A stretch of 49,221 bases of DNA from a bacterium (lineage in GTDB: Bacteria > Zhuqueibacterota > Zhuqueibacteria > Residuimicrobiales > Krinioviventaceae). The translations under genes and the position numbers were made by a program. The stretch is from positions 1-49,221 of the forward strand of contig JAKQIY010000027.1 in the NCBI GenBank assembly GCA_029561455.1. Reading direction: 5' to 3'. The notes under the pieces were generated by a model, which saw only the letters and a list, made by a program, of their open reading frames with translations, made no database searches and was not told the DNA's origin. Of this stretch, positions 1 to 49,221 are shown piece by piece (position 1 is the stretch's first letter; every line of letters starts with the position of its first letter).

Positions 1-165
1 AAATAGATGTTTTTATTCAAACAATAAAGCTTTTCGAGGCCACCTGCGGCGGCCACAGTCCATAAAGGGACTGCACTCCGGTTCCGGTAGAATCCGAGCT
101 ACTTCCAAACTCTAACAACCTGGCATTTACATTCGTTTTCATACAGTCTGAGGAGATTAGGAACG
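1..165. repeat. Interspersed repeat D, copy 1 (cut by window edge)
   Basis: About 165 bp that recur in the same orientation at 46398-46562 with scattered substitutions. The two copies align from the first base of the window, so this copy probably extends further left. The repeat contains a small hairpin (CAGTCC, loop ATAAA, GGGACTG) and a GGCC-rich palindrome. It contains no ORF. The remainder up to 344 is noncoding leader, with nothing recognised beyond two GGCGCC sites. Confidence 0.85.
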
Positions 166-344
166 AGGAGACAATCGCTTGACATTAACTCAATATGGTT
201 GGGAAAATTCTTTTTAAAAGCCTTAAAAAAGGGCGCCCCGGTTCCTGGATAGCTTGTTAATACCAGATCTAGAGGGCGCCAGGGTGGTTAGCGGGGTGGG
301 TAAATGGGAGTTACACTTAAAACCAGACTTTTCGGGGAGGGTGA

Positions 345-2246
345 ATGTTTGTATCAAAACTTACCAGGCCTTCATTGCCGCTTATTTGGTTTTATATCGG
401 CATATTGATGATCACGCCAAACGGAGCGCTTTTATTGGCTTTTGGTGAAGTTAATAGCTCTGCACCGTCTCACCGCCTTCATTCGGCTTTTGTTAATATT
501 CAATTTAACGACCCCCGCCTGGAACTGGCTATTCGCAACGCCCTGGGCAGACCAACCGGCGATATTCACGATACCGATATAGCCGGTTTAACCACGCTTG
601 TGGCAAAAAATGACAGTATTGCCGACCTGTCCGGCCTGGAATTTGCCGTTAATCTCCAAAAACTGGATTTCACCCACAACCGCATTACGGAACTGACCCC
701 TCTGCTCAAGCTTACCCATCTTGACTCTCTGTTCCTGGGTTATAACCTCATTACCGACGTGTCCCCATTGGCGGAATTAGTGAATCTTTCCATGCTTTCC
801 CTTAAATCCAACCGTATTACAACCATTGCCCCCTTGCAAAATCTGGTCAACCTCGTCAACCTGGAATTGCAGGATAATAAAATCACTGACATTGCCGCTC
901 TGCAAAACCTGACCGCTTTAACCTCGTTAAATATCAATAATTGCAAAATTGTCGATCTAACTCCTGTGCAAAACCTGCGGGCTCTAGTCTGTTTACGGGC
1001 GCTCGATAATAAAATTACCGATATTTCGCCCTTGCAAAACCTGGCAGGACTGGAAGAATTATCACTCAGCCGCAACAAGATCAGCGATTTTTCGCCGCTG
1101 CTCACTTTGATCCATATTAAAATCCTGTATCTCACCGAAACCGGTATGACCGATCTGACGGTTTTACACAACCTGACCGTATTGCAGGAATTGTATATTG
1201 CCAATAACCGGATCATGGATTTAACGCCCTTGCAATCGTTGCCCATGCTTAAAACCCTGGAATGCTACAACAATGCCGTTACTTCTCTTGCCGGCATTCA
1301 AAACCTGCCGGCTCTGCAAAAGCTGAATGCCGCCAAAAACCGGATCGGCAGCCTGGCTCCGCTGGGGTTGCTGCCGGCTTTAAAACGCCTCGATTTATCC
1401 GCAAATCATCTTAAAGACCTGGCCACTTTTCCCGCTATCCCCACATTGGAAATTCTCTACCTGGAAGAAAATCGGCTCGATCATGGCGATCTGCCGGTTT
1501 TGTACGTCCTGGATAAACTCAAATCCCTGCGGATGCGCAATAATCCCGGCATGCTTAGCGGCACTGCCGTGCAAACCCTGGCGGACAGCCTGGCCAAACT
1601 CGATTGCGCTGATATTATGTGGGACGGCGTCTGCGGCATCGACCCGGACGCCGCCGTGATCTGTTGGGTCGAACCCGACACCGCCCGCCTCGACGAGCCG
1701 GTCACCGTTCAGGCCACCGCAACCACTGCACAGCAAAACCGCGTGCAGGTAAAAATTGCCTGGGGCGACGGCCATGAATCGGCTTGCAGCGACTGGAATG
1801 CTAATGCCTCCCTGTTCACTTTTACTCACACCTACGCCGCCACCGGGAAATATTACATTCAGGCGCTGGCGCAAAGCGAGGACGGCGTCGCCATCCCCGC
1901 AGCCGGCTCGCAATTACTGGTCGTTGTCGATAACGGGGCGGCGGTTGACGATGCGGTAAAACCGGCGCGCGGCTTTTGCCTGGCGCAAAATTATCCCAAT
2001 CCCTTTAACGCAACCACCACCATACACTACTCGCTGCCCTGCGCTGCTCATGTACTGCTATGCGTCTATAACCTGGCGGGACAAGAGACCGTCCGGCTGG
2101 TCGATGCCGCACACCCCTCCGGCGAGCACACCCTGACCTGGAACGGAACCACCGCGGCGGGTCTACCCGCGCCTTCGGGCGTATACCTGGGCTATATCAA
2201 AGCCGGATCTTTTACCGGTATGTGCAAAATGGTTTTACTGCGTTAG
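345..2246 (+). CDS. Leucine-rich-repeat, PKD-domain protein with T9SS sorting tail
   Basis: Predicted secreted or surface protein of 633 aa. The N-terminus carries a hydrophobic export segment (about residues 10-32). Residues about 60-400 hold some 14 leucine-rich repeats of about 22 residues, with the internalin/SDS22-like pattern N-x-I-(T/S)-D-(I/L)-x-P-L-x-x-L. A PKD-like beta domain follows at about 445-530 (WGDG, then FTHTYAATGKY). The last ~85 residues are a type A T9SS sorting domain starting QNYPNPFN and ending in a basic KMVLLR tail. The start is supported by GGGGAGG at 334-340, four bases before the ATG. LRR proteins of this build usually bind proteins or glycans; the partner is unknown. 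It stands alone, with repeat DNA on both sides. Export is inferred from the tail, since no T9SS machinery lies in the window. Confidence 0.9.
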   Translation: MFVSKLTRPSLPLIWFYIGILMITPNGALLLAFGEVNSSAPSHRLHSAFVNIQFNDPRLELAIRNALGRPTGDIHDTDIAGLTTLVAKNDSIADLSGLEFAVNLQKLDFTHNRITELTPLLKLTHLDSLFLGYNLITDVSPLAELVNLSMLSLKSNRITTIAPLQNLVNLVNLELQDNKITDIAALQNLTALTSLNINNCKIVDLTPVQNLRALVCLRALDNKITDISPLQNLAGLEELSLSRNKISDFSPLLTLIHIKILYLTETGMTDLTVLHNLTVLQELYIANNRIMDLTPLQSLPMLKTLECYNNAVTSLAGIQNLPALQKLNAAKNRIGSLAPLGLLPALKRLDLSANHLKDLATFPAIPTLEILYLEENRLDHGDLPVLYVLDKLKSLRMRNNPGMLSGTAVQTLADSLAKLDCADIMWDGVCGIDPDAAVICWVEPDTARLDEPVTVQATATTAQQNRVQVKIAWGDGHESACSDWNANASLFTFTHTYAATGKYYIQALAQSEDGVAIPAAGSQLLVVVDNGAAVDDAVKPARGFCLAQNYPNPFNATTTIHYSLPCAAHVLLCVYNLAGQETVRLVDAAHPSGEHTLTWNGTTAAGLPAPSGVYLGYIKAGSFTGMCKMVLLR

Positions 2247-2278
2247 GGATTCAGTTCAAAATCAGAACACGGGGTTTT

Positions 2279-2379
2279 CAGTGTGGTCCACCTGGGGTAC
2301 GAGTCTGCTATAAAGAAAATTCTATGACTTCGAACCTGACCAAACTTTTGCAGTATATGCGGCGAGGTGGGCTACACTT
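2279..2379. repeat. Element A, copy 1 (101 bp, terminal inverted repeats)
   Basis: Begins AGTGTGGTCCACCT and ends AGGTGGGCTACACT, which pair with two G-U type differences. Further copies are at 3587-3687 and 18555-18655, each exactly 101 bp. Similarity to copy 2 extends from about 2271 to 2450 and includes a CGATACGTCCG segment. Confidence 0.8.
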
Positions 2380-2550
2380 GAATTGTTCACCGACCAGAAA
2401 ATGTCGTCGCGATACGTCCGCCGGTTCAGGTCATACCAGCGGCCCAGCGTGGATAGAGTGCGCTAAAGCCGTAACGATTGATTGTGAATATAATAAAGAA
2501 CAGCGCCGGAGGCTAATAGTTTATAAATTATACCCCGGTTGTTGTTAGTA

Positions 2551-2665
2551 GTCCCGGCTTTAGCCGGAAAAAAAGCCCGTCTGAAGGCAGGGCTATAAAC
2601 AAAGTATGTTTATAAAAACTGTATAGCCGTCCTGGATGCAGAAACTTGCTGGTGGGAATTCTGCA
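2551..2665. repeat. String of short hairpins
   Basis: Consecutive inverted repeats: CCGGC/GCCGG around TTTA (2554-2567), an AGCCC/GGGCT pair, TATAAACA/TGTTTATA (2594-2614), and GCAGAA/TTCTGC (2638-2664). The first recurs at 18798. The rest of 2247-2687 contains no supported gene. The hairpins could act as a transcription end for the convergent genes on either side. Confidence 0.6.
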
Positions 2666-2687
2666 AACCAGGGTTCATATAATAATT

Positions 2688-3390
2688 TCATTTTACTTCG
2701 AGTATTATTGGTTTTGATTTTATTTCTTTCCTAATTTTTATATACTTTTCAGGTATTTTGGGTGGTTTTATTCCATATTGAGAAAGAATTTCAATTGATT
2801 TATTATAGTCTTGAAAATCATCTTCCGGCGAATATATATATTGTATTTCATATTTACCTTTAAATGCTTGAATAATTGATATTAAAAATTCATTTTCTCT
2901 TGTTTCACCAGATTCTAGAAAAAAAGTTTGATCCAATATATTCTTGTATAAATCTATCAATACTTCATGACTATATAATATTTCTTGACTAATGCTGGTA
3001 TTGTAAATTATTTCTAAAACTGAATCTGGTACAGTTTCATCCTTTTTTGTAACTGCTCTTTTTTCACTCCAACGATCCATTTCAGTATAATTTGGATCTT
3101 GCCATGAAACGTAATCATCACCTTCCCAAATGCTTTTATTGTAAAAAATAAAAAGATTTTTTTTGAATTTTTATATTCAAGCTACTATAAATAAAACTTC
3201 GTGAATAATAATTGTTATTTGAATGATTTGTTAAAGTAAGTTTGACTTTTATTGGTACTGGATCATCCGTATAATAATATGGTTTCTTATTTACAACTTC
3301 CACCTTTACTGTAATACCATCCTTATTATTATCGTGTATACAACTGCTAATACTTGACAAAACCAGAATTAATAAAATCAAGTTTTTCAT
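2688..3390 (-). pseudogene. AT-rich lipoprotein gene broken by a frameshift in an A8 tract
   Basis: Two adjacent minus-strand reading frames are best read as one gene of about 233 codons. The first part starts at 3390 (ATG, preceded by AGAGGA) and encodes a lipoprotein signal, MKNLILLILVLSSISSC, with the probable lipid-bearing Cys at residue 17. It stops at 3136. The second frame is open well upstream of its first ATG (3080). Removing one base from the run of eight A (3157-3164 on the plus strand as T8) joins the frames seamlessly (..IQKN-LFIFYNKSIWEGDDYVSWQ..). No family was recognised; the C-terminal half is acidic and helical. Base composition is far more AT-rich than the flanking genes, which suggests acquisition. 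It lies between repeat B upstream and repeat A downstream. A sequencing or assembly error, or phase variation, could explain the shift. Confidence 0.65.
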
Positions 3391-3449
3391 ATTAGAATCC
3401 TCTATGTACAAAAATTGTTGTAACTTATATTTATCTAATTCATTCATCA

Positions 3450-3569
3450 CCTGATCGCGCCGAGGTTGTACCCCGGTGCTGGGAAACCGGGAAGGCTTGG
3501 CCCTCCTGCTATTACAGGGGCGCAGTCCCGGTCTCTTTTACGTTTCAGGGTACAACCCTGGAACGATCA
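3450..3569. repeat. Element B, copy 1 (120 bp, stacked hairpins)
   Basis: A 120-bp element almost identical to 4501-4620. It consists of consecutive palindromes: a GGGG/CCCC hairpin around TTGTA, GGGC/GCCC around TTG, a GGGG/CCCC pair around CGCAG, and at the end a hairpin around TACAA (TTTCAGGG/CCCTGGAA in this copy, GTTCCAGGG/CCCTGGAAC in copy 2). It lies 60 bp upstream of the lipoprotein start. Confidence 0.85.
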
Positions 3570-3586
3570 AAGGGGCTTTCAGATTT

Positions 3587-3687
3587 CAGTGTGGTCCACC
3601 TGGGGTACGAATCTGCTAAAAAGAAAATTCTATGCATTCGAACCTGAGCAAACTTTTGCAGTATTTGCGGCGAGGTGGGCTACACTT
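3587..3687. repeat. Element A, copy 2
   Basis: 101 bp with the same terminal inverted repeats as 2279-2379. It directly follows element B copy 1. The extended similarity runs to about 3765 and contains an extra palindrome GTCCCGC-TTG-GCGGGAC at about 3729-3745. Confidence 0.8.
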
Positions 3688-3806
3688 GAATTGTGCACCG
3701 ACCAGAAAATATCGTCGCGATTCGTCCGTCCCGCTTGGCGGGACGGGTACATACCAGCGGCCCAAGGCAGCCAGGATTCAACTTTAATTAAAAAATGAAT
3801 TTTACT

Positions 3807-4475
3807 TTATTCATTAAAAGTCTTTTCAAAATATGCAATAACTTCAGGTTTGTTATTTATAACATGATTGATAAATAATTGAAAATCGAATCTCTTATTA
3901 TTTCGTTCTAAAAATTCTATCATACTCGTGTAAAATACCTCAGCATCAATCTTTTTATCATGTAAAATGGCATACCAATTTTTTAATATCGATTTATCAT
4001 TTAATGTTTCTAAATCAAATTGCCAATGAGGACAAAGAGGTTCAAATAAATCCCAAAAGTGATCATTTTCCAATTTATCCTGATAGAAAATTTTCATATA
4101 TTTTACTAGAACCATATAAGACATTGCTTTTTGAGTTTCTCCCCCTGGTTTTAATTCAGCTTCCCAAAAATCAACGATTCTCTGTTTGTTATTGGTTACA
4201 TCGAATATCAGGTTATCAAATTTATATTTGAATTCCTTTTCTTCCATTTCTATAAAAGTAATGAGAGCCTGATAGAAAAATTCAGCCGTGATTTTTTTCC
4301 CTTCTACTATCTTATACCAATCATCCAAAACACAGACATCTTGAAGTTCCAAGTCATCAAAATACCAATTGGGAGACATGTCACCCAACAATGATGACAA
4401 ATCATGACTTTTATTATTACGCCAATAGGAATCCAGGTATTTATATGCTTTAATAAATGATATCTCTTTAAACAT
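3807..4475 (-). CDS. Internally duplicated, immunity-like hypothetical protein
   Basis: Cytoplasmic protein of 222 aa with no signal peptide, acidic and rich in aromatic residues. It consists of two copies of one ~100-residue unit: MSPNWYFD..LDDWYKIV..KKITAEFFYQALITFIE in the first half aligns with LCPHWQFD..LKNWYAIL..KKIDAEVFYTSMIEFLE in the second. The pattern hydrophobic-DL-LL-D-(P)-W-x-DW-x-V recalls small immunity-type proteins of polymorphic toxin systems, but this is a resemblance by eye only. The gene is AT-rich like its frameshifted neighbour and unlike the rest of the window. It is bracketed by element B (26 bp upstream of the start) and element A (downstream). No toxin gene is adjacent, so if it is an immunity gene it is an orphan. 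Confidence 0.7.
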   Translation of the reverse strand: MFKEISFIKAYKYLDSYWRNNKSHDLSSLLGDMSPNWYFDDLELQDVCVLDDWYKIVEGKKITAEFFYQALITFIEMEEKEFKYKFDNLIFDVTNNKQRIVDFWEAELKPGGETQKAMSYMVLVKYMKIFYQDKLENDHFWDLFEPLCPHWQFDLETLNDKSILKNWYAILHDKKIDAEVFYTSMIEFLERNNKRFDFQLFINHVINNKPEVIAYFEKTFNE

Positions 4476-4500
4476 AGTTATCCTTATTAGTATTTTTTCT

Positions 4501-4620
4501 CCTGATCGCGCCGGGGTTGTACCCCGGTGCGAAAAAACCGGAAGGGCTTGGCCCTCCTGCTATTACAGGGGCGCAGCCCCGGTCTTTTTTACGTTCCAGG
4601 GTACAACCCTGGAACGATCA
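4501..4620. repeat. Element B, copy 2
   Basis: 120 bp, near-identical to 3450-3569. It has clean hairpins CCGGGG-TTGTA-CCCCGG and GTTCCAGGG-TACAA-CCCTGGAAC. From here to 5521 there is no supportable gene, only AT-rich spacer (4621-4740) and degenerate repeat fragments. Confidence 0.85.
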
Positions 4621-4830
4621 GTTTGTATAATTTTATAAAATTCGCCCTGTTTTTATCGTCCCGAATATGATCTTATATATAATGAAATTTTATTATAATA
4701 GCAATATATTATTTATTTTTCAAACACACTTTAAAACATAGGATATGTTCAACAAGGCATAACCCGGAGCGTAGCCCCTGTCTTGCTTACATCCCAGGTT
4801 ACAGGAACGATCAAAAAGATAAATCTAAAC

Positions 4831-4882
4831 CGGTCGCCGAGTGTTCCGCTTGCTTTACCTTTGCGGAACGTATCGAGGCGAC
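4831..4882. repeat. 52-bp exact repeat, copy 1 (REP-like)
   Basis: Identical over 52 bases to 5180-5231. It contains the hairpin GTTCCGC/GCGGAAC and flanking CGGTCGCCGAG/TATCGAGGCGAC, the inverted form of the TCTCGATACG..CTCGACGACCG palindromes at 4971-5020 and 18681-18728. Confidence 0.85.
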
Positions 4883-4970
4883 AAGTGCGAAAAAACCGGG
4901 AAAGTTTGCCCTCCAAAATATTACAGAAGCGCAGCCCCAGTCGACCTGGACGCACCTGCTACCCCGGTGC

Positions 4971-5020
4971 GTCTCGATACGTCCGGTCTCGCCATGCTCG
5001 ACCGTCCTACTCGACGACCG
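4971..5020. repeat. REP-like palindrome (TCTCGATACG..CTCGACGACC)
   Basis: Runs GTCTCGATACGTCCGG, a short core, then CTACTCGACGACCGG. The same outline recurs at 18681-18728. It resembles the layout of bacterial REP sequences. No transposase of the RAYT type is in the window. Confidence 0.6.
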
Positions 5021-5083
5021 GGGTTATTGGTCTATCTTCAGAACACGCCGGGATTGTACCCTGGTACAATCAAATTCATTTCG

Positions 5084-5397
5084 CTGATAGCTGATAACTG
5101 AAAGCTAACGACTGACAGCTATGAACCAACAGGTTTGCACGTCTCACGTCTCACGTTTCACCTAGAAATTGCCCTAACACGGTCGCCGAGTGTTCCGCTT
5201 GCTTTACCTTTGCGGAACGTATCGAGGCGACAGTACCATGTTACACAAAATAAATTCAGCTCTGCAAATCTGACTGATAGCTGAAAACTGACAGCTATGA
5301 ACCAACAACTTTTCCCGTTTCACATCTCACGTCTCACGTTTCACAATTACCAACTGATAGCTGACAACTGAAAACTGACAGCTACCGCCTGACAGCC
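5084..5397. repeat. Degenerate tandem repeat block
   Basis: The word CTGATAGCTGA(A/T)AACTGA occurs three times (from about 5086, 5270 and 5350). ACGTCTCACGTTTCAC occurs twice, and the second 52-bp exact repeat (5180-5231) lies between them. No ORF here has coding character. Confidence 0.7.
5180..5231. repeat. 52-bp exact repeat, copy 2 (REP-like)
   Basis: Base-for-base copy of 4831-4882, in the same orientation and 349 bp further on. Exact identity amid diverged flanks suggests recent duplication or gene conversion. Confidence 0.85.
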
Positions 5398-5521
5398 TTC
5401 CCAAAATCAGCAATTTGCCGGTTACCACTCCCCGCCCTCAAATTTTTCTCTTGTATTTAACCCATTTTTTTCTGTTATTAGAGTAAACAGTAACTGGTAA
5501 TCATTTACTATAGGATAACAG

Positions 5522-7519
5522 ATGAAAAAACAATGCCACGAACATAACCGAAAAATAACCTGTCCTGGCAAGAACGGCGCGCGTCATACCGGACGCTGGC
5601 TGTTTACCGCGCTGGGCGTGTCGTCGCTGGTGTGGTTCCTGGTTCGGGTCATCCCCAAACCGAGCCGGGCGGCGTATCCCTGTATGAAAGTTGCCGCGCC
5701 CCTGGCCTCGACCTTTGTTACATACCTGCTGGGCTTGCTCGCAACCATTTTTGCACTCCGTAAAGCAAAATTATCATACCGCAATTCCCGCTATATTCTG
5801 GCGACCTTATGCCTGGTAACCGCGCTTGTCGCCGGTTCGTTCACCTTTCTGCATACAAAATCACCGGCTTTGGCAATAAACGAGGATCTGTATACCAACA
5901 CCGATCCGCTGGGCCGTAATAACCCGGTAGGCGAAGCCAAAGGCGTTGTACCGGGTCGCGTGGTGTGGGTGCATGACAAGGATGCCACGGACGAATTTTG
6001 CGAGCCCACCACCAATAACGACGGCTATTTTCTGGAAAAAAACAACGATCAGCGGGTCATCGACGCCATGTTCTCCGGCGCTATCAAATCCCTGACCAAT
6101 AAAGAAACCGACGCCCAGGCGTGGCAAGCAATTTTTGAATATTTTAACGAACAGCATGGCAACGGCGTAACCGGCTATACCGCCGGGGAAAAAATCTTTA
6201 TCAAGATCAATTCCGTGCATGCCAACAGTTTTAAAAGCGACGGTTCTATCCAATATAACGGAGATTACGGCTGTGTCGACACCTCGCCCCAGGCGGCGCT
6301 GGCAGTCATCCGGCAACTGGTTTACCGCGCCGGCGTGCCCCAGGAAGATATTTATATCGGCGATCCCTATCGCAAAATTTTCAAGCATTGTTACGATATG
6401 TGGCATTCCGAGTTCCCCAATGCCCATTACATGGTTAATGGTAGCCAGGACGGCCGCGAAACGCTCAAAGTGGATACGAAAAAGGTGATCTTTTATTCCG
6501 ATAGCGGCAAGGTGCTAACGCAAACCTACGATCGCCTGTACTCCGCTATGAATAACGCCAAATACATCATTAACCTGCCGGCGCTAAAAGGGCATCGCTG
6601 GGCCGGCACCTCCTATTTCGCCAAAAACTTTTTCGGCGCCAACACCCGCTCCGGCGCATCGCATTTGCATAACGGCACAATTTTGCCGGACTGGAATGTT
6701 GAAGCGCGCACCGGTTACGGCAAATACCGCGTGTTCGTTGACCTGATGGGCAGTAAATACCTCGGCGGCAAGACTGTTCTATACGTTATGGACGGCCTGT
6801 GGGCAACCTCGTATGAACACGATCCGCCTTGTAAATTCCGCATGGCGCCGTTTAATGACGACTGGTGCAACTCTTTGTTCCTATCGATGGACCCGGTGGC
6901 TATTGAATCCGTTTGCCTCGATTTTATGCAGGCCGAGTTCGCCGAAGCCGATTCGACGATCTCGCCGATGCGTCATATCTTTGTCCATTACAACGGCGTG
7001 GACGATTACCTGCACCAGGCCGCCGATCCCACCAAATGGCCGGAAGGATTCAACTATAATCCGGATGGCGACGGAGTAGCGCTGCCCAGCCTCGGTGTTC
7101 ATGAACACTGGAACAATGCACAGGATCGCCAGTATTCGCGCAACCTCGGTACCGGCGACGGCATCGAACTGGTACAGGCGCAAACGGATTATACGGATAT
7201 AGCCCGGCAAAACCCAGCCGCGGCGCCGCTGCAATTTACCCTGCGGCAGAATTATCCCAATCCCTTTAATCCGACTACCAATATAACTTATGACCTGCAA
7301 TCGTCCGCCGACGTCAGGTTGGATATTTTCAATGTGAATGGTCAACGTATTGCCGCCCTGGTCAACGAAAAACAGGACACCGGCTCTCATAGCATTACCT
7401 GGAACGGACATAGCGACAGCGGCGCCCCGGCCGCTTCGGGTATTTATTTGTACCGCCTCACCGTTACAACCAACCAGAAAAGGCTGACGCAGGAAAAAAC
7501 CATGACGCTGCTGAAATAA
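5522..7519 (+). CDS. DUF362-like secreted protein with T9SS tail
   Basis: Protein of 665 aa. Three hydrophobic segments in the first ~125 residues (about 27-43, 60-82 and 93-112) precede a globular domain from about residue 140. That domain has the look of the DUF362 family: NPVGEAKGVVPGRVVW, a PGEK-like IFIKIN strand, NLPALKGH, and a late VMDGLWA segment. The function of DUF362 proteins is not settled; some carry Fe-S clusters, but no clustered CxxC motifs are seen here. The C-terminus is a T9SS type A sorting domain starting QNYPNPFN. A multi-span N-terminus together with a T9SS tail is odd and may reflect membrane anchoring before processing. A terminator follows at 7577, so it is probably monocistronic. 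Confidence 0.8.
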   Translation: MKKQCHEHNRKITCPGKNGARHTGRWLFTALGVSSLVWFLVRVIPKPSRAAYPCMKVAAPLASTFVTYLLGLLATIFALRKAKLSYRNSRYILATLCLVTALVAGSFTFLHTKSPALAINEDLYTNTDPLGRNNPVGEAKGVVPGRVVWVHDKDATDEFCEPTTNNDGYFLEKNNDQRVIDAMFSGAIKSLTNKETDAQAWQAIFEYFNEQHGNGVTGYTAGEKIFIKINSVHANSFKSDGSIQYNGDYGCVDTSPQAALAVIRQLVYRAGVPQEDIYIGDPYRKIFKHCYDMWHSEFPNAHYMVNGSQDGRETLKVDTKKVIFYSDSGKVLTQTYDRLYSAMNNAKYIINLPALKGHRWAGTSYFAKNFFGANTRSGASHLHNGTILPDWNVEARTGYGKYRVFVDLMGSKYLGGKTVLYVMDGLWATSYEHDPPCKFRMAPFNDDWCNSLFLSMDPVAIESVCLDFMQAEFAEADSTISPMRHIFVHYNGVDDYLHQAADPTKWPEGFNYNPDGDGVALPSLGVHEHWNNAQDRQYSRNLGTGDGIELVQAQTDYTDIARQNPAAAPLQFTLRQNYPNPFNPTTNITYDLQSSADVRLDIFNVNGQRIAALVNEKQDTGSHSITWNGHSDSGAPAASGIYLYRLTVTTNQKRLTQEKTMTLLK

Positions 7520-7576
7520 CCAGTGATTAAGCGATAAAGCGGGTATTCAGGTTTCTTAAAGAAACAAAAAAATTAC

Positions 7577-7614
7577 AACTCCGGTAACCGTCAAGTTGGC
7601 TGCCGGAGTTTTTA
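7577..7614 (+). terminator. Rho-independent terminator after the DUF362 gene
   Basis: Stem AACTCCGG (7577-7584) pairs with CCGGAGTT (7603-7610), followed by a T-rich run. Confidence 0.8.
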
Positions 7615-7862
7615 TTTTTATGCGTCGCTCTGTAAGTACAATAGTGGCGCTTTTGTTTGTAAAAAAATGAATTGAATTCAAAAATTTGAATTTTTCTCTT
7701 GCTTTAATGATTTTAATTTAATATACTTAAACAGATTGGGGCGGTGCAGATGCTATAGATACGGTTATCGACGGGATGGAATAAACAAAAGTTTATTTTT
7801 TGTTATATCAGTTGCAAAATGGTTGATTATTTTGACTACAGGTTTTTAATAACAAGAATATA

Positions 7863-7934
7863 AAAAAGGGACGCCGTATCCCCCGGCAGTCACTGATCCC
7901 CCTAGGTGATGTGCCAGCGGCGTCCCCCCCTTTT
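7863..7934. ncRNA. Long two-storey hairpin, possible bidirectional terminator or small RNA
   Basis: Outer stem A-run plus GGGACGCCG (7868-7876) pairs with CGGCGTCCC (7918-7926) followed by a C/T run. An inner stem GGCA..CAC pairs with GTG..GTGCC around a CCCCCTAG loop. It is isolated in a 700-bp gap with no gene (7520-8236) and would end transcription in either direction. No known riboswitch family was recognised. The rest of the gap is AT-rich spacer plus element C. Confidence 0.45.
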
Positions 7935-8048
7935 AAGCAGCAGCTCCCCTTTTCCGCCTCTATTTATCTGTTGCAATTTTCCCGATAAATTCGCTTATTA
8001 TAATACCTGAATTTCTAAATTGAGTTTATAGAAATTGAAATTTAACTA

Positions 8049-8158
8049 TTACTAAACATTGGGCATTGTCCCACCATTCTTTTACAGGTATTTTGTAATG
8101 ATTAACATTATATTATTCAGCAAGTTATCGCTGTAGTGGGTCGATGCCCATCCTACAG
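8049..8158. repeat. Element C, copy 1 (REPIN-like)
   Basis: An inverted copy of the element seen at 15973-16080 and 28665-28774. One end reads TGGGCATTGTCCCAC, the other GTGGGTCGATGCCCATCCTACAG. The ATG at 8144 falls inside this repeat and is therefore an unlikely gene start. Confidence 0.75.
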
Positions 8159-8236
8159 TTCATTATTAAAACTCCATTATCAAAAGATAAAGTTCGTTTT
8201 AGAAAGTCAGGTAATAAGAAAAATGATAGTGAACCA

Positions 8237-8905
8237 ATGCTAGAATTTATAAAACTACTCGATACCGCTCCCTTACCGAATGTCTTTAATCCCTGGCGGG
8301 ATGTTGATAAAGAACATGATATGGATAGCTTTGCGCCTCACATCCGCCGCGAACAATTGCAGCGCTACCTGGCGGAACGCCGCAATGCCCGCTATATGCT
8401 GCTTGGTGAAGGCCTGAGTTACCAGGGCGGCCATTTTACCGGTATTGCCATGACCTCGGAACGAATTCTGCTGGGCGGAATGCGTCACAAGGGCATTACC
8501 CCGCAGATGGTATTCTCCGGGCTGGTGCCACGTCGCACCAGCGCCCCGGCGTTCAAAAAAAACGGTTTTAGCGAAAACACCGCGACAATTGTGTGGGGCT
8601 TTATGGCGGAACAGCGTCTGAATTGTCAAGACTTTATTTTCTGGAACGCTTTCCCTTGGCATCCCTGGAATGCGGCGCGGGGCATTCTTTCCAATCGCGC
8701 CCCGCTGCCGACAGAGCTTGCCAGGGGCCGGGTTGTTTTACAGGCCTTACTGCATTCTCATCAATTCACCCAAATCATCGCGGTTGGCAACCACGCCAAA
8801 ACCACTCTCGATAAAATGGGTATACCGGCTGCTGCCGTTCGTCACCCGGCATTTGGCGGCGCCTCTTTGTTTAAAACACAAATCCAGGCAATATTATCCA
8901 TGTAA
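8237..8905 (+). CDS. Uracil-DNA glycosylase-superfamily protein
   Basis: About 222 aa from the chosen ATG. It resembles the uracil-DNA glycosylase superfamily, which excises damaged or deaminated bases or covers relatives of unknown substrate. Near residue 52 is a GEGLSYQGGHFTGIAMTSER loop (water-activating/substrate-loop region). The segment FWNAFPWHP carries the Asn-aromatic strand, and the C-terminal VRHPAFGG resembles the HP(S/A) motif 2 of the fold. The longer reading frame back to 8144 starts inside element C, so the ATG at 8237 just before LEFIKLLDT is preferred, although no good Shine-Dalgarno is visible. It stands alone, between the repeat and the rhodanese gene. Confidence 0.7.
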   Translation: MLEFIKLLDTAPLPNVFNPWRDVDKEHDMDSFAPHIRREQLQRYLAERRNARYMLLGEGLSYQGGHFTGIAMTSERILLGGMRHKGITPQMVFSGLVPRRTSAPAFKKNGFSENTATIVWGFMAEQRLNCQDFIFWNAFPWHPWNAARGILSNRAPLPTELARGRVVLQALLHSHQFTQIIAVGNHAKTTLDKMGIPAAAVRHPAFGGASLFKTQIQAILSM

Positions 8906-9049
8906 CCTGTGCACGTAACATCGGCTATTTATATAAGGATAGCAGGATTTTTCTTTTTATTGCATTTTAACCCGGAACTTTATACTTTATTCAATTATAA
9001 TTACTTGTGCTGTTAAGGACTTAACATTATAGCTCTATTTGGCATTAAA

Positions 9050-9931
9050 ATGAAAACAAACCTGACGTTTTTATCCCTGGTAGTAACAGTAATACTTTTA
9101 CCCACCGGTTTGCTATTCTGCTATACCGATGTAACGCCGGCAGATGTACACACCCGGTTGGTTAGGGGTGATACCCTGTTGCTGCTCGATGTCCGCGAAC
9201 AATCCGAATACCGGGCCGGCCACATCGCCGAACCGGAAGGCCAATTGCCTTTAACCCCGGCTTTAATGCCCTGGAGCAGCGGCGTGTTGGAAGCGAATTA
9301 TCAGCTATTGCCATGGGATATGGATATCATAGTATATTGCCGCTCCGGCGGGCGTAGCAAATCTGCTTCTTTATTCCTGGAAGGCAAAGGGTTTACCCGG
9401 ATTTTCAATATGACCGGCGGCTTTACCTCGTGGTCGTTTGAAAAAAGAAACAACGGTTTTGGCGACCATTCCGGGCAGTGGGCGCGTGCCACGGATAAAA
9501 AACCGGTTATAATAACCTGCGCCGGAAATGCAACACCGGCGACGATAACAATTCCTCCCGGCGCGCTTTCCGGGCTGGATTCCGTTTATAGTGAATTACA
9601 TCTATCGGCCGGTAGTGCGCTGCCAAAGCTGAATGCTCCTGCTTCCGACATTACCGGTCTTTACCGGCTTACAATATTGAACAGGTTTGGTTTATCGGTA
9701 TTTACCGCCGATTCCCTGACGCTGGTTAAAGCAGCTTCTCTGACCCTGTACTTTACACCCAACGAATACTCCTCGCTACCGCGCAAGGACCGCATGACCA
9801 CATTCGTCCCCGGCAAAGGCTGGATCTTTGTAACGCATACCCTGAAAGGGATTGGTTATCAACGAGTTGAAAATATATTGCGTCAATGGTACAACCTGGA
9901 AGGCTTTTATGGCCCGGAACACAACAAATAA
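9050..9931 (+). CDS. Exported rhodanese-domain protein
   Basis: Protein of 293 aa with an N-terminal signal peptide (residues 1-24), so it acts in the periplasm or outside. Residues 28-130 are a rhodanese domain: LLDVREQSEYRAGHI, then the active-site loop VYCRSGGRS with catalytic Cys97, and the GGFTSW ending. This domain normally carries persulfide sulfur. Residues ~150-293 form a second, beta-rich domain not recognised (PPGALSGLDSVYSELHLSAG..). The gene sits 87 bp before the GH95 lipoprotein gene in the same direction and may be cotranscribed, though a link to carbohydrate use is not obvious. Confidence 0.85.
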   Translation: MKTNLTFLSLVVTVILLPTGLLFCYTDVTPADVHTRLVRGDTLLLLDVREQSEYRAGHIAEPEGQLPLTPALMPWSSGVLEANYQLLPWDMDIIVYCRSGGRSKSASLFLEGKGFTRIFNMTGGFTSWSFEKRNNGFGDHSGQWARATDKKPVIITCAGNATPATITIPPGALSGLDSVYSELHLSAGSALPKLNAPASDITGLYRLTILNRFGLSVFTADSLTLVKAASLTLYFTPNEYSSLPRKDRMTTFVPGKGWIFVTHTLKGIGYQRVENILRQWYNLEGFYGPEHNK

Positions 9932-10018
9932 AAATAGAGAGAACTGCCGTTTATCTTGTAAATTAATTTTATCATTTTCAGTACTAAAATTTAAAAAGTT
10001 TTTTTAAAGGAAAAGAAT

Positions 10019-12514
10019 ATGCGAACCAGATTTTACTCTTTACTAGTCGGACTGATGATCTCCGTATTACTGATTGCCGCGCAATGCAGCAAACCGGGCA
10101 ATCATAACAAAAGTTCGTCGCTGTTTTTGCACTATACCAAACCGGCAAAATTGTGGGTTGAAGCGCTGCCGGTTGGCAACGGCCGGCTCGCCGCTATGGT
10201 GTTTGGCGGCGCGGCCCAGGAACGCATCCAGTTGAACGAAGGCACGGTGTGGGCCGGCGGGCCTTATGATAATGTAAACCCGGAAGCGTACCGGGCCCTG
10301 CCGCAGGTACAAAAACTTATCTTTGCGGGTAAATATGAACAGGCGCACCGGTTGGTCAACGAGAAAATGATCGCCCGGCAAGCGCATGGTATGCCGTATC
10401 AAACCGTGGGCGACCTGGTTTTGCATTTCCCCGGTCATGACTCGTGCAGCCATTACCATCGCCGTCTGAATTTGGACAATGCCACCACTACGGTATCGTA
10501 CCGGGTTGGCGAGGTTACTTATACCCGCGAAGTTTTTGCCTCCTTTACAGACCAGGTCATCATTATCCGCCTGAGCGCGGACAAGCCAGACCAGATCACT
10601 TTTACGGCTGAATTTGCCAGTCCCCAGCAGACAAGCGTGACTGTTGAAGCGCCGGATGTGCTGGTGATGAACGGCCGCGGTAGCGATTTTGAAGGCGTTG
10701 CGGGACAAATAACCTTCCAGGCACGCGCTAAAATTATTCCACAAAGAGGCGTATTGTATGCCGAAAACGGCCGACTGCGCCTGGAGCACGGCGACAACGT
10801 GACGATCATGATCGCTATGGCTACCAATTTCATCAATTACCAAGATCTCGGCGGCGATCCGGATTCGTTAACCAAGAATCACCTGGCAACCGCGGCGCCG
10901 AAAGCATATCCGCAATTACTCAATGCCCATAGCGCCGCTTATCGTCAATACTTTGACCGGGTCACGCTCGATCTCGGTTCATCGCCCGCCGTCAACCTGC
11001 CCACAGATGAACGCGTAAAGGGTTTTGCTGCCGGCAATGATCCCCAGCTTGCCGCCCTGTATTTTCAGTTTGGCCGCTATCTGCTTATTTCTGCATCGCA
11101 GCCGGGTGGTCAGCCGGTAACCCTGCAGGGCCTGTGGAATGAACAAATGCAGCCGCCGTGGGACAGCAAATATACCATCAACATCAATACGGAAATGAAC
11201 TATTGGCCGGCGGAACCAACCAACCTGCCGGAAACAGTTGCGCCGCTTATCCAGATGGTCGCCGAACTGGCGCAAGCCGGCAGCGCAACCGCCCGTAGAA
11301 TGTATAACGCCGGCGGCTGGGTCGTCCATCACAATACCGATATCTGGCGCATGACCGCCCCGATCGACGGCGCCGCCTGGGGAATGTGGCCGTCCGGAGG
11401 CGCCTGGTTATGCCAGCATTTGTGGAACCATTATCTGTACAATGGGGATAAACAGTATTTACAAACCGTTTACCCGGTTTTAAAAGGCGCGGCGCAATTC
11501 TTTCTGGATGTGCTGATCGAGGAGCCCACTCATCGCTGGCTGGTGGTCTCACCTTCTATCTCGCCAGAAAATACACATGTTCGCGATAAAGGCATTGCCA
11601 TCGACGCCGGCGTAACCATGGATAACCAGCTTGTCTATGACCTGTTCAGCAATACGATTCAGGCCGCAACGATTCTGGAAACGGATTCAGAATATGTACA
11701 ACAACTGACCGCCGCCCGTAACCGGTTGTCCCCGATGCACATCGGTCAATACGGGCAGCTTCAGGAATGGCTGCAAGACAAGGACGATCCGCAGGATAAG
11801 CACCGTCATGTTTCGCACTTGTGGGGTCTGCACCCCGGTAATTTGATCTCACCCCGGCGCACCCCGGAATTGTTTGCCGCCGCCCGTAAATCGCTCGAAT
11901 ACCGCGGCGATGTTTCCACCGGCTGGTCCATGGCCTGGAAAATCAACCTGTGGGCGCGACTTTTAGACGGCAACCATGCCTACAAAATGCTCACCGATCA
12001 GTTGAGCCTGGTTAGCGGGGATCGGGTATTTTACGGGAATGGCGGCACCTATCCCAACCTGTTCGACGCCCATCCGCCTTTTCAGATCGACGGCAACCTG
12101 GGCTGCACCGCCGGGATTGCGGAAATGCTGCTGCAAAGTTATGACGGCGATATTTTTATTCTGCCGGCGCTGCCCGCCGCCTGGCCAACCGGTTCGGTTT
12201 CCGGATTGCGCGCCCCCGGCGGTTTTGAAATTTCCTTTAACTGGGAAGAAGGCAAACCGCGTAAAATCCATATTAAATCGCACCTGGGCGGCAATTGCCG
12301 CATCAGGGTCTATGATCCGCTTAAAAGCGCCGCCAAAACCGGACTGCACTCCGCCAGCGGCGACAACCCCAATCCATTTTACCAAACGCCGCTTACCCCG
12401 GCGCCGATCATTGCCGATAGCAGTAAAATTGAGGTTATTAATATTAAAAACACCTATGTATATGACTTTACGACCCAACCCGGCGGCGAGTATATTCTCT
12501 CCGCCGCGGATTGA
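10019..12514 (+). CDS. Glycoside hydrolase family 95 (alpha-L-fucosidase-type) lipoprotein
   Basis: Protein of 831 aa. The N-terminus is a lipoprotein signal (..LLIAAQC, Cys at residue 23), so the enzyme is likely membrane-anchored. The whole length matches GH95, which removes terminal fucose (or galactose in some members) by inversion: N-terminal LPVGNGRLAAMVFGG and LNEGTVWAGGPYD, then the (alpha/alpha)6 barrel. The catalytic set is present: SPSISPEN with general acid Glu517, the NIN pair Asn388/Asn390 in NININTEMNYWP, and Asp691 in FQIDGN, matching the Glu/Asn/Asp arrangement known from the Bifidobacterium enzyme. A GH5 lipoprotein follows 49 bp on, suggesting a small glycan-degrading operon. 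AAGGAAAAG precedes the ATG. Confidence 0.93.
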   Translation: MRTRFYSLLVGLMISVLLIAAQCSKPGNHNKSSSLFLHYTKPAKLWVEALPVGNGRLAAMVFGGAAQERIQLNEGTVWAGGPYDNVNPEAYRALPQVQKLIFAGKYEQAHRLVNEKMIARQAHGMPYQTVGDLVLHFPGHDSCSHYHRRLNLDNATTTVSYRVGEVTYTREVFASFTDQVIIIRLSADKPDQITFTAEFASPQQTSVTVEAPDVLVMNGRGSDFEGVAGQITFQARAKIIPQRGVLYAENGRLRLEHGDNVTIMIAMATNFINYQDLGGDPDSLTKNHLATAAPKAYPQLLNAHSAAYRQYFDRVTLDLGSSPAVNLPTDERVKGFAAGNDPQLAALYFQFGRYLLISASQPGGQPVTLQGLWNEQMQPPWDSKYTININTEMNYWPAEPTNLPETVAPLIQMVAELAQAGSATARRMYNAGGWVVHHNTDIWRMTAPIDGAAWGMWPSGGAWLCQHLWNHYLYNGDKQYLQTVYPVLKGAAQFFLDVLIEEPTHRWLVVSPSISPENTHVRDKGIAIDAGVTMDNQLVYDLFSNTIQAATILETDSEYVQQLTAARNRLSPMHIGQYGQLQEWLQDKDDPQDKHRHVSHLWGLHPGNLISPRRTPELFAAARKSLEYRGDVSTGWSMAWKINLWARLLDGNHAYKMLTDQLSLVSGDRVFYGNGGTYPNLFDAHPPFQIDGNLGCTAGIAEMLLQSYDGDIFILPALPAAWPTGSVSGLRAPGGFEISFNWEEGKPRKIHIKSHLGGNCRIRVYDPLKSAAKTGLHSASGDNPNPFYQTPLTPAPIIADSSKIEVINIKNTYVYDFTTQPGGEYILSAAD

Positions 12515-12563
12515 GACGTTATTTGTAACTAACTGTATCTGTACCAAAAATTAAGGATGCGTT

Positions 12564-13673
12564 GTGAAAAGTATACTATTTTTTAAAAATTATAAAACCG
12601 TTAAGGGATTGGCTATTTTCTCCCTGGCTATAATACTGATGTTACAGGCGGCTTCGTGCAGCAAGGATTCGCCGACCGAACCAAAGAAAAATCCGGTCGT
12701 CACCGGGCCTTCTGCGCTGCATACGGAAGGACGCTGGTTCCTGAATGAGGACAATGAAAAGGTTATCCTGCGCGGCGTCAACATTGCCAGCCTGGAATGG
12801 ACCAATACCGGCGAGAATGTGCTGCAATCCCTGAATCATGTTATTACCGTTTGGGGAGCAAACCTGGCGCGGATCCCGCTGTCTCAGGATCGCTGGTTTG
12901 GCAAGGCGTCCGGACAAACGGACGGAGGTCTCCAATATCGGAATATTGTGAATGCCCTGGTGAAAAAGAGCATGGAATCTAAAACCTATATCTTGCTGGA
13001 ATTGCACTGGAATAACGGCAATGTCTGGGGGCAGTATATCGGTCAGCATAAAATGCCGGATTCGCTTTCGCAGGTGTTTCTAGAAGACCTGGCCACCACT
13101 TATGCTAACAATCCTTCGGTGCTGATCGGCACTTATAATGAACCGCACGACGTCTCCTGGACGGTTTGGCTGAACGGCGGCGAGGTAAAGGAAAACTTTG
13201 AACAAAATGGCGTAACCACGCCGCTGGACTTTGACACTCCCGGTCAGCAAAAATTATACGACGCCATACGCGCCACCGGCGCCAATAACCTCATTGTCTG
13301 CGGGGGACTGGATTGGGGGTACGATCTGTCCGGCGTGTTGAAAGGCTTTGCCGTAAGCGGAGTGAATATTGTTTACGATACCCATCCATACCCCTGGAAA
13401 AGCACGGACTGGGATGGTAAATGGGGCGATGTTGGCCGGCAATACCCGCTGCTGGTGGGCGAATGGGGCGCTGAAGAAACCGCCGTCAATAAACAGTATG
13501 GCGCCAACATTACCAATTATCTGCGCTATAATAAATTTTGCTGGACAGCTTGGGATTTTCATGTTTCCGCCGGGCCGTCATTAATACTGGACTGGAATTA
13601 TACGCCAACCTGGTTCGGCTTGCTGGTGATGAAGGAACTTAACGAACCGGTTACTGTAGAAGATTCTTTATAA
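12564..13673 (+). CDS. Glycoside hydrolase family 5 (endoglucanase-like) lipoprotein
   Basis: Protein of 369 aa starting at GTG (AAGGA lies 7 bases upstream). It has a lipoprotein signal with LMLQAASC, Cys32. The catalytic domain covers residues ~53-355. The GH5 retaining catalytic pair is visible: acid/base Glu193 in GTYNEPHD and nucleophile Glu300 in LLVGEWGA, with the conserved His148 (LELHW) and His-Tyr (THPYPW, about 274-279). GH5 enzymes cut beta-linked glucans, mannans or xylans; the exact substrate cannot be read off. It lies between GH95 and DUF1080 lipoprotein genes on the same strand. The three together suggest stepwise breakdown of a fucosylated plant or algal polysaccharide, which is inference. 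Confidence 0.9.
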   Translation: MKSILFFKNYKTVKGLAIFSLAIILMLQAASCSKDSPTEPKKNPVVTGPSALHTEGRWFLNEDNEKVILRGVNIASLEWTNTGENVLQSLNHVITVWGANLARIPLSQDRWFGKASGQTDGGLQYRNIVNALVKKSMESKTYILLELHWNNGNVWGQYIGQHKMPDSLSQVFLEDLATTYANNPSVLIGTYNEPHDVSWTVWLNGGEVKENFEQNGVTTPLDFDTPGQQKLYDAIRATGANNLIVCGGLDWGYDLSGVLKGFAVSGVNIVYDTHPYPWKSTDWDGKWGDVGRQYPLLVGEWGAEETAVNKQYGANITNYLRYNKFCWTAWDFHVSAGPSLILDWNYTPTWFGLLVMKELNEPVTVEDSL

Positions 13674-13718
13674 CTATATACATACTTTTCTAATCACTTT
13701 ATCAAACGAGGAGAACCA

Positions 13719-14414
13719 ATGAAACTCAGCTCTGTTCTGTACGTCGTCATCGGCCTGGTCATTCTGGTTGCCGGTTGTGGCGAAAAAATGACCGTGCCGC
13801 CGCAAACCCATCCCGATGTCAGCAAATGGCAAGATCTGTTCGCCCCTGATCTGTCCAACGCGGTTTATGCCGATTCGGTCTGGTCGATTAAAGATGGCGT
13901 GCTCACCGCCGCTTATGATGCTTGCATCTGGACCAAACAGGAATATGACAACTTTATACTGGACCTGGAATTCATGACCTATCCCGGCACCAACAGCGGC
14001 GTGATCGTCTATTGTACGGATACGGAAAACTGGATTCCCCATTCCGTGGAAATTCAGATAGCGGATGACTATGCGGAACAATGGGCCAACGCCGGTAAAA
14101 CCTGGCAATGCGGCGCTATTTTCGGCCACCTGGGCGCCACAAAAAGCCTGGTTAAAAAAGCCGGTGAATGGAACCGTTATACCATAACCTGCCAGGATAA
14201 AATGATCTATATCATGCTGAACGGCGAAATGGTAACGACGATGGATATGAGCTTGTGGACCTCGGCAACCATGAACCCGGACAGCACCGAAATTCCGTCC
14301 TGGCTCAGCACGCCGTTTGCGGAACTGCCCACGCGTGGTTATATCGGCTTCCAGGGCAAACACGCCGATGCGCCGATCTCGTTCCGTAATATCAAAATCC
14401 ATGTATTGGAATAG
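13719..14414 (+). CDS. DUF1080 (3-keto-disaccharide hydrolase-like) lipoprotein
   Basis: Protein of 231 aa with the lipobox LVAGC (Cys at ~20), translated from an ATG after GAGGAG. Residues ~35-231 form a concanavalin-like beta sandwich of the DUF1080 family: IWTKQEYDNFILDLEF, TNSGVIVYC, WIPHSVEIQIADDY, and the closing GYIGFQGKHADAPISFRNIKI. Members studied elsewhere hydrolyse 3-keto-glycosides or bind glycans. It ends the lipoprotein trio, and a hairpin terminator follows at 14436. Confidence 0.88.
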   Translation: MKLSSVLYVVIGLVILVAGCGEKMTVPPQTHPDVSKWQDLFAPDLSNAVYADSVWSIKDGVLTAAYDACIWTKQEYDNFILDLEFMTYPGTNSGVIVYCTDTENWIPHSVEIQIADDYAEQWANAGKTWQCGAIFGHLGATKSLVKKAGEWNRYTITCQDKMIYIMLNGEMVTTMDMSLWTSATMNPDSTEIPSWLSTPFAELPTRGYIGFQGKHADAPISFRNIKIHVLE

Positions 14415-14435
14415 ACTGATTGATATATACCGATG

Positions 14436-14469
14436 GCTGCGGGTTTAACTCCCGCAGCTAGTCCTTTTT
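14436..14469 (+). terminator. Terminator after the DUF1080 gene
   Basis: GCTGCGGG (14436-14443) pairs with CCCGCAGC (14451-14458), followed after a few bases by T5. It ends just upstream of the decarboxylase gene and so probably separates it from the glycosidase operon. Confidence 0.65.
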
Positions 14470-14503
14470 AAAATCTCCCAACCCTCATTTATTAAGAGGA
14501 AAT

Positions 14504-15955
14504 ATGTCCGAACCTCACAATTACCACATGATGCCAAAAGAATTTCGCCATTACGGCAAGCAAGTGATCGACTGGATTGCCGATTACTATGAGCAGGTAG
14601 AAAAATTCCCGGTACTGCCGACGGTTAAACCGGGCGATATCTACGCCAAATTGCCGGATCACGCTCCACAAAGCGGTGAACCCTTTGCCGATGTATTGCG
14701 TGATATGAATGATATTATCCTGCCGGGCGTAACCCATTGGCAGTCCCCCAACTTTTTCGCGTTTTTTCCCTCCAACACCTCCGGGCCGTCGATTCTGGGC
14801 GAACTCTTGTCCGCCGGACTGGGACAGCAGGGCATGATGTGGTTGACGAGTCCCGCCTGCACCGAACTGGAAACCCGGGTTATGGACTGGCTGGCGGACA
14901 TGCTGGCGCTGCCGGAGCAGTTCCACTCAACCGCAAGCGGCGGCGGCGTGATCCAGGATTCCGCTTCCGGGGCAGCGTTATGCGCGGTACTGGCGGCCAG
15001 GGAACAGGCTACGGATTTTGCCGCCAATAGCAACGGCGCTAACGGCAAGCTGATCGCCTATATTTCCACGCAAACTCATTCTTCGCTGGAAAAGGCGGTG
15101 AAAATCGCCGGTATCGGCAGCGCCAATCTACGCCGCATTACAGTGGATGAATACTTTGCCATGCGGCCCGACGCCCTGCATCGGCAAATTCAACGCGACC
15201 GCCATGCCGGACTTGTCCCGTTCTTTGTCTGCGCTACGGTCGGCACCACATCCTCGAACGCGATGGATCCGCTGCCAGAAATCGGTCGTATCTGCCGCGA
15301 CGAAGGCTTGTGGATGCATGTCGACGGCGCCATGTCCGGCACGGCGGCGATTTGTCCCGAATACCGCCATTTCCTTAACGGCATCGAGTATGCGGACAGC
15401 TTTTGCTTCAATCCCCACAAATGGCTGTTTACCAATTTTGACTGCGATTGCTTTTTTGTAGCCAATCGCGCTGCGCTCATTAAAACCCTCAGCATCCTGC
15501 CGGAATACCTGCGCAACCAGGCTACGGAATCCGGCGCGGTGATCGATTACCGGGACTGGCAAATATCTCTGGGCCGGCGTTTCCGGGCGCTGAAACTGTG
15601 GTTCGTTATTCGCCATTATGGCCTAGAGGGTTTGTGCTACCATATCCGCCGGCATGTGCAAATAGCTCAGCAATTTGCCGAATGGATCAAAGCCTCGGCA
15701 GATTTTGAACTGGCGGCCCCGGCCCCGCTGAACCTGGTCTGCTTCCGTCACCATGGTGGCGACGATGTCAATAAACAGTTGCTCGAGCGATTGAACAAAA
15801 CCGGTAAACTCTATTTGTCCCATACCGTACTGGCGGATCGTTTTACCCTGCGCCTGTGCGTTGGTCAAACCACCACAGAAGAAAGCCATGTGTGCGCTGC
15901 CTGGGAGCTGATACAAAAAATTGCCGGTGAATTTCACAAATTAAAATTTTTTTAA
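14504..15955 (+). CDS. PLP-dependent group II (aromatic-L-amino-acid) decarboxylase
   Basis: Protein of 483 aa, the usual length for aromatic-L-amino-acid/tryptophan/tyrosine decarboxylases of group II. Seen: HWQSPNFFAFFPSNTSGPSILGE near residue 78, TSPACTELE, a SGGGVIQDSASGA phosphate loop, the Asp-x-Ala pair HVDGAMSGTA, and FNPHKWLF in which Lys306 forms the PLP aldimine. It converts an aromatic amino acid to the amine and CO2 in the cytoplasm; the substrate is undetermined. AGAGGA precedes the ATG. No amine transporter or downstream gene is linked, and element C follows 17 bp after the stop. Confidence 0.92.
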   Translation: MSEPHNYHMMPKEFRHYGKQVIDWIADYYEQVEKFPVLPTVKPGDIYAKLPDHAPQSGEPFADVLRDMNDIILPGVTHWQSPNFFAFFPSNTSGPSILGELLSAGLGQQGMMWLTSPACTELETRVMDWLADMLALPEQFHSTASGGGVIQDSASGAALCAVLAAREQATDFAANSNGANGKLIAYISTQTHSSLEKAVKIAGIGSANLRRITVDEYFAMRPDALHRQIQRDRHAGLVPFFVCATVGTTSSNAMDPLPEIGRICRDEGLWMHVDGAMSGTAAICPEYRHFLNGIEYADSFCFNPHKWLFTNFDCDCFFVANRAALIKTLSILPEYLRNQATESGAVIDYRDWQISLGRRFRALKLWFVIRHYGLEGLCYHIRRHVQIAQQFAEWIKASADFELAAPAPLNLVCFRHHGGDDVNKQLLERLNKTGKLYLSHTVLADRFTLRLCVGQTTTEESHVCAAWELIQKIAGEFHKLKFF

Positions 15956-15972
15956 TATTTTTTTTTTAAAAA

Positions 15973-16080
15973 TGTAGGATGGGTAGCGTCCCACTCTATC
16001 GTTACCTTGATAAACTTTATGATATCAATAATTACCAAATCCATGATAACACTAGTGGGACACTGCCCATCGTTCTGTAA
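15973..16080. repeat. Element C, copy 2 (REPIN-like)
   Basis: 108 bp with ends TGTAGGATGGG.. and ..CCCATCGTTCTGTAA. The arms at 15978-15995 and 16054-16071 pair over 18 positions with one mismatch and one G-U. It lies directly after the decarboxylase stop. Confidence 0.8.
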
Positions 16081-16162
16081 AGATCAAGATTTCTATTCCT
16101 TTACTCTCACTTTTAAATTAAACACCCTTTAAACAGGTAACAACAAGATAAGGGGTAACATT

Positions 16163-16768
16163 ATGTACAAAGTCACATTGTCTTTTATCTGCCTGGCAGT
16201 ATTATTAATAACATTCGCAAGCCTGGGGCAAACCCCGGACTCTCTTCTCACAATTCCTCCCGCTTTTATCATACCGGATAGTATAGGTGAAGATACGGAT
16301 AGGGTTTTTATAACAGCGCCTAAAAACAATTTCTATTTCACTAGTATCGCGACGGGATTTTTCTGTTCACATGAGGATATTGCGGCATTTGCTGTTGAAT
16401 ATCGCATCGGTCTCGAAAAACCGCACTATATGACCGGCTTCCTGCTGGGTAAATATGACGGTTATTCTATAAATATCTTTTCGTCCTGGTTATTTTCCAC
16501 AAGTAAAGTATGTCCCTATATTGGCGGCGCTGTGGGCTATGGCAAGGTAAATCATGATAATTATATAATAACTTCTCCCTCTAATCAGTCTGGCTATAAC
16601 CCCAAAAAGACAGAACACGGTCTTGAACTGACCGGCAATCTTGGCATCCTCCTGTTTCGTTCTTACAATGTCCGCTTCATTATGAACCTGGCATACGTCG
16701 GAACCTTTAATGATTATCATGACGAGGGGATGGTCTATTCAATCGGATTTGTGGGCAAGTTGCGATAG
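16163..16768 (+). CDS. Small secreted beta-barrel-like protein (paralogue of the next gene)
   Basis: Protein of 201 aa with a signal peptide (residues 1-22), preceded by AAGGGG. The rest alternates polar and aromatic residues like a small outer-membrane barrel. From about residue 75 it aligns with the C-terminal half of the protein at 17088: MTGFLLGKYDGYSINIFSSWLFSTSKVCPYIGGAVGYGKV here versus MGMLLAFRKGFAMNIY..CPYLGGAFGFHWV there, with the same ending LAYVGTFNDYHDEGMVYSIGF. No known family was recognised. A terminator-like palindrome follows, so it is probably its own transcript. Confidence 0.75.
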   Translation: MYKVTLSFICLAVLLITFASLGQTPDSLLTIPPAFIIPDSIGEDTDRVFITAPKNNFYFTSIATGFFCSHEDIAAFAVEYRIGLEKPHYMTGFLLGKYDGYSINIFSSWLFSTSKVCPYIGGAVGYGKVNHDNYIITSPSNQSGYNPKKTEHGLELTGNLGILLFRSYNVRFIMNLAYVGTFNDYHDEGMVYSIGFVGKLR

Positions 16769-16786
16769 ATATAAAATTTATTGATT

Positions 16787-16824
16787 ATTGAACAAGGGGT
16801 TGCAACTCCTTTTTCAATGTTTTT
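16787..16824 (+). terminator. Palindromic terminator
   Basis: ATTGAACAAGGGGTTG and CAACTCCTTTTTCAAT form a 32-bp near-perfect palindrome, followed by GTTTTT. The rest of 16769-17087 holds no gene, only AT-rich leader. Confidence 0.55.
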
Positions 16825-17087
16825 CGACAAGGCCTGGCAATTCTTTTACCGGAACGAGAAGCTATACTTCAAACCACCTGCCCCGCAAATATTGCGCACC
16901 ATGCAAGATTTTCATAGCACTTTAGTTCATGGTGTTGTTACAAATTAACGGCAGCATTTTAGCAACTCTATATTTTACAACAAATTACGTAACAGGTCAG
17001 AAATAACATGAACATGGTACATTCTTTGCAATAGAACAAACTGTTATATTAATTCCTTTACCTTTTGAACCAACTTAAGGGTAACAC

Positions 17088-18056
17088 ATGAACAAGCGCA
17101 TTTTAGCGGGGATTTGCCTGGTTGTGATGCTAATTACAGCTTTTTCCCAGGTTCAGGGACAATTCACTAAAAAAACCATTGCCATTCTGCCCTTTGCCAC
17201 CAATGGCATAGACGAAATTACCGCTCAAACCGCCGCAGCATTGCTGCGCCTGGAAACGACTAAACTGACCGTCCTGGAAATCCTCCCGGAAAAACGCACC
17301 CTGGAGATAACCGGCGGCAATTCCTGCTTTGAGTTGTCTTGCGCGCTGGAATGTGCAGCGCAAGCCCCGGCCGACCTGGTAATTATGGTGCGGCTGGATG
17401 CCCTGGGAGAAAAAGTGATTGTAACTTACCAGTTGGTGGATGTGAATGCCCAACAATCCATTTTCATGGATAAAACCACCTCCGCCTCGATAGAAGACCT
17501 GGAAACGGTCATGCAGCGGGTGGCCGCCAGTATCGTCAACCGGGAACCCATTGAAAAGGGCGCAAAAATAGGTGTGGTTATGCAAAGTGAATCAAAGGAT
17601 TTATATCACCGCGGGTCGAACAAATTCGGCGGCTTTGCCTTTGGTTATCTCTATCCGCAAAACGGTTATGACGAGGTGGAAAATGCCTTTACCATGGAAT
17701 TCCGCACCGGCTCAGAAATGCCGACTTATAATATGGGCATGCTGCTGGCGTTTCGCAAAGGTTTTGCGATGAATATTTACTCCAACTTTTTATTCTCCAA
17801 AAAAGATATTTGTCCGTACCTGGGCGGCGCTTTTGGCTTTCACTGGGTTTCGCATAATAACCATATCTATTATGATTCCTATGGTTATGAACATGAAAAA
17901 GAACAAAAAGGCGACGGCTTTGAATTGACGATCAACAGTGGTTTGATATTGCTTCGTACCTATGATGTTCAGGTATTGCTGAACCTGGCCTTTACCCATA
18001 CATTCAACGATTATAACGACCAGGGCGTGGTGTTCACACTCGGTTTGTTAAAATGA
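17088..18056 (+). CDS. Exported protein: CsgG/TolB-like N-domain plus beta-barrel-like C-domain
   Basis: Protein of 322 aa. It has a signal peptide (1-25), then a ~130-residue alpha/beta domain starting KKTIAILPFATNGI and including CALECAAQAPADLVIMVRLD and a VTYQLVDVN strand. This is the outline of the CsgG/LpoB/TolB-N-like domains found in exported proteins that respond to or build envelope machinery. From residue ~170 it continues with a barrel-like domain shared with the preceding gene (NIYSNFLFSKKDICPYLGGAFGF..LAFTHTFNDYNDQGVVFTLG). AAGGG precedes the ATG. The two genes are probably a tandem duplication in which only this copy kept or gained the N-domain. Function unknown. Confidence 0.78.
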   Translation: MNKRILAGICLVVMLITAFSQVQGQFTKKTIAILPFATNGIDEITAQTAAALLRLETTKLTVLEILPEKRTLEITGGNSCFELSCALECAAQAPADLVIMVRLDALGEKVIVTYQLVDVNAQQSIFMDKTTSASIEDLETVMQRVAASIVNREPIEKGAKIGVVMQSESKDLYHRGSNKFGGFAFGYLYPQNGYDEVENAFTMEFRTGSEMPTYNMGMLLAFRKGFAMNIYSNFLFSKKDICPYLGGAFGFHWVSHNNHIYYDSYGYEHEKEQKGDGFELTINSGLILLRTYDVQVLLNLAFTHTFNDYNDQGVVFTLGLLK

Positions 18057-18279
18057 TACTCCTGGCGCCGGTACTATTTTCGGCGCATACGGATTAACCA
18101 GACTTTGCCGGTGAAAAAAACTTGTGTGCTGCGCATTTTGGACATTAAATACTTTAATAGCGAAAAGTTTCCTAGTTCATACAAGGACATGCCCCCGGTG
18201 CATACTTCCTGGAATTACAAGCCCGTGAGCGAGACGGTCGTCGAGCAGGGCTGTAAACGGATTACGAAAGTGAATTGGG

Positions 18280-18501
18280 CCGGTCATCGGGTAGTCCCGT
18301 TGCTTCACCTTTCGGGACGTATTGAGACGAATCTCTACCCGACAACCGGTTTTCGGGTTAATCACATCATTGCCATGACCTTCATGTCGTGGGACAAATA
18401 AAGCAAAAACATGGCTTTAGCCTAAACAAGTATTTGACTAAAGTCGATTTTTAGTTTTAGTAATCCACGTCATAAATGACGTGGCAATGAACAAAAAGAT
18501 T
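18280..18501. repeat. Long direct repeat E, copy 1
   Basis: About 220 bp, similar along its whole length to 19023-19246 and in the same direction. It is built of successive hairpins: GTCCCG/CGGGAC; GAGACGA; a CCTTCATG palindrome; GGCT-TT-AGCC; TTGACTAAAGTCGA; and CCACGTCAT-AA-ATGACGTGG. Confidence 0.85.
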
Positions 18502-18554
18502 AGTGCTCACCCCAAGTCAAGCCTGTAGGTTGTGCCTGCGGCCTGCCAGCATTT

Positions 18555-18655
18555 CAGTGGAGTCCACCTGGGGCACAGGACTGCTATAAAGACAACCCTA
18601 TGACTCCGAACCTGACCGATCATGTTCTATATGTGCGGCGAGGTGGACTACACTT
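18555..18655. repeat. Element A, copy 3
   Basis: 101 bp with ends AGTGGAGTCCACCT and AGGTGGACTACACT. Relative to copies 1 and 2 both arms have changed at matching positions, so pairing is kept. It is followed by the REP-like palindrome at 18681-18728 (TCTCGATACG, core GTCCCGC-TTG-GCGGGAC, CTCGACGACCG). Confidence 0.8.
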
Positions 18656-18794
18656 TGCTGCGTATTGACCAGAAAATGTCGTCTCGATACGTCCGTCCCG
18701 CTTGGCGGGACGGTCTACTCGACGACCGTACTTTTCCAAACCTTTACCGGTCATCGGGTAGTCCCGTTGCTTCACCTTTCGGGACATGTTTGTA

Positions 18795-18981
18795 GTCCCG
18801 GCTTTAGCCGGTTTCATCCTGATTGCAGCTCGGCATGGGGATGTTCCCCATGCCGCAAGTTAAAATCGGACATGTTGTCCGGCAAGAAAACAAAACAAGG
18901 GGCAACAGCCCCTTGTTCCAGGGTAAGAAACCCTGGCCTATTTCCCAGCGCCAGGATGTGAATCCCGGCGCGATCAAAATG
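18795..18981. repeat. Array of six different hairpins
   Basis: In under 190 bp: CCGGC/GCCGG; GGCATGGGGA/TTCCCCATGCC; CGGACA/TGTCCG; CAAGGGG/CCCCTTG; CCAGGGT/ACCCTGG; and CGCC/GGCG around AGGATGTGAATCC. No gene lies in 18057-20061. The whole 2 kb is repeat-derived or AT-rich spacer, with an A15 run near 19738-19752. Confidence 0.7.
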
Positions 18982-19022
18982 TTGACAAGATGGACAGCCT
19001 GGACTGCGTATCATCTGCCTGA

Positions 19023-19246
19023 CCGGTCATCTGGTAGTCCCGTTGCTTCACCTTTCGGGACGTATTGAGACGAATCTCTACCCGAGAACCGGTTTTCGGG
19101 TTAATCACATCATTGCCACGACCTTCAGGTCGTGGGACAAATAAAGCAAAAACAGGGCTTTAGCCTAAACAAGTATTTGACTAAAGTCAATTTTTGATTA
19201 TAAAATTTACCACGTCATAAATGACGTGGCAATGAACATAATGATT
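19023..19246. repeat. Long direct repeat E, copy 2
   Basis: Partner of 18280-18501. Palindromes differ from copy 1 in ways that keep pairing, e.g. CCACGACCTTCAGGTCGTGG is perfect here. A shorter fragment of the same repeat (TAGTCCC-TTGCTTCACCTTTC-GGGAC) is at 18749-18786 and at 19287-19322. Confidence 0.85.
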
Positions 19247-19353
19247 TCTCCTTGCTGCATTTATCAGAATGAAAAAAACATTACGGTTATCTGGTAGTCC
19301 CATTGCTTCACCTTTCGGGACGTATCGAGATGACCGAAAAGCGGCCCGGCATG

Positions 19354-19382
19354 TCATTCCGAGGAGCTTGCGACGAGGAATC
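19354..19382. repeat. REP-like sequence CATTCCGAGGAGC..GACGAGGAATC
   Basis: An imperfect palindrome pairing ATTCC with GGAAT. A similar piece in reverse orientation (GATTCCTCGTCGC..GGGATGAC) lies at about 24539-24567, in the gap between the matrixin and Wzi-like genes. Confidence 0.55.
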
Positions 19383-20061
19383 TTTTTATTGCTAACCGGG
19401 CGAAGCATCTTTATCAGGACCGGTTGACTTGAATAATTAGTCCGGAACAGATGCTTCGCCCCTACAAAAAAATTGTTTCCCCGGCGCGATCCTGGTAGCT
19501 TGAGGGTCGGTTTGCGACTCGGCAGTATTACCTATTACAACCCAAACAATGGCCGGGCACACTCTGCTTAAAAACAATGGAAAATTGATTATCTGGCCAC
19601 AATTTCCGCATTTGTCACATCGAATATTAAATCTTTATGCTTAATGTGAATATTAATGGATAAAATTAGTTTTAATGTGTAAAATATTACTGCGAGTTTA
19701 ACAGTAAAAATTTGTCTTGTATACGGCAAATTATGAACAAAAAAAAAAAAAACCACGAAATTAAAATTTTTTCTTGACAAATTCTTTTAATATTTGTATG
19801 TTTGCTTACATACTCCCACGCTTAAATTACCAGGGTTTAGTTAAAAAGCGCCGGGAATATGGGTTATATGTTACGGGCGATTGTATATAATATATTATTT
19901 TACGAGCTTATATTAAATTGCTCCGACACGGACTGATTTTGGGGCCCGGGGCGGATTGTTAGACATTAATGGATAACTTGGTTATTGTATGATGTCCCAA
20001 ATAATTAAATTTCTTTCTAATAGTTAATTCAAACATCATTTTATTCAAATTGGGAGGTCTC

Positions 20062-21174
20062 ATGAAAATATACTATTTCATATTTATTGGTATTATTCTC
20101 TTTTTTTTTATTTTTGTTTCTTGTATACGAGACAAATCTGTCGATGTGCCGAATGGAGACAACCCACCCATTAAGAATAATCTGATGATAGTATATCCCA
20201 ATAGCGGCAACAAAATTACATTAGTCGATTATAATACCCTGGAGATTGTAAAACAAATAATCGTGGAAATCCCGGATTCCCTGCAAATTCAAAGAATGTG
20301 CCTGTCTACCAACCATGACTATTTCATTTTTTCCGCCAGCGATGGAAAACCATTTTTTCGGAACTATTTTATAAGTTATAATATAGCCCAAGACTCTGTT
20401 GAAAACATTATAGCAACAGACCTAGATTCCATCGGCGCGCCCCGTATAACCGCCGCAGGCCTGCCAGCACAGCCCGGTCTTTTTTATTTATACACTCATA
20501 ATGTGGGTTTGTATTCAATCGACTTTATTACTAAAAAAATAATTACTATATCCCCTGAATGCGGTATGCCGAATTATTTTTATTCTTCCCCCAACCAGGA
20601 ATGGATTGTATTAAATAAATACTTTACCGGAAATGAAAATGATTATACCGAATTAAGATTTTATAAAACCATAAATGGCCTGGCCCAACCTGATTTTATA
20701 CTAAACATGAATGATCAAGACAGTGTAGATGTGGTTGATCTGGTATTTTCACCAGACAACACTCAAATCTACATATCCTATTTACTTTCAAAGCGACGGG
20801 CTGTATATGAAAAAGCATTTTTCGGCAGTTATAACCTTGTAACAAAGCAGTTGCATTCATCTTATGTAGCCCTGCCCTGGAGCGCAAATCCCTATCAAAT
20901 AGCTTATAGTGAAAAACGCCGGGAAGTATATATGGCAGGCGAATATGCCGAGTTAGTAATCATTGACACAAGTACACCGATATATTCAATTAAAACTGCC
21001 ATTGGCTTGCCGGGGAAAAAGCCCGGGCCATCAGAAATTCTGATAACGCCGAATGAAAATGTGGCTTTTGTCAGCTGTGCTGATAGTGATTTTATTGTGG
21101 CAATTGACTTGGATAAAAGACAGGTTATTAAACAAATTAATATTCATAATTCATATCTCATGATGCTTTTATAA
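20062..21174 (+). CDS. YVTN-type beta-propeller lipoprotein
   Basis: About 370 aa from the ATG at 20062, chosen because GGGAGG lies five bases upstream. A TTG at 20050 in frame is less likely. The N-terminus is a lipoprotein signal ending FVSC (Cys ~20). The remainder shows repeated blades of the surface-layer/YVTN propeller type: NSGNKITLVDYNTLEIVKQI near the start and SDFIVAIDLDKRQVIKQINI at the end, with FSPDNTQIYISY between. Such proteins sit outside the cell and bind partners or ligands; the ligand is unknown. It is AT-richer than the glycosidase genes, like the following two genes. A possible TTGACA/TATGTT promoter lies at 19774-19802, leaving a leader of about 250 bases. Confidence 0.85.
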   Translation: MKIYYFIFIGIILFFFIFVSCIRDKSVDVPNGDNPPIKNNLMIVYPNSGNKITLVDYNTLEIVKQIIVEIPDSLQIQRMCLSTNHDYFIFSASDGKPFFRNYFISYNIAQDSVENIIATDLDSIGAPRITAAGLPAQPGLFYLYTHNVGLYSIDFITKKIITISPECGMPNYFYSSPNQEWIVLNKYFTGNENDYTELRFYKTINGLAQPDFILNMNDQDSVDVVDLVFSPDNTQIYISYLLSKRRAVYEKAFFGSYNLVTKQLHSSYVALPWSANPYQIAYSEKRREVYMAGEYAELVIIDTSTPIYSIKTAIGLPGKKPGPSEILITPNENVAFVSCADSDFIVAIDLDKRQVIKQINIHNSYLMMLL

Positions 21175-21316
21175 AAAATTTATAATAATACCGGAACATA
21201 TTAATTTGTGATTTCTATGTTTGTACAGAAAAGTATTATTTCTAAAAGAGCCCCCCCTGCTTGTTAAGAGTTGTGAAATAAAAAAATTTTAACTTTACTA
21301 ACAGGAGGTAATAAAA

Positions 21317-21868
21317 ATGAAACGCTTACTTTATATGCTTGTGCTTGTTTGGTTATTTCTCCAGCCAGGTAATGATGTTTTTGCCTGGCATGTTAAAAAC
21401 ACCTTAAAGGGATTAACAGAATCTTCCCCTCTTATTATTACAGGAAAAGTTACTCACATAGCAGCAAATATTGAGATTATAAATAATCAAAAAATCGTCT
21501 TTACCTGTGTAACTCTTGAACCGGAATTGGTGTTACAAGGGGAAAAACCAGGGTCCGCGCTTACAATTAAAATGGTAGGAGGTTTATCCGGGGAAAGAGG
21601 AACCTGGCACGAGTTATACCAGGAGTTCAATCCGGGGGAAGAAGTTTTAGTATTCCTGCATCCATTAGATAAGCGAAATAATGTCTGGGAAATGAAAAGT
21701 ATTTCCAGCAAATTATCAGTTGCGAATTTGGATGGTAAACAAAAATATGATTGTTCCATGCTTTATGCCGATGAGGTGTCAAATTACGATAACAATGTTT
21801 TTTTTGAAAAAAGTGTTATAATCGACAGAATAAATAATTATCTTCAGGCAAAAAAGGGAGGAAAATAA
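21317..21868 (+). CDS. Small secreted protein coupled to the matrixin gene
   Basis: Protein of 183 aa with a signal peptide ending near AWHVKN. Residues ~25-110 form a beta domain: SPLIITGKVTHIAANIEI, FTCVTLEPELVLQGEKPG, IKMVGGLSGERGTW, NPGEEVLVFLHP. This outline is common in small exported proteins encoded beside matrixin-type proteases. No catalytic motif was recognised. AGGAGGT precedes the ATG. The stop lies one base before the metalloprotease start, and the latter's SD is inside this gene, so the two are almost certainly translated together and probably act together (chaperone, inhibitor or substrate adaptor are all possible). Confidence 0.8.
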   Translation: MKRLLYMLVLVWLFLQPGNDVFAWHVKNTLKGLTESSPLIITGKVTHIAANIEIINNQKIVFTCVTLEPELVLQGEKPGSALTIKMVGGLSGERGTWHELYQEFNPGEEVLVFLHPLDKRNNVWEMKSISSKLSVANLDGKQKYDCSMLYADEVSNYDNNVFFEKSVIIDRINNYLQAKKGGK

Positions 21869-21869
21869 A

Positions 21870-24368
21870 ATGAAGCGTTTATATTTCAACCTTTGGGTTA
21901 TAGTAATAGTGTTGATTTTTTGTTCATTTGTACAGGTTTTTGCTTACCGCCTAATAAATCCAATAAGTCCAACTTCACCTTATGGTAAATCACCACAATC
22001 CGGCCCACCTTTTCTCCGGTTTGGCAGCGTTAATCAAAATTATCATTATGTCAATAGCGCTTATAATAATTTTACCACAAATGTTGAAAGCGCTTTTTCC
22101 AGTTGGAATGAAGCCGGCACGGTAACTTTTGACTGGGATGCATCTGCAGGTCTGGGGTTAAATACATATTATAACGATGATCGTAGTGACTCAGGTATTG
22201 TAAACCCGGGTGAAGCCGGCGTGGGTTTTTATCAAAAAATTCTTGATATGGAAGACTCTTATATCCAACTGAATACGTTACATACCTGGTTGAATAATGG
22301 AACACAAGATTTATTCAATGATAATTTTGATGTAGAGACGATAATACTTCATGAAATCGGCCATATTCATGGTCTGGCGCATCCACTTACCAGCAGTTAC
22401 GATTACGAAAATGGAGACCCGGATGCCCCGATCATGGCCGGCGGTGATAATAAGTATTTTTTGACCAATATTGCAAGAGAGCTGAGTGCAGACGATGAAA
22501 ACGGTACTCGGTTTTTGCAATATAATGCCTGGGTACCGAAACAGTGTTCTACGCTTTTGACTGCTTTGAACAATACCTTCTCAGGCGTTACCATATATTT
22601 CACTTCGGGGATGCAAACTTTATCTCAAGATTTAACAGTTTCCTCAGATAAAACATTACGAATAAAAACCGGCACGACTCTTATTATGAATGGATACAAA
22701 CTAACTACAACTACCGGTACAATAATAGTTGAAGCCGGCGCAACAATAACGCCGTGCATCAAACGTATGTCAAGCAACTCAATAAAAGGTTTATATCCTA
22801 CTATTACCTCAGCTATTATCGACTTGTCTGCCGGTCAGTATATTAGCCTCGGAGCCGGTACTATTACTGAAAATGTCTCCATGCCCAGCAATTTATCATT
22901 ATATGGTACTGGTATGAATGCCACCACAATAAATGGTAATGTGGCCTTTACCAGCAAAAGTAACAGTGAAATATCTGAATTAACAGTTAACGGCGATATT
23001 ACAGTGAATGGTGGTTCCGGAATTTGTATAAATAATTTAAAAGCCAAAGATATAATTGATCTGGAAAACGGTTCTCTTCATGTAATAAGTGATGTAACAT
23101 TATCTAATAGCGGTTACATTGATATTTATCAAACAGCGCCAGATTTAATGTATGTCACTTCAAGCAATAGTGTAAACTATGGCGTTATTTGTGGAGATGC
23201 CGATTATAGTATGTATGGCGGCGTCTTTGAAAACAAAACCCGCGCGCTGTACTGTGTCACCAATTCTGATGTAATCGTCGAGGAAACGGAGTTCTGTAAC
23301 AATACCTATGATATTTATAGCGCTAACGGCAGTTCGGTAGATGTTTCCGGTTCGCCGGTGATTATTATGTCTTCCTGCCCGCCGCCAATATATGGTTCAG
23401 TAACGCTTAATGATCCCTGCACAGCCTGTGCTTTGCCCAAATTATCACCTGATGCGACAAATTATGAATATTCACTTCCCCTGGAAGGTATTGATGGCTC
23501 GCCTGAAAGTGTGGAATTTGCAGAATCAAGTAACTTGTTTAGAGCAATTCAAACGAGCATTTACCAGGATCGTAAAGACAGCGTTCGCTACGACATCAGC
23601 AAATACGCGCCCCAATACAACCAGGTAATAACCGGCCTGAAGGCGTTTGTAGCCAAATACCCGGACACTGAATATGCCCAACATGCGCTTAAATTCATCG
23701 ATTACAGCTATCGCGCGCTGGATCAGCAGGATACTTTTGCCGCATACCTTACTGCGCTTGGTAAAGACGCCAAATACAAATCCCTGCAAACCGCCATTAA
23801 AAGCCAGTTCATTCCTTATTACGTTGGCAAAGGCGAATACCAAACCGCGCTGAATCTGACCGATGAAGTGATGAAAGCGCAAACCGATCCCGAAAATGCG
23901 CTGTATTACCTGTACCGCCAGGGCGTTATCTATCACAAATATTTAAAAGACGCCGCTAAAGCGGAAGAGATTTATAAGCAGGTTATTGATACCGATCCGA
24001 ATTCGGCCATGGCGTTTTCCGCCGGGGTGCGGTTGGGCAAGCTCGGCCAGGTATACGAAGGCGAAAACAAACCTTCTCCTACTGAACCGGAAGTAAAATT
24101 TGCCATTCGCAACCATCCCAATCCGTTCAACCCGGTTACCAATATCCAGTTCGACCTGCCGGCAGCAGACCACGTAACCTTAAAAGTCTATGATATAACA
24201 GGCCGCGAAGTTATTACACTAGTGGATGCTCTGCAGGGCGCGGGTTCGCATACCATTATGTGGAACAGCCAGGATAAATTCGGCCAACGCGTCGCCAGCG
24301 GCATGTATTTCTATCGCATCGAGTACCGGGGCCAGGTTCTCACCAACAAGATGATATTAATGAGGTAA
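21870..24368 (+). CDS. Matrixin-type zinc metalloprotease with T9SS tail
   Basis: Protein of 832 aa with a signal peptide (1-25). Residues ~45-220 are a matrixin-like protease: HEIGHIHGLAH with zinc ligands His161, His165 and His171 and catalytic Glu162, then PIMAGG as the Met-turn. The middle (~240-540) is repetitive and beta-helix-like. Residues ~560-740 carry helical TPR-like repeats (FVAKYPDTEYAQHALKFID, LKDAAKAEEIYKQVIDTDPN). The end is a T9SS sorting domain (RNHPNPFNPVTNIQF..KMILMR), in which the usual QNYPNPFN is varied to NHPNPFN. It likely degrades protein outside the cell. Base composition shifts at about 23.5 kb: the beginning is AT-rich and the TPR-plus-tail part is GC-richer, which hints at a composite gene. 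Confidence 0.9.
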   Translation: MKRLYFNLWVIVIVLIFCSFVQVFAYRLINPISPTSPYGKSPQSGPPFLRFGSVNQNYHYVNSAYNNFTTNVESAFSSWNEAGTVTFDWDASAGLGLNTYYNDDRSDSGIVNPGEAGVGFYQKILDMEDSYIQLNTLHTWLNNGTQDLFNDNFDVETIILHEIGHIHGLAHPLTSSYDYENGDPDAPIMAGGDNKYFLTNIARELSADDENGTRFLQYNAWVPKQCSTLLTALNNTFSGVTIYFTSGMQTLSQDLTVSSDKTLRIKTGTTLIMNGYKLTTTTGTIIVEAGATITPCIKRMSSNSIKGLYPTITSAIIDLSAGQYISLGAGTITENVSMPSNLSLYGTGMNATTINGNVAFTSKSNSEISELTVNGDITVNGGSGICINNLKAKDIIDLENGSLHVISDVTLSNSGYIDIYQTAPDLMYVTSSNSVNYGVICGDADYSMYGGVFENKTRALYCVTNSDVIVEETEFCNNTYDIYSANGSSVDVSGSPVIIMSSCPPPIYGSVTLNDPCTACALPKLSPDATNYEYSLPLEGIDGSPESVEFAESSNLFRAIQTSIYQDRKDSVRYDISKYAPQYNQVITGLKAFVAKYPDTEYAQHALKFIDYSYRALDQQDTFAAYLTALGKDAKYKSLQTAIKSQFIPYYVGKGEYQTALNLTDEVMKAQTDPENALYYLYRQGVIYHKYLKDAAKAEEIYKQVIDTDPNSAMAFSAGVRLGKLGQVYEGENKPSPTEPEVKFAIRNHPNPFNPVTNIQFDLPAADHVTLKVYDITGREVITLVDALQGAGSHTIMWNSQDKFGQRVASGMYFYRIEYRGQVLTNKMILMR

Positions 24369-24452
24369 GTTATGTATATTGTATTTTCCCCAATAAAAAA
24401 CCGGACAAACAGCTGATGTAAAAAAGCTATTTATCCGGCCCTTGTGTAACAC

Positions 24453-24480
24453 AACCCGGCGCTGTCACGCCGGGTTTTTT
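24453..24480 (+). terminator. Terminator after the metalloprotease gene
   Basis: AACCCGGCG (24453-24461) pairs with CGCCGGGTT (24468-24476), followed by a T run to 24480. The rest of 24369-24702 holds a REP-like fragment and the promoter region of the next gene. Confidence 0.88.
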
Positions 24481-24625
24481 AATGTAAGGAATAACTGAAT
24501 ATCACGCAAGGGTTTTTCGATAAATCCACACTTTAAACGATTCCTCGTCGCTCCTCTCCCCGGGATGACAGGATATGGAATTTACTCCGCTTTCCAAAAT
24601 ATTCCCTCTCCCCGTTTATTTTAAT

Positions 24626-24653
24626 TTGAAAAAACCCTGTGAATCATTATATT
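24626..24653 (+). promoter_or_regulatory. Possible promoter of the Wzi/glycosyltransferase cluster
   Basis: TTGAAA at 24626-24631, a 16-base spacer, then TATATT at 24648-24653, about 50 bases before the GTG start. FCB bacteria often use a different -10 consensus, so this is only a candidate. Confidence 0.3.
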
Positions 24654-24702
24654 TTCTGTTGTATACCTGGATGGCTCTGAATTATATACCAAGGATCGTC
24701 TC

Positions 24703-26268
24703 GTGAAAAAAATAATCATCTCCGCACTGCTATATCTATTGATTAACTCTCAACTAATCGGTCAGGCTGTTAACCTGCCCCTGGAACACTGGGCCTATTC
24801 GTTCCTCGAACGCTGTGAAGCCAAAGGACTGATCACCTCCTTTGATCTGCGCGTTAAACCGGTCTCCCGCGTGGTGTTGGCGGAACTGATTATACAAATG
24901 GAACAGCGCCTGCAAACGCAGCCTGGTCTGTTTTCCACAGCGGATTGGCAATTGTTCGAACAACTCAAAGGTGATCTGGTAGACGAACTGGCGGCAATGA
25001 ATATCTCCATAAAAGGCCCGCGGGAAAAACACGCCCTTACTTACAGTGAACAAAACAGCAACTTTTATGTCGATATACAGGGCCGCGAAACGATCATCTC
25101 CAACCGGGGCGATCAATACGATCCGGCGCAGCGCATGTCCGAAACCACCCTGGGCGGCATCATCCGCGGCAATCTCGGCGGCGTCATTGGCTTTTACGCC
25201 GACGCCCGTAACTCTTTACTGCGCGGCAGCGATGTAGAAGGCGAAAGCTTTGATGTTTCTCAAGGCTCGCCGGTGGTTACCTCCGGCTCCAACGTCTACC
25301 GCGACCGTGCCACCGGTTACTTTACCTGGGAAAAACCCTGGCTGCGCCTTGAAGTAGGCCGCGATGAATTTGCCTGGGGTCCCGGCAGCCACGGCGCTCT
25401 CAGCATCAGCGCCAATAATCCCCCGGCCGATATGCTGCGGCTGGGCGTGCGCATGAAGCGCTTCCAGTTCACCAGCGTACACCAGTTCCTCAGCAGCAGC
25501 ATTGGCTCCAAGTACCTGGCCGCGCACCGGTTAGACTTTCTCATCAAGCCCGGCTTGACCCTCGGCGCCACCGAAACGGTGGTTTACGGCGGATGCGATG
25601 TGGAACCGGCCTATATCAATCCCCTCATTCCCTACCATGTGGCGGAACATCACCTGGGCGACCAGGATAACAATACCATGAGCTTTGACTTTTCCCTCAA
25701 CCTCATTCCCAACACCCGCATTTACGGCGAATACTTTATCGACGACATGACTTCCACCGAAAGTCTTACCGGTTATTTCGGCAACAAATTCGCTTTCCTC
25801 ACCGGCATAACCTGGGCGGACGCCCTGTTCGTTCCCAAACTGGATGTGCAGCTCGAATACGCCCGCATCGAGCCCTTTGTTTACGCTCATCAGGACAGCA
25901 TCAATATTTATGTGAATTACGATAAAAGCATCGGCCACTGGCTCGGCCCGAACGCCGATTCTTTTTACCTGTTGGCCGGTTACCAGTTCGACCGCGACAT
26001 CCGCCTGGAACTCTCCGCCGAGCACATCCGCAAGGGACAAGGAGACCTCGACACTACCGATCGTCCCGACAGTGGCGTTAAGAAAACATTTCTCGGCGGC
26101 AATGTCGAATCACGCAGTTTGTTCGGCATCAAACTCACCGACCAGGTGCGCCGCGATGCCTTTATCGCTCTTTCCTACACATTTTCAAAAACCGGTAATT
26201 TACAGCGGCAAAACAATAACGATTCAAACGACCACCTGGCGCGTTTTGAATTTTATTTCAACTATTAA
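24703..26268 (+). CDS. Wzi-like capsule assembly outer-membrane protein
   Basis: Protein of 521 aa from a GTG preceded by AAGGAT, with a signal peptide of ~20 residues. The opening LPLEHWAYSFLERCEAKGLI and the later RLEVGRDEFAWGPGSHGALSIS resemble the Wzi family, an 18-strand outer-membrane barrel that anchors capsular polysaccharide. The rest alternates as expected for barrel strands and ends in an aromatic residue (FEFYFNY), a usual outer-membrane insertion signal. It is the first gene of a plus-strand run with three glycosyltransferases (17 bp to the next start), so a role in binding or exporting the product of that cluster is plausible. Confidence 0.8.
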   Translation: MKKIIISALLYLLINSQLIGQAVNLPLEHWAYSFLERCEAKGLITSFDLRVKPVSRVVLAELIIQMEQRLQTQPGLFSTADWQLFEQLKGDLVDELAAMNISIKGPREKHALTYSEQNSNFYVDIQGRETIISNRGDQYDPAQRMSETTLGGIIRGNLGGVIGFYADARNSLLRGSDVEGESFDVSQGSPVVTSGSNVYRDRATGYFTWEKPWLRLEVGRDEFAWGPGSHGALSISANNPPADMLRLGVRMKRFQFTSVHQFLSSSIGSKYLAAHRLDFLIKPGLTLGATETVVYGGCDVEPAYINPLIPYHVAEHHLGDQDNNTMSFDFSLNLIPNTRIYGEYFIDDMTSTESLTGYFGNKFAFLTGITWADALFVPKLDVQLEYARIEPFVYAHQDSINIYVNYDKSIGHWLGPNADSFYLLAGYQFDRDIRLELSAEHIRKGQGDLDTTDRPDSGVKKTFLGGNVESRSLFGIKLTDQVRRDAFIALSYTFSKTGNLQRQNNNDSNDHLARFEFYFNY

Positions 26269-26285
26269 TTCCAGGCGCCGGTATT

Positions 26286-27389
26286 ATGCAAATTCTTACC
26301 GTGTTATTATGCCTGCTCACCGGCGGCTATGTCATTGCCATTGCCGTGATCGCTGTTGGCATCAAACGGCTTGCCCGCAACCGGCAGCCGCAGCAGCCCC
26401 AGGTTTCGGTAGTGGTTGCCGCCCGCAATGAAGCCGAAAACATCCCGGTATTGCTACGCTGCCTGGAACAACAGGACTATCCCGCCGACAAATATGAGAT
26501 CATTATTGTTAATGACGATTCAACAGACAATACAGCGGCCCTGGTAGAGGCATTTGCACAGCGCTCCTCATGCCGCGTTTTGTTACTCGCTACCACCAAC
26601 CGCGCGATTGTCGCTTCGCCGAAAAAGAACGCCCTCAGTCTCGGCATTGCCCGCGCCGGCGGCGAGATCATTCTGCTGACCGATGCGGATTGCGCGCCGC
26701 CGCCCGGCTGGATTTCCGGGATGGTTGCCTGTTTTACCCCGCAAACCGGCATGGTGATCGGTTATTCATCCTACGAATTGCCGGCGCCGCGTTCCATTGC
26801 CGCCAGACTGCTGGCGCTGGACGCCTTGTCCCTGGCCGCGGTCGCCGCCGGAACTACCGGCTGGGGCAAACCCGCTACCTGTAACGGCCGCAACCTGGCT
26901 TATCGCAAATCTGTTTATGAACAGGTCGGCGGTTTTGAAAAGATCAAACAGTTTGTCTCCGGCGATGACGATCTGTTCTTAAAGCTGGTCTTAAAATATA
27001 CGGACTGGGAAATCCGTTATGGATTGGACGCCAAACTGGTCGTACCGACGAGTATGCTCAAAAACCTGCGCCAGTTCGTCTACCAGCGCACCCGGCATGC
27101 CTCTAAAGGTTTTCATTACGAACTTGCAAAAATAGCCGGTCTCTTTATATTGTATTTTTTTAATGTACTGGTTATTTTTGGGCTCGTTTTTATGGCAAAT
27201 ATGCAGTATATTCCCCTGGCTTGTTACAGCGCAAAAATTTTAGCCGAGTTTGGTATTTTGTACCGGTTTGCCGGAATTATGCGCCGTCGGCATTTTTTAA
27301 CAGTATTTCCCCTGGCTATGATCCTGCACCCATTATACATAGCTGTTTTCGGCGCATTGGGTCAAACCAAAAAATTCAAATGGAAATAA
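26286..27389 (+). CDS. Membrane glycosyltransferase, family 2 (first of three)
   Basis: Protein of 367 aa. One N-terminal membrane helix (1-26), a GT2 domain (~40-270), and about three helices at the C-terminus (~280-360). Visible motifs: VVVAARNEAENIP, IIIVNDDSTDNT, the metal-binding TDADC (Asp133-Ala-Asp135), and acceptor-site SGDDD (225-229). The position of the QxxRW motif reads QRTRH (267-271), i.e. the Trp is replaced by His, unlike its two paralogues. GT2 enzymes of this shape transfer sugars from nucleotide donors on the inner face of the membrane and may be processive. It starts 17 bp after the Wzi-like gene and has no evident SD, which suggests translational coupling. Confidence 0.88.
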   Translation: MQILTVLLCLLTGGYVIAIAVIAVGIKRLARNRQPQQPQVSVVVAARNEAENIPVLLRCLEQQDYPADKYEIIIVNDDSTDNTAALVEAFAQRSSCRVLLLATTNRAIVASPKKNALSLGIARAGGEIILLTDADCAPPPGWISGMVACFTPQTGMVIGYSSYELPAPRSIAARLLALDALSLAAVAAGTTGWGKPATCNGRNLAYRKSVYEQVGGFEKIKQFVSGDDDLFLKLVLKYTDWEIRYGLDAKLVVPTSMLKNLRQFVYQRTRHASKGFHYELAKIAGLFILYFFNVLVIFGLVFMANMQYIPLACYSAKILAEFGILYRFAGIMRRRHFLTVFPLAMILHPLYIAVFGALGQTKKFKWK

Positions 27390-27449
27390 ACAGCCCGGCA
27401 GGTCCGGGCCTGATCCTTTTCACACCTTTTCGCCGGTAAAGGATACACT

Positions 27450-28601
27450 GTGCTGCTCACATTATACATTCTGACCACCCTTTATGTCGCCACGATCATT
27501 CTGTTTCTGATCGGCCTGTCGAAAAAAAAACCGGGAACTAACCGGGACCGATTGACGGTTACGGTAATCGTAGCCGCCCGGAATGAAGAGCATACCATCG
27601 GCAATATTCTGCAGGACCTTACCCGGCAGACCTACCCCGTCTCCCTGTACCGCGTCATCGTCGTCAATGACGGCTCGACCGACAATACCCAGCAGGTGAT
27701 CGACAGCTTTACCCGGCGTTATGATTATATTACCTCCAGCAATATACAGGATATTCCGGCGGGATTCAGTCCCAAAAAATACGCGCTACAATGCGCTATA
27801 AATTCCAGCACCAGCGAGATCATTCTCACCACCGACGCCGATTGCCGGGTGCACCCCACCTGGATCGAGAACATGGTCACTTATTTTACTCCCAAAACCG
27901 GTTTTGTCATCGGGTTTTCCCAGTTTGGCGCTAAAAACGAACCGCAGAACTGCATTGAACGCTTGCAGGCTTTTGATTTTCTGCAAATGATGGGCGTAGC
28001 CGCCGGAACCTGTAATATTGGCGTGCCGATGGCGGCTTCAGGGCAAAACCTGGGCTACCGCCGCGACGCCTTTATGCAAATAGGCGGCTTTACCCGTATA
28101 GCCCACCGGGTCTCCGGCGATGATGTGCTGCTGTTACAACTGGTAAAGAAATACACAGATTACCGGATCGTCTTTGCCGCCGATCCCCGCTCGCGGGCGT
28201 TTTCAGCGCCGCAGCCGGACCTGGTTTCGTTCATCAACCAGCGGATCCGCTGGGCGTCGAACGGGTCGTATCAATTATTCCTGAATATCCCGTTCTTTGC
28301 CTATTTATTGCTCTATTATGTGTTTTCTTTCTTTATCCTGTTCGGCCTGAGTTGCTCTTTCTTTACCCATCACCATCAGGCTTTCTTTTTATCCGGCCTG
28401 CTCATCAAACTGCTGGCCGATTTTGCAATAACCCTGAAAAGCGCTCTGACTTTTCAGCGCACCGACCTGCTAAAATATTTCCCGGTGTGGTTTATCGTGC
28501 AATTACCTTATATCGTCTATGTGGGCTTTTTGGGAACCTTTGGCAGCTTTAAATGGAAAGAACGCCGCCATAATGCTGTTGTAAATAAAAACCGTAGCTG
28601 A
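27450..28601 (+). CDS. Membrane glycosyltransferase, family 2 (second of three)
   Basis: Protein of 383 aa starting at GTG with AAAGGAT upstream. Same build as the preceding protein: N-terminal helix, GT2 core with VIVAARNEEHTI, VVNDGSTDNT, TTDADC (Asp129/Asp131) and SGDD (222-225), a complete QRIRW (264-268), then helices around 280-370. The ending GFLGTFGSFKWKERR resembles that of the first (GALGQTKKFKWK), so the two are close paralogues. A 265-bp gap holding element C separates it from the DUF3108 gene, so the cluster may be two transcripts. Confidence 0.9.
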   Translation: MLLTLYILTTLYVATIILFLIGLSKKKPGTNRDRLTVTVIVAARNEEHTIGNILQDLTRQTYPVSLYRVIVVNDGSTDNTQQVIDSFTRRYDYITSSNIQDIPAGFSPKKYALQCAINSSTSEIILTTDADCRVHPTWIENMVTYFTPKTGFVIGFSQFGAKNEPQNCIERLQAFDFLQMMGVAAGTCNIGVPMAASGQNLGYRRDAFMQIGGFTRIAHRVSGDDVLLLQLVKKYTDYRIVFAADPRSRAFSAPQPDLVSFINQRIRWASNGSYQLFLNIPFFAYLLLYYVFSFFILFGLSCSFFTHHHQAFFLSGLLIKLLADFAITLKSALTFQRTDLLKYFPVWFIVQLPYIVYVGFLGTFGSFKWKERRHNAVVNKNRS

Positions 28602-28664
28602 GTGTCCTTTTTTAAATTTAAAACAAACGATGTTTTTTTAATGATGACCTTTTTTAGAATAATC

Positions 28665-28774
28665 CTGTAGGATGGGCAGTGACATACTACTACTAATCAG
28701 GTGTTTTGCATTGAAAAATAATAAACTAATAATCACTTTTTCACTAGAGTATGTCACTGCCCATCGTTCTTTAC
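28665..28774. repeat. Element C, copy 3 (REPIN-like)
   Basis: 110 bp, CTGTAGGATGGG.. to ..CCCATCGTTCTTTAC. The arms at 28671-28688 and 28748-28765 form a perfect 18-bp inverted repeat. In this copy the inner halves read GACATACT/AGTATGTC instead of GTCCCACT/AGTGGGAC, a matched change on both sides. Confidence 0.85.
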
Positions 28775-28865
28775 CAGACAAAATTATAATCATTTAATCT
28801 TTTAAGATATTCAGATTTTAATTTTTGCATACACCAGACTTGAAATTTTGGATAGATTCAATAAA

Positions 28866-29660
28866 ATGACCCGATTTATTAAAAATACTAGCCAGCTTTT
28901 ACTTCATGCTACATTATTGTGCCCGGCACTTTTATTTTTTTTAATAGTTTTGCCGGGGTATGTTGACGGGCAGATCAATGAGGAATATGCCTATACCATG
29001 AAATTCAATGGCAAAAGCACCGCCAACTCGATCCTGAAATTCAAGCAAACCGATCCTGCCACTATGGAAATAACCTGGCTGCTAAAAGCCAAAGCCGTCT
29101 ATAAATTGATTTTCTCGGTAGACAATGTTTATCAATCTTTTGTCAATATTTCAACCGGCCTGCCGGAGGCGCTGTACAAGAATATCAAACAAAAAAACAT
29201 CTCCCAATCCTGGCGCACTGTCTATAATCGCGATTTGTTAACTGCCGCTACCGATAACGGCCAGCAATGGCCCATACAAAAAGGTAGCCTGGATATCCTT
29301 TCCCTGATCTGGGCTTTGCGCAACGGCAACCCGGCGCCGGGTGATTCACTCTGCTATCTGCTGGATATTGAAAGCCATTTATGGCGCCTGACCGGTAGGG
29401 TCGTTCCTGCCGCCGGGCATGAGACAAAACCCTTAAAAGGCGACCGCCAGGTGGAATTTACTTTTGCACCAGCGCAGCCGGTAAGCAGACGCGCCTGGAA
29501 AACCGACCTGCTCACAAACCGCATCTCGCGCGCCGATACCAAACTGACTATTAGTTTCAGCACATCACCGGATAATGTTCCGGTTTATTTGAAATTTGTC
29601 AATAGCGACAATACTGTCGAGATGCTGCTGGACAAAATTATATCAACAAAAACGCCGTGA
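28866..29660 (+). CDS. DUF3108-family exported protein
   Basis: About 264 aa from the ATG at 28866; a TTG at 28848 in frame is possible. The N-terminus has a long hydrophobic export segment (~residues 12-36) ending near VDGQIN. The mature part is all-beta, like the DUF3108 family: EYAYTMKFNGKSTANSILKFK, KAVYKLIFSVDNVYQSFVN, and a GSLDILSLIWALRN segment after WRTVYN. DUF3108 proteins are periplasmic and uncharacterised. The next gene starts three bases after its stop, so it belongs to the glycosyltransferase cluster. Confidence 0.78.
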   Translation: MTRFIKNTSQLLLHATLLCPALLFFLIVLPGYVDGQINEEYAYTMKFNGKSTANSILKFKQTDPATMEITWLLKAKAVYKLIFSVDNVYQSFVNISTGLPEALYKNIKQKNISQSWRTVYNRDLLTAATDNGQQWPIQKGSLDILSLIWALRNGNPAPGDSLCYLLDIESHLWRLTGRVVPAAGHETKPLKGDRQVEFTFAPAQPVSRRAWKTDLLTNRISRADTKLTISFSTSPDNVPVYLKFVNSDNTVEMLLDKIISTKTP

Positions 29661-29663
29661 TTT

Positions 29664-30800
29664 ATGCCCGATTTTGAACTTTTCGCCGCTATCATATTTG
29701 GACTCTATGCCGTGCTGGGGATTTTGTTATGCCTGGGCATACCCAACTCCGGCAACCGGCTCTGCAGCCAGGAACCCCCGGTGTCCGTCATCCTCGCTGT
29801 TCGTAATGAAGAACAGCATTTACCCGCCTGCTTAAATTCACTGTGCCGGCTGGATTATCCCGCCGACAAGCTGGAGATCATCCTGGTCGACGATCATTCC
29901 AGCGATTCCACGTCCCAAATCATTGCCAGTTACGCGCAAACCCGACCTAATATCCATTATTATTCACTGCCGCAGGACTCTTCTTCCCGGCGAGGCAAAG
30001 TCCGCGCGTTGGAATTCGGCATTGCCGTAAGCCGTGGGGAATTCATATTCCTTACCGACGCCGATTGCCGCGCGCCCCGCGCCTGGATCAAAAGCCTGCT
30101 GACGCAATTTACCGGCGCCACCGTCATGACCGGCGGGGTGACCCTGCTAGATAGCCCGGACGATCGTGCTTCGCTGTTTGGCAAAATACAATCCTGCGAC
30201 TGGCTGTTCCTGCTCGGCATCGCTGCCGCCGCGGCCGGATATGGTCTGCCGCTAAGCTGGTTCGGAAACAATATGGCGTTCCGCCGCTCTGTATATGATG
30301 AATGCGGAGGCTTTGCCAAAATCGGCCACAGCCTGGTCGAAGACCTGGCATTATTAAACCAGGTTAAAAAGCCCCGCCGCCGTAACATAAATTTTTCCTT
30401 CTCGCCCGATTCCCTGCTCTACAGTTCCCCGGCTTCCGGCCTGGCTGAATACTATAACCAGAGAAAACGCTGGGCGCGTGGACTGCGCCTTGTTCCCCTG
30501 CCGGGAATTGTATTACTCATTCTTGCTGTGCTCGCTCATTGTGTAACGATAGCCGCGCTGTTCATTCATCCCGCGCTTGCCGCAGCCGGCATCCTTGTGC
30601 TGACCTGCGCGGATTTACTTATACTGGCCCGCGCCGCCGGCCTGCTTGGCCGCAGAGAACTGCTTAAATATATCGGCGCCTTTGAAATCTATTATTTTTT
30701 ATATACACTATTACTGCCGCTGCTGTTGCTGTTCGACCATAAAACCAGTTGGAAAGACCGGCAATACCCGGCAAAAGCCGGGCAGCAACCCGGCCTTTAG
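29664..30800 (+). CDS. Membrane glycosyltransferase, family 2 (third of three)
   Basis: Protein of 378 aa: N-terminal helix (5-25), GT2 core with VILAVRNEEQHLP, ILVDDHSSDST, TDADC (Asp132/Asp134), a VED catalytic triad variant (225-227), intact QRKRW (266-270), and strongly hydrophobic C-terminal helices (~275-365). It is more distant from the first two than they are from each other. The start lies three bases after the DUF3108 stop. With the neighbours it implies assembly of a glycan or glycolipid using at least three sugar-transfer steps. Confidence 0.9.
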   Translation: MPDFELFAAIIFGLYAVLGILLCLGIPNSGNRLCSQEPPVSVILAVRNEEQHLPACLNSLCRLDYPADKLEIILVDDHSSDSTSQIIASYAQTRPNIHYYSLPQDSSSRRGKVRALEFGIAVSRGEFIFLTDADCRAPRAWIKSLLTQFTGATVMTGGVTLLDSPDDRASLFGKIQSCDWLFLLGIAAAAAGYGLPLSWFGNNMAFRRSVYDECGGFAKIGHSLVEDLALLNQVKKPRRRNINFSFSPDSLLYSSPASGLAEYYNQRKRWARGLRLVPLPGIVLLILAVLAHCVTIAALFIHPALAAAGILVLTCADLLILARAAGLLGRRELLKYIGAFEIYYFLYTLLLPLLLLFDHKTSWKDRQYPAKAGQQPGL

Positions 30801-30816
30801 CATCTAGACCTTGATT

Positions 30817-31869
30817 ATGAAACTATTTCCGCCTGTCTTGTTACACTATTATATTACCCGTCTGTGCAATTGCCGTTGCACATTTTGTGATATACCCGGC
30901 GAGGGTAAAGATGATGAAATTAGGTTTGCCGATCCACAGCAGGTAATACACAACCTGGCACAGGCCAAAAAACTGCATATTCCGTTTGTCGATTTTACCG
31001 GCGGCGAGCCCCTGCTGCATCCCCAACTTGCCGAACTGCTCCGCTACGCCAAAAAGCTGGGCTTGCGCACCTCGGTTACCACCAACTGCCTGCTGTACCC
31101 GCAACAAGCATATACCCTGAAGGGATTAGTTGATTTTCTACACTTTTCCCTGGACGCTCTCGACGAATCCCTGCACAACCACATACGCGGCAACAATGTT
31201 TATAGCGCGGTCATGCACAGCATCGACCTGGCGCGGGAACTGGGGGAAGCGCCGGACTTGCTTTATACCGTAACAAATGAAAATATCGCCGAACTCGAAC
31301 CCCTGGCGGAATTTGCCCGGCAGATGCGATTAATTTTGATTGTAAATCCGGTCTTTATAAAACCGGCGCTGGCGAATCGCAACCTGCCTTTGCTGGAACA
31401 ATTCAATCGTCATCCCAATGTCTACCTGAACAGGGCGTTTTTACGCTTGCGCAGCCGGGGCGGCAATTCCGTCTCTCATCCCCGCTGCCGCGCCGTATCT
31501 TCCACGCTGGTCATTTCGCCCGACAACCATATTCTGCTGCCCTGTTATCATTTTTGCCGCGACAAACTCCCGGTCCCGGCAGGGTTTGCAGAAATCTTTA
31601 CCAGCAAGACTTGGCGGGAATACCGCAGCATGCAGGGCCGTTTTAATTTTTGCGCCGGCTGTACGATCAACTGTTATTTCGATCCGTCGTTTTTATATGC
31701 GTCGGATTGTTACCTGCTGGAAAGCCTGGCCGCCAAAGCGCGGTATGCTTTGACCAAATATATCCATCATAAATTTCATTACCCGGATAAATCCGGCGCC
31801 CGTCTACGCGCCGCAGAAATTGCCGGCATAATCAACCGGAGAAAGAACCGTCTCATCCATGCTGATTGA
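30817..31869 (+). CDS. Radical SAM protein with extra C-terminal cysteines
   Basis: About 350 aa from the ATG at 30817; a TTG at 30811 is the alternative. The radical SAM cluster motif is at the very start: CNCRCTFC, with Cys17, Cys21 and Cys24 (CxxxCxxC). It is followed by FTGGEPLLHP (the GGE SAM-binding motif) and a TTNC strand. The C-terminal third has further cysteines in a SPASM-like order: HPRCRAVSS, LLPCYHFC, FCAGCTINCYF, SDCY. This suggests one or two auxiliary Fe-S clusters, as in peptide- or sugar-modifying radical SAM enzymes. The substrate is unknown. It overlaps the PHP gene by 11 bp and lies 16 bp after a glycosyltransferase gene, so modification of the glycan or its carrier is the simplest guess. 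Confidence 0.85.
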   Translation: MKLFPPVLLHYYITRLCNCRCTFCDIPGEGKDDEIRFADPQQVIHNLAQAKKLHIPFVDFTGGEPLLHPQLAELLRYAKKLGLRTSVTTNCLLYPQQAYTLKGLVDFLHFSLDALDESLHNHIRGNNVYSAVMHSIDLARELGEAPDLLYTVTNENIAELEPLAEFARQMRLILIVNPVFIKPALANRNLPLLEQFNRHPNVYLNRAFLRLRSRGGNSVSHPRCRAVSSTLVISPDNHILLPCYHFCRDKLPVPAGFAEIFTSKTWREYRSMQGRFNFCAGCTINCYFDPSFLYASDCYLLESLAAKARYALTKYIHHKFHYPDKSGARLRAAEIAGIINRRKNRLIHAD

Positions 31870-33490
31870 AAATGATTTTTGCCCCTCATTCTGGCTTTTC
31901 ATTGTGCCGTTTTTATATGCGGAAATCCATTATCGTATTCGCGGTTTGTTCAGCCGCTACGATCAAAAAGAGCCGGAGATTGTTGCCGATGTGCCGCACC
32001 GCATCGATCCCGACCAGCCGTTGCCGGTTCTGCTGCTCATCAAGGATGCCGATAGTTATCCCATCCGCCTGCTAAAGGTACAGGTTGTAGCGCACTATAA
32101 AGATCGCTCCCGCGAACTCTTGAACCTTCAGCAAGAGCCGGAATTGGTGTCTGCCCCCTTCTGGAGCCGCATTTACCCGGTTCATTTTCCCGAACCGCCC
32201 GCCACACCGGTTCAGGTTGAGGTGCATATTACCATCGACAATAACGGCCAATGCAAAACCATTACCAACGACAATTACAAACTGACCTCACACAAGCCAT
32301 TTACTGTCTGCGCCGACTCCCATCCGTTGCCGCGCAACGACAACTGGTATTTTGGCGATCTCCATTATCACAGCAATTATTCATCCGACCAGGTAGAGTA
32401 CGGCGCGCCCCTGGAAGATACCGTGACGATAGCTCGTGCAATGGGTCTCGATTTTATCGCCGCCACCGATCATTCTTATGACCTGGACGATTATTTTCAT
32501 GATTATTTGCACAACGATCCCACCCTGGCAAAATGGCATGATTACAGGGCAAAAATCGATGCGCTGAACAACACCTCTGCAAATTTCATCATCCTTCCGG
32601 GCGAGGAACTCTCGGCCGGGAATGCAGCTAACCGCAATGTCCATTTTTTGCTGCTTAATAACAGCGCCTTTTTCCCCGGCAGCGGCGACAGCGCCGAAAT
32701 TTGGTTTAAAACTCAACCGGAAATATCCATTGCCGGGGCATTACAACGACTTGAGCCCGATGCGCTGGCAATCGCCGCCCACCCGGAGGATAAACCGCCA
32801 TTTTTGCAATGGCTGCTGATTCGGCGGGGAAAATGGCAGGATAAAGACTATGGTCAACCGGGTTTGCATGGCGTGCAAATGTGGAATGGCCGCAAACGCC
32901 ATTTTATGCGCTACGGCCTCCGCAAATGGATCAGTCTGCTGCTGCACGGACAGCGGCTTACCCTGTTTGCCGGTAATGATGCACACGGAAACTTTAATCG
33001 TTTTCGTCAGCTCAGCACTCCTTTTCTGACCATGCGCGAACATGACGATGAAATTTTTGCCGGAACCCGCACCGGCGTTTATATGCAGGAATCTTTTACC
33101 CCCGCAAACCTGATCCGGGCGCTGCAACGCGGCAGGGTCATCGTTACCGACGGCCCGTTTGCGGAATTTTCTCTGGCTGCTCATAACGGCGAAACAGCTT
33201 TCCCGGTTGATGAGTATGGATGTGAATACGGGACAGTCCATATTACCGCAAAATCCTCTCCCGGGTATGGCAGCCTGGTAAAAATTTTCATTATGGCCGG
33301 AGATTGTGATACAAATAAGGAAACCTGCCTGCTGTCGTTACAGCCGGAGCCGGGTTGTATGGAATTAGCTATTAATAACGAATTGACCGGCCTGCCCCGC
33401 CGGGGATATCTCCGCCTGACGGCAATCAGCCAGGCCGGAGATCAACACTATCATTGTTTTACAAACCCCCTCTACCTCGTCCGGGACTAG
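31859..33490 (+). CDS. PHP-fold metallohydrolase (CehA/McbA-like)
   Basis: Protein of 543 aa. An N-terminal hydrophobic stretch (8-22) and a beta domain (~45-150) precede a PHP domain. Metal-binding motifs: GDLHYHSNYS (His169, His171), ATDHS, ILPGEELS, AIAAHPED and GNDAHGN. PHP enzymes are phosphoesterases or related hydrolases; the CehA/McbA group includes exported esterases and amidases. A last beta domain (~400-543) follows. The ATG overlaps the end of the radical SAM gene, so the two are coupled. It closes the glycan cluster and meets the minus-strand operon tail-to-tail 40 bp later. No terminator is visible in between. Confidence 0.85.
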   Translation: MLIENDFCPSFWLFIVPFLYAEIHYRIRGLFSRYDQKEPEIVADVPHRIDPDQPLPVLLLIKDADSYPIRLLKVQVVAHYKDRSRELLNLQQEPELVSAPFWSRIYPVHFPEPPATPVQVEVHITIDNNGQCKTITNDNYKLTSHKPFTVCADSHPLPRNDNWYFGDLHYHSNYSSDQVEYGAPLEDTVTIARAMGLDFIAATDHSYDLDDYFHDYLHNDPTLAKWHDYRAKIDALNNTSANFIILPGEELSAGNAANRNVHFLLLNNSAFFPGSGDSAEIWFKTQPEISIAGALQRLEPDALAIAAHPEDKPPFLQWLLIRRGKWQDKDYGQPGLHGVQMWNGRKRHFMRYGLRKWISLLLHGQRLTLFAGNDAHGNFNRFRQLSTPFLTMREHDDEIFAGTRTGVYMQESFTPANLIRALQRGRVIVTDGPFAEFSLAAHNGETAFPVDEYGCEYGTVHITAKSSPGYGSLVKIFIMAGDCDTNKETCLLSLQPEPGCMELAINNELTGLPRRGYLRLTAISQAGDQHYHCFTNPLYLVRD

Positions 33491-33530
33491 AGGTTTGGAA
33501 ACGCTGCCCGGACAAGTCCAAAATTCTTCA

Positions 33531-34073
33531 TCAGATCAGTTTGATTTTTTTGATAATTCTTTTCAAGCCGCGGCCATAAGCCTCCGGGACTATTTCAATA
33601 TGCCGGTCCTCGCCTTCGCCAAAACTCTCCGCTTTTATTGTTTCAATATTTTTTAATGCATCGTGAATAACAAAACGCTGATAACTGCTCATGTGCGGCA
33701 ACACAACTTTTTTACGACTTTGTATCGCCTCGTCCGCCTTGCTTTGCGCAAATTTACGGATGTTGCCGACCGGGTATATCTTTAATTCATAATCTTCCCC
33801 TTTGCGATAGGTTTTGGTTACCATATCGGGGTTGTGGTCAAACTGGCGATGCACCAGCTTGCGTTCAAATGCATTCAAACCGGTTAAACTCGCCGGCTCC
33901 AGTGAATCGCCTATTTCATTGATTACCTGTTCTACCAGCGCCTTGATTTTAGCGTTCTCTTGTTCATTGGCTTCCCGTTCGGGTCTTTCATGATGTTCAT
34001 GCCGGTCGCGGGGTCCGCGCCGGTCGCCGTCTCTATGTCGATCTCTTCTTGGTTTTCTGTCTTTATCGAACAT
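33531..34073 (-). CDS. Protein with two R3H domains
   Basis: 180 aa from the ATG at 34073 (AGAGG upstream); a TTG at 34082 in frame is less likely. The first ~45 residues are a highly charged, low-complexity Arg/Asp/His segment. Residues ~110-180 hold a good R3H domain: LPHMSSYQRFVIHDALKN..IKAESFGEGEDRHIEIVP with the R-x-x-x-H core. The preceding stretch LTGLNAFERKLVHRQFDH..VTKTYRKGEDYELKIYP aligns to it as a second, degenerate copy. R3H domains bind single-stranded nucleic acid, as in the Jag/KhpB RNA-binding proteins. It is the last gene of the minus-strand operon, after mpl. Confidence 0.85.
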   Translation of the reverse strand: MFDKDRKPRRDRHRDGDRRGPRDRHEHHERPEREANEQENAKIKALVEQVINEIGDSLEPASLTGLNAFERKLVHRQFDHNPDMVTKTYRKGEDYELKIYPVGNIRKFAQSKADEAIQSRKKVVLPHMSSYQRFVIHDALKNIETIKAESFGEGEDRHIEIVPEAYGRGLKRIIKKIKLI

Positions 34074-34129
34074 AATACCCAACCTCTTTCTCTATAATTA
34101 TACCTTAAATTCCGGTATCCCGGAATGAA

Positions 34130-35551
34130 TTAGCTGTTTTTAGATTTTAATGCATCCATTAATTTTTTATGAATATTATCAAACGGGCCGTTGCTAAAGG
34201 TGATTACCTTGTCGCCTGTCTGTAAATGTTCTACAAGGTAGGCAACCATAGCCGCTGTATCTTGCAGATGCGCCGCCTGTTTACCGCTCTGTACCAGGTC
34301 TGCGGCAAGCTGCGCACAGGAGAACAATTCCCCTGCCGGAACCTTGTCCGGCCGGTTTACCGGCGGAACAAGGATATAGTCGGCATCCTGAAAAACACCA
34401 ACAAATTCTTTTTGAAAAATATTGCGTCTGGTGGTTGCCGAACGCGGTTCATATAGAGCAAAAATCCGTTCCCGCGGGAACCGGGCGCGGAACGCCGCCA
34501 GAGTCTCTTTTATGGCTGTTGGATGATGGCCAAAATCATCATATAGCTCCACACCGCAGGCTTCGCCAACATATTCCAATCTGCGTTTAATTCCCTTGAA
34601 TTCGCGCAGGGCGGCAAGAATTACTTCCATTTTAATCCCGGCATGATCGGCCACGGCCATAGCCGCCAGCGCGTTGCGGATATTATGCCCCCCGGCCAAA
34701 GGCAACACCGTTCGGCCCAGCTTTTCACCGCGCCGGACGACCAAAAATTCCGAACCTGTAGCGGTGGCAACAACCTGCTCCGCCCGCCAGTCCGCCTGGG
34801 GTGAATCGCCAAAGGTTACCACCGGACAAAATGCCTTGCCGCTCACTTCCACGGCGGCTTCATTATCGCGGCATACCACCAGCAAGCCGTTGCGGGGAAT
34901 TAAATTGACAAAACGGCGAAACGCCAGTTTTATATCATCGAGTGATTTATATATATCGGCGTGATCAAATTCTATATTATTTATAATACCAATATCCGGC
35001 ATATACCGCAGGAACTTGGCAGCCTTGTCAAAAAAAGCGGAATCATACTCATCGCCTTCCAGAATAAAATCTCCGCCGCCGCCTACCTGGTACCCCCGGC
35101 CAAAATTAAGCGGTATACCGCCGATCATAAAACCGGGATTTTTACCGGCATAATCAAATATCCACGCGACCAGCGAGGTAGTGGTCGTTTTACCATGCGT
35201 ACCGGTAACGACGATGGAACGATTGCCGCGGATCATAAAATCACGCAGCGCCTCCGGCAGGGACATGTAGGGTAAATGGCGGTCTAAAATTTCTTCAATC
35301 TCCACATTGCCGCGCGATATTACATTGCCGACAATAATCAGGTCGGGCGCCGGGTCCAGGTGCGCCGGATCGAAACCCTTGAATACGGGAATTTGCTGCT
35401 CTTCAAGGAAGGTACTCATCGGCGGATAAAGGTTCTCATCCGACCCATATATATCATAGCCCTTTTTCTTTAACATGGCGGCCAGCGATGCCATCGCCGT
35501 TCCGCAGATAGCTAAAAAATAAATTCTGTTACTTTTACTTTTTGTGCTCAT
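34130..35551 (-). CDS. mpl: UDP-N-acetylmuramate:L-Ala-gamma-D-Glu-meso-DAP ligase (peptide recycling)
   Basis: Protein of 473 aa, usual for Mpl, which rejoins recycled murein tripeptide to UDP-MurNAc with ATP in the cytoplasm. N-terminal Mur Rossmann domain (IYFLAICGTAMASLAAMLKKKGY..GSD), central ATPase with P-loop GTHGKTTTTS (117-126), GDEYDSAFFDK (typical of Mpl rather than MurC), NIEFDHADIY, and the C-terminal ligase domain with DDFGHHPTAI and ALYEPRSAT. It implies DAP-type peptidoglycan and cell-wall recycling. It lies 12 bp after the rodZ-like gene. Confidence 0.93.
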   Translation of the reverse strand: MSTKSKSNRIYFLAICGTAMASLAAMLKKKGYDIYGSDENLYPPMSTFLEEQQIPVFKGFDPAHLDPAPDLIIVGNVISRGNVEIEEILDRHLPYMSLPEALRDFMIRGNRSIVVTGTHGKTTTTSLVAWIFDYAGKNPGFMIGGIPLNFGRGYQVGGGGDFILEGDEYDSAFFDKAAKFLRYMPDIGIINNIEFDHADIYKSLDDIKLAFRRFVNLIPRNGLLVVCRDNEAAVEVSGKAFCPVVTFGDSPQADWRAEQVVATATGSEFLVVRRGEKLGRTVLPLAGGHNIRNALAAMAVADHAGIKMEVILAALREFKGIKRRLEYVGEACGVELYDDFGHHPTAIKETLAAFRARFPRERIFALYEPRSATTRRNIFQKEFVGVFQDADYILVPPVNRPDKVPAGELFSCAQLAADLVQSGKQAAHLQDTAAMVAYLVEHLQTGDKVITFSNGPFDNIHKKLMDALKSKNS

Positions 35552-35563
35552 AATCCATCTTTA

Positions 35564-36805
35564 TTAATTTGTGCTCACGCCCATCGCTTTGGGAAATTGT
35601 GTCTTTTTTATAGTTTTAATACCATCCCGGTCGATTTGAAGATTGGTAATAACGCCGCTTTGCGGCAGTGCGCCAAGAAAATTGCCATCCATGAACAAAT
35701 GAATGCCGCCGGCATTGCCGGTACGCATATAAAACCGGTCATACCCCTGCCAGGTCTTTTCATCGCCCGGCGCAAAAATGCCTTCTTCCGCCAGACTGTC
35801 GTTATATACGATCCGTAGCCATGCTGAATCGGAAACTTCGACGCGCAGCGATAATAATTGACGCGCTGCTTCCGGCGCTTTAACCTCAGCCACAGGCGGT
35901 GTAGCTGCCGGCAGCAAGGTATCGCCGGGGACTGGAGTAACCTGTTGCAAGGTATCCACCTGTACGGATACTGCTTGTGGCTGCATCATCGCTTTGAGTT
36001 CGGCAACCTGTTTTTTAAACTGCCGCTCCGGCACGATCCAGAAAATGATGACCAGGGCGAAAATTAAAAACAGTATGCCAAAAATAAACACACTGTAAAA
36101 ACGTAAAAACAGTATAATTTCTTCAAACCAGCTTGATTTTTTCTCCCGCCGGGTGACGGGTACTTGCGTTACTTTTTCTACTGTAACGGTCGGGGCTGGT
36201 TTATCTTTAGCGACTGGCCCCGGTTTGATCTCTATTGCCGCCGGTGGTTCTACCGCTTGCGGGGTTTCACTTATCGCCGGGGCAGGTTGGGTGCTTTTTT
36301 TGTCATCCGGTTTCTGTTTTGTTTTCTTTTTGGCGACCGGGGCCGGCTCACTGTCGGGCGGTTTTGCTTCCGGTTGCGGAGGCGGTATCTCCTGGTCCAA
36401 ATTGATTACCGGCTCCTCTGCTTTGGCGGGGGCGGCTCTCTCTACCGGTTTTACCGGTATTTCCTGCTCTTCTTTTGACGGCGGCGGCGACGGTTGGTCA
36501 TAGTTCTTTTGCACAGACGCGGGTTTACTGTCATGTGCCGGGCCGTCAACATCCCGGACAAATGAAGCGTAATATTTACGCAAGATCACCCCGGAATCGA
36601 GCCCCAGTTCCACCGCAATGGCAGATAAATAGGCCTTTACATAAGCGCTGGGTAAAAAGTCAAAAACGCCGTTCTCAATATGGGTTATATTTTTAACGGC
36701 TATTTTCGTCCGCTCGGACAATTGGGCAACAGTCAGCCCTTTATCTTCGCGCTGCTGCGCCAGTTCCCGGCCCAGTTCCAGTTTTTTATTTTTTTCATTC
36801 TTCAT
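35564..36805 (-). CDS. RodZ-like HTH membrane protein
   Basis: Protein of 413 aa. Residues ~8-75 form the HTH_25 domain of RodZ (LAQQREDKGLTVAQLSERTKI..IENGVFDFLPSAYVKAYLSAIA). It is followed by a long Pro/Glu/Lys-rich linker (~90-220), one membrane helix (VFIFGILFLIFALVIIFWIV, near residue 240), a second linker, and a C-terminal beta domain of the DUF4115 type (SLRVEVSDSAWLRIVYN..GALPQSGVITNLQIDRDG). RodZ connects MreB to the envelope and supports rod shape. Its start overlaps the end of maf by 11 bp. Confidence 0.88.
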   Translation of the reverse strand: MKNEKNKKLELGRELAQQREDKGLTVAQLSERTKIAVKNITHIENGVFDFLPSAYVKAYLSAIAVELGLDSGVILRKYYASFVRDVDGPAHDSKPASVQKNYDQPSPPPSKEEQEIPVKPVERAAPAKAEEPVINLDQEIPPPQPEAKPPDSEPAPVAKKKTKQKPDDKKSTQPAPAISETPQAVEPPAAIEIKPGPVAKDKPAPTVTVEKVTQVPVTRREKKSSWFEEIILFLRFYSVFIFGILFLIFALVIIFWIVPERQFKKQVAELKAMMQPQAVSVQVDTLQQVTPVPGDTLLPAATPPVAEVKAPEAARQLLSLRVEVSDSAWLRIVYNDSLAEEGIFAPGDEKTWQGYDRFYMRTGNAGGIHLFMDGNFLGALPQSGVITNLQIDRDGIKTIKKTQFPKAMGVSTN

Positions 36806-37418
36806 AATTCAAATTCATCAGGTTTAATAACGCCAGGTAGAATTTACTAACCGGAAATCCTACCACATTATAAAAACAGCCGTCAATCCGGTCGGCAAAG
36901 ATTGCGCTTTGATCCTGAATGCCGTAAGCGCCGGCTTTGTCGAATGGGCTGGCGGTATTAATATAGCCCTGAATTTCCCAGCTCCGCAGCATGCGAAAAT
37001 GGACATTTGTCATTTCAAAGCCGGTCACCGATTTCCCTTCCGGCTGCTGCACAATTGCAAATCCGGTGTAAACCTGGTGCGTTCTGCCGCTGAGGCGCGA
37101 CAGCATGTCCCTGGCATGTTCCGCATCACGGGGTTTACCCAGAATTTCGCCATCCAGCACCACGATCGTATCGGCGCCGATCACCAGGCCATATTCCAGG
37201 GAATTGGCAATTTCGCGCGCTTTGGCCAGCGAAAGTACCTGTACATGCCGCTCCGGTTCGCTGATCGCAATGGAATCTTCATCATAATTACTGGGACAAA
37301 CCCGGAATTGCAGTCCCATTAGCTTTAACAACTGGGCGCGGCGCGGCGATTGCGAAGCCAGCACCACATTCCGGGCATTGATATTGTCAATGATCTCTGT
37401 ATATTTATCTTTTTTCAT
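36795..37418 (-). CDS. maf: Maf-like nucleoside triphosphate pyrophosphatase
   Basis: Protein of 207 aa. Motifs of the Maf family: [19 protein letters not shown] near the N-terminus, [18 protein letters not shown], and [14 protein letters not shown]. Later [14 protein letters not shown] carries the catalytic-site residues. Maf hydrolyses modified or non-canonical dTTP/UTP-type nucleotides and keeps them out of nucleic acid. About 15 residues at the N-terminus extend beyond the usual length. Its start overlaps the dtd stop region (37405-37418). Confidence 0.93.
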
Positions 37419-37854
37419 CGCTATCCAGCATAATGGTCACCGGCCCGTCGTTGTAAATGCTCACCAGCATATTTGCGCCAAAAATGCCCGTTGCCACTTT
37501 TAAACCGGTTTCCTGTAATAATTGCACAAACTTTTCATAGAGCGGCTCGGAAATATCCGGGGGCGCTGCATCTGTAAATCCCGGCCGGCGGCCTCTGCGG
37601 CAATCCGCATACAAGGTAAACTGCGATATGGCCAGTAATTCTGCGCCAACATCCAGAGCGGACAGGTTGAATTTCCCGGCGGCATCGGAGAATATGCGCA
37701 AGTTGACGATTTTCTCCGCCAGCATGGCGGCTTGTGCAGCGCTGTCGGTGTTGGTCACTCCCAACAACACAACCAGCCCCTTGCCGATCTCGCCGGTTAT
37801 TTTACCTTCAATGGTCACCGAAGCATGGGTGACGCGCTGTATCAATGCCCGCAT
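37405..37854 (-). CDS. dtd: D-aminoacyl-tRNA deacylase
   Basis: Protein of 149 aa, the standard Dtd length. It starts [19 protein letters not shown] and has both signature motifs: [15 protein letters not shown] (Ser-Gln-x-x of the active site) and [11 protein letters not shown] (the Gly-cisPro loop in NxGPVT). It removes D-amino acids wrongly attached to tRNA. It lies 13 bp after the UbiA-family gene and overlaps maf, so it is part of the operon. Confidence 0.95.
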
Positions 37855-37867
37855 CTAACTCTAATCC

Positions 37868-38680
37868 TTACCAGCGGCCGGCAAATATTGCCAGCAAACC
37901 GATCATCATATCTGCTTTTAATAATGTACTCAATTGCGAAAAACTTGCACGGGTGGTTTTTCGCCATAATTTGATCATTGTATATAACAACACTGTATTT
38001 ACACCGCTCACCACAATCAACAGGTACCATAATCCATATATTCCAGCCGCATAGGGAATGACCGTTAACAGGAACAATAATACAAAAGTAACCGTTACCA
38101 GCCGCCGGGCCGGCGCCAGACCATACCTGACCGGCAAAGTAAGGGCGTTTTGTTGTTCATCGCCTTGCACATCTTCCATGTCTTTGATGATCTCCCGGCC
38201 AAAGTGCATGAAAAAAGCAAAGACCGCAGGAATGATAGCATTTTTAATATAACCGGCCGCGATGCCGCCGTAAATAAACGCCAGTGCTGTGGTAACACTA
38301 ACCACCAGGTTGCCGAAAATAACGGTGCGTTTTAACCTGGCGCTGTAAAAATACAGCAAAACTGAAGAAAGTGCGGCAATAATTACCGCTGCTTTATTGA
38401 CAAACAAGGCCGCCGCTATACCCGCGGCAAATAAAAAAAACGCATACACTAATGCCGCTGTGGCGCTAACCATTCCTGCCGGTAACGGCCGGTTCGGCTT
38501 GTTGATCCGGTCTATTTCAATATCAAAAAAATCATTAATTGTATTCGCAGCCGCAGTGATCAATCCGCCGGACAAACAGGCGGCAATGATGCGGGTATCT
38601 ATGCCCGTACTGCCGCAAATTACTGCCGCCACCAGGATGGATAACATGGAAATAACCACATTAACCGGCCTGGTTAGCAA
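37868..38680 (-). CDS. UbiA-family prenyltransferase, digeranylgeranylglyceryl-phosphate synthase-like
   Basis: Integral membrane protein of about 270 aa or slightly more. Both Asp-rich prenyl-diphosphate motifs are present: NDFFDIEID (49-57) followed by RINKPNRPLPAG, and KDMEDVQGDEQ (Asp167, Asp170, Asp174) with the LPVRYG ending. The NKPNRPLP and KDMEDVxGD forms are those of the group that attaches a second geranylgeranyl chain in archaeal ether-lipid synthesis; FCB bacteria are known to carry homologues. The start is uncertain: the frame has no ATG or GTG. TTG at 38680 is listed, but family members usually have residues before LLTRPVN. A strong AAGGAGG (about 38722-38728) precedes an in-frame ATC at about 38714-38716. 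Confidence 0.85.
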   Translation of the reverse strand: MLTRPVNVVISMLSILVAAVICGSTGIDTRIIAACLSGGLITAAANTINDFFDIEIDRINKPNRPLPAGMVSATAALVYAFFLFAAGIAAALFVNKAAVIIAALSSVLLYFYSARLKRTVIFGNLVVSVTTALAFIYGGIAAGYIKNAIIPAVFAFFMHFGREIIKDMEDVQGDEQQNALTLPVRYGLAPARRLVTVTFVLLFLLTVIPYAAGIYGLWYLLIVVSGVNTVLLYTMIKLWRKTTRASFSQLSTLLKADMMIGLLAIFAGRW

Positions 38681-38842
38681 CAGAAATCCACGAACATGTA
38701 CACTAAACCGGGAGATAAGGCCTCCTTATTTGCTATTAAACAGATAATATAGCATTTAACTTTTGTAAAAGCAAGCAGATTTGCTTAAAATACATGGTGG
38801 TTTACATCTCCCCCGCTTTGGCTCCCCTTGCAACAACAAAAA

Positions 38843-39583
38843 TCACACCGGATTCGGCACATCAATAAAAGTAACCTGCACCGGAAAACGGGCGGCTATA
38901 TGATCGCCCAACGCGATTATGCCGGGCTTTTCTGTGGCATAATGACCGGCGGCAAAAAAATGAATATGCCCTTCCCGCGCCAGGTGCATCACCGCTTCCG
39001 ATACTTCGCCGGTAATATAAGCATCCAGACCGTTCTCGATCGCCAGGGTAATATCGCGTTGCGCCGCCCCGGAACTGATGGCAATGCGGTTGATCTTGGA
39101 CGGCCCGAACGGAAATACCAGGGGATCGGTTTGGTAATAGCGTTGCACATTGTGCAACAATTCCTCAAAACTGCACAGTTCAATTGCCCCCTGCACGCCG
39201 ACATGGCCAAAACTTTTACTATCTTTCAGGCCAAAGGCATTGGCAGCCATAGCATTATTGCCGACCACCGGGTGCTTGTCCAGCGGTAAATGATACGCAA
39301 ACAGGTTCATATCGTGCTGTAATAACAACTTTAATCTTTTCTTAAAGCTGCCCTTCACCACATGGCTCTCTTTATCCCACAACAGCCCGTGATGAACAAT
39401 TACCGCATCGGCGTCCATAGCCGCCGCCCTTTCCAGCAATTGCACACATAGCGATACCCCGGTAGCTATTTTATCTATTTCCTCGCGGCCTTCAACCTGC
39501 AAGCCCTGCGGTCCGTAATCATCAAAATCGGCAATTGCCAGGTATTCATTAAGGTAACGCAGTAATTCATTACGCAAAATCAT
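38843..39583 (-). CDS. Nif3-like dinuclear metal-centre protein
   Basis: Protein of 246 aa, close to the short form of the Nif3/YbgI family (GTP cyclohydrolase I type 2 homologues). Seen: DDYGPQGLQVEG, then AVIVHHGLLW with metal-binding His-His, AYHLPLDKHPVVGNNAMAA, the C-terminal ITGEVSEAVMHLA and FFAAGHYATEKPGI with the last His/Glu ligands. These proteins form toroidal hexamers with two metal ions; the role is unsettled. It lies 16 bp after the oxidoreductase gene. A 160-bp gap separates it from the UbiA gene. Confidence 0.92.
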   Translation of the reverse strand: MILRNELLRYLNEYLAIADFDDYGPQGLQVEGREEIDKIATGVSLCVQLLERAAAMDADAVIVHHGLLWDKESHVVKGSFKKRLKLLLQHDMNLFAYHLPLDKHPVVGNNAMAANAFGLKDSKSFGHVGVQGAIELCSFEELLHNVQRYYQTDPLVFPFGPSKINRIAISSGAAQRDITLAIENGLDAYITGEVSEAVMHLAREGHIHFFAAGHYATEKPGIIALGDHIAARFPVQVTFIDVPNPV

Positions 39584-39599
39584 ATTCTCTCACCTCAAA

Positions 39600-40625
39600 T
39601 TATAAATAAACCGGGCTGTTTTCCCGGGATGATTCGTAAATAGCCAATACCAGTTGCAGCGCGCGGCGCGCCTCGCCGCCGTTGACCAGCGGTTCGCGTT
39701 TTTCACGAATAGCGCCGATAATATCGGTAAATTCGCGTTCAAACGGCTGCACATCGATAGCCATCGGCGCGCTGGCTCCCCCGGTAACCGGCCCGGTATC
39801 GCGGCTGGGCTCGGCGCCCCGGTAATGCAGTAAGGCCAGTTTTTCGCCCTCCAGGATCGCCGTCCCATCGGCGCCGTGAATTTCCAAACGGGCCGGCAAG
39901 CCGGGGTAAATTGCGGTTGATGCCTGAATAACACCCGTGGCGCCGCTGCTAAATTCCAGCAAAGCCATGCCGATATCCTCAACCTCGATATCATGCGCCA
40001 CAGTGGCGGTTTTACCAGTTACCCGCTGCACCGGGCCCATGACCGAAAGCAGCAGATCAATAAAATGGATTGCCTGGTTAATGAACGGCCCGCCGCCGTC
40101 TAATTGTTTTGTGCCGCGCCAGGCGGCGCTATGGTAATAATCCATTGAGCGATACCATTTGACGCTGACCTCGCCGTGCAGCAATTTGCCCAATTTACCC
40201 TGCGCCTTAATTTCATAAATCTTTTGCATGGCATCCAGAAAGCGATACTGGCTGATGACCGCCAGGGTAACCCCGGCCTGCCGGCATTCCCGGATCAACG
40301 CATCGGCCTTTTCCAGGGTAACATCGATCGGTTTTTCGACAACAACATGCTTGCCGGCCCGGGCCGCGGCCAGTCCATATTCGGCATGCAAACCGGAAGG
40401 CACAACAATATCCACCACCTCGACCGCCGGGTCATCCAAAATATCCGTATACCTGGTTGTCCATGGAATCTGGAACGACCCGGCAAAAGCGCGGGTTTTC
40501 TCCGCATTCGGGCCACAAACACGCACAACCTCCGCCGTGCCGGTCTGCCGTAATGCCTTAACATGATGGGCGGCAACCGCGCCGCTTCCGGCCAGCGCAA
40601 ATTTCAAGGGCGCCTGTTGGTTCAT
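39600..40625 (-). CDS. Gfo/Idh/MocA-family oxidoreductase
   Basis: Protein of 341 aa. The N-terminal Rossmann fold LKFALAGSGAVAAHHVKAL binds NAD(P), and the signature VVVEKPIDVTLEKA contains the conserved EKP Lys. The C-terminal alpha/beta domain includes YRFLDAMQKIYEIKAQGKLG and GGPFINQAIHFIDLLLSVMG with the catalytic-type His. Members oxidise or reduce sugars, inositols and related compounds. Lacking neighbours of a known pathway, the substrate cannot be assigned. It is 17 bp downstream of the nitroreductase gene. Confidence 0.92.
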   Translation of the reverse strand: MNQQAPLKFALAGSGAVAAHHVKALRQTGTAEVVRVCGPNAEKTRAFAGSFQIPWTTRYTDILDDPAVEVVDIVVPSGLHAEYGLAAARAGKHVVVEKPIDVTLEKADALIRECRQAGVTLAVISQYRFLDAMQKIYEIKAQGKLGKLLHGEVSVKWYRSMDYYHSAAWRGTKQLDGGGPFINQAIHFIDLLLSVMGPVQRVTGKTATVAHDIEVEDIGMALLEFSSGATGVIQASTAIYPGLPARLEIHGADGTAILEGEKLALLHYRGAEPSRDTGPVTGGASAPMAIDVQPFEREFTDIIGAIREKREPLVNGGEARRALQLVLAIYESSRENSPVYL

Positions 40626-40642
40626 CCAGTCTTTTCCCGCAC

Positions 40643-41221
40643 CTAAAATCCGTTATGGTGCAAAACTTCATCCAGACTGCGCTTGGGCACATGCAGGCGG
40701 CCTTTATCATCCTTGTAATAATCCGTAGATTGGGTCAAAGGTTCAGCGACCGGGTCTTCGTCCGGGTAACCCAAACCCAATACAGAATCAACTTTAAAAT
40801 TTTCAGGAATGTGAAAGGCCTCTGTAACATAAGGGCGGTTCACCGAAGCGATCCAGCAGCTGCCGATACCCTCTTCCAGCGCGGCCAGGATCATATTCTC
40901 CACCGCGGCGCCGACATCATGATTCGTCCATGCCGTTTCCAGCGCTTTATTGGCAAGGATCACAATAAAAGCCACCGGCTGCTGATGTTCAGCCGGCCTG
41001 CCGGAATTGTTCGGCAGCAGCCGCGCCCACTGGGTATGACCAAACAGGGCGTTGACCTGGTCTTTATCATCGATAATAATATATTGCAATGGCTGCATGT
41101 TGGTGGCGGAAGGGGCCAGCCGCGCAGTATCGACGAGCTTTTTCAATGTGTCAAAGGGAATTGGCGTTTGTTTAAAGCGGCGGATCGATCTGCGCCTGGT
41201 GATTAATGAATATACCGACAT
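40643..41221 (-). CDS. Nitroreductase-family flavoprotein
   Basis: Protein of 192 aa with the nitroreductase fold: ITRRRSIRRFKQTPI (FMN phosphate contacts at the N-terminus), ARLAPSATNMQPLQYIII, and AAVENMILAALEEGIGSCWIAS with the C-terminal FMN-binding GLGYPDEDP. FMN-dependent NAD(P)H oxidoreductases of this type act on nitro compounds, quinones or flavins; the true substrate is unknown. It is the first gene of the long minus-strand operon, diverging from 41420 across ~200 bp that must hold both promoters. Confidence 0.9.
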   Translation of the reverse strand: MSVYSLITRRRSIRRFKQTPIPFDTLKKLVDTARLAPSATNMQPLQYIIIDDKDQVNALFGHTQWARLLPNNSGRPAEHQQPVAFIVILANKALETAWTNHDVGAAVENMILAALEEGIGSCWIASVNRPYVTEAFHIPENFKVDSVLGLGYPDEDPVAEPLTQSTDYYKDDKGRLHVPKRSLDEVLHHNGF

Positions 41222-41419
41222 GCGGCTCTCCTTTCAATTGTTTGTTAAATTTAGAGTTTAAACAGAAAAATACAAGTGATTTTTTTTGACCCTTGTTTGC
41301 CCGGTCGTTATAAACAAGCAGATTTCTTTACATGTTTTTTTCATTTTTCTGTAACTGTTACTCATTGCCTGCGTACTAGAAAGTAGATGATTCAGGTACC
41401 AGCCAGAAAGGAGTACACT

Positions 41420-41821
41420 ATGAACACGAATACTACAATCCAAACGGAACCGGTTGAAAACGCCCGTTGTAAACGTCATAACGGCCATAAAGACTGGTTA
41501 AGCGGTATTGTTACAGGAATAATTTTTGTTTTGGCAGGTGGCTGGCTATTACTAGACACGCATGTTTATCTGTACGCCGGTTGGTTTTGGTGGTTTGTTT
41601 TCTCGGCAGGGATTGTCATGCTGGGTGAAGCGGCCATCAGGGCTATCTATCCGCAGTTCAATGGGCGGTTTAATCGCACCCTGGTCTGGGGTGCAATTTG
41701 GGCCACCATCGGCGCCAGCAACATTTTTGACTTTGAAAATATCTGGCCTCTGGCATTGATCTTTATCGGACTAATTATGATCCTGCACAGCCAAAAAATA
41801 CTTGTAAAACGTACTGCATAG
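41420..41821 (+). CDS. Small membrane protein (DUF5668/LiaF-N-like)
   Basis: 133 aa from the ATG at 41420, chosen because AAAGGAG lies eight bases upstream; an ATG at 41387 is in frame but has no SD. A basic, cysteine-containing head is followed by four hydrophobic helices in two pairs: GIVTGIIFVLAGGWLLL, WFWWFVFSAGIVMLG, TLVWGAIWATIGASNIF and IWPLALIFIGLIMIL. The pattern resembles the N-terminal membrane domain of stress-response LiaF/DUF5668 proteins. Role unknown. A GC-rich hairpin (TCCCGC..GCGGGA, about 41837-41863) follows the stop. Confidence 0.75.
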   Translation: MNTNTTIQTEPVENARCKRHNGHKDWLSGIVTGIIFVLAGGWLLLDTHVYLYAGWFWWFVFSAGIVMLGEAAIRAIYPQFNGRFNRTLVWGAIWATIGASNIFDFENIWPLALIFIGLIMILHSQKILVKRTA

Positions 41822-41940
41822 TAACTGACCCCCGGCAATTCCCGCTCCTCTACGGGGCGGGATAGCTTTAATAACAGAACTTCCTCTTTTACATACCTCT
41901 GCGATCATACATAACCCGGTTTCAAAATCCCAAAAATGAT

Positions 41941-41970
41941 TTGGAAAATTTAATATTTATTTTATATTAT
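41941..41970 (+). promoter_or_regulatory. Possible promoter of the EIIA-like gene
   Basis: TTGGAA at 41941-41946 and TATTAT at 41965-41970, 18 bases apart, in an AT-rich stretch directly before the AAGGAGA site of the next gene. Confidence 0.3.
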
Positions 41971-41992
41971 AAAATAATAATAAGGAGATTTT

Positions 41993-42463
41993 ATGAACCT
42001 TTGTGATCTTCTTTCCAAAGAAGTAATCCGGATTCCACTGAAAAACACCGAAAAGAACCAGATCATTGAAGAGATGGTTGATCTTTTGGCGCAAAACAAC
42101 AAGTTAAAAGATCGCAACATGGTGCTGGAAGCGGTTCTGGATCGCGAACGGGTAATGAGCACCGGCATGGGCGACGGCGTGGCAATTCCGCACGCCAAAA
42201 GCGATGGCGTCGAGACCCTGGTTATCGCCTTTGGAATTACGATCAAGGATGTCGATTTTAAATCGATCGACGAAAAACCGGTTCGTTTAATTTTCCTGCT
42301 GGTAGGCCCGGTGGATCAAACCGGCCCGCATTTAAAAGCGTTGAGCAGAATTTCCCGTTTAATGCATCGCAAAGAATTTCGCGACCGCCTTGCCAATGCC
42401 CGCAACAGCGAGGAAGTGATCGAGGCAATTACCAGGGAAGAACAAAAATATTTTTCCATGTAA
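41993..42463 (+). CDS. PTS EIIA (fructose/nitrogen-type) domain protein
   Basis: Protein of 156 aa consisting of one EIIA domain of the PtsN/fructose class. The phosphorylated His is His67 in GVAIPHAKSDGV. Other conserved parts are VLDRERVMSTGMGDG and LIFLLVGPVDQTGPHLKALSRISRLM. No PTS permease, HPr or EI gene is nearby, so a regulatory role like that of PtsN is more likely than sugar uptake. AAGGAGA precedes the ATG, and a terminator follows at 42493. Confidence 0.92.
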   Translation: MNLCDLLSKEVIRIPLKNTEKNQIIEEMVDLLAQNNKLKDRNMVLEAVLDRERVMSTGMGDGVAIPHAKSDGVETLVIAFGITIKDVDFKSIDEKPVRLIFLLVGPVDQTGPHLKALSRISRLMHRKEFRDRLANARNSEEVIEAITREEQKYFSM

Positions 42464-42492
42464 GAGCGCGTTAACATAATTTGCATCCGGAC

Positions 42493-42520
42493 GGGTCTCT
42501 TTTGCAGACCCTTTATTTTT
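42493..42520 (+). terminator. Terminator after the EIIA gene
   Basis: GGGTCT (42493-42498) pairs with AGACCC (42506-42511), followed by TTTATTTTT. Confidence 0.8.
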
Positions 42521-42536
42521 ACAGGACACTCTTGTT

Positions 42537-42782
42537 ATGACAAAAGAAAAAGATCACGACCTGGTTGAACTGCAATCCCTGCCGGGCATTATCTATGCGG
42601 AAATGGTGCAAAAAGCCCTGGAAGAAGAAGGTATTCAATCCATGATCAAAAGCGATGTGTTCAGCTCAGTGATGCAAACCCGAGGCGCCAATATTAGCGG
42701 CGATTCCTGCCGGCTTTTGGTGCATAAACAGGATGCCCCCAGGGCTCTTGAAATATTACATACCATGATGGATCATTTTTAG
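42537..42782 (+). CDS. DUF2007-family small protein
   Basis: Protein of 81 aa with the DUF2007 outline: DLVELQSLPGIIYAEMVQKALEEEGIQSMIKSD at the start and a CRLLVHKQDAPRALEIL ending, a ferredoxin-like alpha/beta fold. These proteins are thought to be PII-like signalling or regulatory factors, without proven function. It lies 18 bp before hisS on the same strand and is probably cotranscribed. Confidence 0.85.
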   Translation: MTKEKDHDLVELQSLPGIIYAEMVQKALEEEGIQSMIKSDVFSSVMQTRGANISGDSCRLLVHKQDAPRALEILHTMMDHF

Positions 42783-42800
42783 CAGCAATTCGAGAGGACC

Positions 42801-44075
42801 ATGAAATACAGATCTATAACCGGAATGCGCGATGTGCTGCCCGAAGAACAACCTTACTGGCGTTACATCGAACAAAAAATTTACGAAATAACCCGTTTAT
42901 ACGGCTATAAACGGATCGACCCGCCCGTGCTGGAAGAAACCGCCTTGTTTGTGCGCGGAGTCGGCGAAACGACCGACATTGTTGAAAAAGAAATGTACTC
43001 TTTTCAGGACAAGGGCGAAGGCCTGGTGACCATGCGACCGGAATTTACCGCCGGCGTATTACGCGCTTATTTACAAAACGGTTTGCATGTGCAGGCTAAA
43101 CCGGTAAAATTGTTTTCCATCGGCCCGGTATTTCGCTATGAACGCCCCCAGGCCGGTCGATTCCGCCAGCACAACCAGTTCAATGTGGAAGCCCTGGGCG
43201 AACAGGACCCGGCGCTGGACCTGGAGATCATGTCCATTGCCTGGCAGCTCTATGCGGAACTTGGTTTCAAAGGATTAAAATTTCAGCTCAACAGCACCGG
43301 CTGCCCGGTCTGCCGGCCGTCCTACATTGCCAAACTAAAAGACTATTATCAAAACCATTACGAAACGATATGCAACGATTGTAAACGCCGGCTCGATAAA
43401 AATCCCCTGCGGCTGCTCGATTGCAAAAATGAAGGCTGCCGTCCGGTCATAGCCGGCGCCCCGGTCATCAGCGAACATCTTTGTAACGATTGCAATACCC
43501 ATTTTGCCAAACTACGCCACTACCTGCAATTGACCAACCGCGATTTTGCCATCAACCACAAACTGGTGCGCGGCCTTGATTATTATACCAAAACCGTGTT
43601 CGAAGTGTGGGCGCAGGGCATTGGCGCGCAAAACGCCATGTGCGGCGGCGGACGTTACGACGGCCTGATCGAACAACTCGGCGGCGAACCGACGCCGGGC
43701 ATCGGCTTTGGCTCCGGCATTGAACGGATTATTTTGTCCATGCAGCAACAGAACCTGCCGGTTCCCACCCCGCAGAATCCGGCCATTTTTATTGCCAGCA
43801 TGGGCGATAAAGCCCGCCTGGCGGCAATTGAATTGACCTTTAAATTACGCAATGAAAAACTGGCAACGCTGCTGGCGTTTGGCGACCGGAGCATAAAATC
43901 GCAAATGAAAGAAGCAAACCGTTATAATGCCCGGTATGCGGTTATTTTGGGTGAACGGGAAATTGACGAACAAAAAGCATCGATCAAAAATCTTGAAACC
44001 GGTTCGCAAACCGATCTGCCTTTGGAACAGTTGGTTGCTTTTTTTCAGGAAAACTTGAAAAATAATTCGTTGTAA
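42801..44075 (+). CDS. hisS: Histidyl-tRNA synthetase
   Basis: Protein of 424 aa, the typical class II HisRS size. Start GMRDVLPEEQPYWRYIE; motif 2 FRYERPQAGRFRQHNQFNVEALG; HisA-type motifs RGLDYYTKTVFEVW and GGGRYDGLIEQLGG; motif 3 GIGFGSGIERIIL. The C-terminal anticodon-binding domain is complete (SIKSQMKEANRYNARYAVILGE). It charges tRNA-His in the cytoplasm. It is followed 11 bp later by the rRNA methyltransferase gene. Confidence 0.97.
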   Translation: MKYRSITGMRDVLPEEQPYWRYIEQKIYEITRLYGYKRIDPPVLEETALFVRGVGETTDIVEKEMYSFQDKGEGLVTMRPEFTAGVLRAYLQNGLHVQAKPVKLFSIGPVFRYERPQAGRFRQHNQFNVEALGEQDPALDLEIMSIAWQLYAELGFKGLKFQLNSTGCPVCRPSYIAKLKDYYQNHYETICNDCKRRLDKNPLRLLDCKNEGCRPVIAGAPVISEHLCNDCNTHFAKLRHYLQLTNRDFAINHKLVRGLDYYTKTVFEVWAQGIGAQNAMCGGGRYDGLIEQLGGEPTPGIGFGSGIERIILSMQQQNLPVPTPQNPAIFIASMGDKARLAAIELTFKLRNEKLATLLAFGDRSIKSQMKEANRYNARYAVILGEREIDEQKASIKNLETGSQTDLPLEQLVAFFQENLKNNSL

Positions 44076-44086
44076 ACACATCGCCA

Positions 44087-44881
44087 ATGCCGTCTCTATC
44101 GCAAAATCAGTTCAAGTTCATCCGCTCCCTGCATCTGCAAAAAAACCGGGAGCGGGAAAAACTTTTCCTCGTGGAAGGGGTGCGGCTTTGTGAAGAACTG
44201 GTGCGCTCCGATTTTACCATACACTATTTTATTATCAATAAAAGCGGGGAACATACCGACCGCCTGACCAGCCTGCTCGCCGCCATTGAAAAACGTCGTC
44301 TTGAGGTCTTTGAGGCAACCGACCAGCAATTTACCGCGCTTGCAGATACACGCCAGCCCCAGGGCATTGCCGCTATTGTTAGTGTCAAGTTGGCAGCGCC
44401 GGATTTAACCGCCGCGCGGCTCATCCTCGGTCTGGACAGCATTCGCGATCCCGGTAACCTGGGAACGATCCTCCGCACAGCGGAATGGTTCGGCAGCGAC
44501 GGGGTTATTACCAGCGAGGATAGCGTGGAAATCTATAATCCCAAGACAGTCCGCAGCACAATGGGCGCCCTGTTCCACATCCCCATCAGGGACAATGTGA
44601 ACCTCGCCCGGGAACTGGAACTTTTAAAAGAAAAAAATTTTACAATCGTTGGTGCGTCCAGTGAAGCGGGCATTCCCCTGCCCGGTTATAAAGCGCCGGG
44701 TAAAATTGTTCTGCTGATAGGTAATGAAGCACAGGGGCTACGCCCGGAAATCGAGAACCTGTTGGATACACGAATCAACATCCCCGGCCGGGGTAAAAGC
44801 GAATCGTTAAACGCCGCAATTGCCGCCGGAATTTTATTATATCATCTCACTCAACTTGAAAAGAACTATGGAAAATCATAA
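44087..44881 (+). CDS. SpoU/TrmH-family RNA 2'-O-methyltransferase
   Basis: Protein of 264 aa. The N-terminal substrate-binding region (FKFIRSLHLQKNREREKLFLVEGVRLCEEL) is followed by the SPOUT knot domain with LDSIRDPGNLGTILRTAEWFG (motif 1, catalytic Arg), LLIGNEAQGLRP (motif 2) and INIPGRGKSESLNAAIAAGILLY (motif 3). It methylates ribose in tRNA or 23S rRNA; the exact site cannot be set. Its last 14 bases overlap the CPBP gene. Confidence 0.93.
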   Translation: MPSLSQNQFKFIRSLHLQKNREREKLFLVEGVRLCEELVRSDFTIHYFIINKSGEHTDRLTSLLAAIEKRRLEVFEATDQQFTALADTRQPQGIAAIVSVKLAAPDLTAARLILGLDSIRDPGNLGTILRTAEWFGSDGVITSEDSVEIYNPKTVRSTMGALFHIPIRDNVNLARELELLKEKNFTIVGASSEAGIPLPGYKAPGKIVLLIGNEAQGLRPEIENLLDTRINIPGRGKSESLNAAIAAGILLYHLTQLEKNYGKS

Positions 44882-45662
44882 CGACTCTTCTTATTTCAGC
44901 CCCCAACAATTAATTGTTATTTTTATTATTACCTTCTTCCTGGTTACTGGCGTTGGCGCAGTCATCATATTTCTGGGCGGGGCAAAATACAGCCTGCTCT
45001 CGGAAATTTTAATTATAATCCCGGCAATTATTGCTGCAATATATTATAAAAAACCTTTTCGGCAAACTTTTCGTATTAATAAAATATCTCCCGCTGTATT
45101 CTTTTATTCCCTCCTCATCTCCGCCGCTATATTTGTTATTGGCGATGAACTGGATCGGCTGATCTATTTATTGTTCCCCATGCCTGACGAACTGATGGAA
45201 TCACTAAAACAACTGATGCAAATAAATTCCGTCACAGACGGCGTGGTTTTGGTAATGTCTGGCGTTATTTTTGCAGCTTTTGCAGAAGAAATGCTGTTTC
45301 GCGGTATTTTACAAAGGACTATAGAAAAATACCGTGACCCGGCGATTGCCATGGTATTATCGGCCGTGTTCTTTGCCATTATCCACTTTAATCCATGGTC
45401 GGCATTACAAATTGTCTTCCTGGGTTTGTTTCTGGGATACCTGGCGTGGAAAACGAACAGTATTTATCCAGCCATTCTTTTGCATGGTATAAATAACCTG
45501 GTTTCGATGATCCTGCTCAATCTCCCGGAAGAAAAACTGGCCCCGTACTCGACAGGCGATCATGTTCGTCTGCACTGGATCATCCTGGCGGTTGCCGTTC
45601 TGGTTATGGCAACCCTGGCGTTGATCAGGGCGCAACAGGAAAATAATCAAGAAAGCTTTTAA
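44868..45662 (+). CDS. CPBP-family intramembrane metalloprotease
   Basis: 264 aa from the ATG at 44868, inside the end of the methyltransferase gene; the ATG at 44820 is in frame but gives an overlong overlap. It has about seven to eight hydrophobic segments. The family motifs are in order: EEMLFRGILQRTIEKY (EExxxR, Glu-Glu catalytic), AIIHFNPW (FxxxH), and LHGINNL (HxxxN-type). Homologues process prenylated proteins or bacteriocins, or act in membrane protein quality control. The substrate is unknown. Confidence 0.9.
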   Translation: MENHNDSSYFSPQQLIVIFIITFFLVTGVGAVIIFLGGAKYSLLSEILIIIPAIIAAIYYKKPFRQTFRINKISPAVFFYSLLISAAIFVIGDELDRLIYLLFPMPDELMESLKQLMQINSVTDGVVLVMSGVIFAAFAEEMLFRGILQRTIEKYRDPAIAMVLSAVFFAIIHFNPWSALQIVFLGLFLGYLAWKTNSIYPAILLHGINNLVSMILLNLPEEKLAPYSTGDHVRLHWIILAVAVLVMATLALIRAQQENNQESF

Positions 45663-45750
45663 ATAAACTTACGCACTTTGATTTGTTTGCCGCTACTGTA
45701 TTTGAAATTAAAAAAATATTACTAACTACTACCAGAGTGAAATTTTTCTT

Positions 45751-46116
45751 ATGAAAATAGTCATCCTGAACGGGGAACTGCGGTCAGGTATGCAAATGTA
45801 TCTTGCGTTGAGCAATCATTATAACGTCGAAGTGGCGTTAGATGACAATGATTTAATGCGCCTGCTGGATGCCGAATCAACCGATATTACTTTTATGGAA
45901 CTCAACTGTAACCAGGAAAACAATGCCGGTGGAGAAGAATTACGCACTGTGAAAAAAATACTGCAAAAGCACCCGCAAACCCGGGTTATTGGTATTTGCG
46001 ACCAGGTGGATCAACAAACCAGAAAACAATATACCCGCAATGGTATAACCAGGGTAATAACCAAACCCATAAAAAACCGGGAACTGTTTGAAACGATCGA
46101 ATCGGGCCGGGCCTGA
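45751..46116 (+). CDS. Degenerate receiver-domain protein
   Basis: Protein of 121 aa with a CheY-like alpha/beta rhythm and no output domain. At the end of strand 3, where receivers carry the phosphoacceptor Asp, the sequence reads DITFMELNC, so Glu50 takes its place. The N-terminal acidic Mg-binding pair is missing (ILNGEL), while the signalling Lys is kept (ITKPIK, Lys105). It is therefore probably not phosphorylated and may act constitutively or by protein contact. It stands 88 bp after the CPBP gene and is followed by a terminator. No histidine kinase lies in the window. Confidence 0.78.
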   Translation: MKIVILNGELRSGMQMYLALSNHYNVEVALDDNDLMRLLDAESTDITFMELNCNQENNAGGEELRTVKKILQKHPQTRVIGICDQVDQQTRKQYTRNGITRVITKPIKNRELFETIESGRA

Positions 46117-46148
46117 TTGATCTGTAAGATACTGTTAGATAATTGATA

Positions 46149-46175
46149 AAAGCTGCTCACCAGGCAGCTTTTTTT
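46149..46175 (+). terminator. Terminator after the receiver gene
   Basis: AAAGCTGC (46149-46156) pairs with GCAGCTTT (46164-46171), with T continuing to 46175. Confidence 0.88.
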
Positions 46176-46303
46176 GTATATAACCGGCAAAAGGTTGAAA
46201 AACATGACCAAAAATCTTGCTAAAAATTAATCTTTATTAGCTTTTGCTTCTCAATCTCCCCAGACTGCGTGAAAACCATAAAGATTGCTATAAAAAGTGG
46301 AGC

Positions 46304-46343
46304 GCATCGCCTTTATGCGATGCATTGGGCCGCAGGCCCCAAT
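46304..46343. repeat. Pair of abutting hairpins (REP-like)
   Basis: GCATCGC-CTTTAT-GCGATGC (46304-46323) is directly joined to ATTGGGCCGCAGGCCCCAAT (46324-46343). The layout matches the palindromes in repeat E. The region 46117-46778 holds no gene, only this pair, repeat D and AT-rich leader for nadB. Confidence 0.6.
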
Positions 46344-46397
46344 AACATCTGGAACAAGAAACCTTGACGATTATTACATATAAATTTTATGTTATTC

Positions 46398-46562
46398 AAA
46401 TAGATGTTTTTATTCAAACAATAAAGCTTTTCGAGGCCACCTGCGGCGGCCTACAGTCCATAAAGGGACTGTACTCCGGTTCCGATAGAATTCGAGCTGT
46501 TTCCAAGCGCTAACAAGCTGGTATTTACATTCATTTACACACAGTCTGTCCCGATTGGGAAC
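46398..46562. repeat. Interspersed repeat D, copy 2
   Basis: Same orientation as 1-165. Contains the hairpin ACAGTCC-ATAAA-GGGACTGT. Divergence between copies is scattered single changes (e.g. GGTTCCGGTAGAATCC here reads GGTTCCGATAGAATTC), so both are old or under little constraint. Confidence 0.85.
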
Positions 46563-46778
46563 CCGCTTGCACAAAATCTCTGCTTTGAATTGTAAAGATC
46601 ATATTGAAAATTAAATAACGACTTATAATTTTTACCGAGATGTTTTGGTTCTTCCGGGGCAAATTTTACCCATTGAAAATTTTTCCTATCTTTTAATTCA
46701 CCAATATTATATTGACTTTAATTTTATAATCATGTAAGTTTTAGGAAATTGCACTGGTTGAAAAAAACAGGCGTCTTT

Positions 46779-48380
46779 ATGTCCGTAAAAACAGATTTCC
46801 TGGTTATTGGCAGCGGTATTGGCGGCTTGTATTGCGCCTTGAAACTGGCCCGCAAAGGCACAGTTGCTTTGGTAACTAAAAAGCACAAAGCCGAATCAAA
46901 TACCAATTATGCCCAGGGCGGCATTGCTTCGGTTTTTGACCCTCAAGATTCATTTGAGCAACATATACAAGATACCCTCGACGCCAGCGCCGGTCTGTGC
47001 AAACTCGAAGCGGTAAAACTGGTAGTGGAAGAAGGGCCGGAGCACATTAACGAATTATTTAAAATCGGCGTGCCGTTTACTACAAATGAAAACGGCAAGT
47101 TCGATCTGGGGCGCGAAGGCGGACACCAGTTCCACCGTATCGTCCATGTCAAGGATCACACCGGCAAAGATGTGGAATTGAACCTGTTGAACCGGGTTAA
47201 ATATGAAAAGAACATTACCATCTATGAAGATCATGCCGCCATCGACCTGATCACCGAACATCAAATATTTACTCCCGGCGCCGGGCGCGATTCTTCCCTG
47301 CATTGCTGGGGAGCTTATGTGTTGGATTCGAATAATGAACAAGTGCGCCGGTTTACTGCCAAAGCCACCATTATGGCAACCGGCGGCTGTGGCCAGGTAT
47401 ATCTGCACACTTCAAACCCGGAAATAGCCACCGGCGACGGCGTTGCCATGTGCTACCGGGCCGGCGCCCCCATTGCCAATATGGAATTCATGCAATTCCA
47501 CCCCACTACCTTGTTTCATCCCGACGCCGGTTCGTTCCTTATTTCAGAAGCCGTGCGCGGGTTCGGCGGTCGTCTGGTGCACAAGGACGGCAAGGAATTT
47601 ATGCAAAAATACCATCCAATGGCCTCCCTGGCCCCGCGCGATATTGTCGCCCGGGCAATCGATAACGAAATGAAAAAACTCGGCACCCCCTGTGTGTACC
47701 TGGATATTACTCATAAAGGCGCTGACGATATCCGCAACCATTTCCCCCAGATCTATGAAAAATGTAAATCTTTTAAAATAGATATTACCAAAGAGCCTAT
47801 TCCGGTTGTGCCGGCGGCGCACTATTCCTGCGGCGGGGTAATTACCGATATTAATGCCAAAACTTCCATTAACGGCCTGTTCGCCTGCGGAGAAGTAACG
47901 TGCACCGGCGTGCATGGCGCCAACCGACTGGCATCCAATTCCCTGCTGGAAGCGCTGGTATTTGCCGACCGCGCCGCCAAATCGGCTATCGACTTTATTA
48001 AATCTAAAACTGCTGCCTTTCCCCGCATTCCCCACTGGGATGACGCCGGCACCTTTAACAGCGAAGAATGGGTGCTGATCTCGCACGATAAAATGGAGAT
48101 CAAAAACCTGATGTGGGATTATGTCGGCATTGTCCGTTCCAACCTGCGCCTGGAACGCGCCCTGAGCCGTATCAGGTTAATTCGCCAGGAAATTGAAAAT
48201 TTTTACCGCCGCACCAAAGTAACCGACGGCCTGGTGGAATTACGGAACCTGGCGACCGTTGCACAGTTAATTATTCAATCGGCCCTGCTGCGTAAAGAGA
48301 GCCGCGGTTTGCATTATACAACTGATTATCCCAAAAAGGATGATGAGAACTTTTTAAAAGATACAATTATTCAACAGTAA
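46779..48380 (+). CDS. nadB: L-aspartate oxidase
   Basis: 533 aa from the ATG at 46779; an in-frame TTG at 46749 would add ten unlikely residues. FAD-binding VIGSGIGGLYCALKLA is at the N-terminus. It is followed by NYAQGGIASVF, EGGHQFHRIVHVKDHTGKDVE, the NadB-typical GAPIANMEFMQFHPTTL, and HGANRLASNSLLEALVFADRAA near residue 400. It oxidises aspartate to iminoaspartate for quinolinate and NAD synthesis. nadA and nadC are not adjacent. HYSCGG before the second FAD segment is as in the family. Confidence 0.95.
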   Translation: MSVKTDFLVIGSGIGGLYCALKLARKGTVALVTKKHKAESNTNYAQGGIASVFDPQDSFEQHIQDTLDASAGLCKLEAVKLVVEEGPEHINELFKIGVPFTTNENGKFDLGREGGHQFHRIVHVKDHTGKDVELNLLNRVKYEKNITIYEDHAAIDLITEHQIFTPGAGRDSSLHCWGAYVLDSNNEQVRRFTAKATIMATGGCGQVYLHTSNPEIATGDGVAMCYRAGAPIANMEFMQFHPTTLFHPDAGSFLISEAVRGFGGRLVHKDGKEFMQKYHPMASLAPRDIVARAIDNEMKKLGTPCVYLDITHKGADDIRNHFPQIYEKCKSFKIDITKEPIPVVPAAHYSCGGVITDINAKTSINGLFACGEVTCTGVHGANRLASNSLLEALVFADRAAKSAIDFIKSKTAAFPRIPHWDDAGTFNSEEWVLISHDKMEIKNLMWDYVGIVRSNLRLERALSRIRLIRQEIENFYRRTKVTDGLVELRNLATVAQLIIQSALLRKESRGLHYTTDYPKKDDENFLKDTIIQQ

Positions 48381-48588
48381 TATTATTTTTAACACATTAA
48401 ATTACCCCTGTTCTTTAATTATATTGTCCGCATACCGGGAACAGTGTATATTAAAATTTAAGAATGTTAAATAGAACTCGAACCGAAAACAGTACAAAAA
48501 CAAGATTTTCTGTAACAAAACAGTTGTATGTGATGTATATCAAACTTTACCCGTGCTTGTTAACGTATATTTTTTTGAAATGTTTTTC

Positions 48589-48617
48589 TTGCATTTCACA
48601 TCATCATTTTCTATAAT
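48589..48617 (+). promoter_or_regulatory. Probable promoter of the last gene
   Basis: TTGCAT at 48589-48594, a 17-base spacer, and a perfect TATAAT at 48612-48617, about 33 bases before the ATG at 48651 (SD AAGGAG). Confidence 0.5.
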
Positions 48618-48650
48618 AAGCTACCATTTATCTAATGAAGGAGAAAATCC

Positions 48651-49112
48651 ATGAAACGTACAGTCGTGTTTTCGGCCATACTGCTGACACTTGTTATTGC
48701 TTCAACCGGTTTTGCACAAAGAGGGAACGCTTTTAACGTAAGCGCCGGATATGTCAATCCAACTGATTTAAAGGGTGGTATGTTTTTCGGGTTTATGTTT
48801 GGAATGGTTGTTGACGATGCCGTTAACGTTGGTTTGGGTGTGGATGTTTTTCATAAATCCTATTCTGAAACCAGCGAGGTTGCCAGCGAAGAAACCGAGG
48901 GAATGAGCAAAACCACTTATGAAACCAGCGTCGATTACACCAGAACCATGCTGCCGATCAATTTACTGGTCAACGTAAAAATCCCCACTTCACCATATTA
49001 TGGTTATTTTATCAGAGGCGGCCTGGGGTATGACCTGTTGTTCAGCAAAGAAGAAAATTATGAATTGAATAAAGAACAATCTAATTGTTTCAGACAAAAA
49101 GTTTTCATTTGA
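48651..49112 (+). pseudogene. Outer-membrane beta-barrel protein gene, 3' part replaced
   Basis: The reading frame of 153 codons starts with a clear signal peptide (MKRTVVFSAILLTLVIASTGFAQ). It continues with barrel strands: FNVSAGYVNPTDLKGGMFFGFMFG, NVGLGVDVFHKSY, MLPINLLVNVKIP, YYGYFIRGGLGYDLLF. After KEENYE (about 49065) the pattern is lost: the last ~15 codons are polar and end at 49112, and all three frames then close quickly in AT-rich DNA. A small barrel of this sort normally needs more strands and an aromatic C-terminus. The gene therefore appears cut by an insertion whose other end lies outside the window. It is preceded by a good promoter and SD, so the original gene was live. Confidence 0.65.
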
Positions 49113-49221
49113 AAAAATTATAGTTTAGGGTTTCATGCTGCGTTTGATTTTTGATGTTGGTTTGTGTTCTTAAAGCGTTCAATATTAATTTTTATCCTTT
49201 GTTCTTTTGCATTTTGCAGTT

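Follow-up and report, generated by a model that had tools for sequence, protein, structure and literature searches.

What is made by a locus in which three membrane glycosyltransferases stand beside a radical SAM enzyme and a metallohydrolase? We addressed this question for seven consecutive genes (A–G) at positions 24703–33490 of a 49,221-nt stretch of DNA (the window), contained in a 5.85-Mb assembly of 85 contigs whose relatives carry the label candidate division KSB1. An initial annotation had put the set forward as an undescribed glycan pathway.

A compact locus of seven genes

All seven open reading frames were confirmed on the plus strand, and neighboring genes overlap or are separated by 3–60 nt, with the single exception of a 246-nt gap between C and D, so the tight co-directional layout first reported holds. 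In order, they encode a Wzi-like barrel, two GT2 glycosyltransferases, a periplasmic protein, a third GT2, a radical SAM enzyme, and a PHP hydrolase. A terminator-like hairpin with a T run (24453..24476, plus strand; found by consensus scan only and also recorded as inverted repeat I2) lies between A and the upstream gene and, judged from sequence, is likely the upstream border of the operon. Just upstream of the operon, positions 21870–24368 encode a secreted protein in which HEIGHIHGLAH resembles a zinc-protease motif and the C-terminal region resembles a sorting tail. Downstream of G, genes on the opposite strand begin at 33531; from their ORF sequences, read by eye, we take them to be an R3H-type protein, an Mpl-type Mur ligase, and a RodZ-like protein. 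The same block stands behind G in many relatives, suggesting that the operon occupies an old chromosomal site.

The C–D gap contains an inverted repeat (28671..28765, no strand assigned), with 18-bp arms that match perfectly and enclose a 59-nt loop. We considered a mobile-element family as its origin and rejected it, the repeat having a single copy in this genome. The gap holds a second radical SAM gene in several relatives.

Gene order is conserved, and the operon is split

A search for F in 82 genomes of the phylum and in a named genome collection yielded about 50 full-length orthologs of roughly 41%–57% identity, which outside KSB1 occur in Fibrobacterota, Zixibacteria, Latescibacterota, Chlorobiota, and Mcinerneyibacteriota; the named records with F are, as found, metagenome-assembled. 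The order A-B-C-D-E-F-G, or a retained part of it, recurs in KSB1 families f1–f4, f6, f10, and f15. Of the 27 loci resolved in the phylum, 23 have E immediately 5′ of F, an arrangement also present in ∼20 Fibrobacterota-type loci, and G lies immediately 3′ of F in 20 of 25 (counts for the phylum leave out the duplicate record L032). Conserved order in distant relatives had been proposed beforehand as a check on the locus, and the recurrence of A–G across families of the phylum argues that the grouping is more than chance. The F tree groups by phylum, except for one Planctomycetota sequence and one Bacillota-labeled record inside other groups, a pattern that fits mainly vertical descent.

Directly upstream of A, and in the same direction, a same-genus relative (L075/L032) carries a GT2, a methyltransferase, an LPG_synthase_TM (PF03706) protein, and another GT2. 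In our genome, the orthologous GT2, methyltransferase, PF03706 flippase-like gene, and GT2 are found on the minus strand of a 7.6-kb contig (G000:C55:2179-6194; L120), the last GT2 being 48% and the flippase-like gene 59% identical to those of the relative. On the break side of that contig, a convergent gene follows the last GT2; on the break side of the window, an unrelated gene and the terminator-like hairpin precede A. Since both break sides are visible, the operon is truly split in this genome, unless the contigs are misassembled. This split over two contigs accounts for the apparent absence of an exporter from 24703–33490. The original statement that the locus has no export component was correct for Wzx/Wzy, ABC, and synthase-export pairs, but not for the operon as a whole, in which the relatives and contig C55 have the flippase-like gene. 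PF03706 is a broad family, and the flippase role is a candidate one.

Some lineages have a NodB/PdaB-like deacetylase in the operon (PF01522, 106.8 bits), sometimes in place of a further GT2, and some have one or two extra radical SAM genes of families other than that of F. For one such family (L086, 1486–2643; L097, 1765–2916), the highest scores were with models of tungsten-cofactor oxidoreductases and metalloenzyme maturases, far under their cut-offs; L024 has a second further radical SAM family in the operon (6034–7101). Viewed across lineages, the loci show a full set in fixed order, with up to five GT2s, the flippase-like protein, the methyltransferase, A, D, F, and G, to which the deacetylase and further radical SAM genes are optional additions. 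In our reading, A–G are the distal half of an envelope-glycan operon that KSB1 bacteria have inherited vertically; this explanation, taken with the pathway proposed below, we hold with about even confidence.

Outside KSB1, the Fibrobacterota E–F loci come without A, D, G, or the flippase-like gene; in Mcinerneyibacteriota, F–G adjoins purine-biosynthesis genes and is without a GT2; and in Chlorobiota, F is set apart, also without a GT2. These settings suggest that F may serve a wider role than the glycan of the KSB1 operon. In several Fibrobacterota loci (L045, L049, L059, L061, L066, and L070), another set of genes recurs downstream of E–F: a tandem pair for NosD-like beta-helix proteins (∼270 aa each) plus one for a TPR protein (∼785 aa). 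Near F–G in Mcinerneyibacteriota (L064, 12472–14880; L053, 12492–14903), we noted a protein of 800 aa that has GT4 as its C-terminal domain and matches PHP weakly at its N terminus, preceded by a weak EamA-like membrane protein.

Glycosyltransferases and a Wzi-like protein

Gene A (24703..26268, plus strand), a Wzi-like outer-membrane barrel, belongs to PF14052 (93.5 bits against a cut-off of 30.1, over residues 212–509) and has an equivalent position in KSB1 relatives. The GT2s B (26286..27389), C (27450..28601), and E (29664..30800), all on the plus strand, match PF00535 with 76.7, 74.7, and 86.9 bits, respectively, and each has hydrophobic segments at both ends, one at the N terminus and two or three at the C terminus. 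B carries the motifs DDST, DADC, GDD, and QRTRH, C carries DGST, DADC, GDD, and QRIRW, and E is the most conserved neighbor of F. In a tree of GT2s, there are five orthologous clades, one for each operon position (B and C each falling in their own), suggesting that each GT2 has retained its role.

A capsule or exopolysaccharide system, in which the GT2s would polymerize a glycan, A would anchor it, and F and G would tailor it, shares the Wzi-family protein with our locus and would suit the D, D, D, QxxRW-type residues of C, E, and X, as in polymerizing GT2s; curated GT2 matches also include the PNAG synthase PgaC. However, the PgaC scores (64–77 bits) are far under the cut-off of 422 bits, and the Wza/Wzb/Wzc/Wzx/Wzy genes of Wzi-anchored capsule loci are absent from the A–G locus, as are an ABC exporter and a synthase-export pair. 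Neither Wzx/Wzy nor an ABC exporter with Wza–Wzc was found among the seven genes or the scanned neighbors in relatives. Moreover, five separate GT2 clades are easier to reconcile with a defined oligosaccharide than with a polymer, and A is optional, missing where the remaining operon persists. We therefore consider a capsule or exopolysaccharide unlikely.

Hopanoid glycosylation, by analogy with the HpnI-HpnK-HpnJ pathway to bacteriohopanetetrol cyclitol ether, was given almost no credence. The two systems have in common a membrane GT2, a sugar deacetylase (in some relatives), and a radical SAM enzyme acting on a glycolipid, with labor divided likewise, and the GT2s do match HpnI. But these matches score 45–66 bits against a cut-off of 310 bits, and the KSB1 operon differs in having five GT2s, a NodB-type deacetylase, and Wzi-like, LolA-like, and PHP proteins, with no hopane cyclase. 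Squalene-hopene cyclase matches occur in 15 of 81 genomes of the phylum and are mostly weak; in this genome there is none, which refutes the hopanoid route here unless the cyclase is missing from the assembly.

A radical SAM enzyme that may act on a sugar

Gene F (30811..31869, plus strand) matches PF04055 with 86.3 bits and has a C-terminal twitch/SPASM-like domain, with a CxxxCxxC motif and a conserved C-terminal cysteine set. Eight cysteines are invariant in 56 orthologs: C19/C23/C26, together with C226, C245, C281, C284, and C288. The initial annotation had described extra cysteine clusters in the plural; the five further cysteines bear out the general idea, but they would suffice for one auxiliary FeS cluster and do not establish two.

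An AlphaFold model of F (56 sequences, mean pLDDT 93.2) was closest to BlsE (7vob; Foldseek E 7.2e-14, Z 24.1, rmsd 3.4, 281 residues), with SuiB tied (Z 23.8), MoaA at 21.2, and DesII and BtrN lower. Given the tie between BlsE and SuiB, the fold alone does not fix the substrate of F. In a profile search, the core of F matched BlsE and its C-terminal part matched BtrN, and F scored 49.7 bits with the BlsE equivalog model TIGR04466, the cut-off of which is 400. BlsE is a radical SAM decarboxylase with cytosylglucuronic acid as its substrate (PMC3715490). BlsE, DesII, and BtrN share with F a fold with a C-terminal auxiliary-cluster domain, and the substrates of the known enzymes are sugars or cyclitols, whereas BlsE is 18% identical to F and has a different gene setting. 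In an archaeon, a relative of F with 32% identity is preceded by genes for a DegT aminotransferase, an NDP-sugar epimerase, and a GNAT acetyltransferase, neighbors that may point to amino-sugar chemistry. From the likeness to BlsE and the neighboring genes, we lean slightly toward F acting on a sugar. We also tried F as a prokaryotic viperin (anti-phage) and rejected it; the match to NF038283 (64.7 bits, cut-off 180) covers the core domain only, as do the PADLOC cross-hits.

F and G are linked yet separable

Gene G (31859..33490, plus strand), for which no signal peptide is predicted, passes the curated CehA/McbA domain model NF038032 (96.9 bits against a cut-off of 80). Characterized CehA/McbA members cleave carbamate pesticides. 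Residues typical of PHP metal ligands (H169, H171, H205, E249, H262, H308, D374, and H376) are invariant in 25 orthologs, as is an N-terminal motif, LYAE(I/T)HY...EPEI..DVPHR, and a simple hydropathy test gave no transmembrane segment. The conserved N-terminal domain and the linkage to GT2 genes distinguish G from other CehA/McbA hydrolases.

F and G overlap by 11 nt, and overlaps or near-overlaps recur in orthologs, so the overlap behind the coupling reported at the outset is a real feature of the locus, but the obligate sequential pair read into it is not supported. Among 19 F-less genomes examined, E lies directly 5′ of G in 11, and in the others, G either stands by itself or neighbors D, the deacetylase, or other genes. 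Together with the E–F loci of Fibrobacterota, which are without G, this indicates that F and G are separable.

One might then ask whether F and G work in general metabolism, salvaging cofactors or nucleotide sugars, their place at the end of a glycan operon being incidental. This would agree with the occurrence of F without a GT2 in Chlorobiota and Mcinerneyibacteriota and with the distribution of G, which is near-universal in the phylum (59 of 81 genomes, F-less families included), nearly always single-copy, and also found alone. The linkage of E to F across phyla and the persistence of the E–G linkage where F is absent nevertheless make it improbable.

Envelope proteins and the presence of LpxC

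Gene D (28848..29660, plus strand) encodes a secreted protein with an N-terminal hydrophobic segment. Its score with DUF3108 (PF11306) is 22.5 bits, under the curated cut-off of 26; the DUF3108 match was absent from a six-frame search, and a PDB sequence search with D gave no match. An AlphaFold-type model (22 sequences, mean pLDDT 89.4) placed D in the fold of EipB (6ntr; Z 16.5, 206 residues, rmsd 3.4), followed by a YmcC-like Bacteroides protein (3fzx; Z 10.0) and LolA (Z about 9–10). Of the family names first given to the seven genes, Wzi-like, GT2 (three times), radical SAM, and PHP were thus upheld, but the plain DUF3108 label for D was not. DUF3108 proteins have been described with a YmcC fold, citing 3FZX (PMC4364669), so D may still be a remote member. 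EipB is a periplasmic envelope-integrity protein, the exact role of which is open (PMC10787603). D shares the periplasmic curled beta-sheet barrel fold of EipB (DUF1849), LolA/LolB, and DUF3108/YmcC-like proteins but has ∼10% sequence identity to them, in addition to the sub-threshold PF11306 score, and sits in a GT2 operon. The LolA/EipB-like fold of the model suggests that D could be a periplasmic carrier.

LpxC was matched in 70 of 81 genomes of the phylum, this one included, and on these grounds, we rejected replacement of LPS as a general rule. No LpxC match was found in seven genomes of family f7 (G023 and G025–G030), mostly >90% complete, an observation that raises a possible loss of lipid A in this KSB1 lineage. 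The six f7 loci examined have kept E and G, with A, C, D, and F absent; where the contig is long enough, the GT2s, flippase-like gene, and deacetylase are also kept. Elsewhere, strong D matches (>100 bits) occur in LpxC-positive genomes, with one exception (G054, 78% complete). The absence of A and D from LpxC-less f7 fits with a role of both proteins in an outer membrane of the LPS type, a correlation limited to one family and perhaps to one evolutionary event. These comparisons suggest a core consisting of the flippase-like protein, the GT2s, and G, to which F, C, D, and A add a module that varies with lineage.

The same data bear on whether the operon decorates lipid A, the LPS core, or protein glycans, with the GT2, flippase-like protein, and deacetylase loading a modified sugar on polyprenyl phosphate. 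The combination of GT2, NodB-type deacetylase, and flippase-like protein recalls the aminoarabinose/galactosamine systems, and LpxC is matched in all F-bearing genomes of the phylum. On the other hand, the scanned genes of the loci included no GT83-type or OST-type transferase, and the core operon persists in the f7 genomes without an LpxC match. Decoration is accordingly quite unlikely in our judgment.

A proposed envelope glycolipid pathway

Taken together, we have good confidence in an envelope glycolipid or lipid-linked glycan pathway; the operon probably builds and delivers a sugar-bearing envelope lipid. The GT2s, anchored in the inner membrane, would glycosylate a lipid acceptor at its cytoplasmic face, and an amino sugar may be deacetylated and methylated; the NodB/PdaB-like deacetylase of several lineages points to N-acetylated sugars. 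F, through 5′-deoxyadenosyl radical chemistry and one auxiliary FeS cluster, might decarboxylate, dehydrogenate, or epimerize a sugar, as BlsE, DesII, and BtrN do, and G might cleave an ester, amide, or phosphoester of the intermediate, also on the cytoplasmic face. The PF03706 protein would help to turn the product toward the periplasmic side, D could ferry it through the periplasm in its LolA/EipB-like cavity, and A could place or retain it in the outer membrane. We put the chance that D and A deliver the product there a little below even. The entire chain, from GT2 assembly to outer-membrane placement, is less likely than not to hold as written: the sequences show the conservation, the membership, and the split of the operon, whereas the order of reactions, what F and G act on, and transport by D and A are inferred.

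The kinds of parts are all known, and as far as the literature searched allows, their combination appears new: The search, with subscription journals mostly outside it, returned nothing combining a radical SAM enzyme, glycosyltransferases, and DUF3108, which is weak evidence of novelty, and, within the same limits, nothing on KSB1 with LPS and the outer membrane. The original suggestion of an undescribed glycan gene set is therefore borne out to the extent that the set is conserved and has no counterpart in that literature. A bolder reading, which we hold to be unlikely, is that KSB1 and further FCB-type phyla make an undescribed class of glycolipid for the envelope, independent of lipid A, with a radical-SAM-remodeled sugar, its own periplasmic carrier (D), and its own outer-membrane receiver (A). 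Its independence of lipid A would follow from the retention of the GT2, flippase-like, and PHP core in genomes without an LpxC match.

Separating the core (the flippase-like protein, the GT2s, and G) from the module (A, D, and F) leads to clear predictions, which could be put to the test with the enzymes expressed one at a time. Should the locus yield a glycolipid in which a radical SAM enzyme has altered a sugar, that product would be a candidate for a surface component, and for a lipid biomarker, of uncultured bacteria that are widespread, and F would represent a new radical SAM family with defined gene partners among those acting on sugars.
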